From contig NC_014501.1 in assembly GCF_000147335.1 (NCBI RefSeq), positions 3,780,300 to 3,844,299 on the forward strand: DNA of 64,000 nt. Reading direction: 5' to 3'. The stretch is from Gloeothece verrucosa PCC 7822. GTDB lineage: Bacteria; Cyanobacteriota; Cyanobacteriia; Cyanobacteriales; Microcystaceae. The position numbers and the translations under genes were made by a program. The notes beneath the pieces were generated by a model. That model was not told the origin of the DNA. It was given only the letters and a program-made list of their open reading frames with translations, and searched no databases. Shown piece by piece: positions 1 through 64,000 of the stretch (position 1 is the first letter of the stretch; every line of letters starts with the position of its first letter).

Positions 1-222
1 AGAATCAGAAATTTTTCCCCCGAACTGCGTTTAATGCTGACAACGGGATTTTGTGGAGCTTATACCACTTTTTCAACCTTTGGGTTAGAAACCAGGACTC
101 TACTAGACAAAGGGGATTCAACCACGCTCATCTATTGGCTAGGTAGCATCATTGTGGGGATGCTAGGAGTCAACCTAGGAGTGATGTTAGCTAGATTAAA
201 TCAAAAATCATCCCTTGAATAA
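1..222 (+). CDS. crcB: Fluoride exporter CrcB/FluC, C-terminal part (cut by the window edge)
   Basis: The open frame runs in from base 1, so the gene starts outside the window. The visible 73 residues hold the family signature GFCGAYTTFSTF (Gly-Phe-Cys-Gly then the Thr-Thr-Phe-Ser-Thr-Phe fluoride track), followed by one hydrophobic helix near the C-terminus. CrcB/FluC proteins are small four-helix membrane channels that work as dimers and expel fluoride. Any second subunit gene would lie to the left, outside the window. An ATG at 34 is internal, not the true start. Confidence 0.85.
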   Translation, partial: RIRNFSPELRLMLTTGFCGAYTTFSTFGLETRTLLDKGDSTTLIYWLGSIIVGMLGVNLGVMLARLNQKSSLE

Positions 223-336
223 TTGAAGTGGCAGGGTGGGACAGTTAATAGCTTGAACTTTCCCACTTTTTTCCTTAAAAAATGTTCATTATTCTAGCTT
301 CAACATATACTAGAGTATTCAATTTCTAAACTATTT

Positions 337-648
337 ATGACATTATATAAAGAAAATTAATCTATTGAACTTATCGAAACTAGCTTTAACAAAATAAAAC
401 CTAGTGCGGGGGAATTCTTCTCAAGTTTTTACAAAAAACTCTTTGATGCTTATCCAGAAACTCAACATTTGTTTAGATTGGACTCCGGAAGTAGCTCAAG
501 CTTGGCTTAACATTTACACTAAGAAGTTATTAAAAGTAATAATCAAATTACCCCCGAAGAATGACAAGCTTTTGGAGAGCTTAATTTAAAACAGACTCAG
601 GAATTTATTGATATTCTTTGGCAAGAATTAGATAATTTGAAATTGTAA
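337..648 (+). pseudogene. Decayed globin gene
   Basis: Reading from an ATG at 337 gives a globin-like N-terminus (IKPSAGEFFSSFYKKLFDAY, then PETQHLF), interrupted early by a TAA after six codons. Just after the PETQHLF segment the frame shifts. In the next frame the sequence continues as LDWTPEVAQAWLNIYTKKL, which resembles the end of bacterial globins (WTPEVAQAW). The heme-binding middle, with the proximal His, is missing. A third frame carries TPEE-stop-QAFGELNLKQTQ and ends at TAA 646-648. This is best read as a globin gene inactivated by an early stop, a large internal deletion and frameshifts. Assignment rests on motif recognition only. Confidence 0.5.
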
Positions 649-702
649 CTTTAGAGGCTGTCCTAACAGACACCTGTTACCAACCCTCTAATATGGGTAA
701 AG

Positions 703-897
703 CTATTGCCCAAACTCCACTCTAGCCTGTTCCACAATTTCCACTGTAACCTCATCCATTCCTGCCGCTCTAGCTAACTCTTCTATCCGTTGCCGTGCTT
801 GGGTACGCACAAAAAAAGGGATCTGTTTCAGCTTGGCTTTAGCTTGGGGTGTCCAATGAGGAGTATCGGTAAAATCAACATCTGTCATAGTCTTCAT
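703..897 (-). CDS. Stand-alone PCP_red domain protein
   Basis: A 64-residue protein consisting almost entirely of the PCP_red domain: W15[16 protein letters not shown], then [19 protein letters not shown] and a final VEFGQ. This domain is best known as the C-terminal tail of ChlB, a subunit of light-independent protochlorophyllide oxidoreductase, but short free-standing copies also occur in cyanobacteria. No Fe-S or catalytic domain is attached, so function is unknown; a link to chlorophyll synthesis is only an inference from the domain. The second Met (position 4) is an alternative start. Confidence 0.7.
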
Positions 898-1027
898 GAA
901 GGGTTAGATTTCTATACTTATTGTGTCTTTCTTCATCTATAGTAACGGTTTTCGGTACGGATTGAGCTTAACTTTCTGGGTCTTGCGACATAATGAATTA
1001 ATAATAACACCAGTAGCGCCCAATAAA

Positions 1028-1052
1028 TAGAGACGTAAGGGCAACGTCTCTA
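1028..1052 (-). terminator. Probable terminator of the kai operon
   Basis: A perfect 9-bp inverted repeat (TAGAGACGT / ACGTCTCTA) with a 7-base loop lies 43 bases beyond the kaiC3 stop codon. On the minus strand it is followed by a T-rich stretch (TTTATT). This fits a Rho-independent terminator, although similar hairpins also occur as dispersed repeats in cyanobacterial genomes. Confidence 0.5.
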
Positions 1053-1094
1053 CAGAATAAAAATAATTTTGTCAAAAGTTAATTAATAACTGAT

Positions 1095-2654
1095 TTAACT
1101 TCCTTCTTCAAACAAGCCGCTAAGACGTTCAACTTCTGCCTGAGCAGTATACATCGGCGTTCCCGCTAAAATTCCGGTTACATTGCGGAAAGGTTTATTA
1201 ATGTGCATCCCTTTATTATCAATAGAAAACTCTCGAATATCCTTATCGTGCATGGAACCTCGCATTTTTAACACCGTAATTCCTCGCCGCATTTCCCCAT
1301 ACATTTCTACATAACGTAAGAGAATAATTGAATCGGTAATCGTGGAAATATGTCCCTCTGTAATCGAAGAACCCCCCAAAAGAGAGGGAGTCGTAGAAGT
1401 AAACAAGCCGCCGATTTCTTTTTGTTTAATAAACGAAGTCAAACCAATAATAAATTCTCGAAAACCTTTTAGATTCGACACTCTTTCTAAAGCCGATAAA
1501 CTATCTACTGCCACCCGGTTAGGCTTAAACTCCTCGATGATTTCTTTCATGGAAATAAGATGATTTTCTAACCCTGTAGTTTCCGGATAGCGGCACACCA
1601 CTTTCAGTTTACCTTCTTGTTCCATGCGATTAAAATCTACTCCCCAACCAATGGCATTTCTAAACAACTGTTCTCGACTTTCCTCAAAAGCAAAAATTAA
1701 ACATCGTTCCCCATTGGCGACACCACCCGCCATAAACTCAGTTACCATCAGGGTTTTCCCTGTACCCGTTGCACCAGAAACCAGGATAATTGAATCACGG
1801 AAAAACCCACCGCCACACATCCGATCTAATTCTTCAGAACCGGAAGTAATACGAATATCCGAGGATTTTTGCTCAAGTTCAATGGCCGAGAGCGGAATAA
1901 TTACCATTCCTCGCCTGCCAATAATCGTAAAAGGAAACTCTCCCTTTTGATGGTCAGTGCCGCGATATTTGAGGATTTCAATAGTACGGCGGCGTTTTTC
2001 ATCGGCTAAAACATTGCGAAGAATTACCACATTATCGGCCACAAATTCCTCAACCCCGTAGCGGCTAATATCACCATATTCCTGTGTTCTTTCTGCGGTC
2101 ATAATTGCAGTGACTTCTAATTCTCGCAGTGCCGAAGCCAACTTAAACAGATCGCTACGAACTTGGGCGCTATCCATTAGATGACTAAATATCGCTCCTA
2201 ATGAGTCCATCGAGACACGAGTGGCCTTATATTTGCGAATAGCAAACTCTATACGGGCAATTAACGCACCGAGGTCATATTCCCCGGTTACCATCGGTTT
2301 TTCTCCGGGTTGAGGCGAAGCATCCACAAACGCCCATTGACGATTTTCTTCCCACTGGCGGATATCCCAACCAAACCCGAGCATATTTTTACGCAATGCT
2401 TTAGGGGGTTCTTCAAAAGTCACAAAAACACCATTTTCTCCCCGTTTAATGCCTTCAGCGAGAAATTGACAAGCAAAAACCGTTTTGGCACTGCCTGCTG
2501 TACCAGCCACTAGAGTTGCTCGACCTTTGGGGAGTCCTCCTTCCGAGAGAAAGTCAAACCCTGGTATACCGGTTTCGAGTTTCTGAATATAATCCTGTTC
2601 GTTGTCTTGGCTCATCAATATATTTTGCTTGTAGTTGGTAATATTATGATCCAT
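1095..2654 (-). CDS. kaiC3: Circadian clock ATPase/kinase KaiC, KaiC3 type
   Basis: The 519-residue protein has two RecA-like halves. CI carries P-loop GTAGSAKT (51-58) and Glu-Glu 81-82; CII carries GATGTGKT (294-301) and an EES motif near 324. The Ser-Thr autophosphorylation pair in HISTITD (437-438) and the Thr of SITE upstream are kept. KaiC is a hexameric ATPase with autokinase and autophosphatase activity, driven by KaiA and KaiB. The N-terminal GIPGFDFLSEGG, the CI P-loop with Ala before Lys, and the C-terminal tail (GTPMYTAQAEVERLSGLF) differ from the canonical KaiC1 of S. elongatus and match what I recall of KaiC3. It is the last gene of the kaiA3-kaiB3-kaiC3 operon, 84 bases after kaiB3. 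The first ATG lacks a clear ribosome site; Met14 (position 2615) may be the real start. Confidence 0.9.
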   Translation of the reverse strand: MDHNITNYKQNILMSQDNEQDYIQKLETGIPGFDFLSEGGLPKGRATLVAGTAGSAKTVFACQFLAEGIKRGENGVFVTFEEPPKALRKNMLGFGWDIRQWEENRQWAFVDASPQPGEKPMVTGEYDLGALIARIEFAIRKYKATRVSMDSLGAIFSHLMDSAQVRSDLFKLASALRELEVTAIMTAERTQEYGDISRYGVEEFVADNVVILRNVLADEKRRRTIEILKYRGTDHQKGEFPFTIIGRRGMVIIPLSAIELEQKSSDIRITSGSEELDRMCGGGFFRDSIILVSGATGTGKTLMVTEFMAGGVANGERCLIFAFEESREQLFRNAIGWGVDFNRMEQEGKLKVVCRYPETTGLENHLISMKEIIEEFKPNRVAVDSLSALERVSNLKGFREFIIGLTSFIKQKEIGGLFTSTTPSLLGGSSITEGHISTITDSIILLRYVEMYGEMRRGITVLKMRGSMHDKDIREFSIDNKGMHINKPFRNVTGILAGTPMYTAQAEVERLSGLFEEGS

Positions 2655-2738
2655 TAGTTAATTTTGCCTGTTTGTTATCCCCTTGCCAATCATTAATTCA
2701 TGACGCAGGCTTATTTTTCAGGTTTTTTTTAGATAAAT

Positions 2739-3029
2739 CTAAGATTTGGCTTCTTCTCTGGCAATTAAATCTAAACCTAACAAGACTTTTTGGGTGTTAG
2801 ACATATCCCCGATGATCCTCTGGAGAGGAGGCGGCAGTTGTTTAATTAGGGTAGGAGTCACGAGAATTTTCTCTTGTTCAGCTAAATCAGGTTGTTCGAG
2901 AACATCGATAATTTGCACTGTGTACTGCTGATCGAGTTCTTCTCGGCAGATCCGCAGTAAATTGGCGATCGCTCGTTGAGATTTAATCGAGTTGCCGGTA
3001 ATATAAAGCTTAAGAATGTATTTATTCAT
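2739..3029 (-). CDS. kaiB3: Clock protein KaiB, KaiB3 type
   Basis: A 96-residue thioredoxin-like KaiB. Family signatures are present: YILKLYITGN at the N-terminus, ILVTPTLIKQLPPP around 55-68 and RIIGD followed by KVLLGLDL near the end. KaiB is a fold-switching protein that docks on the CI ring of phosphorylated KaiC. It lies 2 bases after kaiA3 and 84 bases before kaiC3, so the three are almost certainly one transcript. The B3 label follows from its partners, not from a computed phylogeny. Confidence 0.92.
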   Translation of the reverse strand: MNKYILKLYITGNSIKSQRAIANLLRICREELDQQYTVQIIDVLEQPDLAEQEKILVTPTLIKQLPPPLQRIIGDMSNTQKVLLGLDLIAREEAKS

Positions 3030-3031
3030 GA

Positions 3032-3904
3032 TTATTTTTGCTGATCTGACTTGGAGATGATATTGAGGGTACTCAATCCGATGTAATATTTACGGTAAAA
3101 CGATGCAAGATAACCCATCAGTTCTAACACCATTAAGCGCCCTTCAGAGACATAGGCTTGAGCTTTAGCCAAAGTAACATCCTGATTTTTTTGTTTCAAG
3201 GTGGTAGTGTGTAAATCGATGACATCTCTAGGACTAGCCTTCAAAAAGCCTAGCTTATCTGCCAGTATTCGCAAGCGCTCAGAAATGTTATGCTCGATTT
3301 TATAAGCCCGTTGTTCTAAAGCTAGAGAGAGTAACTCAGCGTAAGATTGAACCATTTCCTCAAAAATATCAGGCACACTTTCTCTAATCGGTTGTGAACC
3401 GAACATTCTTGCTGTAATACTGGTGTTACTGGCATGAATCAACTTTTCTAACACTTCAAATTCCCGTTCCTGCTGTTGAGCTTCCAATTGGGCTATATAT
3501 TGTTGCTTTTCAATCGCCAAACGAATCTGATAGATTAACAAATTGGTATCTAAATAGTCGGCTTTTAAGTACCCATCAGCACCCAACTGAAACACTTTGA
3601 TCGCAAGGTTTTCATCCTCATTGTCAAGTTGTACAATAATAGGAATCCTCGTAAACACTTCTCGAAGTTTAACTAAAGCGTTAACCCCTTGGCTATCGGG
3701 TAGGGTTAAATCCAGTAAAATCACATTAAAATTCTCGCTTGTCAGTTTTTCGAGTCCTTCCTTAAGAGAATCGACGAAAGTAAAGCCAAAGGATAACCCT
3801 TGTGCTAGGGAATTATGTTCAACATCACATAGCAATCTCTTGATTAAGTCTATTTTGGCTGGATCATCCTCAATAATTAAACCTTTACAGAGATTACTGG
3901 ACAT
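3032..3904 (-). CDS. kaiA3: Chimeric KaiA-like clock regulator: receiver domain plus KaiA-like helical domain (KaiA3)
   Basis: The 290-residue protein starts with a CheY-like receiver domain (about 7-135): acidic pair D13-D14, phosphoacceptor Asp65 in LLDLTLPD, Lys114 in GYLKAD. A long linker helix (about 130-165) leads to an all-helical C-terminal domain (about 180-285). The canonical KaiA pseudo-receiver lacks these acidic residues, so this is not ordinary KaiA. The architecture and operon place fit KaiA3, the chimeric regulator (Sll0485 type) reported to act on KaiC3 with KaiB3. Oddity: the Thr/Ser normally after the fourth strand is missing (PIIVQLDN), so signalling by phosphorylation may be altered. 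It is the first gene of the operon, and the kaiB3 start lies 2 bases downstream. Confidence 0.82.
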   Translation of the reverse strand: MSSNLCKGLIIEDDPAKIDLIKRLLCDVEHNSLAQGLSFGFTFVDSLKEGLEKLTSENFNVILLDLTLPDSQGVNALVKLREVFTRIPIIVQLDNEDENLAIKVFQLGADGYLKADYLDTNLLIYQIRLAIEKQQYIAQLEAQQQEREFEVLEKLIHASNTSITARMFGSQPIRESVPDIFEEMVQSYAELLSLALEQRAYKIEHNISERLRILADKLGFLKASPRDVIDLHTTTLKQKNQDVTLAKAQAYVSEGRLMVLELMGYLASFYRKYYIGLSTLNIISKSDQQK

Positions 3905-4134
3905 GATTAGTTAAGGGGCTTGGCGATTTTGGCGACTTCTTCAATATATTTTTACCTAAACAAAGATCCAAGTGTGGAAATCCCGTCAATTTCTTATTTT
4001 AATTTTTAATGCTAGTTATTAGTCATTAGTCCTTAGAATTTTTATACCGTTGTCTTGACGTTGCCTACAACCTCTGTAGCACCGAAGCGATTATTCTACC
4101 CTATAAAGTATTTTTGTACTAAATTGAACGAGCC

Positions 4135-4169
4135 TGACTAATGACTAATGACTAATGACTAATGACTAA
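4135..4169. repeat. Heptamer tandem repeat, five perfect TGACTAA units
   Basis: Five uninterrupted copies of TGACTAA occupy the last part of the gap between kaiA3 and the mlaE-like gene; a diverged inverse set (TTAGTCA-like) lies at about 4015-4035. The same family recurs at 13843, 30543, 37378, 46089, 50821, 60600 and 61322. The rest of the 3905-4177 gap shows nothing else I can name. Confidence 0.9.
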
Positions 4170-4177
4170 CCAATGTT

Positions 4178-4972
4178 TTATCCAGCTACGGCGCTACCGG
4201 TTCCTTGGAACATCAACCAAGATAAAAAGAAATTAGTCACAAAAATGGCTAGTAAAGCCGTTACCACTGCTGTAGTGGTAGATTGTCCTACCCCTTTGGC
4301 TCCTCCTGATGTGGTCAATCCCCAACTACACCCAATCACAGCAATTAAAGAACCAAAAACGGCAGATTTTAGAATACAACTGACTAAATCCCAAGTTTGT
4401 AAAAAGTTACGAGCCGAATTGAGGAAAACGGCCGGAGAAATATTGTATAAAGAATCGGCGATGGCTATCCCGCCAGCTATCCCCGTCAACAAAGCTAGAA
4501 CGGTTAAGATGGGTAGCATTAAACTACAGGCTAAGACGCGAGGGATCACTAAATAGTCTATAGGATCAGTTTTGAGCATATGGAGAGCATCAATTTGTTC
4601 GGTTACTCGCATGGTGCCAATTTCAGCCGCAAAAGCTGACCCTACCCGCCCGGCCACCACAACCGCAGTTAAAACGGGTGCTAGTTCTCGGGTGAGGGCT
4701 AAAGATAGAACACCACCCACATAACTTCCCGCCCCAAAGTAAATAAATTCTCGCGATACTTGGATAGTAAATACCATCCCGACGAAAGCGGCTGTTACCA
4801 GAGAAATCGTCAGAGACTCCGGACCGACGATGGCCATTTGATCTAGGGTGTTGCGCCGGTGAATCTTATATTTCAGTAAATGAAAAAAAACTTGTCCGCC
4901 CAGGAGAATTGCTGCCGACAAACGGGCAAACCAGGACGAAAACCCGCTTTTAGTAACTGTTTTGTTAGTCAT
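4178..4972 (-). CDS. MlaE/YrbE-family lipid ABC transporter permease
   Basis: A 264-residue integral membrane protein. It carries the MlaE signature region: LALTRELAPVLTAVVVAGR, then GSAFAAEIGTMRVTEQIDAL at about residues 90-130, with roughly five hydrophobic helices. Such permeases work with an ATPase and an MCE-domain protein to move lipids between the inner and outer membranes. Neither partner is adjacent; in cyanobacteria they are commonly encoded elsewhere. Its place beside pilG-pilH-pilI-pilJ matches the slr1041-slr1045 order I recall from Synechocystis. Confidence 0.88.
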   Translation of the reverse strand: MTNKTVTKSGFSSWFARLSAAILLGGQVFFHLLKYKIHRRNTLDQMAIVGPESLTISLVTAAFVGMVFTIQVSREFIYFGAGSYVGGVLSLALTRELAPVLTAVVVAGRVGSAFAAEIGTMRVTEQIDALHMLKTDPIDYLVIPRVLACSLMLPILTVLALLTGIAGGIAIADSLYNISPAVFLNSARNFLQTWDLVSCILKSAVFGSLIAVIGCSWGLTTSGGAKGVGQSTTTAVVTALLAIFVTNFFLSWLMFQGTGSAVAG

Positions 4973-5423
4973 TCGTTTTCTGTCATTGGCCTTTTATGCT
5001 TTAAGTTTAATCAAATTTTCGGGTTTTTTCTTCCATGCCGCTTGATTATCTTCGCCACACAAAGACCGACTCAAAGCGTTTTCTGTTCCCTGCTTGCACC
5101 TCGCAGCGCCGAAGTGTAGGTTAACGAGTTATTATCAGGGTCAGTAAAGGTTAAACTTAAATGGGATTTAGCTTGAGCTAATTTTTTTGAGACTTTTTTG
5201 TCGCGCGTCCCGTTAAACTAAATAATTTTTGACCAAGAGACGGCAAACTGCTGCTTCGGTTATTTATAAATATTAATAAAATTGACAATAATCAAATAGC
5301 CAAAAGTTCTCCTCGCTTCTTACCCTGTATAACACAGTAATTCTTAGCCGGAGAGCTTATCATCTAAAATAGGCATAAAACAACTAATCACCCATAAACT
5401 TTTTCAGTTCTAGTTTTACCCAA
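4973..5423. other. Intergenic stretch between the mlaE-like gene and pilJ, no gene seen
   Basis: 451 bases without a supportable gene or RNA. An open frame on the plus strand here overlaps the mlaE 5' end in antisense and has no recognisable protein. This stretch should hold the mlaE promoter and the pilJ transcript end, but I see no clear hairpin. Confidence 0.5.
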
Positions 5424-8297
5424 TTATTTGTAATCATTTTTATCCACCTTAAAACGCTCTACAGATTCCAGCAAATCGCGGGAAATTTTCACCAAAGTTT
5501 GTAGAGAACCCGCTACCCGTTGTGACTCTTGAGAGGTTTCTTGAGCCGTTAACTCTACTGACTGCATAACCTGAGCCACTTCGCGGGAATTTTCCCGTTG
5601 TTTAACCGTATCACCCGTAATAGAACGTACCAAAGAATCAATCCGATTAGATACCTGAATAATATCCTCAAGAGAACGCTTTGCCTGTTCTGAGCGCTCA
5701 GTTACATCGATAACCTGTTGAATTCCTTCTTCCATCGCCGTCATAACTGAACCCGTTTCACTTTGAATTTGTAAAACGATTTGTTCAATTTCTTTTAATG
5801 ACTTAGCAGAACGATCCGCCAATTGTCGTACCTCATCCGCCACAATGGCAAATCCTCGCCCCGCTTCTCCCGCCCTAGCCGCTTGAATCGAAGCATTGAG
5901 AGCCAATAAATTAGTCCGAGAGGCAATTTGAGAAACCACTGCCACAATCTTATTAATTTCTTGAGAAGCTTCTGCTAAACGTTTTACCTTTCTTGCGGTT
6001 TCGGATACTGTTTCTCGAATTTGCAAAATACCGGCTACCGTTCGTTCTACCGATTCACCGCCTTTAAGCGCCGTTACCGAGGAAGTACGAGCCACTTCTT
6101 CAGCTTCGCGAGCATTTTCAGCGACCCGTTGAATCGAATCCGTCATCATTTGCACAGAATTGAGCGTCACCGCCAACTCTTCAGCCATCCGCAGAGCATC
6201 GCTAGACTGATTCCGCGCAAATAACTCACTATCGGTAGAGCCTTTGTTCACCTGTTCAGCCGCTTTTTTAACTTGTCGGACGATTTCTCTAAGATTTTGA
6301 ATCGTCAGATTAAACGCATCTGCCACAGCACCGAGAACATCGGCGGTAACTTCAGCTTCTACGGTTAAATCTCCTCGGGCTGCACCTTCAACATCATCCA
6401 GGAGGCGAATCACTTGACGTTGTAAATCTTCTTTTTGCTGTTCCGTTTCGGCGGCGCGTCTTTGAGCCTCGCTGGTGGTAGTTAAAATCGCCTGAGCCAT
6501 TTGATTAAATCTAGCCGATAGTTGTCCGAGTTCATCTTCTGAATAAACAGTCGCTTTAACGTTAAAATCTCCAGCATAGATAGCATCAAATTGAGTCTGT
6601 AAATCATCTACCGTTTGCTTAATTTGATTGGTACTGAGGCGGGCAAAAAATAAGGTCGCCCCAAAAGTTGCGCCACCAGTCAATAGCATCATCAACAGCA
6701 TAGAGGGACTAAAAGGAGAAATAGCGGCTGTTTGTTGAGCTTGTAAAGCAGTAGACGAAGACGAATTTTTCTTAGGCGTTGTTTTCTTATCTGTTTTCGG
6801 GTCAGATTTCTTCGGATTAGAAGACACTGATTCAGTTTTGTTAGCCGGAGAATCGGCCTTTTTAGAGGGTTGTTTCGGGCTAAACATCCAAATAGCACTA
6901 CTGATTAAAAAAATCGTTGCCACTGATGTTAACCCGGCGATGCCGGCAGTAATCCACTGTTTTCTTTTTAAAGGAAGATTTTTAAGCGCTGAAAACTTGC
7001 CTTGTTCTATTTCAACAGTGGGTTTGATAAATCGAGTAGATGCACCCGTTAAATTAGCACTGGAATTTTCTCCTACATCAGTCCAATTGATCTTACTAAT
7101 AGACGACGCTTCCATAGCGGCAGCACTAATGCCGGAGCCGGTTTCTAGACCACTGTCTAAACCATCCGTATGACGTTCAAAAAGTCCCGAATCTGGTAAA
7201 GACTGAGCCACATCCGTAATATCAAATTGAGAAAGTCCGTCTAAATCGTCGTCATTAAAGACCTCCAAATCATTGAGAAATCCATCACTATTGGCAGGTT
7301 GTTGAGTATGAGAAGACAGAGGTTTTCGTTGCTGGGGTTCTTTTCTAAAAGCCTCCTCATTCCAGCTATCTGAATGATCAGCCGCTAAGTTTTCGGAAAA
7401 CTTGCCATTAGAAGGGTTTTTTCCCAAAAATTTTGTGGCATTCGACTTTAAGGCATTACTTGGCAAATCTGAAGAAACCACCAAAGTTGATTCGCCGGTA
7501 TCGGAAAACTGATCAAAATTGGACCTATAGCCGTTAGAGTTGAATCCGTTGTTATCTTCTTCGATGAAGGAGAGATGTCTTTGCTCATCTTCATCAGCAT
7601 TATTGTGCCAGTAAAAGTTTGTTTGATCGTCGTCTGCTCCGGGTTGATCCAAAGAGTTAACGTAGCGTTCTAGTTCAGGATGGTGAGAGGGTTCTGAGGG
7701 GAGTCCGAAAGTTTCCGCTAAATCTTCGAACTGAGATAGGTCAGGATTAAAAGAGGTTTCAGCATCTTCAGCAAAAGGATTAGCAAATTGATGTCTAGAA
7801 AACTCCTTGCCGATCGTCGGCTCTCCCATATCGTCGTCATCAGGATTCCAGTGGACCGTAGGTTGGTTACCCCAGTCCATCTCCTCCAAATCTGGCATAT
7901 CTGGATGTTGAGACCAATGGGAAAAATCGGGTTGCTCAAAAGACTCATCAGTATTTAAGTTGGCCTGACTAACGGTAAATCCTTCAGTTTCATCGATAGT
8001 AAAGTCCATTTCGTCAAAATCGGACTCGACGAGTTGAATCTGTTCTAAACCTCTTTCGGCATAATCGAGCAAATCTGGCTGTTGAGTAATTTTAAGAACC
8101 TTCTCATATTCTTGTTGAGCTATTTGATATTGCTGCATACTTAGGAAAATATGCCCTCGTAACAGTAAAGTATGAGGGTCATCAGGATACTCTTGAGCCA
8201 ATTGGTCAATGAGCGAAACCGCTTCGTCTAAATCCCCTCGACAATAAGCTGCATTCGCTTTTCCATACTGTTTAACATAATCTATTCCTGAAGTCAT
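5424..8297 (-). CDS. pilJ: Methyl-accepting chemotaxis protein PilJ (type IV pilus taxis) with N-terminal TPR-like region
   Basis: A 957-residue protein. Residues 12-70 look like TPR helices ([30 protein letters not shown]). A long acidic, low-complexity cytoplasmic stretch follows (about 90-440), then a membrane helix (about 448-471), a Ser/Lys-rich segment, a second membrane helix (about 529-552), HAMP-type regions, and a methyl-accepting signalling domain with the conserved hairpin [15 protein letters not shown] near 819. It senses an unknown cue and signals through CheW-like PilI to a kinase. There is no GAF or phytochrome-like domain, so it is not a PixJ photoreceptor. It is the last gene of the pilGHIJ set, 82 bases after pilI. 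Confidence 0.88.
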
Positions 8298-8379
8298 TAG
8301 CCTCTCTCCCCAGTTTTTGGCTTTAATGGTATGTGGTTATTTAACAAATAAATAATAATAAGAAAGAAAAAATTCGCTT

Positions 8380-8910
8380 TCATGCTACCCACCGTGCTGA
8401 ACGTAAAATTTCTACATGATCGAGGAGCCGCAATATTTGACGAGATTCTTCATTGATGATCCATTCACCTTGTACATAGGGGGCAATTTGATCAGAAACA
8501 TTATTAGACAGTTGTAGGTGTTCTAGATCAAGCCACTCCATTTCCCCTAATCGATCCACAGCTAATCCTAAAATTGTTTCTTGAGCTTCAACCGCTATGA
8601 CCGGGATTTCTGAGCGATCAGTGTTTAAAATGGCTTCTTCCCCTAAAAATTGGCCAAGATCAGCTACCCATATAATTTGTCCTCGTAAATTAATGGTTCC
8701 TAGTAGTAGGGGCGAAGCATTGGGAATGGCTGTAATTCGATCAGGTGCTTGCTGCATCACCTCTCTAATTCCTGTGGCGGGCAAAGCAAATTCACTCTGA
8801 GAAGGCAAATAAAATCTTAAGTGCAGTTCACCTTCGGGGGTTTGTAGCTCCTGTATATCTGGGGCTAAATCTTGTCCCTTACCGGTGAAAAAATCGGGAT
8901 TATTAACCAT
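8380..8910 (-). CDS. pilI: CheW-like adaptor PilI
   Basis: A 176-residue CheW domain protein: PATGIREVMQQAPDRITAIP near 45-62, LLGTINLRGQIIWVADLGQFLG around 68-90, and ETILGLAVDRLGEMEWL near 110-126. CheW proteins couple chemoreceptors to the CheA kinase. It lies 50 bases downstream of pilH and 82 bases before pilJ on the same strand. No CheA gene is in the window, so its kinase partner must be encoded elsewhere. Confidence 0.88.
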   Translation of the reverse strand: MVNNPDFFTGKGQDLAPDIQELQTPEGELHLRFYLPSQSEFALPATGIREVMQQAPDRITAIPNASPLLLGTINLRGQIIWVADLGQFLGEEAILNTDRSEIPVIAVEAQETILGLAVDRLGEMEWLDLEHLQLSNNVSDQIAPYVQGEWIINEESRQILRLLDHVEILRSARWVA

Positions 8911-8960
8911 TTTTATAATTCAAGCTGAGAATATTGACGATTGATAGAGGTTAAACAGCT

Positions 8961-9332
8961 TTAATTTTCACCTCTTAATAATTGTTTAATAGTGCCGAGC
9001 AACTCCACTGGCTGAAAAGGTTTGGCAATATAAGCATCAGCCCCTTGTTTCATCCCCCAGTAACGATCAAATTCTTCTCCTTTAGAAGAACATAAAACCA
9101 CCGGTAAGTGCTTCGTCTTGGGATCGGATTTTAAACGGCGACAGACTTCATAACCATTCATGCGAGGCATGACAATATCCAAAACCACCAGATCTGGGTT
9201 AAATGTTTCAATAAACTCTAATGCTTCAACCCCGTCACAGGCTATTGATACATTCAAACCATAGTCCCGTAATAGGTTTGAAATCATCTCCCGTTGAACT
9301 TGACTGTCTTCTACTAGCAAAACTTCCCTCAT
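8961..9332 (-). CDS. pilH: CheY-like response regulator PilH
   Basis: A single receiver domain of 123 residues. The acidic pair E8-D9, phosphoacceptor Asp52 (VVLDIVMPRMNG) and Lys104 (YIAKPF) are all present. No output domain follows, as expected for a diffusible CheY-type regulator of pilus motors. A strong ribosome site (CAGGAG) precedes the ATG. It is second in the pilG-H-I-J order and lies 260 bases after pilG, enough for its own promoter. Confidence 0.88.
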   Translation of the reverse strand: MREVLLVEDSQVQREMISNLLRDYGLNVSIACDGVEALEFIETFNPDLVVLDIVMPRMNGYEVCRRLKSDPKTKHLPVVLCSSKGEEFDRYWGMKQGADAYIAKPFQPVELLGTIKQLLRGEN

Positions 9333-9592
9333 ATTTTTCGCTCCTGAAAAGGCAGCTTGAGCAAGGCTCTATTTTCCGCTTAACGAAGGATTGCTCGCTC
9401 TCGGGTTGGGAAGAGCGTTCAGTCTCTTTGATTTTTTCATGGATTGATTGGCTCCCTAACAAGAGTGTGACATTGATTCACCTTATCTTCAGCATGGCTT
9501 TAGACCCTACCTCAGATATCTATTCTTAATGTGCCCAAATTGTCTGTTTAAATAAACTATGGAAGTTGAATTTTTTCGTGTTAAGCGCCCGA

Positions 9593-10813
9593 CTATTCTC
9601 GACACCCGGTATATTTCTCGAGTAACAGCAATAACTCACTCCTGCCAAACGGTTTGGTTAGGTAGTCTGTAGCCCCTACCATCCGCGCTCTCACCCGATC
9701 AATAAAGGTTTCTTGTCCAGTTAACATGATGATCGGAATCTGCCGAAAAACTGTTGACTGCCTGAGCATGGCACAGAGTTCATAGCCATCAAGCTTCGGC
9801 ATGGCAATGTCACATAAAATCAAATCTGGCTCTATTTCAAACACTTGACTTAAAGCTTGTAGAGGCTCGCCGATAATCGTTACCTGATATCCATTTTCTT
9901 GTAATATATTTTCTACGTTTTTTCGGATAGTTATGTCATCATCGATACAGACAATTTTAGGAAAAAATAACTGATTCTCTAAGGCTTTGTCTACCTTAGT
10001 GAACCTTGGATCAAGCGGACTGACTAATTGTAGCCAGCCTCTCTCCGTGTATGGATATAAGGCTCTGGCGATCGCTACTAATTCGCGATTTAAGTATCTC
10101 GATAATTGTCGTAGGGTGGTTTTTTCTTCTGCCCATTGAGATAAATTTAAATAAATTTTTTCGGGGACAGTAGATTTTAAACTTTCTTCATCAGTCAGTA
10201 ATACATATTGGTCGGGATGTTGAATCTGAGGATAGAATTGTTTCCATTGTTGTACTTGTTTGATGATTTTGGGGATTTGAATCCCTATTTCTAGAGTGGT
10301 CAGTTGAGGAGCTATGGCCGAACCCATTTCAAAAATAAAGCTTCCGTGATGAAGACTGAATAAATCAAAAAGCGTTTCTTGGATCATATTTTCGATAATG
10401 CTGCGGCCTTGGGCTGGCGTTAAAATATTTTTGGCTAATAGTAACCAAATACAACCATACTCTGGAGTATTCGTGCTTTCAATAGAGTCAAGCGGGAGAT
10501 GGTTCAATTGATCGGCGATTTTGTAGCGATGAAGATAATCCCGCAACCGAAATAAATTGCTCTGGGAGTGATCAGCCGCATAGGCAATTTGTCCATTAAC
10601 GAAAAAAACAAACCAAAATTGTTCTGATACCCCTCTTGTATAAGGGACAAGGGTTTTTGGCCAGGGACTACAAGAAAATTTGTTGAGGGCAAAATTCCCT
10701 GTGGACGGGTACGCTTCTACAAATAATTCGCCAGTGCGCTGACCTAGTTCGATCAGTTGTAAAATACTGCGGATATCAATCTCATTCAACGTTCCTTGCA
10801 TATAACTACTCAT
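9593..10813 (-). CDS. pilG: PatA-like response regulator PilG (PATAN/DUF4388 plus receiver)
   Basis: A 406-residue protein. The N-terminal half (about 1-230) is of the PATAN/DUF4388 type (QGTLNEIDIRSILQLIELG, TGELFVE) found in cyanobacterial PatA and PixG/PilG proteins. The C-terminal receiver (about 288-403) has D292-D293 in VCIDDD, a phosphoacceptor Asp in LILCDIAMPKLDG and Lys in YLTKPFG. It is expected to relay the chemotaxis signal to the type IV pilus machinery. It is the first gene of the set and is divergent from hmpF across a 364-base gap. Confidence 0.88.
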   Translation of the reverse strand: MSSYMQGTLNEIDIRSILQLIELGQRTGELFVEAYPSTGNFALNKFSCSPWPKTLVPYTRGVSEQFWFVFFVNGQIAYAADHSQSNLFRLRDYLHRYKIADQLNHLPLDSIESTNTPEYGCIWLLLAKNILTPAQGRSIIENMIQETLFDLFSLHHGSFIFEMGSAIAPQLTTLEIGIQIPKIIKQVQQWKQFYPQIQHPDQYVLLTDEESLKSTVPEKIYLNLSQWAEEKTTLRQLSRYLNRELVAIARALYPYTERGWLQLVSPLDPRFTKVDKALENQLFFPKIVCIDDDITIRKNVENILQENGYQVTIIGEPLQALSQVFEIEPDLILCDIAMPKLDGYELCAMLRQSTVFRQIPIIMLTGQETFIDRVRARMVGATDYLTKPFGRSELLLLLEKYTGCRE

Positions 10814-11177
10814 CCGCGTTTTAAGCTATAATATTTAAGTTTAGTTGAAAATTTCCAAGGATGACACTCAGGGATACTACTGAAACCTCAACAAAAGCCT
10901 TGGCAAACAGATCTCAACCTAGTTATGCTTAATACTAGAAAGATTATTTGTTGATCTTGAGAAAGGTTTACGCTTCGTCAAATTCTGTAACTTTATGTAA
11001 ATAATTAGGAGAAGTCTATGCTGACTAAGTCATTGTTCACTCATAGGAGCAAACCAAGAAATTTAATTCCTTTAAATCTAAGAACAATTACTTAGAGGGG
11101 CTTGAAGATCAACAGCCTTTAGCTGTGACAATTAAATTAAAAATTAGGCGCAGGACAAATCAAGAGGTTTACGACTC
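10814..11177. promoter_or_regulatory. Divergent promoter region between pilG and hmpF, with a possible 25-codon ORF
   Basis: This 364-base gap must hold the promoters for both genes. A short frame on the plus strand at 11018-11095 (MLTKSLFTHRSKPRNLI...) is preceded by a good ribosome site (TTAGGAGAAG) and ends 82 bases before hmpF. It could be a leader peptide or chance. No other structure is evident. Confidence 0.35.
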
Positions 11178-12785
11178 GTGTTATACCTTGCAGAAGTAAA
11201 GCGACAAAATAGAGGATTTATTGGCGGCTTGAGAACTGAGTTAAAACTCCTAGCTTGTCAACATAATGATCAAACCTGGAGTGCTATCCCCACAGATGAT
11301 GTGATTTCTTGGGAAGATAGCTCATTGCAAGTGGGAGAAGGAACTTTATTACTGGTGAATTTAAGCAATAACCGGCAAATTCAAGGTACACCCGAGTTAG
11401 CCGGTGGGGAAGTGGTACGCCAGTTGCAAAAAATGTCCCGTCGAATGGAAAAGATTAAGGAAGAGCAAGAATACATTGAACAATGGAAGCAGTCTCTGAC
11501 TTATCAAGCTGAACAACTCACTAAAAGAGAACAGGAATTAGACGGGCGAGTAGAACAAATCGAGCAAATGGAGGCTGAGTTCGAGTATTTAGAACGTCAA
11601 CGCCACGAATTAGAAGAAGCCAAAGAACAATTAAAACAAGAACAAGAGTCTTTAGAAAATCAAAAAAGCCAATTTGGATTACCATCACATTTAAAACCTG
11701 ATCAAGCCGCACAAATTGAGGCACTCATTAATCGTTTAGCCTCCTATTCTGATAACACGACTTCCCCACAGCAACAGCTTAACTTGACTTTAGAAACTAT
11801 TCAACAGCAGCAAAACCAATTTGCTTATTACTGGCAACAGCTAGAACAAAAACACGCACAAGTTGAAGCCTGCCAACAAAAAATTCAGCAGCAACGAGAA
11901 AATATTGACCGTCAAAAGCAAGAATTAGCCTCGGCTAAAGCCTCTTTAGAAGAAGCTAAAATTCAGTGGCAAGTGCAGCAAAATCTTATCAGTAATAAAC
12001 AAGAGTTACTCAGACGAATTAATCTCGATTTACAAAATATCGGGTCGTTACAGCAAACCTTAATTCGTTTAGCTAATGGTAGAGAAGATGCTGTTACTGA
12101 TAATAAAGTTAATTTACAAGCTTTAGAAAATTTGCCTCTAGGAGAATTAGAAGAGATTGTTAATAAACTGCGGGCTGATTTAGATAAAATAGTCCGCTTT
12201 GTTAACGAACAAGAAGAAGAGTTAACTTTACAGTGTGAATCGGTTAATGAATTACAAGCGAAACTGCAAGCGGCTTCAGAGTTTGAACGTTTAGGTATTG
12301 AGGAAGAGTTAAAAGATGAACAAGAACGCAAAAAAATGTTAGATAAAACCCTAGTAGGACAGCGTAAAACGCTCTGGGAAAGACAAGAGATTTTACTGCA
12401 ACATTTGCGGGTTTTACGTCGTCGTCAAGGCATTTTAGAACCTGAACAACAAGTTACTCAAATTAACTTAACTCCTCTATTAAATCAATTAGAAGAGCAG
12501 CAAAATAATACTGAACAAGAACGGCAAGAGGTTGAATTAGAAATTGAGAATCTTCAAAAAAATATTCAACAACTTAAAGATATGATTAATCAACAAATAA
12601 CTGATCAACAAAACCGAGAAAGGGATATAGAACAACAACAAGAACAATGGCAACAAGCTACTGTGGAGTTAACTCAACTTCGATCCGAGTTAAAACTTTA
12701 TCAAGAAATTATAGAACCTTTTAAAGATAATTTAAGTCGAATAAGCCAAAATTTAGAGGAATTTAGCGGCTGGTTTAATCCTTGA
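11178..12785 (+). CDS. hmpF: Coiled-coil pilus motility protein, HmpF family
   Basis: A 535-residue protein starting with GTG; a GAGG ribosome site lies about ten bases upstream. The first 80 residues form a small conserved domain (LYLAEVKRQNRGFIGGLRTE, LKLLACQ, then GTLLLVNL). The rest, to about 525, is almost continuous Gln/Glu-rich coiled coil. HmpF in filamentous cyanobacteria is needed for type IV pilus gliding and phototactic polarity, and homologues occur in unicellular strains. Its position divergent from pilG supports a motility role. The assignment rests on recognition of the N-terminal domain plus context. Confidence 0.78.
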   Translation: MLYLAEVKRQNRGFIGGLRTELKLLACQHNDQTWSAIPTDDVISWEDSSLQVGEGTLLLVNLSNNRQIQGTPELAGGEVVRQLQKMSRRMEKIKEEQEYIEQWKQSLTYQAEQLTKREQELDGRVEQIEQMEAEFEYLERQRHELEEAKEQLKQEQESLENQKSQFGLPSHLKPDQAAQIEALINRLASYSDNTTSPQQQLNLTLETIQQQQNQFAYYWQQLEQKHAQVEACQQKIQQQRENIDRQKQELASAKASLEEAKIQWQVQQNLISNKQELLRRINLDLQNIGSLQQTLIRLANGREDAVTDNKVNLQALENLPLGELEEIVNKLRADLDKIVRFVNEQEEELTLQCESVNELQAKLQAASEFERLGIEEELKDEQERKKMLDKTLVGQRKTLWERQEILLQHLRVLRRRQGILEPEQQVTQINLTPLLNQLEEQQNNTEQERQEVELEIENLQKNIQQLKDMINQQITDQQNRERDIEQQQEQWQQATVELTQLRSELKLYQEIIEPFKDNLSRISQNLEEFSGWFNP

Positions 12786-12872
12786 GTTGATTAAATCTCA
12801 TGGGTAATTGATAAATTATAGGGCAAAAAAATTTTTTAATAGAAAACAGAATAAAGGGAATTTTTCTAGCTA

Positions 12873-13841
12873 TTACAGATGACTAACTCTAATCCATTCT
12901 CCTTGAACTTCTATCGTAATTGTACCCGGTAAAGAAAAAGTAGAACTGCGGTTAGGAGCATTAATCAGATTCACCAGAGCTTCTATTTGTTCAAAATTAG
13001 GAGCTTTAGAAAGAACGGTTGTTAAAAACCGGCGCATGACTCGACGCTGTAACGCTAAAGGAATACCACGTAAAATTTGACGATGTATTGCTATTTTATC
13101 CTCGGAAAGACTTTTTTCTAGCCATTGTTGGGCCGTTTCCTCTAAGTATTCTCCCTCGGAGCGAAGAATTTCTGCACTTTGAATTAGAGCTTTTTCTACT
13201 TGTGGGTTAAAATGTGTTTGTAAATAAGGGAGTAATTCATGACGAATACGATTCCGAGCATATTTTAAATTTTGATTAAGAATATCTTCCCAAATAGATA
13301 AATTAAATTGTTGACAAAATTGATAAGTTTCGCTACGAGAAATTTCTAATAAAGGACGAACTAGCCAGATATTTTCACTTAAAGAACGTACCCAAGTCAG
13401 AGAACTGAGTCCATCAGTACCAGCCCCGCGAATAAGATTATACAAAAAAGTTTCAGCGCGATCAGTTTTTGTATGAGCGGTTACCACCAAGGAAAACCCT
13501 TGTTCTGTGGCTATTTCTATTAAAGCTTGATATCGCCACTTTCTGGCGGCGGCTTCGGTTTCTTTGAGATGATGCGCGGTTTTTAAATAATAGGGAATGC
13601 CCCAACTTTGGGCAATTTGTTGCACATGATCACTCATGCCGGCATCAGTCGGCCAACCGTGATCACAATGAGCAATGGCAAGCTCCCATTCCCATTTAGA
13701 TTGTAAGTCTACCAGTAATTTTAAGAGGCATAAAGAATCTTGTCCCCCAGAAACAGCCACTAATAACCGTTCTTTTTTAGGTAATAGTTGTCTTTTTCTG
13801 AGGGTAATATGAACCTTAGCGTGTAGATTACTCCAAGTCAT
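12873..13841 (-). CDS. tilS: tRNA(Ile)-lysidine synthetase TilS
   Basis: A 322-residue PP-loop ATPase. It carries the signature AVSGGQDSLCLLKLL (about 29-43), AHCDHGW, the VVTAHTKTDRAETFLYNLIRG region near 115-140 and the C-terminal NRIRHELLPYL motif. TilS attaches lysine to C34 of tRNA-Ile(CAU), changing both codon reading and charging. Length is normal for short-form cyanobacterial TilS. The ATG is immediately followed upstream by the heptamer repeat and the tnpB element, so the promoter may lie within or near the inserted DNA. Confidence 0.92.
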   Translation of the reverse strand: MTWSNLHAKVHITLRKRQLLPKKERLLVAVSGGQDSLCLLKLLVDLQSKWEWELAIAHCDHGWPTDAGMSDHVQQIAQSWGIPYYLKTAHHLKETEAAARKWRYQALIEIATEQGFSLVVTAHTKTDRAETFLYNLIRGAGTDGLSSLTWVRSLSENIWLVRPLLEISRSETYQFCQQFNLSIWEDILNQNLKYARNRIRHELLPYLQTHFNPQVEKALIQSAEILRSEGEYLEETAQQWLEKSLSEDKIAIHRQILRGIPLALQRRVMRRFLTTVLSKAPNFEQIEALVNLINAPNRSSTFSLPGTITIEVQGEWIRVSHL

Positions 13842-13842
13842 T

Positions 13843-13870
13843 TGACTAATGACTAATGACTATTGACTAA
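13843..13870. repeat. Heptamer tandem repeat, four units, between tilS and the tnpB right end
   Basis: Four units (TGACTAA, TGACTAA, TGACTAT, TGACTAA) lie directly before the tilS start codon, and the probable end of the tnpB element begins within about six bases. It forms the flank that a TnpB guide would be copied from. Confidence 0.85.
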
Positions 13871-13879
13871 TCTGTGACG

Positions 13880-13916
13880 TACTCCTACACTGACGCAAGC
13901 GTACAGTGTAGGCTTC
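13880..13916 (-). ncRNA. Putative 3' end of the TnpB reRNA/omega-RNA scaffold (right-end hairpin)
   Basis: A perfect 9-bp stem (CCTACACTG at 13884-13892, CAGTGTAGG at 13904-13912) with an 11-base loop lies 4 bases beyond the tnpB stop. In known systems the right end, overlapping the tnpB 3' end, is transcribed as the guide-RNA scaffold and the guide is the DNA just outside. Here that flank is the heptamer repeat. Transcription is inferred. Confidence 0.4.
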
Positions 13917-15164
13917 TCAACTTCGCAATTGAGCATTTCTGCATCGGCACTTATCTAGGTACAAGACCCCTGACAGTACGCCATTATCAGACTGTTTCCT
14001 TTCGGCAACGTCCATGCCTACTTTTTCCAATCCTCGTTGTAGAATTACTTCAGCACTTGCATGATCTCTAGTTGTTTGATAACTGCATTCTGGACATTCA
14101 TGTACTCTTTGAGATAGAGGTTTCTTACCTGTATGAGTTTGACATTTAGGACAGATTTGCGAAGTAAATTTATGGTCAACTTGAGCAAAATACTTTCCTC
14201 GTTTCCAACAAACCCAACTTAAAATATTTCTGAACTGTCCAAATGCACCATCAAGCATTGACTTACTTAAAAAGCCTTTAGCTGAGACTCGAAAATTGAT
14301 GTCTTCAACAAAGATCATATCTGCTTGATCACAGAGTAAATGCGCTGTTTGAAAGTGAAAGTTCTTACGACAATTAGCAATTTTATGGTGTAACTCAGCT
14401 ACTTCGATTTGTGCTTTTTCCCAGTTTTTTGAGCGTTTTTTCTGGCGGGATGCTTTGCGTTGTAGCACTTTCAGCCGACTTTGCAACTCCCGAAAAAATT
14501 TAGCTGGTTCAACTGTGAAATTATCTGAAGTAGTTAAGAAATTCTCCAATCCAATATCAATACCAACCCCTCTACCATAAGGTAAAGGTTCAGGTACTGA
14601 AGCATCAGATTGAACAGTAACGATAACGTACCATTTTGTCCCCCTACATCGAGATAAAACTCTGATTTGTTTAACTTTAAACCCGTTAGGAATTGGACGA
14701 TGTTGATTAATTAAAATATCTCCAATTTTTGGAAGCTTTATTTGATAACCCGTAATCGGATTATCTTTAAACTGAGGAAACAAAAATGAACGGTATTGTC
14801 CATATTTTTTGAATCTTGGAAACCCATACCCTCTATCTTTAAATGACTCCCAAGTATTGTGCATTCTCTTAACAACATCTTGGGTTACTTGAGAGTGAAC
14901 TGCCTTGAGGTAGTCATCTTCTTTTTTCCACTGTGTTAATTGGCGTTTTTGCTCAAGATAACTTGGAAAAGGGATACTAGCTGACATAATGTACTCTTTT
15001 TCCAGAGAACATCTATCAATAGAGCATTTCCTACTGTTTATCCAATCTTTTAAGTCTCGCAAACAACGATTATATAGTCGTCGGCAAGTTTCCAACCACT
15101 CAAGCATCATTGCTTGTTGATCAACATCTGGATAAATTCGGTAGGTCATGTTCATTGTCAGCAT
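13917..15164 (-). CDS. tnpB: TnpB RNA-guided endonuclease, full length
   Basis: The 415-residue protein has the helix-turn-helix N-terminus (YRIYPDVDQQAMMLEWLETC), a RuvC-like nuclease and a zinc ribbon. The three acidic residues are in place: Asp in GVGIDIGLENF, Glu in MIFVEDINF, Asp in TTRDHASAEVIL. The ribbon reads CPKC ... CPEC. Length and motifs suggest an active protein rather than a remnant. TnpB cuts DNA beside a short target-adjacent motif, guided by RNA from the element's right end. Three Met codons lie close together at the start (1, 4, 6), so the exact start is uncertain. A truncated, dissimilar tnpB lies at 41323-41997. Confidence 0.9.
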   Translation of the reverse strand: MLTMNMTYRIYPDVDQQAMMLEWLETCRRLYNRCLRDLKDWINSRKCSIDRCSLEKEYIMSASIPFPSYLEQKRQLTQWKKEDDYLKAVHSQVTQDVVKRMHNTWESFKDRGYGFPRFKKYGQYRSFLFPQFKDNPITGYQIKLPKIGDILINQHRPIPNGFKVKQIRVLSRCRGTKWYVIVTVQSDASVPEPLPYGRGVGIDIGLENFLTTSDNFTVEPAKFFRELQSRLKVLQRKASRQKKRSKNWEKAQIEVAELHHKIANCRKNFHFQTAHLLCDQADMIFVEDINFRVSAKGFLSKSMLDGAFGQFRNILSWVCWKRGKYFAQVDHKFTSQICPKCQTHTGKKPLSQRVHECPECSYQTTRDHASAEVILQRGLEKVGMDVAERKQSDNGVLSGVLYLDKCRCRNAQLRS

Positions 15165-15245
15165 AGCTCCAGTGTAACATATTTAGCGCAAGAGGCAACC
15201 CGCGATAAAAAAGAGAGGGCAATAGTTCTACTCCGCGATTCATGA

Positions 15246-15285
15246 GGGGCTGTGGGGCGAATTACTTCGCCCCTTTAAAAGCCCC
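15246..15285. repeat. Nested inverted repeat between tnpB element and ccsA
   Basis: An inner 8-bp stem (GGGGCGAA / TTCGCCCC, loop TTAC) sits inside an outer 6-bp stem (GGGGCT / AGCCCC). It lies about 65 bases past the ccsA stop on the minus strand and could end ccsA transcription, although no long T run follows. Alternatively it belongs to the left end of the tnpB element. Confidence 0.5.
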
Positions 15286-15349
15286 ATCCGACGGTGATTT
15301 GTGGGTGTTTTTATCGAAAATTCACTCCAAGGGCTTCTCGCGGGGGAAG

Positions 15350-16360
15350 CTAAAAAAACCAACCATAAGAATGTAGCCCTTTTCCTAAAAGATTTACACC
15401 CAAATAGCAAATCCAAACCACCACAAAGCCGCTTGCCGCCAAAATCGCCGGTTTTCTGCCTTGCCAACCTTTAGTAATGCGGGCGTGGAGATAAGCCGCA
15501 AACACCAACCAAGTAATTAAGGCCCAAGTTTCTTTAGGGTCCCAACTCCAATAAGACCCCCAAGCTTCATTGGCCCAAACTGCACCGGCAATGATGCCTA
15601 TGGTTAATAGGGGAAACCCTAAACCAATAATCCGATAACTAATATTATCCAGATTATCCGCTAAACTGAGGCGTTGGATAGATAGAGTAGCCGCGCCTGT
15701 AACTGTAGTCGCTTTGGTGGCTTTATTGAGAACGGCTACAGTGGAAGCGCTAACCGGTTCTAGGGCATTTTCAGGGTTTTCATCAGTTTTAGGTTTACGT
15801 AGACTCACAGATCGCCGATAACCTCCGGTTCCGATCGAACTCCCATGTAATTCTACATTTTGCCCTTTAGTGACCACCAAAAAAGCGATCGCCAGAGTCG
15901 CTCCCACCATCAGCGTCGCGTAACTAAGCATCATCACACTGACGTGCATCATCAACCAATTAGACTTTAAAGCCGGCACCAGAGGCGCACTGGTTTGCAT
16001 ATCGGCTGGTAAGGTGAGGGCAGCAAAAGCGGTAATTCCCATTGCTACAGGGGTTGTAACTACTCCTACCAAGGCGCTACCACTCATCTTTTGAGCAATT
16101 AAATGAATGGCGGTAACACCCCAGGCCAGAAAAAAGAGGGACTCATAGAGGTTACTGATGGGAAAATATCCGGCTTCTAACCAACGGGCACCCAATAACG
16201 TTGCTATACATAAATTAGCACTGGCTACTCCTGCGGTTCCTAATGCTTGTAGATAAGGAATGCTGGGGAAGGCGGCCCCTACCCAATAAATCAACATGGT
16301 TAGAAACAGCACTAAAAATGAGGTGTTATCTAAAATGTTTTGGAGAGTAATTAAATCCAT
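15350..16360 (-). CDS. ccsA: Cytochrome c biogenesis protein CcsA (Ycf5; also named CcsB in some databases)
   Basis: A 336-residue polytopic membrane protein of the heme-handling family. The WWD signature is seen near the C-terminus as [18 protein letters not shown], followed by conserved His in [10 protein letters not shown] and in GLHSYGWFF. With Ccs1 it carries heme across the thylakoid or plasma membrane and attaches it to apocytochromes c and f (System II). A variable loop with a basic/Ser-rich segment sits around 175-210. It is flanked by the tnpB element downstream and by divergent tamB upstream. Confidence 0.92.
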
Positions 16361-16550
16361 AAGTGTAGCTGAAATTACAAATTGTAAATCTTAATTATTG
16401 ACTCTGCAAATCTCTCAATACCGCTACAGTAGGTGGATTGAGCTTGTTTAACTGATTATATTTTAGGTTAATTTAATTTACTTGACTCCTATCTTTGACA
16501 ATCAGTCTTTATAATTTATCCATAAAATTATCTCGCACTCACCATCTACC

Positions 16551-19500
16551 ATGTTCGGTGTCAAAAAAAAGCTTATAACAAAAGATTTCTCCTCCTATTT
16601 TAATCATTCTCACTCTAAAATCACTATTGAGTCAAAACCTCGATTTTCCTTTAATTTTAAGGTAGATCGGCGCTTATGGCTAGGGCTAGGCAGTGTTTTG
16701 TTAGTTAGTATTACTGGAGGGTTAGTTTACGGACGTTTTGTCATTGAGCAACAATTAGCTCCAATTCTTGAGAAAGAATTAAGCGATTTTCTCAATCGTC
16801 CCGTTAAAATTGGTTCAGTAGAGGGAATTTCTCTCACCGGAGTCCGCTTTGGAAAAAGTGAAATTTTACCAACTCCTACAGATCCGGCCAAAATTTCTCT
16901 GGCTGAAGTAGATGTTAGTTTTAATCCGGTGAAATTTTTTAGCCATTCTCAATTAACTTTAGATGTTAAAGCCATTCGCCCTAATATTTATCTAGAACAA
17001 GGGGTTAATGGATCTTGGTTAATGACTCCTTTTGATGTTATAAAATCTAACGGTTCTCAAGAGGGAGCCGTAGAATTAGAAAGCTTACAGTTTATTAATG
17101 CTGATGTGGTTTTAAGGGCGAGATCCGCGACTAAACAGTTAAACTCGGCGGTTAAGCTTTTTGTTCCCTCACTCAAAACGAATTTTGCTAATCAAGGTAG
17201 AATCGTTGATTTTGTTGGGGTTGGACTATTAGCTAAGGGGGGTAAGGCTAAACTCTCAGGGGTTGCTAAAACTAACACCGGTGAGATCAATTTAGTGGTT
17301 CTTGGTCATAGTGTTCAAGCCGCAGACCTGAAAAATTTAATTGCCCTTCCCTTGAATTTAAAAAATGGAGAGGTGGGAGGTAACTTAGAAGTTCACTTAA
17401 AGCCTAAACAATTACCCTCTCTCAAAGGCGTTGCTACTTTAGCCAATGTAACTGCCCAAATTCCTCAACTTCCCCAAGCTTTTGCTCAAACTAATGGGTT
17501 ACTTCGTTTTAATGACCATCAAATTAAGTTAGAAGGCGTTACTACTCAATTCGGCAAAATTGCGGCAGTGACCAATGGGACGATCAACTTAAAGGGAAAT
17601 TATGCCCTCAGTGCTAAAACTCTTCCGTTTCAAGTTCAAGATGCCCTTAGCACTTTAAAAATTCCCGCCTCTTCGCTGCCTATTTCAGCCCAACTTCAAA
17701 GCCAGTTTCAGGTCAACGGAACCCTCAATAACCCCCAAGTTTCTTTAAATTTAGTCACGACCAAACCGGCTGTAATTGATAAAATTAATTTTCAATCTTT
17801 CCAAGCCAATTTACAACTCTTCAATTCTCAAATTCATTTAACCCAATTTAAAGCTATCCCAACGGCAGGCGGAGAATTAAGCGGCAAAGGTACAATTATT
17901 CCTAATTCTTCGACTTTTGCTATTGATGTCAATGCTAATAAGCTCCCTTCAAAAGAAATAGCGGCTTTATATCAATCTGTCTTGCCTTCATTAGTGGGGC
18001 AAGTTTCAGGACAATTAACCGTTTCAGGAAAGTTAAATCAACTCAACAGTTGGAAAGGAAGAGGCACAGTTAGTATTCCTTTTGGTCAAGGACTTATTAA
18101 GGTTAATAATATTGAATATCTGGCCGGAAATTGGCAAGGAAAATTACAAGCATCAGGCATTGCATTAGACCATTTAGGAATCAATTTACCCGAAAATATC
18201 GCTCATGGTCGAGTCAATGCACAATTGAATTTATCGGGTAATCAAAATTCTTTTTCTCCTGAAACGATCGTGGCAACCGGCGAAGCGAATCTATCTTTAG
18301 CCGACGGACAAGTTAAGGCGAATAATATTCGGTTAGCACAGGGTGAATGGAAAACGAATTTATTAGTAGAGCGACTCAAAATTAATCAGTTTGTTCCCAA
18401 TCTTCCTCATCAATTGAATGGCCGTCTCGGGGGTAACTTTACGGTTACTGGCGATTTAAACAGTACCTTAGCCGATATTCAAGGAAGCGGACAAGCTCAT
18501 TTTAACCTGCCTAGCGGCACAATTAAAGCTAATCAGCTAGAAATTCATCAAGGATTCTGGCAAGCGACCTTAAAAACCGATAATCTACAGTTAGCTAATC
18601 TTATCCCTAATTTATCTACTCCCTTACGCGGCAAATTACAAGGACAATTGAGTCTTGAGGGGAATTTAGAAAGTCGTTTAGAAGATATTCAAGGAACTGG
18701 CTATGGTAGTTTAATTTCATCGGCGGGAACCATTGCCGCTAAACATATTCTAATAAAAGGAGGGAAGTTTGAATCCCTTATTACTCCAGAGCAAGTTCAA
18801 TTAGCCTCTTTTTCCCCTCAATTCAAAGGATTTTTGGGGGGGAAATTAAATATTAGTGGAAACATAAATAATCTTAATCCCACCGCCATCAAAGCAGAAG
18901 GAAACCTTAATTTTAGTCAAGGATTATCGTTGATTAATCGCGCTTTAACAACCACAGTTGCTTGGAGTGGAAAACGCTTGGATATTTTACAAGCAACCGC
19001 CTCCGATTTCAACGCCAAGGGCTTCCTAGAAATGGATTTATCTAGTAAAAATCCTCTCTCAGCGATTAATAAATTAGACCTTAATGTTAGTGCCAAGGGA
19101 TTTGATCTAAAACAATTAACGGCAAGCTTTTCTCAAGCCCAACAGTGGAATATTGGCGGCAGGTTAAATTTTGAAGGGAAAATCGCTGGAACCCCTCAAA
19201 AGCCGCATATAGACGGGGCTATTAGCTTAAATAATCTCTCTATGGCCCATGAAAATTTTGAACCAGAATTAAAGGGAGCAATTAGCTTAGTGCCTGATAG
19301 TGGGGTGAAGCTTCAACTGGCCGGCGATCGAGACAAAATTGAACTGAGTTTAAATGAAAATTATCAGCCGCTTTCCTTTGCCCTTAATTTAGATCAGATA
19401 GCCGTTGAAGGGACTTACCGAGAACAACAAATATTAATAAGTGCTAATAATATTCCTTTGGAATTATTGACAGAAATAGCCAAAGATGCAAAAGTCCCCA

Positions 19501-22004
19501 TTTCCGAAAAGATTTTATCTCAACCTCTAGGGGGAGAATTATCCGGTAACTTTGCCTTTAATACCGATAACCACAATTTTAACGGGGAGCAAGTAGCGAT
19601 CGCTAATCCGCGATGGGGGCACATCCAAGGCGATCACTTTAGCGGCAACATCAGTATTAACAACGGAGATTTTAGCCTGACCCAAGGGCAATTGAAGCGT
19701 AATAATAGTTCATATAATATTAACGCCAATGTAACCCAATCCCCCTCCGGACCTCGTTTATATACAGAAGTAGCCGTTACAGGAGGAAAAATTGAGGAGG
19801 TTTTAGAAACCTTACAAATTTTTGAATTGTCTGATTTGGGGCGGGGTATAAAGGCACCTACTTATGCTAAAGCCAAAGATCTCTGGAACGAACCCCCACA
19901 AACGACGGATAACTCTTCTTTATATTCAGTGGGATTACCCTATGCCCCCTTAGCCCAACAATTAAAATACTTTACTCAATTTAACCAACATTTAGAAAAA
20001 AGCGCACAAGAACAAAATAATAATCCTCATCTACCCCAATTAAGCTCACTAAAAGGCGAATTTGATGCTAAATTGACCCTAGATGCTTCCAGCAAAACCG
20101 GGGTAGCGGCTAAATTTGATCTATTAGGTAAAGGGTGGCAATGGGGCAAACACAATTTTAAACAGTTGCAAGTCCAAGGAGATTATCAAAACGGCTTACT
20201 CAACCTTGAACCAGTAAGTATACAGTTAGAAAATAGTCTAGTGGCCTTTTCTGGTCACATTGGCAGTCAATCTCAAGCCGGCAAATTGCACCTGCAAAAC
20301 GTTCCTTTAGATTTAATCAAACAATTTGTCAGTGTAGCGCCGAGTGTTGAGGTGGAGGGGTTACTCAATGGTGAAGTGACGCTAGGAGGTAAACGAGATA
20401 ACCCCGAAATACAAGGACAACTAGCCATCGCCCAAGCTACTGTCAACAAAATTCCTCTGCAAGCAACCGAAGGAAAATTTACTTATCAAAACAGCCGTTT
20501 AGACTTTGAGGCAGGAAGTCAATTAACGAATCAAGAAAATGCACCTATTGATATTAAGGGAAGTTTACCCTATCAGTTACCCTTTGCCAAAGTAGCCCCC
20601 AGCAGTGATGACCTTAACCTCAATATTCGGGTGCAAAATGATGGACTTGCCATTTTAAATGTTCTCAGTCAAGGACAAGTCTCTTGGATAGGTGGCAAAG
20701 GAGAAATTAATCTAGATGTAGAGGGTCAGTTTGATCAACAACGAGGCCGGCCCAGTAAATTACAAGCTAATGGTGTAGCCAAGCTGGAAAATGCCAGTCT
20801 ATTGGCTCAAATTTTTCCCAAAGTTCCTCTAACTCAAGTCAATGGCAAAATTGTATTTAACTTTGATCAAATTCAGGTAGAAAAATTAACCGGCAAGTTT
20901 AGCGGCGGTAAAATCACGGCGGCGGGCACTTTACCTATCCTTTTACCGATTCCAGTCAAGCAACCTTTAACAGTAACAGCTAACAATCTTACTCTCAATT
21001 TAAAAGGGTTATATCAAGGAGATGTCAACGGAACCCTTCAAATAGCCGGTAGCTTACTCAATCCCAATTTAGGGGGCCAAGTGAATTTATTTAATGGTCA
21101 AATTTTGTTAGCCGAAGCGATGGCAGAAAAAGAAAACCAAGCCACCTCTCCAAATAAATTAGCCACCCTGACAGGATTTAAAAATTTACAACTGAATTTA
21201 GGGGACAATGTTTGGATTAGTTTTGCACCGGTGTTACGAATTTTAGCTGCCGGAAATGTTCATGTTAACGGAAATTTAGCCCAACCTCAGCCCGAGGGAG
21301 ATATTAAACTTAAAGGTGGTCAAGTGAATTTATTTTCAGCCCAATTTGGTTTAGTGGGTGGAGAAGTTAACACAGCCCGATTTATGCCTGATCGAGGATT
21401 AGATCCTTATCTGGATGTACAGATGACGGCGGTTGTTTCAGAGACAAAAGGAAATTTAGTCCGTAGTAATCCCCTTTCGTCTGAGATTAATGATAATACA
21501 GCTTTTCCCTCAGATAGTTTGCAAACGGTTCGGGTTCAAGCGAAAGTGGATGGTTTTGCTAGTCAAATAACTAAGAATTTACAAGTAACCAGTCTTCCCC
21601 CTCGTTCTCAAACTGAAATTATTGCCCTATTAGGAGGGAATTTTATTAATCCTGTACTGGAAAAAGACCCGAGGTTAGGGTTAGCTAATTTAGCCGGTTC
21701 AGCCGTTTTTGGAACCATTCAAGGCCCCATTAGTAAGGTACTCGGTTTAAGCGATTTTCGCGTTTATCCTACTCAACTTCTCAACCCGAAAGACAGAATT
21801 GCTAATTATCAAATAGGCATTGCGGCTGAGGCGAGTGTAGATTTGCGCGATAATTTGTCTTTTTCTGTGCAAAAAATTGTGAACACAGATCGTCCTGCTA
21901 ATTTCGGATTGCGTTATAGAATTAATAATAATATGGTGATTCGTGGAACGAGTAATTTTTCTGATGATAATCGGGGAATGCTTGAGTATCAAAAGAGATT
22001 TTAA
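16551..22004 (+). CDS. tamB: Giant TamB/DUF490-type protein (outer-membrane assembly or lipid transfer)
   Basis: 1817 residues. A short basic N-terminus is followed by one membrane helix (about 45-65, LGLGSVLLVSITGGLVYG) and then a very long beta-rich body of weakly repeating segments with recurring GKL.G.L...G-type strands. The C-terminal 350 residues carry the conserved TamB domain (VNLFNGQILLAEA, DRGLDPYLDVQM, RSQTEIIALLGG) and end in a beta-barrel-like tail finishing with Phe. TamB-family proteins bridge the periplasm and form lipid-conducting grooves. Cyanobacterial members of this length are typical. It is monocistronic, with a terminator directly after it. Confidence 0.9.
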   Translation: MFGVKKKLITKDFSSYFNHSHSKITIESKPRFSFNFKVDRRLWLGLGSVLLVSITGGLVYGRFVIEQQLAPILEKELSDFLNRPVKIGSVEGISLTGVRFGKSEILPTPTDPAKISLAEVDVSFNPVKFFSHSQLTLDVKAIRPNIYLEQGVNGSWLMTPFDVIKSNGSQEGAVELESLQFINADVVLRARSATKQLNSAVKLFVPSLKTNFANQGRIVDFVGVGLLAKGGKAKLSGVAKTNTGEINLVVLGHSVQAADLKNLIALPLNLKNGEVGGNLEVHLKPKQLPSLKGVATLANVTAQIPQLPQAFAQTNGLLRFNDHQIKLEGVTTQFGKIAAVTNGTINLKGNYALSAKTLPFQVQDALSTLKIPASSLPISAQLQSQFQVNGTLNNPQVSLNLVTTKPAVIDKINFQSFQANLQLFNSQIHLTQFKAIPTAGGELSGKGTIIPNSSTFAIDVNANKLPSKEIAALYQSVLPSLVGQVSGQLTVSGKLNQLNSWKGRGTVSIPFGQGLIKVNNIEYLAGNWQGKLQASGIALDHLGINLPENIAHGRVNAQLNLSGNQNSFSPETIVATGEANLSLADGQVKANNIRLAQGEWKTNLLVERLKINQFVPNLPHQLNGRLGGNFTVTGDLNSTLADIQGSGQAHFNLPSGTIKANQLEIHQGFWQATLKTDNLQLANLIPNLSTPLRGKLQGQLSLEGNLESRLEDIQGTGYGSLISSAGTIAAKHILIKGGKFESLITPEQVQLASFSPQFKGFLGGKLNISGNINNLNPTAIKAEGNLNFSQGLSLINRALTTTVAWSGKRLDILQATASDFNAKGFLEMDLSSKNPLSAINKLDLNVSAKGFDLKQLTASFSQAQQWNIGGRLNFEGKIAGTPQKPHIDGAISLNNLSMAHENFEPELKGAISLVPDSGVKLQLAGDRDKIELSLNENYQPLSFALNLDQIAVEGTYREQQILISANNIPLELLTEIAKDAKVPISEKILSQPLGGELSGNFAFNTDNHNFNGEQVAIANPRWGHIQGDHFSGNISINNGDFSLTQGQLKRNNSSYNINANVTQSPSGPRLYTEVAVTGGKIEEVLETLQIFELSDLGRGIKAPTYAKAKDLWNEPPQTTDNSSLYSVGLPYAPLAQQLKYFTQFNQHLEKSAQEQNNNPHLPQLSSLKGEFDAKLTLDASSKTGVAAKFDLLGKGWQWGKHNFKQLQVQGDYQNGLLNLEPVSIQLENSLVAFSGHIGSQSQAGKLHLQNVPLDLIKQFVSVAPSVEVEGLLNGEVTLGGKRDNPEIQGQLAIAQATVNKIPLQATEGKFTYQNSRLDFEAGSQLTNQENAPIDIKGSLPYQLPFAKVAPSSDDLNLNIRVQNDGLAILNVLSQGQVSWIGGKGEINLDVEGQFDQQRGRPSKLQANGVAKLENASLLAQIFPKVPLTQVNGKIVFNFDQIQVEKLTGKFSGGKITAAGTLPILLPIPVKQPLTVTANNLTLNLKGLYQGDVNGTLQIAGSLLNPNLGGQVNLFNGQILLAEAMAEKENQATSPNKLATLTGFKNLQLNLGDNVWISFAPVLRILAAGNVHVNGNLAQPQPEGDIKLKGGQVNLFSAQFGLVGGEVNTARFMPDRGLDPYLDVQMTAVVSETKGNLVRSNPLSSEINDNTAFPSDSLQTVRVQAKVDGFASQITKNLQVTSLPPRSQTEIIALLGGNFINPVLEKDPRLGLANLAGSAVFGTIQGPISKVLGLSDFRVYPTQLLNPKDRIANYQIGIAAEASVDLRDNLSFSVQKIVNTDRPANFGLRYRINNNMVIRGTSNFSDDNRGMLEYQKRF

Positions 22005-22022
22005 ACACCCATAAACAAGCAA

Positions 22023-22060
22023 CAGGCAACGTCTTTACTGTTTGTTGCCTGCAACCTTTT
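22023..22060. terminator. Terminator between convergent tamB and DUF1232 gene
   Basis: An 8-bp stem (CAGGCAAC at 22023-22030, GTTGCCTG at 22044-22051) is followed on the plus strand by CAACCTTTTTAG. It lies 18 bases after the tamB stop, where two converging genes need a stop signal. Confidence 0.6.
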
Positions 22061-22077
22061 TAGATTTTTGATAGCCA

Positions 22078-22368
22078 TTAAGCTTTAGTGGCTTTAACTT
22101 CAATGGTTGGGTCTGACGGGGATGCGTTTTTGAGTTCTTGACGACGTTGGCGATTATCTATAATTAATCGGGATACCTCAGTGGTTAATAGTGTTAGAAC
22201 AACCCCATCATCTAGCCATCCTACAATAGGAATAAAATCCGAAGAAATATCAACAGGACTCACGAGATAAAGCAGGGTTCCTAAAATAATGAACCAGCGA
22301 TATTTAGGATGTTTAATTTGTTGTGAATACCAATTATAAAAACTTTGAACTATGGGTTTCATTTGCAT
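22078..22368 (-). CDS. DUF1232 (YkvA-type) small membrane protein
   Basis: A 96-residue protein with the DUF1232 core: KYRWFIILGTLLYLVSPVD, then DFIPIVGWLDDGVVLTLL. One strongly hydrophobic segment (about 24-44) and a second weaker one suggest membrane association. The conserved SP.D..PD/P..G..DD pattern is intact. Function in cyanobacteria is unknown. It is convergent with tamB and divergent from the Uma2-type gene. Confidence 0.85.
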   Translation of the reverse strand: MQMKPIVQSFYNWYSQQIKHPKYRWFIILGTLLYLVSPVDISSDFIPIVGWLDDGVVLTLLTTEVSRLIIDNRQRRQELKNASPSDPTIEVKATKA

Positions 22369-22515
22369 TCATCTCAATCATCTCTATTTTTAGTTTGACA
22401 ATTTTTTGGTCGAGACGATAGTACGGATAACTTCCCTGTTCAGATACGGTTTTGAGAATAACTTGTAATATTTAAATATATAATACACTTATTCTAAATT
22501 TGGGGGATAACTGCC

Positions 22516-23424
22516 ATGTCAACTGAAGCCGCACAGGAAATCCTATCACAATCTTCAGCAGTGGAATGGAATCCCCCCATGCCACCAACAGACTTAATTT
22601 TTGATGATGGAGAACCTTTGGAAAGTAACCGCCATCGTATCGGGATGAATGTCCTCATTCGGTCAATGTTAACCGTAATGAACGGTAGAACTGATTATTT
22701 TGTTGGGGGCAATATGTTTATCTACTTTAGCAGCCAACAAGCCAGAAATCGGGATTTTCGGGGGCCTGATTTTTTTGTGGTGTTAAATGTAGATGGAATA
22801 AAAGATAGACAGGGATGGGTTGTCTGGGAAGAAGAGGGACGTTATCCTGATGTGATTATTGAATTAATGTCTCCTTCTACTGCTGCGGCAGATACCGGAC
22901 TTAAAAAAACCATTTATGAGCAAACCTTTCGTACTCCAGATTACTTTGTCTTTGACCCCTTTGATCCTAATTCTTTGCGGGGATGGCATTTGAATAATCA
23001 TCAACGCTATCAAGAACTTACCCCCAATGAACAAGGATGGTTATGGTGTCAATGTTTGGAATTATGGCTAGGCACCTGGGAGGGAGAAATAGAAAGAAAC
23101 TCCGCCCCTTGGTTAAGGTTTTATGACCCACAGGGCAATTTAGTGTTATTACCCGAGGAAGTCGCCAAACAACAAGCCGAAACTGAACGCCAACGCGCCG
23201 AAGCGGCACAACAACAACTAGAAACTGCCCAACAGCAAGGCATAAAACAAGGTACTCTCAGACAGTTATTACGTTTATTAAGGGGGCGTTTTGGGGAAAT
23301 CAATCCAGAAATTGAGTCTCGTTTAGAACAATTGGAGGTTTTACAGTTAGAAAATTTAATCGATGGGGTGTTATCAGCAGTTTCTTTAGAAGAGTTTTAT
23401 CAGCAGCTACCTGAACAAAGATAA
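22516..23424 (+). CDS. Uma2-family putative endonuclease (DUF820) with C-terminal DUF4351-like helices
   Basis: A 302-residue protein. Residues 1-195 form the restriction-endonuclease-like Uma2 fold with the typical PDFFVVL and PDVIIELMSPST motifs holding the conserved Asp and Glu, and the YEQTFRTPDYFVFDPF strand. A Gln/Glu-rich coiled coil (about 215-245) leads into helices (LRQLLRLLRGRFGEINPEIE) resembling DUF4351. This family is greatly expanded in cyanobacteria, and its biological role is unknown despite the nuclease-like fold. A GGGGGAT ribosome site precedes the ATG. Confidence 0.82.
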   Translation: MSTEAAQEILSQSSAVEWNPPMPPTDLIFDDGEPLESNRHRIGMNVLIRSMLTVMNGRTDYFVGGNMFIYFSSQQARNRDFRGPDFFVVLNVDGIKDRQGWVVWEEEGRYPDVIIELMSPSTAAADTGLKKTIYEQTFRTPDYFVFDPFDPNSLRGWHLNNHQRYQELTPNEQGWLWCQCLELWLGTWEGEIERNSAPWLRFYDPQGNLVLLPEEVAKQQAETERQRAEAAQQQLETAQQQGIKQGTLRQLLRLLRGRFGEINPEIESRLEQLEVLQLENLIDGVLSAVSLEEFYQQLPEQR

Positions 23425-23523
23425 ATCTGTCTTCTGCCAAAGCAAAAGTTAGGCGGCTTGGAAAACAGAGACAAGCCCATTAAACTAGAAACTGAATCAG
23501 CATCATTAATTTTTTCAGCAAAA

Positions 23524-24885
23524 ATGAAGAGTTTATTCACTTGGATTCCCCAATTTTTTCAGTTTTCTGAAAATAAAACCAATTTCCGTACAGAAATTTT
23601 GGCGGGTGTGACAACCTTTTTAACCATGGCCTATATCTTAGCGGTTAATCCTGATATTTTATCCAATGCTATTTATCTTGAACAACCTAAAGATTTATTT
23701 GGGCAATTAGTCATCGCCACTGCCATTTCTTCGGCTATCGCTACCCTTTTAATGGCCTTTCTGGCGAATTATCCCTTTGCCCTCGCCCCGGGAATGGGCT
23801 TAAATGCCTTTTTTGCGTTTTCTGTGGTTATTGGTTTAGAAATTAGCTGGAAAATTGCTTTAAGTGCTGTTTTTTTAGAAGGAATAATTTTTATACTACT
23901 GACTTTTATCGATATTCGCCGCCAAATTGTCAGGGCCATCCCTCATTGTCTTAAACAAGCAATTGCTACAGGAATTGGTTTATTTATCGCTTATATTGCC
24001 CTAATTAATGGCGGTATTATTGTTAAAAGTGAGGTAACCATTACTACCCTTGCTAACTTTAATCAGCCGACGACGTTAATGGCAATTGCAGGTATAGTCA
24101 TTAGTTGTGCTTTTGTGGCGCGTCGCGTTACTGGGGCCTTACTCTGGGGAATTTTAGCCACAGCCGCATTAGGATGGATACTGCAAATTTCTCCCTTTCC
24201 TGCCTCTATTATGGAAATTCCTCCCTTTCCTAAAGATTTATTTGGACAAGCCTTAATCGGTTTTTATGACTTAAATTGGCAAGGTTTAGGAGATTTTTTG
24301 GCGGTAGTTTTCGTCTTTTTATTTGTGGATTTATTTGATACTATTGGGACTTTAACTGGAGTAGGAACACAAGCCGGCTATATTGATGATAGTGGAGAAT
24401 TACCGAAAACTAACCCTGCTTTGATGGCTGATGCCATAGGAACGACCATCGGAGGATTGTTGGGAACTTCAACCATAGTGGCTTATATTGAATCAGCATC
24501 AGGTATTTCTGAAGGGGGTAGAACTGGGTTTACTGGGGTTGTGGTGGCTATTTTATTTCTGCTTTCTATTTTTTTTATTCCTCTGATTTCTGCCATTCCT
24601 TCTTATGCTACTGTGCCGGCTTTGTTAATTGTTGGTGTGTTGATGGCTGGAAATGTGCGTTCAATTCGTTGGGATGATCCGGGCGAGTCTATTCCTTCTT
24701 TTTTAACTATCTTAATTATGCCGTTAAGTTATTCCATTGCTGAAGGGTTGGCAGTAGGTTTTATTAGTTATCCCTTGATTAAAGCTTTTCAAGGAAAAAT
24801 GCAAGAAATAACTCTAACCATGTGGATTTTAGCGGCAGTGTTTGTTTTACGGTTTGTGTTAAGGGCACTGAATCTGACGAGTTAA
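23524..24885 (+). CDS. NCS2/AzgA-type purine (guanine/hypoxanthine) permease
   Basis: A 453-residue, roughly 12-14-helix transporter. Family motifs: TEILAGVTTFLTMAYILAVNP at the start of the body, the long helix with ALAPGMGLNAFFAF, and the VFLFVDLFDTIGTLTGVG signature with Asp-Thr-Ile-Gly, followed by GTSTIVAYIESASGISEGGRTG. AzgA members take up adenine, guanine and hypoxanthine with protons. I chose the ATG at 23524 because the family N-terminus (PQFFQFSENKTNFRTE) starts there; an upstream TTG at 23458 would add 22 non-conserved residues. Confidence 0.88.
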   Translation: MKSLFTWIPQFFQFSENKTNFRTEILAGVTTFLTMAYILAVNPDILSNAIYLEQPKDLFGQLVIATAISSAIATLLMAFLANYPFALAPGMGLNAFFAFSVVIGLEISWKIALSAVFLEGIIFILLTFIDIRRQIVRAIPHCLKQAIATGIGLFIAYIALINGGIIVKSEVTITTLANFNQPTTLMAIAGIVISCAFVARRVTGALLWGILATAALGWILQISPFPASIMEIPPFPKDLFGQALIGFYDLNWQGLGDFLAVVFVFLFVDLFDTIGTLTGVGTQAGYIDDSGELPKTNPALMADAIGTTIGGLLGTSTIVAYIESASGISEGGRTGFTGVVVAILFLLSIFFIPLISAIPSYATVPALLIVGVLMAGNVRSIRWDDPGESIPSFLTILIMPLSYSIAEGLAVGFISYPLIKAFQGKMQEITLTMWILAAVFVLRFVLRALNLTS

Positions 24886-24895
24886 ATTTTGGGTT

Positions 24896-24951
24896 CAAAG
24901 TATAATTTTATTTTTACGGCAAGATTTTTAAGATAAAATTTTAATACTTTG
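24896..24951 (+). terminator. AT-rich hairpin after the purine permease gene
   Basis: The arms CAAAGTATAATTTTAT and ATAAAATTTTAATACTTTG pair with a small bulge around a 21-base loop, 10 bases after the permease stop. It is a possible terminator with a weak T run, or simply AT-rich dyad symmetry. Confidence 0.35.
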
Positions 24952-25000
24952 CCAAATTGATATTTTAAAATTAGGTTGTTTTCGATTTCTACTCTTTTCA

Positions 25001-25399
25001 ATGAAAGTCTTAACCCACTCCATCAGTTTCTTCACTGCGATCGCAGTTAGCCTAGCTAGTGGACTCAACCATAGTACATTAGCTCAAACCGATACATTTA
25101 TTCACAATGAGATTACTTATACCGTCACATTTAAAAAAAGAATAGAGCAAAATGTGGCTTTTACTTTGTCTTATGCCGACTCGAATGCTAATACTCACAT
25201 TGTGGAATATCAAGGAACTTGCGGCACAAATATTATTGGTGTTTTGGGAGAAACTGTGGTTAACACTCAAGGAAAAGTTATCTCTAAAAATACTGCTACA
25301 CAAGCGGTTATTTTTGATTTGAGTGCTAATAGCGATTGGGAAATGAGCGGTGCTATTCGTCAAGGGTTAGATTTAATGTGCAATTCTAGTAATGGATGA
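25001..25399 (+). CDS. Secreted hypothetical protein, 132 residues
   Basis: The N-terminus is a clear Sec signal peptide (basic start, hydrophobic core FFTAIAVSLASGL, Ala-Gln cleavage region STLAQT at about 27-30). The mature part is about 100 residues, probably beta-rich, with Cys residues near 73 and 128. I recognise no domain. Its stop overlaps the start of the next gene (ATGA at 25396-25399), so the two are translationally coupled and may act together in the periplasm. Confidence 0.7.
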   Translation: MKVLTHSISFFTAIAVSLASGLNHSTLAQTDTFIHNEITYTVTFKKRIEQNVAFTLSYADSNANTHIVEYQGTCGTNIIGVLGETVVNTQGKVISKNTATQAVIFDLSANSDWEMSGAIRQGLDLMCNSSNG

Positions 25400-26658
25400 A
25401 TTTGAGCATTATTTCATTAGCAAAGGGAGGCAATAAATTGCAGCGTTTGTACAGTCAATTCATCGGATTTGTTTTAGTTGTATTAATTACTTGTAGTTGT
25501 GTTTCTTTTAATATACCCTCTCAATCTCAGACAAAACAACGGATTGAAGGACGCATTTTAGTTTGGTACTCTCTAGAAGGCAAAACAGCAGAACTCGCTC
25601 AACAGAGTTTGGATGATTACACTCGTATTTATCCCAATGTCAAGATTGTTAGTGAATATGTCCCAGAAGCACAGTTATCTGATTTATTTATTAAACAAGT
25701 TAAAAATGGTCTAGGTCCCGATATTTTATTTAGTAATTATGGGATCATTCCTCAATTAGTTCAAGAAGGAGTGATCGAGGATTTAACTGATGCCAATATA
25801 GACGTTTCTTCTTATTTTCCTTCTTCTCTTAATCAAGTGCGCTATCAAGGCCGACTTTATGGTTTGCCTACGAGTCTTCTGACTCAGGTTCTTTGTTATA
25901 ACAAAGATAAGGTTAAATCTCCGGCGACAACTTTAGATGGACTTCTTCAACAAGCTAAAACCGGTTATTCTGTCGGGATTTTTTCCAATTTTGCCGCTAC
26001 TTTTTGGGGAGCAAAAATATTTGGTGGCAAACTGTTTGATGAGCAAAACCGGGTTATTCTAGATGGTGGCGGCTGGGCTAAGTGGATGGAATGGCTTAAA
26101 CAAGCTCAAAACGAGCCGAATATGATTTTTAGTGACAATGTAATAGCCCTCAGAGAAGCTTTTAGCCAAGGAAACTTAGCTTATGTAGTTTGTGATTCTC
26201 AGACGATCACTCAATATTTTGATATTTTTGGGCGAGAAGGCCTTGGAGTAGCGGTTTTACCCGGAGATGGAGAACAAAGTGCCGGCCCTCTTATTTATGC
26301 TCGGGTTATGGTGTTTAACGCCGTCTCTAGTGCTAGTCAAAAAGAACTCGCTTTGCAAGTCGCTCAGTTTATCAATAATACTGACCAAATGAAAAAACGA
26401 TTAATTGCTTTAGAAGCGTCATTTATACCGGTGAATAAAAATGTCAACATTAATAACCGTTTGTTTCCTATACAAGCGGTGTTGAATAAGCAGGCAAAAA
26501 CGGCGGTGTTTATTTCTTTAGATAATATTGAATTGACTGAAAAACTTTTTGTGCAAGGAGAGCGACTGTATCAAAAGGTGATGGTCGGCGATCTTTCTTC
26601 AACTGAAGCCGCCTCTCAACTGTCTACTGAGATGAAAATGCGACAAGAAAAGTTATGA
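25396..26658 (+). CDS. ABC transporter solute-binding lipoprotein, family 1 type
   Basis: A 420-residue protein with an N-terminal hydrophobic segment ending in a lipobox-like LITC (about residues 32-35), consistent with a lipoprotein. The body has the family-1 binding protein pattern: ILVWYSLEGKTAELAQQSL at the first strand, GPDILFSNYGIIPQLVQEG, YGLPTSLLTQVLCYNKD and GVAVLPG. Such proteins deliver sugars or similar solutes to ABC permeases. No permease or ATPase gene is adjacent, so the partner and substrate are unknown. The upstream gene overlaps it by 4 bases. Confidence 0.82.
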   Translation: MNLSIISLAKGGNKLQRLYSQFIGFVLVVLITCSCVSFNIPSQSQTKQRIEGRILVWYSLEGKTAELAQQSLDDYTRIYPNVKIVSEYVPEAQLSDLFIKQVKNGLGPDILFSNYGIIPQLVQEGVIEDLTDANIDVSSYFPSSLNQVRYQGRLYGLPTSLLTQVLCYNKDKVKSPATTLDGLLQQAKTGYSVGIFSNFAATFWGAKIFGGKLFDEQNRVILDGGGWAKWMEWLKQAQNEPNMIFSDNVIALREAFSQGNLAYVVCDSQTITQYFDIFGREGLGVAVLPGDGEQSAGPLIYARVMVFNAVSSASQKELALQVAQFINNTDQMKKRLIALEASFIPVNKNVNINNRLFPIQAVLNKQAKTAVFISLDNIELTEKLFVQGERLYQKVMVGDLSSTEAASQLSTEMKMRQEKL

Positions 26659-26706
26659 TTTTATTTTAATGAGAATTTATAAAATTATGCAGAGGTAAAA
26701 TAGCTT

Positions 26707-28071
26707 ATGTCTAATGAAGTCGATTTAAGCTTTCTTATCAACCAGATCGATAAATTGATTATTTTTTTAGAACGTCCTCCTGTCCAAATTCAATTGCTGA
26801 TGATCGCGATATCGATTTTTGGCTCAAAATTGTTTTCTCAATGGGTTTTGTTGCGGATAAAAAAAAAATTTCCTCATCTTAACCGCTTAACTTGGCGAAA
26901 GGCGAAGCGATATCCTCGAGTCTTGGGATTAATATTAATTCGGTATTTGCTGACTTCAGTTTTCTGTTTAATTTTTCTTAAATTGTTTCAATATTTATTT
27001 TTTGAGCAAAATTGGACGGCAGGAATTTTTAAGACAGCTTTAGAGATTTTGTGGGTTTACTTTTTCTATCGTGTTTTTTTGATGGTATTATATAATATTT
27101 TTTGGATTCCTCGTATTAATCAATACCGCGCTCAATTTTTTGCTCCTTTATTTTTTTTATTTGTTGGCAAAAAAATTATTGCTCTGATTAGTGATACCCA
27201 ACCCTTATCTCAAGTGGTTATTGTTAAATTATTTGGGAGTCCCATTACGATAGGAGCAATTTTTATCAGTACCGTCGGCTTGTATCTCTGGATTAAAACG
27301 GTTGATATTTTACAGCATTTCCTTTTAAAATGCCTTTCGGCTGGCAGCGATATGGAACCCGGAGCCGTGCAAGCTTCTTTAATTTTACTGCGTTATTTTT
27401 TGATGGCTTTAGGCATTGTTTTTATTTTTGGTTATGTCGGATTTAATCCCACTGCTTTTGCTGCTATTACTGGGGGTTTATCTGTGGGAATTGGCTTTGG
27501 CTTAAAAGAGGTTTTTAGTAACTTTATCAGTGGCATTGTTTTATTATTTGAAGGAACTTTAAAGCCCGGAGATATTATTGAAATTGGTGGCGAATCAAGT
27601 GAGGTAAAAAAGCTGAGTTTTCGGTCTACGACTGTACGAGTTTTTAAAGATAACTCTGAAAAAATTATTCCTAACCAAAACTTTTTTACCCAAGACTTCA
27701 CCACTTTTACAGGCAGTAATCGTTTAGTACGCCGTTCCCTAAAGGTTAGTACAAGTTATGATTGTGACCCTCAAAAAGTAATAAACTTATTATTACAAAT
27801 TGCGGCTCAACATCCGCGAATTCTACAAGAACCACCCCCCTTAGCTTTTTTTGTCAATTTTGGTGATTCTAGTTTAAATTTTGAGATAAGTTTTTGGCTT
27901 GATGACCCTTTGATTGGTAAAACTGTAGCTAGTGAAATTGGCTGTAAAATTTGGAAAACTTTTGCTGAATCTAAAATAGAGATTCCTTATCCTCAAAGGG
28001 ATTTACATATTCGTTCATGGGATGATTCTCTGAATTTTTTGCCTCAAAATTCTAAATCATCCACCCCTTAA
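26707..28071 (+). CDS. MscS-family mechanosensitive channel
   Basis: A 454-residue protein. Five hydrophobic helices (about 20-245) lead into the pore-lining TM3 (AAITGGLSVGIGFGLKEVFS, about 252-272) and the MscS beta domain (FISGIVLLFEGTLKPGDIIE, then VRVFKDNSEKIIPNQNF). The C-terminal alpha/beta cytoplasmic region follows. It opens under membrane tension to release solutes on osmotic downshock. It has longer N-terminal helices than E. coli MscS, as in plant and cyanobacterial MscK-like forms. It starts 48 bases after the solute-binding protein and may share its transcript. Confidence 0.9.
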   Translation: MSNEVDLSFLINQIDKLIIFLERPPVQIQLLMIAISIFGSKLFSQWVLLRIKKKFPHLNRLTWRKAKRYPRVLGLILIRYLLTSVFCLIFLKLFQYLFFEQNWTAGIFKTALEILWVYFFYRVFLMVLYNIFWIPRINQYRAQFFAPLFFLFVGKKIIALISDTQPLSQVVIVKLFGSPITIGAIFISTVGLYLWIKTVDILQHFLLKCLSAGSDMEPGAVQASLILLRYFLMALGIVFIFGYVGFNPTAFAAITGGLSVGIGFGLKEVFSNFISGIVLLFEGTLKPGDIIEIGGESSEVKKLSFRSTTVRVFKDNSEKIIPNQNFFTQDFTTFTGSNRLVRRSLKVSTSYDCDPQKVINLLLQIAAQHPRILQEPPPLAFFVNFGDSSLNFEISFWLDDPLIGKTVASEIGCKIWKTFAESKIEIPYPQRDLHIRSWDDSLNFLPQNSKSSTP

Positions 28072-28108
28072 AAGGAAAGACTTATTTATCTAGCCTTTCT
28101 CACATTAA

Positions 28109-28188
28109 TGAGGTACATCTTGAATTTAATTTCCTGTTGCCTGTTCGGGTGTTCGGGTGTTCCCTAAAACCTAGAACTTTGTACCTCA
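28109..28188. repeat. 80-base segment bounded by 9-bp inverted repeats
   Basis: TGAGGTACA (28109-28117) and TGTACCTCA (28180-28188) are perfect inverted arms. They enclose a short direct repeat (GTTCGGGTGTTCGGGTGTTC). It lies between the convergent mscS and a small hypothetical gene; it may be a terminator hairpin with a long loop or a tiny mobile remnant. Confidence 0.4.
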
Positions 28189-28203
28189 CTAGACTGAAAA
28201 ACG

Positions 28204-28506
28204 CTATAGAGAAATAGCATCTTTAATAGTTTGCTTGTATTCTTCAGGAGTCAGAGGAGTATTCTGCTCCCCCAGTGCCCCACTAAACCCTTCATCTGAA
28301 GATAATTTTTCAAACATAGCCTCTTCAATAATAGGACGTTCTTCATACCAGAGAATAATATTATTAGAAATAGCTTCTTTATCATCAGGAAGAGTATTGA
28401 TTAAAGCAATTAGCGAGTGTTTATCCGCTTGAGTGAATAATTCTGTATGGGTTTTTAGTAAGTCAACTAAACTGAGAATTTCAACATCAGATAAGGATAA
28501 ATCCAT
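28204..28506 (-). CDS. Hypothetical acidic protein, 100 residues
   Basis: The frame is preceded by a strong ribosome site (AAAGGAGA, about 7 bases before ATG), supporting a real gene. The predicted protein is soluble, helical and acidic (SLSDVEILSLVDLLKTHTEL at the start, TPLTPEEYKQTIKDAISL at the end). I recognise no family. It stands alone between mscS and the CHAT-FHA gene. Confidence 0.6.
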   Translation of the reverse strand: MDLSLSDVEILSLVDLLKTHTELFTQADKHSLIALINTLPDDKEAISNNIILWYEERPIIEEAMFEKLSSDEGFSGALGEQNTPLTPEEYKQTIKDAISL

Positions 28507-28774
28507 AAGTGTCTCCTTTAAAATTCTTAATATTCATCTGTAGGCTGGCTTAAGCGGCTGCCCAACTCAACAGCGACTATTTTACGGATGAGTTTCCTAT
28601 AATTATATTTTGACATTTGTTTGTAGCTTTTATTACCATCTTACAGAAATTAATATCAATAATCTTTAGAGAATTAAGGCAAAATTATAAAAAAAACATA
28701 TAAATAGTCGCGGCGCAAACAAGAGAGCCCCGATTTTCTTACAGGAATTTGATGTAGGCTGGAGAAATTACCCG

Positions 28775-30571
28775 TTACTCATCAACCTTTGGCGGCTCGG
28801 AATAACTAAAAGACTCAATAATAAACTCAAAAATCTGGCCATTAAGACTGCCAAATTTGAGTTGAACACCTGAACTTAAAGGAATCTCTTGATGATGAAC
28901 TCTCTGCCAACTATTTAAATCATAAATAAAAGTACCAAAGCGAGAAAAATCTCTCAAATAATAAGTATATTGATGTCCAGAACCAGAATTAAGTTCACGA
29001 CAAATTATTTCTGCGTGTCGCTGACTGACCCACCGTTCTTTAATCACCAAATCATTTTCTTGATGTCTTCCCACTCTCATTAACCCGCCATAAATCTGAT
29101 TGACTCGTTCTTTTCTATTGAGCAAACGTAAATAAGCAATAGGGAAAGTTTCTTGAGTCAGATCAATTTGAGTAACGGGTAATTCTGTAATCCCTTCATC
29201 AATCTTGATCAAAAGTTTTCCATCAAATTCTGGGTGCATATAAAGAATGGGTAATGTCCAAGCCGGCTGATTAAACTTATAGACAGTTAATAATTGTTGT
29301 CTGGCGACTCTAACGGCTTGATCGATAGACATTCTTTGAGTCAAGGCTTTAGTAAAAGCTTGAATAAAACTCAGGGCTTCCTGATCAGCGATCGCATCTC
29401 GCATCCCCAACACAGCCGGCACCCCATGATGAATTAGCACTTCAGCTAGGCTACTACGTTCAATGGCCCTCTGTCCTTGCTGGGCTGGTTGTGCCCCCCA
29501 ACAAGCATTAAACAAGGCTAAAGTGATGCGATTGCGAACCAATGCTTGGGCTAACTCTGTCCCATTCATCACCGCATTAGCGCGTAAAAATAATAAGCCG
29601 CCATCAAGTCCGGGCATTCCGTGACCCGCATAAAAAAATACATTATAATTTCCGTTATCTAAAGCTTCAGTTAGTTGAGCCGGTGTTGGTTGTATTAGCG
29701 TCTCAACTTTAACCGTCACTGAAGTTACACCAGAATTTAAACCATTAACTTGAGAGCTTTGGGCGATAACTTTTATCAGCGCGTTGGCTTCTTCTTCTAA
29801 CTCTAAACGAGGAGAACTGCTGTTGAGGGTAATCTCGGGTTGCGTAGAAAGATAAGAGGGGGTAAGTCCGGTTCCTGCCGATAAAGTCGGTGTATTGAGT
29901 TCTTCTCCTAATACCAACAGGATATTTAAACTCTCCTGATTCAATTGAGGTGCTAAAGGTTCTACATTGGTTGTCGTTCGACTAAAGAGGATTTGAGGAC
30001 TCAAGGAAATCGCCTGAGTTCCTATTTCCGGTTGCATGATTTCCCAAGGTAGAGGAATCAAATTCGGGTCTCGAATGTCTAAACGTACTCGCAACGACTG
30101 ATTTTTGCCAAAGGCCACTCCCCGGCTTTGAGCGAGACTTTGACGAATTGGCCCATCAAATAGCCATTGCCAAAGACTAATCCCTAACTGTTGCATCTGT
30201 TGACCCCCATAACCTCCTTCTTCAGTATTGGAAAAAACAATCGAGGATTGATTCGGGAGTTCAGCCGTATGAAATACCGGAATATGAGGCTCGTATTGCA
30301 GTGAAAACATTTCCTGCCAAGTTAACCACTGACGAGTTAAGGTTTCAGTCCAAATACAATCATAATGAACGTAGCCTCCTGGTAATGGAGATTGTAGAAC
30401 CCAAATAGCAAAATTGTCGGGTCCTGCCTGGATTAAACGAGCGACTGCAAGGCTGAGACAGGGGGTTGCTTTGTTAGACATTGACCATTGCTGTCTAAGA
30501 GTAATGGTTGTATTGTGACATACTCCTATGGCAATTACCATATTAGTCATTAGTCTTTGGTCTTTGGTCAT
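28775..30571 (-). CDS. CHAT-domain (caspase-like) protein with C-terminal FHA domain
   Basis: A 598-residue protein. The N-terminal third (about 35-230) has no domain I know but carries the IPLPWEIMQP segment often seen before CHAT domains. The CHAT domain (about 255-450) has the caspase-like dyad: His317 in FFYAGHG and Cys357 in LFNACWG. A C-terminal FHA domain (about 495-590: GGLMRVGRHQENDL, SQRHAEI, LRDFSRFGTFI) should bind phosphothreonine. It is expected to be a protease acting on, or recruited by, a phosphorylated partner. The first ten residues are encoded by heptamer-repeat DNA; a ribosome site (GGGGGAAAGG) supports this start, while Met11 (30541) is the alternative. Confidence 0.85.
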   Translation of the reverse strand: MTKDQRLMTNMVIAIGVCHNTTITLRQQWSMSNKATPCLSLAVARLIQAGPDNFAIWVLQSPLPGGYVHYDCIWTETLTRQWLTWQEMFSLQYEPHIPVFHTAELPNQSSIVFSNTEEGGYGGQQMQQLGISLWQWLFDGPIRQSLAQSRGVAFGKNQSLRVRLDIRDPNLIPLPWEIMQPEIGTQAISLSPQILFSRTTTNVEPLAPQLNQESLNILLVLGEELNTPTLSAGTGLTPSYLSTQPEITLNSSSPRLELEEEANALIKVIAQSSQVNGLNSGVTSVTVKVETLIQPTPAQLTEALDNGNYNVFFYAGHGMPGLDGGLLFLRANAVMNGTELAQALVRNRITLALFNACWGAQPAQQGQRAIERSSLAEVLIHHGVPAVLGMRDAIADQEALSFIQAFTKALTQRMSIDQAVRVARQQLLTVYKFNQPAWTLPILYMHPEFDGKLLIKIDEGITELPVTQIDLTQETFPIAYLRLLNRKERVNQIYGGLMRVGRHQENDLVIKERWVSQRHAEIICRELNSGSGHQYTYYLRDFSRFGTFIYDLNSWQRVHHQEIPLSSGVQLKFGSLNGQIFEFIIESFSYSEPPKVDE

Positions 30572-30575
30572 TAAT
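30543..30575. repeat. Heptamer repeats overlapping the CHAT-FHA start
   Basis: Units TTAGTCA, TTAGTCT, TTGGTCT, TTGGTCA (inverse of the TGACTAA family) overlap the first codons of the CHAT-FHA gene, giving its N-terminal MTKDQRLMTN. Confidence 0.7.
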
Positions 30576-30653
30576 TGCCTTTCCCCCTACTCGAGTTAAC
30601 TGTTAACTATTCCCCAAAACCGCTTTAATCGCAGGGTAGGGCGGTGTTGGCGA

Positions 30654-33600
30654 TCAATTAGCTTCACCGATCAGAGTAAATGCCGCCCAGTATTTCGGGT
30701 GAGAATATGAAGACTGTTGCATAGTCTTTAGCATGGCCGCCCGTAAAGCTTGGGCTTTATCTGGATTGTTTTGATTTTGTTGATAAAATTCCGTCATTAA
30801 GGTAGCAGTAGACTGATCGGAAATAGACCACAAAGAAACAATAATACTCTTTGCACCTGCGGTAATTAAAGAACGGGATAAACCAATGACACCATCTCCT
30901 GTGAGTCTTCCTCCTCCTGTACTACAAGCACTTAAAACGACTAAATCAGCATTGAGTTTAAGTTGTAGAATTTCTAGAGAAGTTAGTAAGCCGTTATCTG
31001 TTTTTTGATCGGCTAAAGCGATCGCACCTGGAACACCTGTTCCCGTAAAGTCATCTAATAAGCCATGAGTTGCTAAATGAATTAGCCGCGCTTGAGTAAG
31101 TTTGGGGATAATAGCTGTTTTAGTCGCTTCATTTCCGATTAAAGCTTTAGTATGGAGAAGTTCAGCAATTTTTTTAGCCTCTTCTTCTGCATAGGGTAGA
31201 GATTTTAATTGATAAAGATTGTTTTGTAATTGATTAGAAAAAGTTGGATTTCCGACAATTAAAATATGCTCAGGAGAAAGATCCTTGGATAAAGATTGTT
31301 GAGGTCTGGAGGTAGCAAGTTTATGGGTTAAATCAAGTACCTGAATCGAAGGAGATGTCAGGATAGTGTGTTTTTCTATGAGATATTTGTCTGAATTATC
31401 CTTTAAAGCCGCAAACGGAACTAAGAATAGAGAGCTATGGGGAATAAAAATTACATGATCTTGGGCATTACTGGGCAATAAATTTGCAATAGGTTCTATT
31501 AACACTTGATGAAGTTCTTTGAGGTTTGAGTTTAACTTTTCAACAACCCCTGGTCGAATAACGATTTCAACTCCTCGACCTCTAACCCCCATAGATTCAC
31601 GGCTATCAGTTACCAATTGTTCTAGTGAAGTTTGGTTGAGTTTGGCTTGTAAATCAACTCGATGAAAATCAATTTTTCCAGATGGTTGAATAACCCAGAT
31701 ATAGAGTTCAGAAGGATTTTTATTAACAGTATATTCTACTAGGGTTGCTTTTTGCTGTTTAGCAATTTCTTGAATTTTTCTTAAAGTGGGTGCTTTAATA
31801 GTTAAAGGAGTTTTAGAAGAATCAGATAAACGTTCTGCTAGACGTTCTGCATAAGCTCTTGCTCGACCTCGTTCTGAAATTTCTAAAGCTTCGTTGGGTT
31901 TATTTTCAGCAATGAGAACTTGTTGTAATTCTAAATAAGTATCTTTTTGCCTTTCAAAAAGAGATATTTTGTAAATATCTTCTTTTTTTAAAACTTTCCA
32001 AATCGATTCTAAAATATTGATAGATTCGCGTAAAATTTTCTCGGCTTCCTGAAGATTGCCTGACTCAAAATAAGCTGAACCAAGATGAGATAAAATAGTC
32101 CCTTTTGCTGGACGATCATTAATGGCTCTGGCTTGGACAAGTGCTTTTTGATATACTTCTATGGCTTTCTCATTTTCTCCTAAAGCTCTGTAAGCTAATC
32201 CCATGTATTCTAAAGTTAAAAATTCTTGTCCTCGCGTTGGAAATTTCTTGGTAATCGCTAAACTTTGTTGAAGATATTCAATAGCCTTTTTATCTCCTAA
32301 ATATTTATAAGTTCCTCCAAGAGATATTAAAGCTTTCCATTCTTCATAAGGATTTACAATTTTACGAGCAAGATCGAGACTTTGTTGTGCATAGTCTATA
32401 GCTTTGTCATAATCATTTTTTTGTCGGGCAACATTACCAAGATTGTTTAATGTTTCTAAAACTTTTTCATATTTTTCCTGATTTTTAGAAATGGCTAAAC
32501 CTTGTTCGTAAAATTTAACCGCTTGCTCATAATCATCCAGTTGGTAATAAATATCTCCTAAACCATTAAGGGCTTCTATTTGTTGAGAAAAATCTTCGAT
32601 TTTCCGCGCAAGTTCTAGCCGATTTTTTTGATATTTAATGGCTGCGGCATAGTCTCCCAAGTTAAAATGAGCCTGTCCTAACAACCATAAAGCCTTGATT
32701 TCTAATTCTGACTCTGAAAAAGTTTTAGCTAAAGTTAAGGCCTGTTTTAAATAGTTAATTTGTTGAAGATATTCACCTAAAGCTCCGTAGGCTACGCCTA
32801 AAAAATTGAGTATTTCTACTTCTCGTTGAGGATTGTTTAATTGTCTGACAATCACCAAAGCTTGCTCATAAGTTTCTACCACTTTTTGGTAATCTCCTTT
32901 TCCGTTATAGGCAAGCCCTAAAACATATAAAGACTCAGATTCTCCTTGAGGATCTTTGATTTCTCGCCCAATGGTTACACCCTGTTTTGAATACTCAATA
33001 GCTTGGTCATAATCACGGCTCTCATTATAAGCTAAACCCAATGCCATTAAAACTATACGCTCCTGAAGAGGATTATTAAGCTCCCGAACTATTTTTAGGC
33101 TCTGTTGATAATAATCAATTGCTTTGGTTAGCTCTTTTTTCTCTTGATAAGCTCTTCCTAATCTAATTAAAGCATTAACTTGTAATTTATTATCGCTTAA
33201 ATTTTCTGCAATTTTTAAACTTTCTTGTAAATATTTAATAGCTTCGTCATAATGACCTTGGCTATAATTACTCTGTCCCATGCTACCTAATACTTTAGCT
33301 TGTAACTCTCGATTTTTGCTTTTTATAGCTAGATTCAAGCTTTGTTGATAATAGTCGTTAGCCTTTGGATATTCTTGTAACTCATTAGCAAGATTTCCTA
33401 AATTTAGCAAGGCTCTAGCTTCTAAATCTTGATCCCCAATGTCACGAGCAATATCTAGAGCTTTCTGTCCATAATCTAGAGCTTTAGCATAATCTCCAAG
33501 CCAAAAATAGGCATTACCTAAATTTTTAAGTGCCTGTCCTTCTCCTTGGCGATCATTTTGTTGCCGCAACAAGATTAATGCTTCTTGAAAAGATTGAATA

Positions 33601-33800
33601 GCGGCTTGATAATCTCCTGCCTCTAACTGCTGCATACCTTGTTCTAAAAGAGTTTTAGCTTTATTCTCTTGAGTCATTTGAGCCAATTCTCCATTTTCAG
33701 ACAAACTTACTTGCGGATCAGAAATTAATGTTGCACAACTTAAATTGAAGGTTGTTAATAAACTTAGTAGTACCCTTAGACTGAAAGTTTTAGATTTCAT
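30654..33800 (-). CDS. TPR-CHAT protein (TPR-rich caspase-like protease)
   Basis: 1048 residues. The N-terminus is a signal or signal-anchor (LRVLLSLLTTFNLSCAT), then about thirteen tetratricopeptide-type repeats (about 50-640) of the 40-residue Kinesin-light-chain-like form (GDYQAAIQSFQEALI, EYPKANDYYQQSLNLA). The C-terminal CHAT domain (about 760-1045) has the dyad His912 (LIHLATHG) and Cys959 (VVLSACSTGGG). TPR-CHAT proteins include the gasdermin- or Csx30-cutting proteases of other bacteria, but no such partner or Cas gene is near. An excellent ribosome site (AGGAGG) precedes the ATG. The CHAT-FHA gene follows 82 bases downstream on the same strand. Confidence 0.88.
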   Translation of the reverse strand: MKSKTFSLRVLLSLLTTFNLSCATLISDPQVSLSENGELAQMTQENKAKTLLEQGMQQLEAGDYQAAIQSFQEALILLRQQNDRQGEGQALKNLGNAYFWLGDYAKALDYGQKALDIARDIGDQDLEARALLNLGNLANELQEYPKANDYYQQSLNLAIKSKNRELQAKVLGSMGQSNYSQGHYDEAIKYLQESLKIAENLSDNKLQVNALIRLGRAYQEKKELTKAIDYYQQSLKIVRELNNPLQERIVLMALGLAYNESRDYDQAIEYSKQGVTIGREIKDPQGESESLYVLGLAYNGKGDYQKVVETYEQALVIVRQLNNPQREVEILNFLGVAYGALGEYLQQINYLKQALTLAKTFSESELEIKALWLLGQAHFNLGDYAAAIKYQKNRLELARKIEDFSQQIEALNGLGDIYYQLDDYEQAVKFYEQGLAISKNQEKYEKVLETLNNLGNVARQKNDYDKAIDYAQQSLDLARKIVNPYEEWKALISLGGTYKYLGDKKAIEYLQQSLAITKKFPTRGQEFLTLEYMGLAYRALGENEKAIEVYQKALVQARAINDRPAKGTILSHLGSAYFESGNLQEAEKILRESINILESIWKVLKKEDIYKISLFERQKDTYLELQQVLIAENKPNEALEISERGRARAYAERLAERLSDSSKTPLTIKAPTLRKIQEIAKQQKATLVEYTVNKNPSELYIWVIQPSGKIDFHRVDLQAKLNQTSLEQLVTDSRESMGVRGRGVEIVIRPGVVEKLNSNLKELHQVLIEPIANLLPSNAQDHVIFIPHSSLFLVPFAALKDNSDKYLIEKHTILTSPSIQVLDLTHKLATSRPQQSLSKDLSPEHILIVGNPTFSNQLQNNLYQLKSLPYAEEEAKKIAELLHTKALIGNEATKTAIIPKLTQARLIHLATHGLLDDFTGTGVPGAIALADQKTDNGLLTSLEILQLKLNADLVVLSACSTGGGRLTGDGVIGLSRSLITAGAKSIIVSLWSISDQSTATLMTEFYQQNQNNPDKAQALRAAMLKTMQQSSYSHPKYWAAFTLIGEAN

Positions 33801-33878
33801 GATTGCCTCCTAGAAAATGACCTAGGTTTGCCTTAAAATCTCTAATTATTTTTTGACTTTGCTAAAATAATTCCCTGC

Positions 33879-34687
33879 TCAAACTATCTCGAAACTCATT
33901 GACATTGCCGCTAGTTTTGTGGTGTCCACTTGACGAGGACGCAAGGCCACAGAACCTTTATAAGCATCTCTAGAACCTGCATCAAAGTCTTCTAATAAAT
34001 CATTAATGACTTCGAGAGGTTCACTAATGGTTATAGTTCCTCTCTCTACTCCATTTCTTGAAGCTATTTGTTGTAAGGTTTTCAGAGATTTTGTCAGAGG
34101 GTCTCTACTAGCAATAATCAATACCTCTACCACACCCTTTGGTTCTTGGAGGACTATTTGGAAAGGATCATCTAACTGAGGAATTTGAATAGTTCTTCCG
34201 GCTTTGACTTGGACAAATGCGGCTGATTGTGCCCAATTATTAGGAAAGATAGCGGTTATTTCTCCATTTTGATCTATAAAAAGAATATTGACATGAAGAT
34301 CACTAGATTCGTTATTAGTAAGTTGAAACTGTATTGGTGTACCCACCGGTAGATGACGGGAGTCAGTCAGGTTAGGAATAGGTCTATTTTTTTGCTCATC
34401 TTCTGTTATCCCTCGAATCGGAAAAACTTCAGCAATTAATTGATTGTTTTGTCCTTCTGGACTTAGAGAAGCGATAACATTTAATCGTGATGAATCTGTA
34501 TTGAGGGTTAGTTTTACCAGTCGTGCGGCTAAAAGAGATTTGAATTTAGCTTGCAGACGAGTTATGCCATTTGTTATCGTTGAGAATAAATATCGCCCTG
34601 TTTTTGAATAGCCATTGGAGTACAACCTAAGGTAGCTAGAGCAGATGCAGAAAAGATCAGAAAGTAGCGACGTTTTATAACAGACAT
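33879..34687 (-). pseudogene. Broken caspase-family (orthocaspase/DUF4384) gene lacking its peptidase domain
   Basis: From an ATG at 34687 the sequence reads as a lipoprotein/Tat-like leader (MSVIKRRYFL, then SALATLGC and IQKQGDIYSQR) typical of cyanobacterial caspase-family proteins, ending at a TAA (34574-34576). In another frame, the C-terminal part of the same protein class follows: LLAARLVKLTLNTDSSRL and a DUF4384-like domain (VGTPIQFQLTNNESSDLHVN, then ITAIFPNN). The roughly 350-residue peptidase domain normally between them is absent. The downstream frame has only a TTG start. I read it as an internal deletion plus frameshift; a shortened DUF4384 protein could still be made. It precedes the TPR-CHAT gene by 78 bases. 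Confidence 0.65.
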
Positions 34688-35111
34688 TGACTACCTCTCT
34701 TCCAAGTCTTAAAAATTTTATATTTGCCTTTTTTTTGAATTTGCTTGGCTATTCGCGTCGGTTTAATCTATTTTTACTTAGTATTTTAAATCAAAAAAAA
34801 AAGGTTTTTATTAATTTTGTTTTCTTTTTATGGCAAATAATTTAGGTTGATAAAATTGTTTTAAAATATAGAAAAAAACGTAAAAAAATAATGAGTATTG
34901 TTTCGAGGTTATCATCTTTCCCTCTCCCTGTCTTCTCTTCCTTTCGTTCTCCCCCATCTCCTAGGTAGGGAAAACCGTCCCAAGAAATAAGGGCAGCCTC
35001 AGTCGTATAACCCCCTCGCAATTCGATAGAATATTGTCAACGAGCAATAATCGAGCTAGACTCACCAAGGATAAAGACTCAATACAACAGGGTCAGGAGA
35101 TCAAAATACGC
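34688..35111. promoter_or_regulatory. Divergent gap upstream of dnaK, no gene seen
   Basis: 424 bases between the broken caspase gene and dnaK. The left part is very AT-rich; the right part (about 34920-34990) is pyrimidine-rich. It must hold the dnaK promoter, but I see no CIRCE-type inverted repeat (TTAGCACTC) and no confident -35/-10 pair. A TTG-initiated extension of dnaK from 35034 is not supported. Confidence 0.45.
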
Positions 35112-37301
35112 ATGGGAAAAGTAGTCGGCATAGACCTGGGGACAACAAACTCCGTCGTCGCCGTGATGGAGGGAACAAAGCCAATTGTCATCGCTAACTC
35201 AGAAGGAATGCGAACAACTCCTTCTGTGGTCGGTTTTAATAAAGATGGAGAATTACTGGTAGGACAATTGGCCAGACGACAAGCAGTGCTTAATCCTCAA
35301 AATACCTATTATGGTGTCAAACGATACATAGGCCGTACTTATGCCGAACTTTCCCCAGATTCTAAACGAGTTCCCTACACCATTAGACGAGATGATGACG
35401 GGAATGTTAAAATCCGTTGTCCTCGCCTGAAAAAAGAATTTGCTCCCGAAGAAATCTCAGCCATGATTCTGAGAAAATTGGCAGAGGAAGCCAGCCGCTA
35501 TCTCGGCGAAGAAGTCACCGGTGCCGTGATCACCGTTCCCGCCTATTTTAACGATTCTCAACGACAAGCCACCCGAGATGCCGGCAGAATAGCCGGCTTA
35601 GAAGTGCTGCGTATCCTCAATGAACCCACCGCCGCCGCCTTAGCCTATGGATTAGATCAAAAACAAAATAAAAAAATCCTCGTCTTTGACTTGGGAGGGG
35701 GAACCTTTGATGTCTCTATCCTAGAAGTAGGAGACGGCGTATTTCAAGTTAGAGCCACCAGTGGAGATACCCAATTAGGGGGTAATGATTTCGATACCCG
35801 TATCGTAGACTGGTTAGCTGAACAGTTCTTAGAACAAGAAAAAGTCGATCTCAGAAAAGATCGTCAATCTTTACAACGCCTCACCGAAGCCGCAGAAAAA
35901 GCCAAAATAGAACTGTCTGGCGTGAGTGTGACCGAAATTAACTTACCCTTCATCACCGCCACAGAAGAAGGCCCTAAACATATTGAAACTCGCCTTAGCC
36001 GCGCTCAATTTGAAGAATTATGTGGAGACTTAGTTAGTCGTCTGCGTCGTCCTCTCAAACGCGCTCTCAATGATGCGGGTTTAACCCCCGTGCAAATTGA
36101 TGAAGTGGTCTTAGTGGGCGGCGCAACCCGAATGCCGATGGTTAAGGAATTAGTTCGCAGTTTCATCGACCGAGAACCCAATGAAAATGTTAACCCCGAT
36201 GAAGTGGTCGCCGTAGGAGCCGCCATTCAAGCCAGTATTTTAACCGGTGAAGTTAAAGATATTCTGCTATTAGATGTTACGCCGCTATCTCTGGGATTAG
36301 AAACCATCGGCGGCGTGATGAAAAAATTAATCCCTCGTAATACAACCATACCAGTTCGCCGTTCTGATATTTTTTCCACCGCAGAAAATAACCAAACCCT
36401 GGTAGAAATTCATATAATCCAGGGAGAGCGGGAAATGGCAAGCGATAATAAATCTTTAGGACGCTTTAAACTAACCGGTATTCCGCCCGCTCCCAGAGGA
36501 GTGCCTCAAGTGCAAGTTTCCTTTGATATTGATGCTAATGGGATACTACAAGTGACTGCCCGCGATAAAACCACCGGACGAGAACAAAGTATCACCATAC
36601 AAGGCGCTTCTACCCTCTCAGAATCCGAAGTTAACCGCATGATCCAAGATGCAGATGCTTTTGCGGCTCAAGATAGAGAACGTCGAGAAAGGGTAGAAAA
36701 ACGTAACCGCGCTAAAGCCTTGACCGATCAAGCTCAACGTAGACTCAAAGAAATTACCCTAGACTTCGGAACAGAATTTACTCGCCCTTATCGTCGTCAA
36801 ATTGAAACTTTAAGTGCGGAAATTCTTAGTAGTCTAGAAGCGAATGATGAACGCCGTCTTGACAGAGCGCAAGCCGACCTACAAGATGTTCTCTATGAAT
36901 TAAATCGTGAAGTTCGCTTGCAATATGAAGACGAAGAAGGGGAAGGTTTTTTCAATTCTATTCGTCGTACTTTAACTGGAGAATCAGAAGAAGACCGTCC
37001 TTATCCCCCAAGACGATCAGCCCGAAATGACTACGACTTGGGTTATAATTCCCGCTCTGGAAACGATGATTATAACTACGGTGCTGGTGGTGGAGGTTAT
37101 CAAGACACTTATGATTCTCGTCCTAATAGAAGGGATGATTATCGCTCATCGGGGTACGATAATAACTACAACGATTATCGATCTTCCGGCTCTCGTCGAA
37201 GTGATTATAATGAACCCCCAAGCGGTCGTTATCGAAGCAACCAACGGCGAAATATCCCTGCTCAAAATGATTGGGATGAGGAGGATGATGATTGGTTTTA
37301 G
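35112..37301 (+). CDS. dnaK: Hsp70 chaperone DnaK, DnaK3-like, with long disordered tail
   Basis: A 729-residue Hsp70. The ATPase domain begins [20 protein letters not shown] and has the phosphate loops [16 protein letters not shown] and [11 protein letters not shown]; the linker region [13 protein letters not shown] (near 388) and the substrate-binding domain follow. The last 100 residues form a Tyr/Arg/Asp/Asn-rich disordered tail ending [10 protein letters not shown], unlike the EEVD-like ends of housekeeping DnaK. This resembles the long-tailed DnaK3 of Synechocystis, which is thylakoid-associated and paired with a DnaJ, as here. An AGGAG site lies upstream of the ATG at 35112; the open frame extends 26 codons further without conservation. 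Confidence 0.9.
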
Positions 37302-37377
37302 ATTAGTGAACAGTAAACACCTTATCTGTGAACAGTGAACAATAGATTGCTGACAACCCATAACAGTACAGTCAACT

Positions 37378-37455
37378 CGAAAAATTGATAACTGCTAACT
37401 TGATAACTGATTACTGATAACTGATTACTGATTACTGATAACTAATGACTAATTA
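37378..37455. repeat. Diverged heptamer tandem repeat between dnaK and dnaJ
   Basis: About ten units of the type TGATAAC, TGATTAC, TAATGAC run up to the dnaJ start region, with a looser set (GTGAACAG) just after dnaK. They belong to the same 7-base family but are more diverged than the perfect arrays at 4135 and 50821. Confidence 0.75.
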
Positions 37456-37462
37456 CTGATCT

Positions 37463-38359
37463 ATGCAAACCGTTCGTAACTATTATGAAGTTTTGGGTGT
37501 GCCACGAAATGCTACCCCCGAGGAAATTAAAAAAGCCTTTCGCAAATTGGCACGAATGTATCATCCTGATGTGAATCCGGGTGATCAAGCCGCCGAAGAA
37601 AAGTTTAAGGATATTAATGAGGCCTATGATGTTCTCTCGGATGAGCAAAAACGCAGCGAATATAACCGTCTTCTGCTAGGTACATCTAACAAACGACGAC
37701 CCCCTAAACGCCCCTCATCTGCTTCTCGCAATGGCACTAACCCAGAGGGAGCTTATCGTTCAGAGTTTGATCTGTGGAAATTTAAAGACTTTGCCAGTCC
37801 CACCACTAAACAAACTCGCGTGGTGACTTCGACGCGCCCTTCTCGCCGAGATGTGGAGGCCAGGTTAACCGTGCCGCTACAAAAAGCTTATCTAGGAGGG
37901 CGGCAACGCATTCGTCTAGAGGATGGGCGCTCTTTAGAAGTGGATATGCCCCCTGCTATGATTGACGGGCAAAAAATACGTCTGAAAGGACAGGGACTAG
38001 AAGGAGGAGATCTCTATTTAAAAATTACGGTCGCTCGTCATCCTTTTTTTAGCTTACAAGGTCAAGATATTTATTGTCAGGTTCCGGTTACACCGAGTGA
38101 AGCCATCTTAGGGGGAGCAGTAGAAGTTCCTACCATTGACGGATTAGTAAAAATGACTGTCCCTAAAGGTGTCAAGTCAGGTCAACGCCTACGATTAGCT
38201 AATAAAGGCTATCCTACTACTGAAGGAAATCGAGGTGATCAGTTAGTAGAAATTCTCATTGTTACTCCCTCTGAACCGACTCCTGAAGAGTTAGAACTTT
38301 ATGAAAAACTCAGAGAAATAGAAACCTTTAATCCTCGTCGTCATTTAATGAGTTATTAG
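37463..38359 (+). CDS. dnaJ: DnaJ-type co-chaperone without zinc finger
   Basis: A 298-residue protein. The J domain (1-70) has the essential HPD in [10 protein letters not shown] short Arg/Pro/Ser-rich linker (about 72-125) replaces a Gly/Phe region, and there is no CxxCxGxG zinc finger. The C-terminal domains (about 130-285) have the DnaJ_C pattern ([51 protein letters not shown]). This is a type II/CbpA-like J protein and the likely partner of the adjacent DnaK, 161 bases upstream. The RBS is poorly defined because heptamer repeats reach almost to the ATG. Confidence 0.9.
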
Positions 38360-38534
38360 TTCTATTTGTTATTTAAAATCCCTTAGCCATTTATCTAACC
38401 CGTTAAATAGTCTAATAATTTTTCCAATTTTTCCAGGGCTTAAAAGGAAAATATTTTTATTTTTTTAGAATTATACCGCTCAAATTTTTAAAATTTAATT
38501 CTTGCCGGTTATCCTTGATTAAAACTTAAAAAAT

Positions 38535-38756
38535 ATGTCATTTAAACTAGATTTAACCCCGGTTCAAAAACTTCCTTTTTCAAAAATTGGCTCTTTTCAA
38601 ATTTTTAGTTTGCCTGACCAGGATGGCGAAATTTGGATAAAAGTTGACCATCACTATGCCCAAGTCATTAGTAATCAATGGTCAACAGGAAGAAGTTTTA
38701 GTGACGATGAAGAAGTTGTTTGGTTATTACCTGAAAGTTATCTAGAGGAGCAATAA
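38535..38756 (+). CDS. Hypothetical 73-residue protein, live copy of a tandem duplication
   Basis: The protein starts MSFKLDLTPVQKLPF and ends VVWLLPESYLEEQ. It is small, acidic and beta-like, with no family I know. A second, dead copy lies 478 bases downstream at 39013-39234. Similarity extends into the upstream flank (CCGCTCAAA and the AT-rich stretch after it), so a block of about 300 bases was duplicated. Retention of an intact frame here while the other copy decayed suggests this one is under selection. Confidence 0.6.
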   Translation: MSFKLDLTPVQKLPFSKIGSFQIFSLPDQDGEIWIKVDHHYAQVISNQWSTGRSFSDDEEVVWLLPESYLEEQ

Positions 38757-38759
38757 TTA

Positions 38760-38877
38760 TTAACGGCTCTTTTGGCTTCTTACTCCCTCTTGACTAAGGG
38801 GAACCAGTAAAGTCTGCGCTCTTAGGGGCGTGAGGGGGTCTCCGCAAGAGGAGCAACTGGTATGGGTTGCCGTTAAC
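38760..38877. mobile_element. Possible small non-autonomous insertion with terminal inverted repeats
   Basis: A segment of about 118 bases is bounded by TTAACGGC (38760-38767) and GCCGTTAA (38869-38876), with TTAAC at both outer ends as a possible 5-base target duplication. In the duplicated block the matching position after the second copy reads TTAAC without this segment, as expected if it inserted after duplication. It is more GC-rich than its surroundings and holds internal pairing (CTCTT / AAGAG). No coding content. Confidence 0.4.
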
Positions 38878-39012
38878 AAGTAGCTTTATCTTAAAAATAC
38901 CTAAATTTCTTGAAATAACAACATTTTTATCGAGATCTTTGGCGATTTTTTCCGCTCAAAATTTTTAAATTTAACTTTTTTTAGCTATCTCTGATACAGA
39001 CTTAGAAAAATT

Positions 39013-39234
39013 ATCTCGTTTAAACTTGATTTAACCCCGATTCAAAAACTTCGTTTTTTAAAAATTGAATCTTTTCAAATTTTTAGTTTGCCTGACCAGG
39101 ATGGCGAAATTTGGATAAAAGTTGACCATCACTATGCCCAAGTCATCAGAAATCAATAGTTAATAGGTCGAAGCTTGAGTCCCAGTGAAGAAGTAGTTTG
39201 GTTATTGCCTGAAAGTTATCTAGAGGAGCAATAA
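39013..39234 (+). pseudogene. Dead tandem copy of the 73-residue hypothetical gene
   Basis: The copy has the same 222-base length as 38535-38756 and aligns without gaps: FKLDLTPIQKLRFLKIESFQ, IFSLPDQDGEIWIKVDHHYA and WLLPESYLEEQ are recovered. The start codon is lost (ATC TCG in place of ATG TCA) and an in-frame TAG interrupts it at NQ-stop-LIGR. The middle third is nearly identical, so the duplication is fairly young or was recently homogenised. Confidence 0.8.
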
Positions 39235-39300
39235 TTATTAACTATTTTATCATTAATTAGTTCTAAATATTATTATTATTTTTTTAGGGACAATTTCCCA

Positions 39301-39609
39301 ATGAAACCTAATAGACTTAAAACCGACATTGACCAGGAATTAAAACTGCTTTTAAAGGGCTTGTTAACTCATGGACAAAATCAGCCCGAATTAATTGGTT
39401 TAGTTACTGAAATAACAGCAGAAAGAGATAGTTTTTGGCAAAAACAGTTTATTTTAGCAGCTATTATCGATTATATGTTTGAACATTTGTCAGAAATGAA
39501 TCGCTTACAGGAAGATATCCCCAATCTAAAAGATAAAATCCTTACTGAGGTTAATAATGAATATTCAAAAACCAGTATAGAAGAGTTACAGAGTTCCCAG
39601 AAAAATTAA
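39301..39609 (+). CDS. Hypothetical helical protein, 102 residues
   Basis: The predicted protein is soluble and mostly helical (KTDIDQELKLLLKGLLTHGQ, ERDSFWQKQFILAAIIDYMF), with a polar C-terminus. I recognise no family. It lies 66 bases after the dead duplicate and 126 bases before the symporter gene on the same strand. The ATG at the start of the frame has no strong ribosome site. Confidence 0.5.
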   Translation: MKPNRLKTDIDQELKLLLKGLLTHGQNQPELIGLVTEITAERDSFWQKQFILAAIIDYMFEHLSEMNRLQEDIPNLKDKILTEVNNEYSKTSIEELQSSQKN

Positions 39610-39735
39610 TGATTTTCAAAAATCGATGATCTAAAGCTAGGCTAGTGTAACGCCTCTGAGGCAGAAAAATCATAATTGAGCCGAAAAGCCCTGAGTAAAC
39701 AATGTTAACTTAAGTAAAGTATATAAACTTAGCTT

Positions 39736-41241
39736 ATGGGACTTGCTCTCTCAATCGGTGAAAAATCCATGATTCTACAGCTTAACATCCTCGAGCGCAT
39801 CGATCAGGTATTTTCTAGCCTAGTGAGTTTGATCGAGCGAATTTTGTTTTTTTCGGTGGCCGGCATCCCTCTAATTATTCTTTGGATCATTACAGCAGGC
39901 GTATTTTTTACCTTGCGTATGGGGTTCATCAATATTCGAGGGTTTAAACACGCCATTGATATTGCTACAACCGAAGACGAAAAGAACGACGAACAAGGAA
40001 CCGGAGAAATATCCGCTTTTCAAGCTTTAGCGACTGCTTTATCGGCGAGTGTAGGACTGGGAAATATTGCCGGCGTAGCGATCGCTATTCAAATGGGTGG
40101 TCCGGGGGCCGTCTTTTGGATGAGTGTCACTGCCATTTTGGGAATGTCAATTAAGTTTGTTGAATGTACCCTCGGACTCAAATATCGTATCCTTAGACCT
40201 GATGGAATTATTGTCGGCGGTCCGATGTATTATCTTGACGGGGGGTTAGCCGCCATAGGACAGGCCAAATTAGGTTCTTTTTTAGCCATGTTATTTGCGC
40301 TGTTTAGCATTCCCGCCGGTTTAGGGGGTGGGAATATGTTTCAAGCTAACCAATCTTTTGCCGGTCTAACCACCGTTTTTCCCTCTTTACAAGAGTATGA
40401 TTGGTTGTATGGTTTGATCGTTGCTCTTTTGGTAGGTTTGGTGATTATTGGTGGTATTAGCCGCATTGGCATTGTGGCCAGTAAATTAGTGCCTTTTATG
40501 GTGACGGTTTATCTAGCCGCTTGTCTATGGGTGGTGCTAGTTAATATTACTGAAATTCCCCAAGCCGTACAGGTGATCGTCACGGGGGCTTTTTCTGGAC
40601 AAGCGATCGCAGGAGGATTTCTGGGTGTATTAATACAAGGAATTCGCCGCAGTGTGTTTTCTAATGGGGCCGGCAGTGGAACGGCGGCGATCGCTCATGC
40701 GGTAGCTCGTACAAGTGATCCCATCCGAGAAGGAATTGTCGCAATTTTAGAACCTTTTATCGACACGGTTGTTATTTGTAATCTAACTGCTTTGGTGATT
40801 TTAACCAATGGTTTTTATGGAGAAAATGCGATTCAATATAGCAGTGGTGCGGCTTTAGCGGCGGCGGCTTTTGAGAAGACAATTCACGGTTTTAGCCCTG
40901 TTTTAACGATGATCATGTTTTTATTTGGTTTTTCTACTATGATGACTTGGAGTTATTATGGCGAAAGATGCTGGTCTTATTTATTAGGAGAAAGAACGGT
41001 TTTTGTCTTTAAAGGGTTGTTTTTAGCTTGTATTTTTCTTGGTTCGATTGTCAATCTAGGAGCCGTCGTCAATTTTAGTGATATGATGTTTTTATTGATG
41101 TCAGTCCCGAATTTATTGGGATGTATGCTGTTATCGGGTTCAGTGGCTACTGAGTTACAAATTTATTGGGCTGATTTAAATAAGCCAAAAAAAGAAATTA
41201 AATTTAGTAAACTTAATCGCGAATTAACAACTAAAAGTTAA
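39736..41241 (+). CDS. Sodium:alanine/glycine symporter (AGCS family)
   Basis: A 501-residue membrane protein with about ten helices. AGCS motifs: EISAFQALATALSASVGLGN with IAGVAIAI (about 93-120), GGPGAVFWMSVTAILGMSIK, GGPMYYL, and GIRRSVFSNGAGSGTAAIAHA (about 305-325). The family imports small neutral amino acids with Na+. The N-terminus before IERILFFSVAG is variable; Met17 (39784) would also be an acceptable start. Confidence 0.9.
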   Translation: MGLALSIGEKSMILQLNILERIDQVFSSLVSLIERILFFSVAGIPLIILWIITAGVFFTLRMGFINIRGFKHAIDIATTEDEKNDEQGTGEISAFQALATALSASVGLGNIAGVAIAIQMGGPGAVFWMSVTAILGMSIKFVECTLGLKYRILRPDGIIVGGPMYYLDGGLAAIGQAKLGSFLAMLFALFSIPAGLGGGNMFQANQSFAGLTTVFPSLQEYDWLYGLIVALLVGLVIIGGISRIGIVASKLVPFMVTVYLAACLWVVLVNITEIPQAVQVIVTGAFSGQAIAGGFLGVLIQGIRRSVFSNGAGSGTAAIAHAVARTSDPIREGIVAILEPFIDTVVICNLTALVILTNGFYGENAIQYSSGAALAAAAFEKTIHGFSPVLTMIMFLFGFSTMMTWSYYGERCWSYLLGERTVFVFKGLFLACIFLGSIVNLGAVVNFSDMMFLLMSVPNLLGCMLLSGSVATELQIYWADLNKPKKEIKFSKLNRELTTKS

Positions 41242-41263
41242 AGCTTAAAACCATTTTTAAAAT

Positions 41264-41299
41264 GAAAGGGTCTTCATCTTCACTCATTAGGCCCCTTTC
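41264..41299 (+). terminator. Possible terminator after the symporter gene
   Basis: Arms GAAAGGG (41264-41270) and CCCTTTC (41293-41299) with a 22-base loop lie 22 bases past the symporter stop. No strong T run follows, so this is tentative. The truncated tnpB begins just beyond. Confidence 0.35.
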
Positions 41300-41322
41300 T
41301 ACTACATCTTGATCAATCCTGA

Positions 41323-41997
41323 GATAACTTTATTGACTTGGGAATAACCAGTCTGATCACCACCAGCGATGGAACTAAAGTTAGTAATCCTAGGCATTTT
41401 AATAAGCTCTACAAAAAGCTCCATCGGGTTCAAAAAGCGTATTCTAGAACCCAAAAAGGCTCTAAGAATAGAGAAAAGGCTAGATTGAAAGTAGCCAAAG
41501 TTCACGCGAAAATAGGGGATTCTAGAAGAGATTTTCTCCATAAACTGACAACTCAACTTGTACGCGAAAACCAAACGATAGTAGTTGAGGATTTGGCAGT
41601 TAGAAATATGGTCAAAAACTCTAAATTGGCCAAGGCAATATCCGACTGTGGATGGTCTGAGTTTGTCGGTCAACTTGAATATAAATGCCAGTGGTATGGT
41701 CGTGAACTGGTGAAAATTGATGGCTTTTTCCCGAGCAGTAAACGTTGTGGGAACTGCGGTCACGTAATGGACAAATTGCCATTGAATATCCGTGAGTGGG
41801 AGTGCCCAGAATGTAGAACTGTCCATGATCACGAAGTGGCGCTTCGCGCTCGTGACATCAATGCAAGTCGGAATATTTTGGCCGCCGGGCTGGCGGTGAG
41901 AGTCTGTGGAGCGGACATAAGACCTGATAGGCATAAGTATAAAGGGCAGTTGCGAAAAACCCGAATTAGGGAAGGAAACAAGAAACCCAAATCGTGA
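41323..41997 (+). pseudogene. tnpB: 5'-truncated tnpB remnant (C-terminal RuvC and zinc ribbon)
   Basis: The frame opens right after a TGA with DNFIDLGITSLIT, so it starts at the first RuvC motif (Asp in IDLG) and lacks the whole N-terminal half of TnpB (about 180 residues). The rest is well kept: Glu in VVEDLAVRNM, zinc ribbon CGNCG ... CPEC, and Asp in ALRARDINASRNIL. The only starts are non-ATG (TTG at 41338). The nuclease half could not work alone. The sequence is clearly different from the full-length TnpB at 13917-15164, so it comes from another element subfamily. Confidence 0.8.
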
Positions 41998-42040
41998 GGT
42001 TTGGGAATCACCGTCGGTTTTACGGCGGTGAGGATGTCAA
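41986..42040 (+). ncRNA. Right end and putative reRNA 3' scaffold of the truncated tnpB element
   Basis: Two hairpins follow each other: CCCAAA/TTTGGG (41986-42005), overlapping the tnpB stop, and CACCGTCG/CGGCGGTG (42009-42030), then AGGATGTCAA, which is typical of IS200/IS605-family right ends in cyanobacteria. If still transcribed, this would be the 3' part of a TnpB guide-RNA scaffold and the guide would begin at about 42041. Transcription is inferred. Confidence 0.45.
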
Positions 42041-42093
42041 AATGGTAAATAGTACCCTATCAAAACTACACGCTCGTAGTATTTTTACTGATT

Positions 42094-43146
42094 ATGGCTA
42101 TTGAGCTAAAAACCAAACCAAAGTCGCCTCAAGGACAAAACGTTTTACTCGGAAAATCTCTACAAGAATTAACCGAGTGGGTTCAAGAACAGGGACAACC
42201 CGCCTATCGAGGAAAACAACTTTATCAATGGTTGTATGAAAAAGGCGCTAGGTCCCTATCCGATATTTCCGTCTTTCCTAAATCTTGGCGCGAGGAAGTC
42301 AAAGACTATCCCATCGGGCGTTCTCAAATTCATCACCGCAGTATCGCCCCAGATAAAACCCGTAAATATCTATTACGTCTTCAGGATGGGTTAATTATTG
42401 AAACCGTTGGCATTCCCACTGAAAAGCGGCTAACCGTTTGTGTGTCTTCTCAAGTGGGTTGTCCGATGGACTGTGATTTCTGTGCAACCGGCAAAGGCGG
42501 CTTTACCCGTAACCTCGCCCCTCATGAAATCGTTGATCAAGTCTTAACCGTACAAGAAGACTTTCAAAGACGGGTAAGTCATGTGGTATTTATGGGCATG
42601 GGAGAACCCTTACTCAATCTTAAAGCCGTTGTCAGTGCCGTTAATATTCTCAATCAGGATGTAGGCATCGGTATGCGCTCCCTCACCATTTCTACTGTAG
42701 GACTTCCCGCTAAAATCGAACAATTGGCCCGGCATCAACTCCAAGTAACCTTTGCTGTCAGTCTTCACGCCCCTAACCAAGCCTTACGAGAACAACTGAT
42801 CCCCAGTGCTAAACATTATCCCCTCAAAAATCTACTAGAAGATTGTCACAAATATGTCGAAATGACTAAGCGGCGAGTGACTTTTGAATATATCCTCCTC
42901 GCTGGTGTCAATGATTTACCCGAACAGGCCCAAGAATTGGCGGTTCAAATTCGAGGATTTCAGAGTCATGTTAACCTGATTCCTTATAATCCTATTTCAG
43001 AAGCCGATTATAAACGCCCTAACTCTCAACGCATTAACGCTTTTCTGAATATTCTTCAACAAGAAAACATCGCCGTCAGTGTGCGCTACTCTCGGGGACT
43101 CGAAACCGATGCGGCTTGTGGACAATTAAGAGCCGCCAAAGTTTAA
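42094..43146 (+). CDS. rlmN: Dual-specificity rRNA/tRNA methyltransferase RlmN
   Basis: A 350-residue radical-SAM enzyme that puts a methyl group on C2 of A2503 in 23S rRNA and A37 in some tRNAs. The cluster motif CPMDCDFC (CxxxCxxC) is near residue 125, the acceptor Cys is in DAACGQL near the C-terminus, and [13 protein letters not shown] and [13 protein letters not shown] are family hallmarks. The N-terminal [14 protein letters not shown] region is present. Full length. The gene starts 53 bases after the truncated tnpB right end, so that insertion sits in its promoter region. Confidence 0.95.
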
Positions 43147-43200
43147 CAATGTTGTAAAAGCCTCAAGTTTGACAGTTTGTCTAGGGAATTTTGTCCAAAT

Positions 43201-43251
43201 TTGGTGTAATCATTAAAGAGTTGCTAACAATCTTCTAATTCATTACACCAA
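43201..43251. promoter_or_regulatory. 10-bp inverted repeat upstream of a three-gene membrane operon
   Basis: TTGGTGTAAT (43201-43210) and ATTACACCAA (43242-43251) are perfect inverted arms separated by 31 bases, ending 42 bases before the ATG of the first gene. The arms could be two half-sites for a repressor, or an RNA hairpin in the leader. I cannot name the regulator. Confidence 0.4.
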
Positions 43252-43293
43252 CAGAGCCTTAAATGGTTAACGTCAGTACGACAAACAATTCCT

Positions 43294-43917
43294 ATGAGGC
43301 TAGAAGAAAAACAAATTACAGCAGAATCTGAGTTTCCCAGACAGCTAGACATCGCTCAGGTTTGTGTGTATGGACTGAGTATTTTGTCTGCTGTTCTGTT
43401 TTTGTCCTTACCCTTTGCCAATTTATTACATCCTAGCCCCTGGCAACGGTCAATGGGGACAATTCATAGTTTGGCGGCTTTACTCACTACCGTAATCACA
43501 GTTTATACTGGGCATTTAGCTTTTCCCTTATTGCGGGGAGTCAATAAAGTTTTGCCCCAAATTCGTACTCTAAGCTTTTGGTCAACCATTTTGACTTTTC
43601 TGGGAATTGCTACAGGCAACTTGGCTTATATGCGATACCGGGCAGGTTTTGCCTATAGAGGGGCCCGCGCTTGGCTATTAGAGAATACGCCTTTGGTGGA
43701 ATACATATTGATGAAATATCATGAATTTAGCTTGCTATTTACCCTACCTTTAGGAACAGCTTGTACGTGGATTCTCTGGAATTATGGAGATCGAATTTTA
43801 GAAAAACGAAACCGTCCTCTTTTAGCCGCTACTTGTGTGGGTTTAATGGCGATGATGTTTTTTGAAATCGGCGGTTTAGTGACGGGTTTTGCTATTGCTA
43901 AAATGCACGGTTTGTAA
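43294..43917 (+). CDS. Five-helix membrane protein with conserved-looking histidines, unknown function
   Basis: A 207-residue protein with about five membrane helices (24-47, 56-78, 95-115, 143-165, 176-202). His residues sit in or beside helices (H46, H58, H74, H143), an arrangement that would allow b-type heme binding, but I cannot name a family and this is only a suggestion. It is the first gene of a tight operon: the next gene starts 32 bases later, the third 15 bases after that. Confidence 0.65.
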   Translation: MRLEEKQITAESEFPRQLDIAQVCVYGLSILSAVLFLSLPFANLLHPSPWQRSMGTIHSLAALLTTVITVYTGHLAFPLLRGVNKVLPQIRTLSFWSTILTFLGIATGNLAYMRYRAGFAYRGARAWLLENTPLVEYILMKYHEFSLLFTLPLGTACTWILWNYGDRILEKRNRPLLAATCVGLMAMMFFEIGGLVTGFAIAKMHGL

Positions 43918-43949
43918 ACAAAGAATCATTCAATATTCCAAGGTATGTC

Positions 43950-44396
43950 ATGAAAAGTGAGCAAACGTTATACGGCCTGATTTGGCAAGGGTTAAAATAC
44001 TTTCCCCAAGTTTTGGCCAAAGGTTCTCAACGTCCACCAGAAGTTTCAGGCCCGGCTGCTGCGGCTTTTATTAGTGGCGGGTTTGGCTGTTGGGTAATGA
44101 TGATTGTCCACCATTTAGCAGATACATCAAAAGCAAGAGATGAAATCGTTTGGAAAATAGGAAGCTGGATTCCTGGAAGTCGAAATCCTAGCCAATTGTG
44201 GGGCAATATTGGCAGTTATACGGGCAAAGAAACGATTTTCCTAATCAGTTGGCTTGCGAGTTGGTTTGTTCTTCATTACTTGTGGAGAAATAAAAATATA
44301 AAAGCTAAAACTCTATTTTTTTGGATGTTTTTATTCTTTATTGCCGCTACGGTTATGAGTTGGCATCCTTTATTTCCCTATTTACGATTAATGTAA
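43950..44396 (+). CDS. Small membrane protein with three helices, unknown function
   Basis: 148 residues. The hydrophobic stretches are GFGCWVMMIVHHLADT (about 44-60, with His-His), ETIFLISWLASWFVLHYLW (about 93-112) and TLFFWMFLFFIAATVM (about 118-136). A Gly/Ala/Pro-rich loop (PPEVSGPAAAAFISGG) lies before the first helix. No family recognised. Its place between two other small membrane-protein genes in a close operon suggests a complex. Confidence 0.65.
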   Translation: MKSEQTLYGLIWQGLKYFPQVLAKGSQRPPEVSGPAAAAFISGGFGCWVMMIVHHLADTSKARDEIVWKIGSWIPGSRNPSQLWGNIGSYTGKETIFLISWLASWFVLHYLWRNKNIKAKTLFFWMFLFFIAATVMSWHPLFPYLRLM

Positions 44397-44411
44397 CGCA
44401 GCACTAAAGCC

Positions 44412-44612
44412 ATGCTACCAGAAATTAGACGCAAAACAGCCAGAAAAATGCACAAATATGTTTTTGGTTTACTCGCCGTCTGGTTAACCTTTGTTGTTAG
44501 CGCAGGAATTGCGGCTAAGAGAGTCAGCCAATCGGAAAAATTTGCTCCTTACCAGCTTTATTTAAAATCTTTCACCCTCTCTGGTAAGACTCAACCGGCT
44601 CCTATCAAATAA
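44412..44612 (+). CDS. Single-helix small membrane protein, unknown function
   Basis: 66 residues: a basic N-terminus (RRKTARKMHKY), one membrane helix (about 17-36, VFGLLAVWLTFVVSAGIAA) and a polar tail. It is the last gene of the three-gene operon and is followed within 10 bases by a good terminator. Likely a small subunit of whatever complex the first two genes make. Confidence 0.6.
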   Translation: MLPEIRRKTARKMHKYVFGLLAVWLTFVVSAGIAAKRVSQSEKFAPYQLYLKSFTLSGKTQPAPIK

Positions 44613-44618
44613 AATTTT

Positions 44619-44645
44619 AGCCCGCCTAGACGGGCTTTGTTGCTT
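44619..44645 (+). terminator. Rho-independent terminator of the three-gene membrane operon
   Basis: A 6-bp stem AGCCCG / CGGGCT with loop CCTAGA is followed by TTGTTGCTTT, seven bases after the stop of the 66-residue gene. Confidence 0.7.
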
Positions 44646-44681
44646 TAGCCTCATTGATCAAGAAAAGTGGCAAACATCGTT

Positions 44682-44855
44682 TTACACAGCGATTCCTGGG
44701 GCATAAGATTCAACAACTTTCCCAGTGAGACAACAGTTAATCATTAAATAATCGCACACAGGACAAGCAGTTTGCATCAGTTTCGGTTGATGCCAATATT
44801 GTCTTTGGGCAAATTTACCACAATTAGGACAGCGAACTTGTTGAATTTTAATCAT
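44682..44855 (-). CDS. Tiny zinc-ribbon protein of a conserved cyanobacterial family
   Basis: A short reading frame starts at an ATG at 44855: MIKIQQVRCPNCGKFAQRQ, then TACPVCDYLMINCCLTGKVV and ESYAPGI at the end, about 57 residues. Two zinc knuckles (CPNC and CPVC) make a zinc ribbon. Close relatives are common in cyanobacteria and are sometimes mislabelled as PriA or a DNA-binding protein; the true function is unknown. It is convergent with the membrane operon. The exact C-terminal end is uncertain by one base in my reading. Confidence 0.6.
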   Translation of the reverse strand: MIKIQQVRCPNCGKFAQRQYWHQPKLMQTACPVCDYLMINCCLTGKVVESYAPGIAV

Positions 44856-45252
44856 TGAAATTTTTTACCTTTTATGTTTAAAATTTTTCAATTAAACAAT
44901 TGCTCTTTTTTTGAGAGTCTTTCTTGAGATAGAGAATAAGCCTCTATTGAAGTTAAAGACATTTTTAGTTTAGTTTTCCTTGATCCTTATTATGAATCAA
45001 TTTGTTTTTTTTTAACATTAAGTTTATTAAACTGCTCAAGTATCAGATTCTAACATTTCTCTGTCTTTAGCAGTATTTTTTTACAAAAAATTAAGATTTT
45101 CCCGCATCAGTCATCAGCCAAGAGAATGAACTTTTTTGACCCTGTCGGAAATTTATTTAACGATTCACTGTTCATCGGCTGTCCCGAAATAAGGTAAGAT
45201 TGCCAAAGTTGTCGAAACATAACCTAATTATTCAATTAGCAGTGGTTTTAAC
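44856..45252. other. Intergenic stretch upstream of menB, no gene seen
   Basis: 397 AT-rich bases with no supportable gene, RNA or repeat. It should contain divergent promoters for the small zinc-ribbon gene and menB; I could not pick out confident -35/-10 elements. Confidence 0.45.
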
Positions 45253-46086
45253 ATGATAGTTGCCTGGCAAACTGCCAAAACCTACGAAGACATTCTGTAT
45301 CACAAGTGGGATGGGATCGCCAAAATTACTATTAACCGTCCCCACAAACGGAATGCTTTCCGTCCAAAAACCGTGTTTGAATTGTATGATGCTTTTTGTG
45401 ATGCTCGAGAAGATCAAAAAATCGGAGTGATTCTTTTAACGGGTGCCGGACCTCACACTGATGGAAAATACGCCTTTTGTTCCGGCGGGGATCAAAGTGT
45501 CAGAGGGGATGCCGGTTATATTGGTGATGACGGTGTACCTCGTTTGAATGTGCTTGATTTACAGCGCCTCATTCGTTCTTTACCGAAAGTCGTTATTGCT
45601 TTAGTCGCTGGTTATGCCATCGGAGGAGGTCATGTTTTACATCTGATCTGTGACCTAACAATTGCCGCCGATAATGCCATTTTTGGACAAACAGGACCTA
45701 AAGTCGGGAGTTTTGACGGCGGTTTTGGGGCTAGTTATCTGGCTCGCATTGTGGGACAAAAAAAAGCCAGAGAAATTTGGTTTCTCTGTCGTCAATATAC
45801 TGCCGAACAAGCTTTAGAGATGGGGCTAGTTAATTGTGTTGTTCCCATCGAACAATTAGAAACTGAAGGCATTCAATGGGCAAAAGAAATCTTAGAAAAA
45901 AGTCCTCTGGCAATTCGTTGTCTCAAAGCCGCTTTTAATGCTGACTGTGATGGACAAGCTGGTTTACAGGAACTTGCGGGCAATGCTACCTTACTTTTTT
46001 ATATGACTGAAGAAGGCGCAGAGGGGAAACAAGCCTTTTTAGACAAACGACCTCCCGATTTTAGTCAATATCCTTGGCTCCCCTAA
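45253..46086 (+). CDS. menB: 1,4-dihydroxy-2-naphthoyl-CoA synthase MenB
   Basis: A 277-residue crotonase-fold enzyme that closes the second ring in phylloquinone (vitamin K1) synthesis, the electron carrier of photosystem I. MenB signatures: [20 protein letters not shown] (75-95), [20 protein letters not shown] for the oxyanion hole (about 120-140), and [21 protein letters not shown] (about 150-170), with the active-site Asp in FDGGFG. Length fits cyanobacterial MenB. It is alone in its transcription unit; heptamer repeats follow directly. Confidence 0.93.
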
Positions 46087-46088
46087 CT

Positions 46089-46150
46089 TTAGTCATTAGT
46101 TAATAGTCATTAGTTAATAGTCATCAGTTATTGGTCATTAATTAGTTATT
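46089..46150. repeat. Heptamer tandem repeat after menB
   Basis: About nine units in inverse orientation (TTAGTCA, TTAGTTA, ATAGTCA and variants) begin 3 bases after the menB stop. Same family as the arrays at 4135 and 50821. Confidence 0.8.
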
Positions 46151-46290
46151 ATTGATGGATGAAAGAGCGGCTAATAACTATTGACTGTGGCAAGAATTTT
46201 TAACAATCTTTGAAAATCTTACTATTAATATCTTTTTTTCGTTTCGTAGTGAGATTGATTCAAGTCAAAAGGTTAAAACAACCATTTTAC

Positions 46291-46572
46291 TTAGGCAATA
46301 ACTGTTTGTTTAGTTGCCGAAACCTTTGCTGTTTGAGCAGACTCAACTGGCGTAGTTTTACCAGAACAGGTTAAAGTCAATGATTTTTCCAAATGTACCA
46401 CTTCTCCTATAGTTTCCCAAGCCGATACAAAAGGATGAGCCGCTAATGAGCAAGCTTTCCAATTAGATTGAACGGGAACTCCCAACTGTTGGCACGTCCC
46501 ACCCCGACGACCTTGACTTTTGTAATACCGACAGCACCGACAAGAAGAAGTTAAAAAAGTGGCTGTGTTCAT
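46291..46572 (-). CDS. Cys-rich conserved hypothetical protein, 93 residues
   Basis: The N-terminal half carries a distinctive Cys pattern: CRCCRYYKSQGRRGGTCQQL, then VPVQSNWKACSLAAHPF. A run of five Cys within about 30 residues followed by a polar tail with one more Cys suggests a metal or Fe-S site. I recall similar short proteins in other cyanobacteria but know no function. It is isolated by gaps of 204 and 369 bases. Confidence 0.65.
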   Translation of the reverse strand: MNTATFLTSSCRCCRYYKSQGRRGGTCQQLGVPVQSNWKACSLAAHPFVSAWETIGEVVHLEKSLTLTCSGKTTPVESAQTAKVSATKQTVIA

Positions 46573-46941
46573 AGGATGCTCTCGAAAAATAGTTTTTTAT
46601 CTTAAGCGGTTGATTAGCTATATATTTATTTTCCTCTAGTCATCTCTAGCTCTATCGTGGCTGAACCTGTTATTCTATATATATTTCAGTGATCCCCGTA
46701 GCGATTAACATATTTATGTTTTTTTTATAATTGCTTTACAAAAAGAAACAGATTCGAGCTTTACAAGTTTTTTAACATAGCCGGCAATAAGTAAAGTTAG
46801 CTACGATTTTCCATAAACCTTGAGGGATCAATATAAATAGAGATAAAAAGCAAACCATTCTTAACTAGAATCCAACTGAATCGGTCAAAACCTTTTTATA
46901 TTAACGTAATAATTTTTTAAAAAATATAAGATTAAGAAACC
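46573..46941. other. Intergenic stretch between the Cys-rich gene and dciA, no gene seen
   Basis: 369 AT-rich bases. I see no gene, RNA, repeat or strong hairpin. It includes the promoter of the Cys-rich gene and the dciA 3' end. Confidence 0.45.
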
Positions 46942-47511
46942 TTAAGTAGTCCATTCTTTGGTAGCACAATAAGAACAGACAGACCAACGTTGTAGTTCAC
47001 CCCTAGGGGTAGGACAATGACAAGAAGGACAAAGGGGAAGATGCTGATGGTTTTGTTGCATTTTTTGTACCCAATGTTCAAAAACCGCTTGGGGATCATC
47101 ACTCAAACTCGGGGATTGTTCAGGTTTGATTAAGTCTTGCTCGCGGCTAACAAAAGAAGGATGTTGCTCTCTTAGATTAGCTTGAGCCTGGTCCTCACCG
47201 TCATCTATCTGAAGAGAGTTGTACCAAGAAGCCGGAGAAAAGCGTATATCACTAAGAGGTTCAGACAACTGAGCATTAAGTTTTTTCAATAAAGAGTAAC
47301 GCATAAGAGATAAATTTTGTGCCCAAGCTGAACTCGAAGTAGCGACCCACAACACTTGTCGCTGGACAAACAAAGGACGGGTATGAGCAGCCACCCTAGA
47401 ACCGACTAGAGTTGACCAACACCGTTGGATGTGGCGATATAGCCGCACCATTTCCCAGCCGGGCTGCTGTTCAACAAAATTAATAATCTCACTGATAGAC
47501 TCAAAGGACAT
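46942..47511 (-). CDS. DciA-like (DUF721) protein with C-terminal zinc ribbon
   Basis: Starting at the ATG at 47511 (MSFESISEIINF) the protein has 189 residues. Residues 1-100 are the DUF721/DciA domain (QPGWEMVRLYRHIQRCWSTL, VGSRVAAHTRPL, LWVATSSSAWAQNLSL). DciA loads the replicative helicase DnaB in bacteria lacking DnaC. The C-terminus adds CPSCHCPTPRGEL ... CSYC, a probable zinc ribbon not usual in DciA. The open frame reaches back to 47598, but that would overlap the divergent neighbour and adds no conserved sequence. Confidence 0.82.
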   Translation of the reverse strand: MSFESISEIINFVEQQPGWEMVRLYRHIQRCWSTLVGSRVAAHTRPLFVQRQVLWVATSSSAWAQNLSLMRYSLLKKLNAQLSEPLSDIRFSPASWYNSLQIDDGEDQAQANLREQHPSFVSREQDLIKPEQSPSLSDDPQAVFEHWVQKMQQNHQHLPLCPSCHCPTPRGELQRWSVCSYCATKEWTT

Positions 47512-47580
47512 AGCGACATTCCTGGGATACACTGAACAACAAGACCTGTTGATAGGTCTTTTTCGGTTGAGGAGTAAATT

Positions 47581-48585
47581 ATGAACCAGAGTCAACATCC
47601 ATCTGCCAGTCTACCTGGCCAATCATCTAAGCTACCAGATTCCGAGACAGTCGTTAGTATCGTTCATCACTCAAACAGAAAAACGCAAAAAGACGATGAA
47701 TTAGTAGCCATTGTGGAACACCCCTCTTTGCTAGGAGAGTATGAAGTAACGGGAAGCTACGAACCCCCGAATAACCCCATCGAAAAACAATGGTTAGAAC
47801 AACTGCTTACGCCTTGGGGCCTCGGCGCTATATTCATCTTATTAACTGCCAATATGCTTTTAAGTTGGTCCCAGTGGTCAAGCCAAAAACACCTAGCTCA
47901 AAGCCATCCTGAATCTAACCGGATATCTCAGCCGCTATCCCCCACGAGTGCCCTCAATTCCACAAGAGAAACTTCAAAAAATTTAAGCTTAGATCAGCTA
48001 AGTGTGTTATCAGTGCCCGACTCATCAGCCACGCGCATATCCCCTAGCTTAAACCTCAATTCTCAGACCATCAAGAAAACTGAAGCCCCAAAAACCAGCA
48101 CCTCTTCACGGCCCATACAGACTGCTACGCCAAAAGCGGCATCTAATTTAACCAACGCTTTATTGCCGCCTTCTTTACAGCCTTCACTGGTTCAAACCTA
48201 TCCGCCGGTGCTTCCGAATTCTGGTGAGACTGTATCGGTTCCCGTGATGCCAGCCAGCCAGTCGGGAACTCCTTCGGTCCCCCAGCCTCAAACGGTTGCT
48301 CCTCCTGTGAAAGCGGCTGTGTCTCCCGCCCCGGTAGCCAATCCCCCCAACCAAAAAGCTCAACAAGCGCAATTAGACCGAGAGCGTATGCTTGAACAAA
48401 TACGTGCCCAGCAAGAAAACGTTACGCCTTTAGGATTTAATCATAGAATCCGAGCTAAACTCAGAGCCACAGAAAATAAGCAAGATCCCTCTCAATTAAT
48501 GGAGCAATTGCAACAATTACAACAGCAAAAAATCGAGGAAAGCCGTACCGTAAACTCCGGACCAACAAACAAACCTATACCTTAA
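47581..48585 (+). CDS. Single-pass membrane protein with Pro/Ser-rich periplasmic region, unknown function
   Basis: 334 residues. An acidic cytosolic N-terminus (1-78) is followed by one membrane helix (about 79-97, GLGAIFILLTANMLLSW), a long Ser/Thr/Pro/Gln-rich disordered stretch (about 105-265) and a Gln-rich helical end (MEQLQQLQQQKIEE). A GAGGAG ribosome site supports the start. No family recognised. The layout (anchor, disordered spacer, coiled end) resembles cell-envelope spanning or TonB-like helper proteins, but that is only a shape analogy. It ends 36 bases before pspA on the same strand. Confidence 0.65.
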   Translation: MNQSQHPSASLPGQSSKLPDSETVVSIVHHSNRKTQKDDELVAIVEHPSLLGEYEVTGSYEPPNNPIEKQWLEQLLTPWGLGAIFILLTANMLLSWSQWSSQKHLAQSHPESNRISQPLSPTSALNSTRETSKNLSLDQLSVLSVPDSSATRISPSLNLNSQTIKKTEAPKTSTSSRPIQTATPKAASNLTNALLPPSLQPSLVQTYPPVLPNSGETVSVPVMPASQSGTPSVPQPQTVAPPVKAAVSPAPVANPPNQKAQQAQLDRERMLEQIRAQQENVTPLGFNHRIRAKLRATENKQDPSQLMEQLQQLQQQKIEESRTVNSGPTNKPIP

Positions 48586-48621
48586 AATTATGTAGAGGCT
48601 TTACGGAAGGAGGGAACCATT

Positions 48622-49296
48622 ATGGGCTGGCTAGATCGTCTTGGGCAAACCATTCGCGCCAACATCAACAGTTTAATTCAGGAGTCCCAAGATCCCGAAA
48701 AAATGCTCGAAGAGATGGTTTTAACTCTCGAACAAGAGTTAATCCGAATGCGGCAAGGGTTAGCAGAAGCGATTGCTAATTTTAAACGAACCGAACGAGA
48801 AGCTCAAAAACATCTCTTGGCCGCCCAAACTTGGTATGAGCGTGCCCAATTCGCCCTCAGCCAGAACAATGAAAACCTAGCTCGTCAAGCCCTGGTTAAA
48901 TGGCAAAGTTATCAAAATACTGCCCAAACCTTTGAAACTCAAATCGAGCAACAAAGCGAGATCATCAAGAAACTGAAACAAAATTTACGAGAATTAGAGG
49001 AAAAATATTCACAAATAAAATCTCAAAAAAGCCTTTATATTGCTAGGTTAAAATCCGCCTTGGCATCTCAAAAAATGAATGAGATCATGGGCAATGTTAA
49101 CAACGGCAAGATAACAACTGTATTTGAGCGGCTCGAGTCGAAAATTTTAGAACTCGAAGCCCATTCAGAATTAATTACCCCTGATGACGATCCTTTAGAA
49201 AGTCAATTTGCTGCTCTCGAAGGAGAAAAAATCGAAGCAGAATTGCTCAAGATGAAAAGCCAAAAAAACTCCGGACAGGAAACAGGGAATAGGTAA
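48622..49296 (+). CDS. pspA: PspA/IM30-family membrane-remodelling protein
   Basis: A 224-residue PspA-type protein: amphipathic N-terminal helix (MGWLDRLGQTIRANINSLIQ), QDPEKMLEEMV, then a long helical hairpin to about 170 and a short acidic end (DDDPLESQFAALEGEKIEAE). ESCRT-III-like proteins of this family coat and reshape membranes. It lacks the Vipp1 C-terminal extension and is about 35% diverged from the Vipp1 encoded next. An AAGGAGGG ribosome site lies ahead of the ATG. It begins 36 bases after the membrane-protein gene, so they may be co-transcribed. Confidence 0.88.
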   Translation: MGWLDRLGQTIRANINSLIQESQDPEKMLEEMVLTLEQELIRMRQGLAEAIANFKRTEREAQKHLLAAQTWYERAQFALSQNNENLARQALVKWQSYQNTAQTFETQIEQQSEIIKKLKQNLRELEEKYSQIKSQKSLYIARLKSALASQKMNEIMGNVNNGKITTVFERLESKILELEAHSELITPDDDPLESQFAALEGEKIEAELLKMKSQKNSGQETGNR

Positions 49297-49531
49297 TAGA
49301 GATTGATACACCCTTGCTTAAAAGAGTGGTTGCGCTTCGGGCTGCTTTGCCGGATTGATAATTGACGCTCTGAGGTTCTGAGTGAACCATTGGCTCATCC
49401 TCTAGTTGTGTCAAACTAGATATAGGTAAAGCCTTGGTAGTATGGTAATAACCCTGCTAATTATTTCTCTCTTTAGCTCCGACAAGAGCGTACTTTAAAA
49501 ATAAACTTCTAAATAAAGGATAGTCAGCGTC

Positions 49532-50323
49532 ATGGGATTATTTGATCGTCTAGGCCGAGTAGTTAGAGCCAATCTCAACGATTTAGTCAGCAAAGCTGAA
49601 GACCCAGAAAAAGTTCTGGAACAAGCCGTTATTGATATGCAAGAAGACTTGGTACAGCTACGCCAAGCCGTTGCTCGCTCTATTGCTGAACAAAAAAGAT
49701 CTGAACAACAATATAATCAAAATCAATCAGAAGCTAATAAATGGGAACAACGAGCTAAACTAGCCCTCTCGAAAGGCGATGAAACCCTAGCTCGGGAAGC
49801 CTTAACCCGTAAAAAATCCTTTGCAGAAACAGCCGCAGTCCTAAAACAACAGCTAGAGCAGCAAACCTCCACCGTTGACCAACTCAAAAGGAACTTAGTA
49901 GCTTTAGAAAGCAAAATTTCTGAAGCTAAAACTAAGAAAAATATGCTGCAAGCTCGCGCTAAAGCCGCTAAAGCTAATGAACAACTCCAAAGCACCCTGA
50001 GTAACATTGGCACTAGCAGTGCGATGAGTGCCTTTGAGCGCATGGAACAAAAGGTACTAGAACAAGAAGCCAAATCTCAAGCCGTTGGAGAATTAGCCGG
50101 AAACGGGTTAGAAGAACAGTTTCGGATGTTAGAAGGGGGTAGTGATGTAGATGATGAATTAGCACTGCTAAAAGCTCAAGTCCAAGGAGAAGCAAAAGCC
50201 TTACCTGGTCCTGTAACAGATAAAGCTTTACCTCAATCAACCTCTAGTCAATCTTCAACTTCCTCTAATTCAGTGGTTGATGCTGAATTAGAAGACCTGC
50301 GTCGCCAGATAGATAATCTATAG
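49532..50323 (+). CDS. vipp1: Vipp1 (IM30), thylakoid membrane biogenesis protein
   Basis: A 263-residue protein that agrees with cyanobacterial Vipp1 nearly end to end: MGLFDRLGRVVRANLNDLVS, EDPEKVLEQAVIDMQEDLVQ, SAFERMEQKVLEQEAKSQA. The Vipp1-specific extension follows (about 220-263, Ser-rich linker then VDAELEDLRRQIDNL). Vipp1 forms rings and rods on membranes and is needed for thylakoid upkeep. A 235-base gap separates it from pspA, so it probably has its own promoter. Confidence 0.93.
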   Translation: MGLFDRLGRVVRANLNDLVSKAEDPEKVLEQAVIDMQEDLVQLRQAVARSIAEQKRSEQQYNQNQSEANKWEQRAKLALSKGDETLAREALTRKKSFAETAAVLKQQLEQQTSTVDQLKRNLVALESKISEAKTKKNMLQARAKAAKANEQLQSTLSNIGTSSAMSAFERMEQKVLEQEAKSQAVGELAGNGLEEQFRMLEGGSDVDDELALLKAQVQGEAKALPGPVTDKALPQSTSSQSSTSSNSVVDAELEDLRRQIDNL

Positions 50324-50466
50324 TCAGCAATCAATAACAATCAGTGATACAGTTATCAGTGAACCAGAAACAGTTATCAGCGATAATGATTTACTGATTG
50401 GTAACGGGTGCAAGCAAGAGTGCCCTAAAAAACTGATAACTGACGACTGATTGAAGGAGTAACCCC

Positions 50467-50793
50467 GTGAGCAGCGTTATTAAAATCACAGACGCTCTGT
50501 TTGAGCAAGAAGTGTTCAATAGTGAGCAACCGGTTTTAGTTTATTTTTGGGCTTCGTGGTGTGGGCCTTGTCGTTTGGTTTCTCCCTCAATTGATTGGAT
50601 AGCCGAAACCTACGGTGATCGCTTAAAAGTAGTTAAACTAGAAGTCGATCCGAATCCCGATGCAAGGTCTAAATGTAAAGTAGAAGGAGTGCCCGCCATT
50701 AGGTTGTTCAAAGACAAAGAACTTTTAGAGTCTTCTGAAGGCGCAATCAACAAACAACAACTCAAAACCCTAATTGATAATCATCTTAATTAG
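50467..50793 (+). CDS. Thioredoxin
   Basis: A 108-residue thioredoxin with active site WASWCGPCR (about 28-36), the cis-Pro in VEGVPAIRLF and the EVDPNPDA strand. It starts with GTG and has a good AGGAG site 7 bases upstream. The protein is closer to the divergent thioredoxin-like forms than to canonical TrxA (SPSIDWIAETYGDR in place of the usual helix). The aminotransferase gene follows after 63 bases containing heptamer repeats. Confidence 0.88.
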   Translation: MSSVIKITDALFEQEVFNSEQPVLVYFWASWCGPCRLVSPSIDWIAETYGDRLKVVKLEVDPNPDARSKCKVEGVPAIRLFKDKELLESSEGAINKQQLKTLIDNHLN

Positions 50794-50820
50794 GAAATAA
50801 AGAGTGGCAAGCAGGGCAAA

Positions 50821-50855
50821 TGACTAATGACTAATGACTAATGACTAATAACTAA
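50821..50855. repeat. Heptamer tandem repeat, five units, upstream of the aminotransferase gene
   Basis: Four perfect TGACTAA units and one TAACTAA fill the space before the ATG at 50857, leaving no room for a normal ribosome site. More diverged units (CAGTTAT, CAGTGA) lie at about 50336-50395 in front of the thioredoxin gene. Confidence 0.9.
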
Positions 50856-50856
50856 A

Positions 50857-52023
50857 ATGCTATTTGCCAAACGGTTAGAAACCCTTTCAACGAATGTATT
50901 TGCTGTAATGGACAGAGCAAAAGCCCAAGCCAGAGCCAACGGCAAAGAAATTATCGATTTATCTTTAGGTTCTTCTGACTTGCCGCCTAGCCGCCATGTC
51001 ATCGCAGCCATTGAGCAGTCCTTACAGGATTCAAAAACTTATGGATACCTGTTATATCATGGGACACAGGCTTTCCGGGTTGCCGTTGCACAGTGGTATT
51101 CTAACCGGTTTGGCATCCCTGTCGACCCAGAAACCGAAGTTTTGTCTCTCATTGGTTCCCAAGAAGGAACTGCTCATTTACCCTTAGCCCTGTTAAATCC
51201 GGGAGACTTTGCTTTACTTCTCGATCCCGGTTATCCTTCCCACTATGGAGGGGTATATCTAGCCGGTGGTCAAATGTATCCCATGCCTTTAGCGGCAGAA
51301 AATGATTTTTTACCCGTTTTTGAAGATATTCCTAGCCCTGTTTTAGCCCAGGCCCGGATGATGGTGTTAAGTTATCCCCACAATCCTACCACTGCCACCG
51401 CGCCCCTAACTTTCTTCGAGAAAGCTGTCGCTTTTTGCCGAAAACATCAGATTGTTTTGGTTCACGATTTTCCTTATTGTGATATTTATTTTCAGGAGAC
51501 GGCCCCTCCTCCTTCTATCTTGCAAGCTGATACTACTAAAGAAATCTCCATTGAGTTTTTTACCTTTTCTAAGTCCTACAATATGGGCGGATTTCGCATT
51601 GGTTTTGCCATCGGTAATGCTGAAATCATTAAAGCATTACAACAGATTAAAACCGTCGTTGACTTTAACCAATATCTGGGGATTTTAAATGGCGCGATCG
51701 CTGCGTTACAAGGTACTCAAGAACCTGTGATACAAACCGTTGCCACCTTTAAAAAACGTCGAGATGCTTTTATTGAAGCCTTGCATAGCATCGGCTGGCA
51801 AGTCCCCACTCCTAAAGCAACTATGTATGTTTGGGCAAAATTGCCTCCTCCTTGGACTGATAAATCAGTAGAATTTTGTACTCAATTAGCCTTAGCCACA
51901 GGGGTAGCGGTTTCTCCGGGTTCTGGGTTTGGGAAATCTGGAGAAGGCTATGTCAGATTTGCCCTAGTACAAGAACCCGAAGTTTTAAAAATTGCCGTCG
52001 AAAAAATAGCTAGTTTTCTGTAA
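50857..52023 (+). CDS. Class I/II PLP aminotransferase
   Basis: A 388-residue fold-type I aminotransferase. Signatures: LSLIGSQEGTAHLPLALLNP (about 93-112), MVLSYPHNPTTATAP with the conserved Asn-Pro, HDFPYCDIYF with the pyridoxal Asp, and Lys in FTFSKSYNMGGFRIGF that binds PLP; Arg in YVRFALVQ binds the carboxylate. It resembles the DapC/DapL and alanine/aspartate group, but the substrate cannot be told. No ribosome site is seen because heptamer repeats reach the start. It ends 11 bases from the convergent rubrerythrin gene. Confidence 0.88.
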   Translation: MLFAKRLETLSTNVFAVMDRAKAQARANGKEIIDLSLGSSDLPPSRHVIAAIEQSLQDSKTYGYLLYHGTQAFRVAVAQWYSNRFGIPVDPETEVLSLIGSQEGTAHLPLALLNPGDFALLLDPGYPSHYGGVYLAGGQMYPMPLAAENDFLPVFEDIPSPVLAQARMMVLSYPHNPTTATAPLTFFEKAVAFCRKHQIVLVHDFPYCDIYFQETAPPPSILQADTTKEISIEFFTFSKSYNMGGFRIGFAIGNAEIIKALQQIKTVVDFNQYLGILNGAIAALQGTQEPVIQTVATFKKRRDAFIEALHSIGWQVPTPKATMYVWAKLPPPWTDKSVEFCTQLALATGVAVSPGSGFGKSGEGYVRFALVQEPEVLKIAVEKIASFL

Positions 52024-52034
52024 ACAGGAGTGTT

Positions 52035-52748
52035 TTAAGCCGCCACTTTTTCTTCTAGTAAGACAAAAGATTTCTTGCTGGCACCGCAGATCGGACAATG
52101 CCAATCTTCAGGAATCTCTTCAAACGGTGTACCCGCAGCAATACCCGAGTCAGGATCACCCACCACAGGGTCATAAATCATACTGCACACCCGACAGATC
52201 CACTTACGAGTGGCCGGATCGCTACCCGTTACGCGCTGATCCGGTTGTCCACCCTGTAAAACTTGAAGGGCCTCATTATAGCGATCCGCATGGTAATGTT
52301 CTACATTCACCAGCAACCCAAAAACATGAGCCGCTTGTTGAAATTGTTGGGCATGTTCAGCAGACTCTTGCGCTTGTGACTCAAATTCGGCGGCGGCTGA
52401 CTCATCTTTATCTTCTTTAGCGGCAGCAGCAAACTCTGGATACATCGTGGTGTATTCATAAGTTTCGCCCTCAATTGCCAACTCCAAACAGCGAGCGGCT
52501 ATTTTTTGTTTTTCTTCATCGCTTAAAGCGGCTGCATTAGTGACCACCAATTCAGGATGCAAGAGGGAAAAATGAGCAAAAGCGTGTTGTGTTTCTTGAT
52601 TAGCTGTTTCTTTAAAGAGTTTAGATAACTCACTAAAGCCAAGCTTTTGCACCACATCAGCGAAAAATAAATATTTACGATTAGCCATCGACTCACCCCC
52701 AAAAGCCGCCTCTAAATTTTTTAGGGTGTTAGAGTTAGATAAATCCAT
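52035..52748 (-). CDS. Rubrerythrin
   Basis: A 237-residue protein with a diiron four-helix domain (about 10-150: [49 protein letters not shown]) and a C-terminal rubredoxin domain ([12 protein letters not shown], then [10 protein letters not shown]) holding FeS4. Rubrerythrins reduce hydrogen peroxide and protect oxygen-sensitive enzymes. In cyanobacteria they are linked to protection of nitrogenase or other anaerobic metabolism; the hox and hcp genes 4-11 kb away fit a microoxic lifestyle. A good ribosome site (CAGGAGAA) precedes the ATG. Confidence 0.93.
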
Positions 52749-52990
52749 TATGTTCTCCTGTCAATCAAATTTGGTGGTTTAAATAGACAAGCTTGTAAGA
52801 TTGTCGCTTTTTTTGATCCTGAAATCTCTTATAACACAGTCTAGAGTTTTTTTCGAATTCGGCAATAATTAGTATTCTTTTACTATTGAGTTTTATCAAT
52901 TTTTGTCTGGGTCTTGAAGTTATAAAAAATTTTCTAATGCTTTATTACAAATACGGGAAAGTAGAACCACTATCCTACTTAGGAACTTAT

Positions 52991-54661
52991 TCATGAACCC
53001 GGTCTAAAATAATCCCATAAACGATCCCCAGAATCAACCCTAATCAAAGCCACCACTATATCAGCTAATGTAGCCGTTCCCGGATAAATCAGGTAGCGCG
53101 GCTCCCAACGGGGATTAAACTTATCTTTAAAACTATGTAATCCTTGAAAATTATAAAACTGATTTAAATGCTTATATAAATAACTCAAAACTTTTTCTAA
53201 ACGCGGGGATAATTGAGTCTGTCCTAACCCTGCTAGGGCTGACAATCCTAAATTAAATCCGTCATAACCTCTTTCTTTATAGGCTTGAAATAAACCAATA
53301 AATAAAAAATCCATCGTTCCGTTTTCCACTTCAGCCTTTCTTCGCATTAAATCATTAGTAATTTCATTGGTTTGATATTCAGGAATCATATTACAAAAGG
53401 CCGTTATTTCTCCTTTTTCTGTTTCCACTGTAACTATTTCACAATTTTTTAGATAATCTTCATCAAACCAGCCTACTGAAAACTTTTTTTCGGCTCCCTG
53501 CATCATTTTTAACCATTCATCACTAATATTTCGCAATTTTTTGAGTAAATCATCTTCAATCGGTGGGGGATAAAATTGAATTTTGTATCCTAATTTAGTC
53601 ATGCGATTCATCGCGGTTCTTAAATTTTTTCCTGCTTTCCCCTGTAAGCTAAAGGTTTGTAGATTGACAATGGCTTCTTCTCCAATTTTAAGCACTTTAA
53701 AACCTAGGGAGCGATATAACTCTAAATAATCGGGTAAAGTTTGATAAAAAGCGGGATACCAGTCATTTTCTTGACAGAATTGTTGAAAACCAATGATAAC
53801 TTCTTTTTTATCCTCGGGCGGGCCAATGGGATCTCCTAGGGCGATCGCTCCTCGTCCTTTAGGCACATAAGCGATCACACTACGCCCTGAAGGACTAAAA
53901 TAATAAGCCTTATCGGGTAATAAAGCCAAAGGCGCTAAAGAAGAACATCCATACTGTTCGAGGATAGCTTGTGCCCGTTGCCTTTCGGCAGGGGTAGCCG
54001 GCACCCCTCGCAGTAAAACAGGACGCATGAGCATAAATAGCGCAAATAACAGGGTTATTGTGCCTACTGTATAAATAGAATCAGCGAAAAAACTACCAAA
54101 TTTTGTAGCGGGTTGTAGCCTAGCATTATCATCGGTAAAAAACATCGCCAGGGTTTGATTGATGGCATCCGAGAAACTAAAATTGACATGAAAATGAGAA
54201 TCAAGCCAATAAAAGCCAATGGTTCCGTAAGCCAGAGTAAATAACAATGCTCCCATTAACATTCTTACGCCTTGGGCGAGGGAAGGGGCATCAGAACGCG
54301 CGGTATAAACATTCCGCATGAGAACCAGTTGGATCAGTAGGACGAAAGCTAATAGACTTTCTTCATAGTCAAGTCCTTTAATTAAATGGGACACAATAGA
54401 AATAATCAATAAAACAATGGCTAGTAACCAGGCAACCCGTTTTCGCCTCAATAAATTAGTAGCCAGACTCAATAAGAAAAAACCCGTCAGGGCAGCAAAT
54501 AAATGGCCATAAGAGCGCACCTCAAAGGGAAAAATCGCTTTTAACCAATGAGTGCGGGCTTGTATATTTGGAGTAACGGCAGAGAGTAGATTAACAACAC
54601 CGACGAGTCCGGTTAATAAGGCTGCACTCCATATCCCAATTTTTGTACGTAAAGGTAACAT
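52991..54661 (-). CDS. DUF2156 / phosphatidylglycerol lysyltransferase-like membrane protein
   Basis: A 556-residue protein with about six to seven N-terminal membrane helices (10-235) and a C-terminal DUF2156 domain (about 245-545) of the GNAT fold found in MprF. Motifs include SVIAYVPKGRGAIALGDPIG, WYPAFYQTLPDYLELYRSLG, GKAGKNLRTAMNRM and FKDKFNPRWEPRYLIYPG. MprF-type enzymes add amino acids to lipids, but many DUF2156 proteins have unproven substrates. It lies just upstream of an esterase gene on the same strand order (esterase ends the run). Confidence 0.85.
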   Translation of the reverse strand: MLPLRTKIGIWSAALLTGLVGVVNLLSAVTPNIQARTHWLKAIFPFEVRSYGHLFAALTGFFLLSLATNLLRRKRVAWLLAIVLLIISIVSHLIKGLDYEESLLAFVLLIQLVLMRNVYTARSDAPSLAQGVRMLMGALLFTLAYGTIGFYWLDSHFHVNFSFSDAINQTLAMFFTDDNARLQPATKFGSFFADSIYTVGTITLLFALFMLMRPVLLRGVPATPAERQRAQAILEQYGCSSLAPLALLPDKAYYFSPSGRSVIAYVPKGRGAIALGDPIGPPEDKKEVIIGFQQFCQENDWYPAFYQTLPDYLELYRSLGFKVLKIGEEAIVNLQTFSLQGKAGKNLRTAMNRMTKLGYKIQFYPPPIEDDLLKKLRNISDEWLKMMQGAEKKFSVGWFDEDYLKNCEIVTVETEKGEITAFCNMIPEYQTNEITNDLMRRKAEVENGTMDFLFIGLFQAYKERGYDGFNLGLSALAGLGQTQLSPRLEKVLSYLYKHLNQFYNFQGLHSFKDKFNPRWEPRYLIYPGTATLADIVVALIRVDSGDRLWDYFRPGS

Positions 54662-54687
54662 TATTCATTTAATCAATAACGATTGAA

Positions 54688-55617
54688 TTATAACCTAGAA
54701 GATTTAGAGAGTTGCTCAAGAGCCGATTTAAATTGTTGACCGACATAAGATAAAGAATCAACGGCGTGTTTATGAAAATAATTCCATCCGTAATCGGGTC
54801 CTGATAATCCATGACCTCCCGGAAAAGCATAAAATACATTTTCTATGCCTAATCGCTGTAAAGTTTGATGAAACTGTTGAGTTGAGGCGAGAAGATCGCT
54901 ATCGGATTTGCCGGCATCTAAATAAACCCGCAAGGGAATCAGGTCACTTTTAGGCAGTTTTTGGATAAACAGATTGGGACTGTTAGCCGCTCCTGTAGTA
55001 TCAGTAAAATAGCCGCTATGGCTAAAGAGAATATGGAAATTATTGAGATGACGTAATCCAATATTAAAGGCTCCCCATCCTCCTGAAGAGAGTCCCCCAA
55101 GGGCCCAAAATTGAGGTTGATTTAAGGTGCGGTAGCGAGATTTAACCTCTTGAACTAATTCTGAACCAATTAATGTTCCGAGTTTTCCATTAGCACCATC
55201 AAAATATTGTGGGTCCCATAAGGCACTCGAGCCGCGATTATCATTGCCATCGGGAGTAATAATAATTGAATAGGGGAGTTTTTTCTCTTGATAAAGTTGG
55301 TGCAGGACGGGAATAATGCCATATTTATCTGCCCAGGCGCGAGCATCATCATGTCCCCCATGCAAGAGAAAAATCACGGGATAGCGTTGGTTGGTATTTT
55401 GATGATAATTTGGGGGTAAGATAACACCGTATTGACGGGTTTTTCCCATAGCCACTGATTTAAAACTTTCTAGTTGAAAGGTCATGTCTGTGCCTTGGGC
55501 GCTAACATCTGGCGGGTCAAATTGGGGAGCGCCTGCGATGAAAACATACCAGTAACCTAGCCCCCCAAAACCTAAAAAAAATCCTGTGGCAATTGCTAAT
55601 AGTTTAGAGATTTTCAT
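54688..55617 (-). CDS. Secreted or membrane-anchored esterase (esterase D/feruloyl-esterase type)
   Basis: A 309-residue alpha/beta hydrolase. The N-terminal hydrophobic segment (about 5-28) is a signal anchor or uncleaved signal. HG motif: YPVIFLLHGGHDDARAW; nucleophile Ser in ALGGLSSGGWGAFNIGL; later Asp in YLDAGKSDSD and His in FPGGHGLSGPDYG. Members of this family hydrolyse acyl esters, including in Ag85-like mycolyl transferases. The preceding gene (another hydrolase) ends 46 bases upstream, so the two may be co-expressed. Confidence 0.85.
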   Translation of the reverse strand: MKISKLLAIATGFFLGFGGLGYWYVFIAGAPQFDPPDVSAQGTDMTFQLESFKSVAMGKTRQYGVILPPNYHQNTNQRYPVIFLLHGGHDDARAWADKYGIIPVLHQLYQEKKLPYSIIITPDGNDNRGSSALWDPQYFDGANGKLGTLIGSELVQEVKSRYRTLNQPQFWALGGLSSGGWGAFNIGLRHLNNFHILFSHSGYFTDTTGAANSPNLFIQKLPKSDLIPLRVYLDAGKSDSDLLASTQQFHQTLQRLGIENVFYAFPGGHGLSGPDYGWNYFHKHAVDSLSYVGQQFKSALEQLSKSSRL

Positions 55618-55663
55618 GTCTTTGTTTCTTCTTTAAGATGAATAAAAAATTGAAGAGAATTTG

Positions 55664-56482
55664 TTAATTATTATTTAATTTATTCAGAAAATTACAAATA
55701 GCTTCGTTGACTATTTCAGGATATTCAGCAATGACTAAATGCCCGGCTTGAGGTAAGTGTAATTGTTGACCTTGAGTAAAATGACTGGCTAATTCTTCTC
55801 CCATTGATTGGGTAAACATAGAGTCTTGTCCTCCACTGATGACTAAAACAGGTATTTGAAATTCAATGGGAGAATTATAACGTGCAAAAAAATTATATCC
55901 CCAAAAAATTTCTAAAGCTTTATAGGGTTCAAAGTTGGTTGGGACTGGACATTCATTTAAAAAACGTTCTAATATTTCGGTCATTTGAGGACTTGATAAA
56001 CGGTTAGTGAGTTGTTGAATAAGTTTAAAATGGTAAAAATATCTTCCTCCCCAAGCTAAAAATTTCATTAAGGGAATTTCCCACCAAGGGGCCAGATCGT
56101 GAGTGCCGCCAGCAATTAAAATTAAAGCACTGGCTTGATGGTTTTTAGCCCATTCTAAACCGATAGGTACACCGTAGCTATGACAACATAAAATCGGGGA
56201 TTTAATCTGAAAATGATTTAATAATCGCGTTAAATCTCGTTGATGTCGTCCGATAGAATAACGAGGATAAGGGGTAGACTGCCCATGTCCGGCTAAATCA
56301 TAGGCTAAAACTTGCTGACCTTTTTGAGCAAAAAATTCGTATTGACAACGTAAATTATAGCGGTTTCCTAATCCTCCGTGAATAAACACTAGGGCGGGAG
56401 TATTACCTTTTTGGTGAGAGACTTGTAAAGATAGTCCCCGACGCAGAGAGATTAATTGTCCGCTTAATAGGTCTTCTTTCAC
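55664..56482 (-). CDS. Alpha/beta hydrolase
   Basis: A compact alpha/beta hydrolase of about 272 residues. Oxyanion region: PALVFIHGGLGNRYNLR; nucleophile elbow CCHSYGVPIGLEW with Ser in a GxSxG-like CHSYG motif; acid Asp in VISGGQDSMF; His in QAGHLVIAEYP. No membrane segment. I chose the GTG at 56482, which has a TTTAGGAT ribosome site; the longer frame starts at a TTG (56524). Substrate unknown. It is on the same strand as the esterase below and after hoxH, from which a terminator separates it. Confidence 0.8.
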   Translation of the reverse strand: MKEDLLSGQLISLRRGLSLQVSHQKGNTPALVFIHGGLGNRYNLRCQYEFFAQKGQQVLAYDLAGHGQSTPYPRYSIGRHQRDLTRLLNHFQIKSPILCCHSYGVPIGLEWAKNHQASALILIAGGTHDLAPWWEIPLMKFLAWGGRYFYHFKLIQQLTNRLSSPQMTEILERFLNECPVPTNFEPYKALEIFWGYNFFARYNSPIEFQIPVLVISGGQDSMFTQSMGEELASHFTQGQQLHLPQAGHLVIAEYPEIVNEAICNFLNKLNNN

Positions 56483-56672
56483 TTTGATCCTAAAATCGTT
56501 TATAAGTATAATTCTAGACCTCAAAGGGTTTAACTGTTCATGAAAGATTAGTTCTCGGCCCGTATTGTTCCTTATATTAATTTCCCATTAAGTCGCATTT
56601 AATCGCTCTTTTCCAGCACCCCGAAAGGACAGAGTTAGCGGGGTAAAATTCTGAGAAAATTCTTAAAAATAA

Positions 56673-56700
56673 ATAGAGAGAAAAGTTGTTTCCTCTCTAG
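56673..56700 (-). terminator. Terminator of the hox gene cluster
   Basis: On the minus strand an imperfect stem (CTAGAGAGGAAA ... TTTTCTCTCTA) with a short loop is followed by TTTATTTTT, 43 bases past the hoxH stop. It closes the hox transcript before the next hydrolase gene. Confidence 0.65.
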
Positions 56701-56742
56701 GGTAAAGTTGACTGCAATAAGTTTTGAATCTAAGAGTACAAT

Positions 56743-58167
56743 TTATCCTCGCCGCACTTCTTTAATTACCTTTCCATCGGCTGCCACTAATTCTATTTGT
56801 AGCGGCATTTGTCCGGCGGCGTGGGTAGAACAACTTAAACAAGGATCATAACAGCGAATGCCGGCTTCGACTCGGTTTAACATTCCTTCTGCAATTTGAT
56901 CACCATGAATATAATGTTTAGCTATTTGAGTGACGGTTTTATTCATGGCTAAATTATTATTCCCAGTGGCAATAATGAGGTTAACTTTTTGAATGAGTCC
57001 ATTTTCATCCACTAGGTAATGATGGAAAAGCGTACCTCTTGGCGCTTCACTGACTCCTATACCTTCTAAGTTGTTAATTCCGGCTTCAGCGCGAGTTCTA
57101 GGGGAGATAATATCAGGGTCTTCTACTAATCTTTCAATTCGTTCTAATGCGCCTAAAATCTCAATTAAACGGGCGTAGTGATAGAAGAAAGAAGAGGTTG
57201 CTACCCCACCGGCGCGATCACGGTATTCTTGTAATTCTCGGTCTGCTTCTGGCGTGCCAAAATGAGAACAGATATTTAATCTCGCTAAAGGTCCGACTCG
57301 ATAGATTCCGTCAGGATATCCCATCGGTTTGTAGTAAGGGAATTTGAGATAAGACCATTTTTCCACAGACTCGCCGATGAAGTCTTGATAATTATCTTCA
57401 CTGAGGTTATCGGCTACAATATTTCCCTGGCTATCGGTAAAGCGGATGTGTCCGCCGTAATGTTCCCATTCGCCATTTTTACCCACTAACCCCATAAATA
57501 AAGAGGGAAACTCACCAAAAGTTTTTACTTCGGTTTCTAAGTTATCTAGCAGTCTCTTAAATAGGTTGAGGGCAACATATAGGGTATCACGAGATTCGGG
57601 CAGGCGATCGCGTATCCATTGCCGCCCTTCTTCTGAGAGGGGATGACGAACACCTCCGGGGACTGCCCAAGCGGGGTGTATTTTTTTGGCTCCCAATAAT
57701 TCAATGACTTGTTGTCCAAATTGTCTTAGACGGATGCCGCTTCTGGCAAGGTCTGGATCAGCCGCAATTAAGCCAAATACGTTACGCTGTGCGGGATCAC
57801 TATCCCATCCTAATAAAAAGTCTGGACTGCTGAGGTGAAAGAAAGAGAGGGCGTGAGATTGGGTGATTTGGGCTAAATTCATTAAGCGGCGTAGTTTTTC
57901 GCCTGCGGGGGGAATTTGTACGGCTAGAATTTTGTCTCCGGTTTTGGCGGCGCATAGGAGATGACTGACTGGGCAAATTCCGCAAATTCGGGCAGTTATT
58001 CCAGACATTTCCCACATGGGGCGGCCTTCACAAAATTTCTCAAAACCTCGGTATTCTACGACATGAAAACGGGCATCTTCTACCTCTCCCGCGTCATCTA
58101 AAAATATAGATATTTTGGCGTGACCTTCGATGCGCGTCACGGGATCGATAACCACTGTTTTAGACAT
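56743..58167 (-). CDS. hoxH: Bidirectional NiFe hydrogenase large subunit HoxH
   Basis: 474 residues, the usual length. The four NiFe ligands are present: C62 and C65 in [11 protein letters not shown]443 and C446 in DPCLSCSTH. After His449 lies a C-terminal peptide of 25 residues ([12 protein letters not shown]...) that the protease HoxW removes during maturation. HoxH binds the Ni-Fe site and makes or oxidises H2 with HoxY. It is the last hox gene, separated from hoxY by the 725-residue repeat protein. No hoxW is seen in the window. Confidence 0.95.
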
Positions 58168-58415
58168 AAAATTTACCTTGAGTTTTTTTATACCTATTAT
58201 TATTTTAGGACGAGGTTTATCAATTTTTCCTCGAGAAATTATTAAATAATGCTAATGTGTTCTTCATGATTTTCTTAGCCTAAAAGGTTCATTTTGATCA
58301 TGAAGAGTTGTAAAGATAAAACGCTCTCTTCTATTTTTTTGTAGGTGGGGTCGAACCGCAGTGATACCCAACAGTATTTTTACGTTAGGCTTTGGGTTTT
58401 GTTCTTCTACCCAAT

Positions 58416-60593
58416 TTACTGTTTAGAATTTTTTCTTTTATTTTTTAAATCTGCAAGATATTTTTTAGCCCAGGAATATCGATTTTGATAAAATTCAGCT
58501 AATTTAAGTTTTTGCTCGTCTTTAGCTTCAGGGAATTTAAGTTTTTGCTCATCTTTATATTTATTAAATATTCGTTTGATTTCTGCCTCTTGATCTTTAG
58601 GCGAATATCCTCGTTTTATAGCTTCATTAAACCAGTATTCACCACCAGAATAATTCCCTTCTTCAACACAAATTGCTCCCATTAAGGTATAAGGATGATA
58701 GCTTTTAGGGTAATATTCAATTGCTTTAAGAGCGCATTTTTCGCCTTCATGTAATTTACCAATATCTCGAAATGCTCCGCCGCGAGTGGTTAATAAGGCT
58801 GATTTAAGTTTATTTTCTTTGATTTTTTCAAAGTCGAGATTATCTGTTAGTTTTAAGGCTTTTTCGGGTTCTTCTGCACCACGCCAGTGACTACTCGCAT
58901 TGGGTAAATTCCATTTATTTCCTGTGCGTTTGTACTCTTTTTCATAAAACTTAGCTTCTATAGAATTATATTTAAGCTTAATTTCTCTTGAAAATAAATT
59001 TTCTTCAGGAGTCCAGTAATCATCATATAAACTTCTATTTTGAGAAATTTTAGTTTCTTTTAACCAGCATATTTCTATTTCCTCTAATCTTTCCTCTCGT
59101 TCTAGTTTTTGTAAAATTTTATATAAGAGATTAGATAATGACTTTTCTCGATAGCTAGATACATCATATTTATTTTTAAGCTTTAAAAAATGTTTTTCTT
59201 GAGTAAAAATAAGTACATTTTCATAGCCATTTTCCTTAATCCAATTTAATTCAGCTTCATTAAGCACTTGAGAGGCTTCGATTTTAGACATTAAATAATT
59301 AGCATATTTGTCAAGAGCTATCTGTATTGTCTGAGTTAATTTATGCTTTTTTAAAAAATTTATATCAGATTGATTTAATTGATTTTTGGTTTCAAGAATT
59401 TGTAAAACTCGGTAAAGATGACAATCAGGGGATGAATCTTCATAGACAGTTGCTTTATATTTAATTTTGAACAGAGCAAATTCTAGTTTATTTTTTGAAT
59501 TCTCGTCTAGGATTTTTATGCCTATAAAATCATGCTGCTTGAGCCAATCTCTATCTGCTTGACTATATTGCTCTATTATATATTCATCTTTAAGTTGCTC
59601 TAGATGCTTTTCTTTAACTAGATCAATGGTTTGGGTTAGATTTCGTTTTTTCAAAAACTTAAAATCAGATTCATTTAATAAATTTCCTGACTCAAGATTT
59701 TTCAAAACTCGGTAAAGATGACAATTTGGTGATGTATCTTCATACTCAGTTGCTTTATATCGAATTTTTAAAAGAGCAAATTCTTTTTTATTTTCAAGTT
59801 CTTGTATAATGGCTAGTGTTTCTTTTAATTCATGCTGCTGTAACCAATTTATCTCAGTTGGATTTAAAGACTGTTCTTGGTCTAATTTTTGTAAAATTGA
59901 GTAGAGAGAACTTTCAGGCGAGAAATCTTGATATTGAGTGGCATTATATTTAGATTTAAGTTGACAAAAATGGGCTATTCTTGCATCTTCTTGTTTTTGG
60001 TAAATTGCTAAAGTCTCTAATAAATTTTGCTTTTTTAGCCAATTGATATCTGAATCACTTAAGCGCTGTTCTTTCTCAATTTTTTTTAGAATTAAATAGA
60101 GATGACTATCTAGAGATAAAGTTTTATAGTCATTAGCAAAGTATTTTTCTTTGAGAATACAAAACTCATTAATTTCCTCAATAATTTCTAGAGTTTCAGT
60201 TTGTTTGTGAGAACGAAGAAAGTCAAGATCGGCGGTGGTTAATAAGTTGTCAGAGTCAAGCTTGCATAATATAAACATTAAAGAGGAATTAATAGTATGA
60301 GCGAGAGTTCCTTTGATTTTATATTTAGAAATATAGTATTTTGAAATTTTATTATTATATAAACTTATTTGATCTCTTATTTTTTGTTCTTGCAGAATAA
60401 TATTCATCGTTTTTAAAAAATTCTGCTCTTGTAGCCACATCCATTCCCCATCTAAAAGTTGTTTGTTTAAATCAGCTTTTGAGAGGATAAAATACAGCAC
60501 ATGGGAATTAGAATGCTCACCAGTGGCTTCATATCTTACTTTTAAATTTTCAAAATATTGTTGTTGTTCTTGAGAAAGTTTACTCGTTGCCAT
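58416..60593 (-). CDS. Unknown helical-repeat protein inserted between hoxY and hoxH
   Basis: A 725-residue soluble protein. About seven full and two shortened copies of a 55-65-residue repeat run from 14 to about 525. Consensus is roughly: LK.KY.A..Y....S....LY.IL.KLE....L...D..WLKK..L..TL.I. Units 5 and 7 are most alike (KATEYEDTSPNCHLYRVL, KATVYEDSSPDCHLYRVL). The C-terminal 150 residues hold about three TPR-like helices (EEPEKALKLTDNL, GKLHEGEKCALKAIEYYPKS, YSGGEYWFNEAIKRGYSP) and a direct repeat KDEQKLK. A charged, coiled-coil-like tail follows. I recognise no family. The true start is ATG 60593; a TTG at 60599 is less likely. It is probably a scaffold; a hydrogenase role is inferred from position only. 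Confidence 0.75.
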   Translation of the reverse strand: MATSKLSQEQQQYFENLKVRYEATGEHSNSHVLYFILSKADLNKQLLDGEWMWLQEQNFLKTMNIILQEQKIRDQISLYNNKISKYYISKYKIKGTLAHTINSSLMFILCKLDSDNLLTTADLDFLRSHKQTETLEIIEEINEFCILKEKYFANDYKTLSLDSHLYLILKKIEKEQRLSDSDINWLKKQNLLETLAIYQKQEDARIAHFCQLKSKYNATQYQDFSPESSLYSILQKLDQEQSLNPTEINWLQQHELKETLAIIQELENKKEFALLKIRYKATEYEDTSPNCHLYRVLKNLESGNLLNESDFKFLKKRNLTQTIDLVKEKHLEQLKDEYIIEQYSQADRDWLKQHDFIGIKILDENSKNKLEFALFKIKYKATVYEDSSPDCHLYRVLQILETKNQLNQSDINFLKKHKLTQTIQIALDKYANYLMSKIEASQVLNEAELNWIKENGYENVLIFTQEKHFLKLKNKYDVSSYREKSLSNLLYKILQKLEREERLEEIEICWLKETKISQNRSLYDDYWTPEENLFSREIKLKYNSIEAKFYEKEYKRTGNKWNLPNASSHWRGAEEPEKALKLTDNLDFEKIKENKLKSALLTTRGGAFRDIGKLHEGEKCALKAIEYYPKSYHPYTLMGAICVEEGNYSGGEYWFNEAIKRGYSPKDQEAEIKRIFNKYKDEQKLKFPEAKDEQKLKLAEFYQNRYSWAKKYLADLKNKRKNSKQ

Positions 60594-60599
60594 AGCCAA

Positions 60600-60715
60600 T
60601 AGTAAATAGTAAATAGTGAATTGCTAGTTATAACATTCCCTCACTACTGACTATTACTAATCAGTTTTAACAAAACTTAATCATTTCTTATCTTCTTGCC
60701 CCCCAAAAGGGGGGT
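60600..60715. repeat. Heptamer repeats and a C6/G6 hairpin upstream of the repeat-protein gene
   Basis: TAGTAAA-type heptamers (about 60600-60625) and a perfect CCCCCC-AAAA-GGGGGG hairpin at 60699-60714 fill the gap between hoxY and the repeat-protein gene. The hairpin could slow or end transcription between hoxY and the later genes. Confidence 0.6.
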
Positions 60716-60772
60716 AGGCGGGATTAAGTAGAGGTTAAAGGTGTTTTTTCCTGTTTCCTCTAACCTTTTTAT

Positions 60773-61321
60773 TTAACCAAACTTAATCATGTCTCGCCCT
60801 TTCATAGCTGGCATTTCTCCTTTTAGCAAAGGTTCAAGAGTAGCGCGGATACGCCTAGCATCGGGGGGACATCCGGGCATAAATAAATCTACAGGTATTA
60901 CTTCATGAACCGGAGTAACTTTATCTAATAATTCAGGGACTATTCCGGGTTCATCAGGCAGTTGGCGAGTATCATCAGCTAACTCTAAATAACCCCGTTT
61001 TAAAACCGGTTCAGCACCGCCTTTTAACATATTTCGCATCGCCGGAACATTGGCAGTCACCGCACAATCTCCAAACGAGATGACTAACTTAGTATTTTTT
61101 CTCACCTGATAAATTAATTCTAAGTTGTCCTCATTAGCAATAGCCCCTTCTACCAAACAGACATCAACATTTTCCGGATAATCTTTGAGATCGGCGATGG
61201 GTGTATAAACCACCTCAACTTGTGCGGCTAAGTCTAATAGCCATTCATCCATATCCAGGAAGGACATATGACAGCCAGAACATCCGGCTAACCAAACTGT
61301 AGCAAATCTGATCTTGTTCAT
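60773..61321 (-). CDS. hoxY: Bidirectional hydrogenase small subunit HoxY
   Basis: 182 residues, full length. The proximal 4Fe-4S cluster ligands lie in WLAGCSGCHMSFLDMDEWL (Cys 14 and 17), ISFGDCAVTANVPAMRN, and MPGCPPDARRI. HoxY passes electrons between HoxH and the diaphorase part. It lies 104 bases after hoxU; that gap contains heptamer repeats. The N-terminus has no twin-arginine signal, as expected for this cytosolic enzyme. Confidence 0.95.
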   Translation of the reverse strand: MNKIRFATVWLAGCSGCHMSFLDMDEWLLDLAAQVEVVYTPIADLKDYPENVDVCLVEGAIANEDNLELIYQVRKNTKLVISFGDCAVTANVPAMRNMLKGGAEPVLKRGYLELADDTRQLPDEPGIVPELLDKVTPVHEVIPVDLFMPGCPPDARRIRATLEPLLKGEMPAMKGRDMIKFG

Positions 61322-61425
61322 AATTTTAGTTATTAGTTATTAGTTGTCATTAGTCAGTAGTCAGTAGTTATTAGCCTTTCGCTGTTCTTTACTAAAGACT
61401 AAAAACTATTAACTAATGACTAAAT
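61322..61425. repeat. Heptamer tandem repeats between hoxU and hoxY
   Basis: Nearly the whole 104-base gap is made of TTAGTTA, TTAGTCA, GTAGTCA and similar 7-base units. They interrupt the usually tight hoxU-hoxY spacing. Confidence 0.75.
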
Positions 61426-62142
61426 TTATCTAGTCCATTGATGTTCGGTTCTCGCGTTAATGAGGAATTCTAACTTACTGCGATCGCGTTGTTTTTCCGA
61501 TACGGTAGATCCTTTGCGGAAGATAGCCCCCGTTGGACAAGCATCCACACATTTACCGCAAGAAGTACAAGCAGACACCTCTCCCCAAGGTTGATTAAGT
61601 CCGGAGATAATTTTATCTCCTGCGCCTCGGTTGGCGACATCCCAGACGTGGGCCCCTTCTATTTCGTCACAGACTCTCACACAGCGAGTACACAACACAC
61701 AACGGTTGTGATCGATGCCGAACATCGGATGAGAGACATCTATTTCTCGCCTTGGGAAACGATACTCAAAGCGAGTATGGTCCATTCCTACCTCTATGGC
61801 TAAATCTTGTAACTCACAATTCCCATTAGCGACACACACTGCACAAACATGATTTCCTTCAGCAAAGAGAAGTTCTACAATCATGCGGCGGTACTCTTGA
61901 AGTTTTGGAGTATTGGTATATACCACCATCTCCTCTGCTACCTCAGTCACACAAGCCGGCACCAATTTATTCCATCCCTGAACTTCCACCAAACACAGGC
62001 GACAAGCCGCCACTTCGGTAATACCCGGTAAATGACAAAGAGTAGGAATACGAATACCCCCCTGTTTAGCGGCTTCTAAAATCGTTGCACCTTGTTCAAT
62101 AGCAATATGATTTCCATCAATAGTAAGCGTTCTAACAGACAT
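61426..62142 (-). CDS. hoxU: Hydrogenase diaphorase subunit HoxU
   Basis: 238 residues from the ATG at 62142 (MSVRTLTIDG); an in-frame TTG at 62148 is less likely. An N-terminal plant-type 2Fe-2S domain (CHLPG, ACRLCLVEVQG, ACVTE) is followed by a His/Cys NADH-dehydrogenase-like cluster (EGNHVCAVCVANGNCELQDL) and two 4Fe-4S motifs (CVLCTRCVRVCDE, CTSCGKCVDACPTG). HoxU links HoxF to HoxY. The upstream gene is hcp rather than hoxF, 73 bases away. Confidence 0.94.
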   Translation of the reverse strand: MSVRTLTIDGNHIAIEQGATILEAAKQGGIRIPTLCHLPGITEVAACRLCLVEVQGWNKLVPACVTEVAEEMVVYTNTPKLQEYRRMIVELLFAEGNHVCAVCVANGNCELQDLAIEVGMDHTRFEYRFPRREIDVSHPMFGIDHNRCVLCTRCVRVCDEIEGAHVWDVANRGAGDKIISGLNQPWGEVSACTSCGKCVDACPTGAIFRKGSTVSEKQRDRSKLEFLINARTEHQWTR

Positions 62143-62221
62143 AACCAATAATCTCCTTTATTTATCTTTTAAACCGATCATTCATCCCAAGGAATCAACT
62201 CTATTCATCTGCTAACAAAAA

Positions 62222-63871
62222 TCAACCTAAACAAGCCGCCAAATCTTCATCCGGAGTTTTAATGGCTTGAAGATGATATTTGTCCTCTAAAAATTTCAGG
62301 ACATTCGGCGTAAGAAAAGCCGGTAAAGTTGGGCCTAAACGGATATTTTGAATCCCCAGATATAACAAAGAAAGTAAGACAGCGATCGCTTTTTGTTCAT
62401 ACCAAGAAAGCACAAGAGATAAGGGAATCTCATTCACACCCACATTAAACGCATTCGCCAAACCCAAAGCTATTTGAATAGCCGAATAAGCATCATTACA
62501 TTGCCCTACATCCATTAAGCGAGGAAGCCCTTCAATTGCTCCCAGTTGCTTATCAAAAAAGCGGAACTTGCCGCAAGCAAGAGTTAAAACAATACAGTCT
62601 GAGGGGACTTTTTCGACAAACTCGGTGTAATAAGTCCGTCCGGGTTTGGCCCCATCACATCCTCCTACTAGGAAAAAGTGACGAATTTTACCGGCTTTAA
62701 CGGCTTCAATAACCTGTTCAGATACCGATAAAACCGTATTTCTGGCAAATCCTACCATCACCTGACGCGGGGGCATTTCTTCGCTAAACCCTGCCATTGA
62801 GAGGGCTTTTTCTATAGCTGGAGTGTAGTCAGGAATTCCGTTATCTGTTGGGGGAAGATAGGTAAGATGAGGATAACTGACTGGCCCAATGGTAAAGAGT
62901 TTATCGTCATAGGTTTCATGAGGGGGCATTAAACAATTGGTGGTGATAATAATTGCGCCCGGAAAACGCGCAAAGTCTTTGGTTTGATTTTGCCAAGCTG
63001 TGCCATAATGCCCATATAAATGCGGGTAAGTTTGTTTTAATTTGGGATAGCCATGTGCCGGTAATAATTCTCCGTGAGTGTAAACGGTAATATCTTTGGT
63101 GGCTGTTTGTTTGAGGATCGCTTCTAGTTGTCGGATATCATGCCCAGAAACGAGGATACATTTGCCTTTTCTCGGGTTAAGCGGCACTGGGGTAGGGGTA
63201 GGATGACCGTAGGTTTCTGTATGACCGGCATCTAATAATTCCATCGCCCGCAGGTTGATTTCTCCCACTTTTAAGGCTAAGTTTATCCATTCTTCTAAAC
63301 GGATATCTGTTCGGTCTAAACTGGCTAAAGCTTCTTGAATAAAACGATAAACTTTTTCATCTTCTTGTCCCAATTCTTGGGCGTGAAAGGTGTAAGAAGC
63401 CGCGCCTTTTAGTCCATATAAAACGGTTAATTTGAGAGAGATAATATCCAGGTCGTTAGAAGACGGACTGATGAAACTATGAGCTAAATTTTCTCCTTGT
63501 AATACTAAACTTTCATTCCAGTCAGGTTCATAACTCGACAGGGCTGACCAGGTTAACGGTATATGGGTTGTGTTTTGTATGGTGAGTTTTAAACTTTCCC
63601 GTTGCATTATACATTTTTTAATGTATTCTGTCAATTGCTTGTTATTAAAGTTAACATTAGTCATGGTGGCAAAGAGTGCCTCACAGGTAAAGACATCCAT
63701 TTCTCGGGTAGGAATGTTGTATTCTTTGGCTTTGAGGACGACTCTAGCTAACCCGCGCAAGCAATAGATAAGTAAGTCATGTATAGCGTTGACTTCAGGA
63801 CTCTTTCCACAAGCGCCCCATTGATGACAACCGTTTCCACTGGCGGTTTGTTCACATTGTTCGCAAAACAT
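62222..63871 (-). CDS. hcp: Hybrid cluster protein Hcp (hydroxylamine/nitric oxide reductase)
   Basis: 549 residues. The N-terminal cluster motif reads C3-x2-C6-x8-C15-x5-C21 (MFCEQCEQTASGNGCHQW), the spacing of class I Hcp. Ligands for the hybrid 4Fe-2S-2O cluster fall in VSGHDIRQLEA, TNCLMPPHETY, GGCDGAKPGRTYYTEF and VGQCNDAYSA. Hcp reduces hydroxylamine or NO and acts in nitrosative stress and anaerobic metabolism. It is the first gene here of the hcp-hoxU-hoxY run; the next gene, hoxU, starts 73 bases later. It may share a transcript with hox genes. Confidence 0.93.
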   Translation of the reverse strand: MFCEQCEQTASGNGCHQWGACGKSPEVNAIHDLLIYCLRGLARVVLKAKEYNIPTREMDVFTCEALFATMTNVNFNNKQLTEYIKKCIMQRESLKLTIQNTTHIPLTWSALSSYEPDWNESLVLQGENLAHSFISPSSNDLDIISLKLTVLYGLKGAASYTFHAQELGQEDEKVYRFIQEALASLDRTDIRLEEWINLALKVGEINLRAMELLDAGHTETYGHPTPTPVPLNPRKGKCILVSGHDIRQLEAILKQTATKDITVYTHGELLPAHGYPKLKQTYPHLYGHYGTAWQNQTKDFARFPGAIIITTNCLMPPHETYDDKLFTIGPVSYPHLTYLPPTDNGIPDYTPAIEKALSMAGFSEEMPPRQVMVGFARNTVLSVSEQVIEAVKAGKIRHFFLVGGCDGAKPGRTYYTEFVEKVPSDCIVLTLACGKFRFFDKQLGAIEGLPRLMDVGQCNDAYSAIQIALGLANAFNVGVNEIPLSLVLSWYEQKAIAVLLSLLYLGIQNIRLGPTLPAFLTPNVLKFLEDKYHLQAIKTPDEDLAACLG

Positions 63872-63945
63872 ATTTTATATTCCCTTATTGATGGTTTTTT
63901 AAATTGTCCACAGAATGTAGCAGATGAATAGGGATGAGTGGATCG

Positions 63946-64000
63946 TTAAATTTGCAGCACAACTCGTCCGTTGATATTGCCTTCTCGGAGTCGTTGGAAT
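63946..64000 (-). CDS. C-terminal end of a probable zinc-type dehydrogenase/quinone oxidoreductase (cut by window edge)
   Basis: The reading frame ending at TAA 63946-63948 gives FQRLREGNINGRVVLQI, the typical ending of MDR-family (alcohol dehydrogenase/quinone oxidoreductase) proteins (..LREG...GR.VL). Only 17 residues are in view, so the assignment is tentative. It shows that the gene before hcp is not hoxF. Confidence 0.45.
   Translation of the reverse strand, partial: FQRLREGNINGRVVLQI

Follow-up and report, generated by a model that had tools for sequence, protein, structure and literature searches.

What kind of clock does the three-gene kai cluster of Gloeothece verrucosa PCC 7822 encode, and by what route would its first gene product, KaiA3, take in a signal? 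The cluster lies near one end of the 64,000-nucleotide stretch of contig NC_014501.1 that we analysed (here called the window) and is compact, with all three genes on the minus strand in the order kaiA3 (3032..3904; 290 aa, stop TAA), kaiB3 (2739..3029; 96 aa, stop TAG) and kaiC3 (1095..2654; an open frame of 519 aa). kaiA3 stands directly upstream of kaiB3, only 2 bases away, and 84 bases separate kaiB3 from the open frame of kaiC3. Pfam searches returned a receiver for KaiA3 (E 4e-13), KaiB for the second product (E 4e-30) and KaiC/ATPase for the third (E 9e-122). The features on which the initial annotation had based its reading of the cluster, namely two P-loops and a Ser-Thr pair in KaiC and a KaiB 2 bases behind kaiA3, are all present. 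Scans of positions 600-4300 gave 8 promoter-like sites, with 8.7 expected, and 3 terminator-like sites, with 3.0 expected; an Rfam search of the same interval returned no match. The cluster adds a further member to a gene set already known as the second clock of cyanobacteria.

KaiC3 carries one P-loop in each lobe, GTAGSAKT in CI (residues 51-58; 2481..2504, minus strand) and GATGTGKT in CII (residues 294-301; 1752..1775, minus strand). CII also holds the adjacent phosphorylation pair Ser437-Thr438 (1341..1346, minus strand), and paired glutamates occur once per lobe (TFEEPP and FAFEES). The start of the protein is probably Met14 of this frame (base 2615), for a product of 506 aa; a Met lies close to codon 14 in KaiC3 relatives, and in 11 of 16 the printed frame begins there. 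Counted from Met14, the Ser-Thr pair falls at 424/425, close to Ser423 and Thr424, the phosphosites of Synechocystis KaiC3 given by Koebler et al. (2024; PMC11372060), and the kaiB3-kaiC3 gap becomes 123 bases.

The genome (7,841,948 bases in 7 contigs, with a chromosome of 6,091,620 bases) encodes four KaiC-like proteins of full length; one further match is weak and partial. This is in keeping with the report of Schmelling et al. (2017), whose available passages list three KaiB/KaiC sets for Cyanothece PCC 7822. The other three full-length copies are 55%, 37% and 30% identical to the window KaiC. The first has canonical kaiA and kaiB beside it, so that the search for kaiABC1 proposed in the initial annotation did locate a canonical set elsewhere in the genome; the only match to the KaiA model in the genome lies beside this kaiC1. 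The second belongs to a KaiB2-KaiC2-type set, which has KaiB and KaiC homologues in common with the window but differs in having two kaiB genes and, judged by eye, a putative histidine kinase beside kaiC2. An identity of 55% to the KaiC1 of the genome might be taken to mean that the window KaiC is a second KaiC1 and part of the canonical clock. We rejected this duplicate as virtually untenable, because identity to KaiC3-type cyanobacterial copies is far higher, at 83-91%, and because KaiC1 rows separate in a tree of 57 rows. In that tree, which was made by a quick method and carries long-branch warnings for far rows, a branch with SH-aLRT 99 separates the 10 KaiC1 rows from the rest. The window KaiC lies inside a 44-row set of KaiC3-type rows (SH-aLRT 99), nearest to cyanobacterial rows. 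The KaiC3 label rests on gene neighbourhood and on rows of the genus Synechocystis rather than on a named PCC 6803 KaiC3 reference; the 45 rows assigned to the KaiC3 set comprise 39 from kaiA3-type loci, 5 unlinked copies and the window protein, and one row, the second KaiC of its locus (L097_3014), falls outside the 44-row branch. The placement outside the KaiC1 clade that had been expected for this protein thus held. A KaiC3-like copy (83-90% identical), adjacent to kaiA3 or not, was present in 16 of 16 genomes with an intact kaiA3 (16 of the 21 others, with 5 Microcystis-type genomes left out) and in 0 of 5 without one; these 5 were chosen from 363 and comprise 1 with a remnant, 1 with the domain in another protein and 3 with no match.

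The type of KaiB was checked in the same manner. In a tree of 98 rows, which takes in one KaiB-like domain of this genome (L051), one branch brings the 71 kaiA3-linked rows together, the window KaiB among them; its support of 85 is modest, and the tree has few columns and long-branch warnings.

The name KaiA3 comes from Koebler et al. (PMC11372060), who, in the available text of that paper, describe how the Synechocystis protein stimulates KaiC3, how KaiB3 counteracts it and how a damped rhythm arises in vitro. The system of Synechocystis sp. PCC 6803 shares with the window the same three proteins, the kaiA3-kaiB3 order, the domain plan and the Ser-Thr pair. However, kaiC3 adjoins here and lies elsewhere there, which the initial annotation had noted and which the same paper confirms. 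According to these authors, kaiC3 usually follows kaiA3B3, Synechocystis and Microcystis NIES-843 being the two exceptions; the compact operon of PCC 7822 is therefore the ordinary arrangement. The proposal that the window holds a complete non-standard clock in one transcript stands insofar as the three genes are together, but the arrangement is less special than it had seemed, being the usual order in that paper and in the wider set that we assembled, where kaiB and kaiC follow the KaiA3-type gene in 54 of 77 loci, spread over nine named phyla plus a record without assignment (some contigs in this set break off early, and metagenome bins make up many of the records). Within the host family, 17 of 33 relatives have kaiC3 next to kaiA3, judged within 1.5-kb flanks; of the 16 without an adjoining kaiC3, 4 are Synechocystis-type and 11 Microcystis-type, and 1 comes from another genus.

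The case for calling the first gene kaiA3 turns on its C-terminal domain (residues 171-288; 3041..3394, minus strand), which follows the receiver-like N-terminal domain and a linker helix. A model of the full-length protein (pLDDT 88.5, pTM 0.56) matched mostly receivers, with full-length KaiA at ranks 12 and 26, and the C-terminal domain was therefore modelled alone. The resulting model (pLDDT 92.1) has four main helices. In a Foldseek search with this model, KaiA chains took 9 of the top 12 rows (best E 0.046; TM 0.60, normalised to the query). A VIA comparison placed them in 7 of its 8 highest rows, at Z 9.9-10.9, a range in which a stressosome domain ties with them (Z 10.6) and in which caution applies, as Z below 13 can be common among helical bundles. 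With that caution, the modelled domain is a KaiA-like fold, as the initial annotation had supposed of this helical region, and the same KaiA-type fold was reached for Synechocystis KaiA3 by Koebler et al. (PMC11372060).

Likeness to canonical KaiA at the level of sequence is weak. PF07688 (KaiA) was not listed by Pfam for the window KaiA3 at E up to 1 and was reached by 1 of 77 relatives (E 8e-4). Profile matches to KaiA in the PDB had E 0.04-0.06; a larger profile placed KaiA at E 0.15-3.8 and ranked an unrelated chain, SHERP, first. An hhalign comparison of the C-terminal domain with KaiA gave a probability of 44.7 (E 2e-4). Given these weak PDB and hhalign scores, naming from the sequence profile alone was dropped, and the name is carried instead by the modelled fold and the published assays. 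A search of viral contigs found no relative of the domain. The receiver is the sole Pfam domain of the first gene, which would suit an ordinary NarL-type response regulator that merely adjoins kaiB-kaiC. However, Pfam found no DNA-binding domain, and, of 77 loci, 66 link the C-terminal domain to kaiB and 54 to both kaiB and kaiC. Together with the KaiA-type modelled fold and the KaiA3-KaiC3 assays of the Synechocystis orthologue (PMC11372060), this linkage makes a plain NarL regulator very improbable, and we rejected it.

Clusters of kaiB and kaiC led by a KaiA3-type domain occur in nine named phyla, and the N-termini that precede this domain are receiver, PAS, protoglobin or solute-binding domains. 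Among 77 proteins (the window protein and those of 76 of the 77 loci), 65 match a Pfam receiver and 13 match PAS_9; a protoglobin N-terminus occurs in L109 (Methylobacter) and L126, and a solute-binding domain in L104. The open-access literature that we searched yielded no paper on KaiA with protoglobin, and, where KaiA was combined with globin, KaiB and KaiC, a single modelling paper from 2006, known by its listing. Dvornyk and Mei (2021; PMC8113500) described variable N-terminal domains of KaiA (OmpR, REC, AtoC and PHA02030), and PAS does not appear in the main text of their paper as available.

We now turn to the N-terminal domain of KaiA3 (residues 1-130; 3515..3904, minus strand), which the initial annotation had taken for an intact receiver. 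Residues 12, 13, 65, 93 and 115 are E, D, D, L and A, where D/E, D, D, T/S and K are expected. The acidic pair E12 and D13 and the potential phospho-acceptor D65 (codon 3710..3712, minus strand) are kept. In the alignment, Leu93 (3626..3628, minus strand) occupies the switch Thr/Ser position and Ala115 (3560..3562, minus strand) that of the conserved active-site Lys, so that two hallmarks of a phospho-competent receiver are absent and the description as intact does not survive. A review of pseudo-receivers (PMC12632262) defines, in its available passages, a pseudo-receiver as a domain missing any one of five active-site residues; the window KaiA3, which lacks two of the five, fits this definition. 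Other receivers of the same genome retain both Thr/Ser and Lys in 7 of 7 aligned, these being drawn from 22 other receiver matches. The canonical KaiABC1 system (that of Synechococcus elongatus and the genome's own copy) follows the same three-gene logic and has the KaiA-type C-terminal fold, but the pseudo-receiver at the N-terminus of canonical KaiA lacks the phospho-acceptor Asp (PMC11372060), whereas the window KaiA3 keeps Asp65.

The residue changes extend well beyond this one protein. A census of 50 genomes of the host family found a match in 36 and allowed 34 of 35 intact KaiA3 proteins to be read (G421 being without a locus). In the window protein and its 33 relatives, Lys is kept in 0 of 34, Asp65 in 17 and Thr/Ser in 24; 11 of the 34 rows are Microcystis-type near copies, and these near-identical rows make up 11 of the 17 from which Asp65 is missing. 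kaiB3 adjoins kaiA3 in 33 of 33 relatives. The Lys loss covers rows of the genus Synechocystis too: the KaiA3 of S. salina (L070, at 299 aa as long as Sll0485 is stated to be), through which the comparison was made rather than through a named PCC 6803 sequence, is without the receiver Lys, like the window protein, and differs from it in having Ser in place of the switch Thr where the window has Leu. A 2026 review (PMC13421787), as far as its available text goes, calls the PCC 6803 KaiA3 receiver genuine. The word "lysine" is absent from the main text of Koebler et al. (PMC11372060) as available, where the relevant passages discuss Asp, and our searches of one open-access library, with queries not specific to Lys, found no report of a Lys loss in the KaiA3 receiver.

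The history of these changes was followed on a tree of 56 KaiA3 rows from which the five active-site columns had been excluded. Lys is kept in 31 of these rows, Asp in 45 and Thr/Ser in 42, and the fewest changes on the tree are 4 for Lys, 8 for Asp and 6 for Thr/Ser. The window protein falls in a clade of 22 rows (SH-aLRT 98) that also holds Synechocystis salina, Microcystis and Crocosphaera rows, all 22 being without Lys. Outside the clade all five residues are often kept, in cyanobacteria, Chloroflexota, Nitrospirota, Pseudomonadota and others, although one or more are missing in the cyanobacterial rows L074, L080-L082, L084, L093 and L098. The kaiA3B3C3 clusters of other cyanobacteria, Chloroflexota and other bacteria have the same gene order as the window, but many of those outside its clade keep the five residues, which the window does not. 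The input to the tree was 78 rows (the window, 68 of the 77 loci and 9 further proteins), 9 loci judged receiver-less having been excluded beforehand; removal of 5 near-identical Microcystis rows and of 17 rows in which the receiver was of another kind, aligned poorly or was absent left 56. Among these 17, L094, L106, L112 and L125 read all five residues, L087 and L092 are degenerate, and the Chloroflexus rows appear to have the Lys column shifted by one in the alignment. L088 and L090 count as eroded because their rows are truncated, with the N-terminus missing. The tree was made by a quick method, with SH-aLRT support only and a midpoint root; on this footing Lys was probably lost rather than gained. 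The most economical reading is a single Lys loss before the 22-row clade, followed by repeated loss of Asp and Thr. Eight pairs of clade relatives, the window protein not among them, gave receiver dN/dS values of 0.04-0.23 (with dS up to 1.7 in some), which argues for purifying selection in these relatives and for a domain that is maintained rather than decaying. The KaiA3 receiver is probably, then, a maintained pseudo-receiver whose input does not come through a standard phosphorelay.

A different view is that KaiA3 is a working phospho-receiver, in which a histidine kinase phosphorylates Asp65 and so tunes the oscillator. This was proposed for KaiA3 by Koebler et al. (PMC11372060) and repeated in the 2026 review (PMC13421787), in the passages available from each, and it is in line with the retention of E12, D13 and Asp65. 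Changes at DD, T or K, moreover, need not abolish phosphorylation (PMC12632262, available passages), and with the acidic pair and Asp65 kept, a weak phospho-input to KaiA3 is possible. Against a fully working phospho-receiver stand Leu93 and Ala115 themselves, as well as a structure of CheY with a Thr-to-Ile change, known to us by its title, which speaks of "uncoupled phosphorylation and activation". Furthermore, Lys is missing from all 34 host-family proteins and Asp65 from half of them, yet kaiB3 adjoins in every relative. The role of Lys109 in CheY is a further point on this side. On balance we consider this phosphorelay view unlikely.

We therefore prefer the pseudo-receiver reading: the cluster very probably encodes a complete KaiA3-KaiB3-KaiC3 second oscillator, with a maintained pseudo-receiver at the N-terminus of KaiA3 and an input that is most likely not a phosphorelay. 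As the best explanation, it draws directly on gene content and order, family placement, the modelled fold, the lost residues and purifying selection in relatives, and it extends by inference to oscillation, co-transcription and the nature of the input. The three genes would be transcribed together. By homology with Synechocystis, KaiA3 would act through its C-terminal domain to promote autophosphorylation of KaiC3 on the Ser-Thr pair, and KaiB3 would oppose this phosphorylation, perhaps also drawing KaiA3 into a complex. The outcome may be a damped, roughly daily phosphorylation cycle running beside the canonical KaiABC1 clock. The N-terminal domain retains the receiver fold together with the acidic pair and Asp65, whereas the switch Thr and active-site Lys are gone; as these two residues are lost, input to KaiA3 would most likely be a contact or a ligand that acts independently of phosphorylation, not a standard His-Asp phosphorelay.

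The operon itself is one more compact example of a published system, and the useful part of the present work is the result on the receiver. As the catalytic Lys is missing from all 34 KaiA3 receivers read in the host family, those of the genus Synechocystis included, the search for a cognate histidine kinase that the literature proposes may target the wrong mechanism. Other cyanobacteria and other phyla contain relatives with the five residues complete, for example L062 of Gomphosphaeria and L078 of Prochloron, and these offer matched pairs in which the change from receiver to pseudo-receiver could be followed in a clock protein. One broader possibility, to which we give roughly even chances, is that the KaiA-type C-terminal domain serves KaiB-KaiC timers in many phyla as a general adaptor for input, fitted with interchangeable sensors (receiver, PAS, heme-type protoglobin or solute-binding), and that in the lineage of the window the receiver dropped its His-Asp chemistry and came to be read in another way, a second and separate path to a KaiA-like pseudo-receiver. 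If this is true, the receiver of the window lineage would be a model for the origin of the pseudo-receiver of canonical KaiA.

Between the kaiA3 gene of the window and the permease-like gene upstream of it, a 7-base unit (TAGTCAT/TGACTAA) is repeated in two short arrays, at positions 4013 to 4036 and 4135 to 4169. Elsewhere in the genome of Gloeothece verrucosa PCC 7822, L046 and L010/L050 encode additional putative Kai homologues: one (30% identical) brings the number of KaiC-like proteins to four, and the other is a small KaiB-like protein (39%) encoded separately.

Remnants of kaiA3 and of canonical kaiA were found within the window's own family. At L043, in a 3.0-Mb genome (G183), a kaiA3 remnant carries five in-frame stops, and a KaiC search of this genome found a KaiC1-type protein and no KaiC3-type protein. 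A search for kaiA3 in three genomes sharing its genus code (G147, G268, and G420) returned no match. A canonical kaiA remnant with four in-frame stops is present in a 1.4-Mb genome of the same family (G390, contig C1, positions 864190 to 864393). In genome G187 (L033), the kaiB3 match downstream of an intact kaiA3 is split into two pieces with ca. 130 bases between them, an arrangement that possibly reflects disruption of the gene.

The KaiA3-type C-terminal domain also occurs in other protein contexts. Among L114 to L119, it is found in Chloroflexus-type proteins with a receiver of a different kind and, at L118, in a protein from Nitrospirae for which a Pfam search returned no domain; neither kaiB nor kaiC was seen in the stretches examined. 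A Melainabacteria protein (L121, positions 3381 to 5453) has several PAS domains and ends in the KaiA3-type domain, again with neither kaiB nor kaiC within the stretch examined around it. A protein resembling it, whose PAS part was assigned by eye, is encoded in G240 (L042, positions 1447 to 3201, minus strand), convergently with a separate receiver gene at 1041 to 1496; this genome has no KaiC at an E value of 1e-60.

In a record titled Desulfonema limicola, a 948-residue protein (L104, positions 482 to 3325) combines the KaiA3-type domain with PAS domains and two stretches of solute-binding type; kaiB and kaiC lie downstream, the latter incomplete at the contig end. Finally, in two methanotroph records, Methylobacter (L109, positions 4404 to 5453) and Methylovulum (L126, positions 4398 to 5453), the first gene of a kaiB-kaiC cluster encodes a protoglobin (E values of 2e-33 and 4e-33, respectively) fused to the KaiA3-type domain. 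This arrangement suggests an oxygen- or gas-sensing input to a Kai timer.
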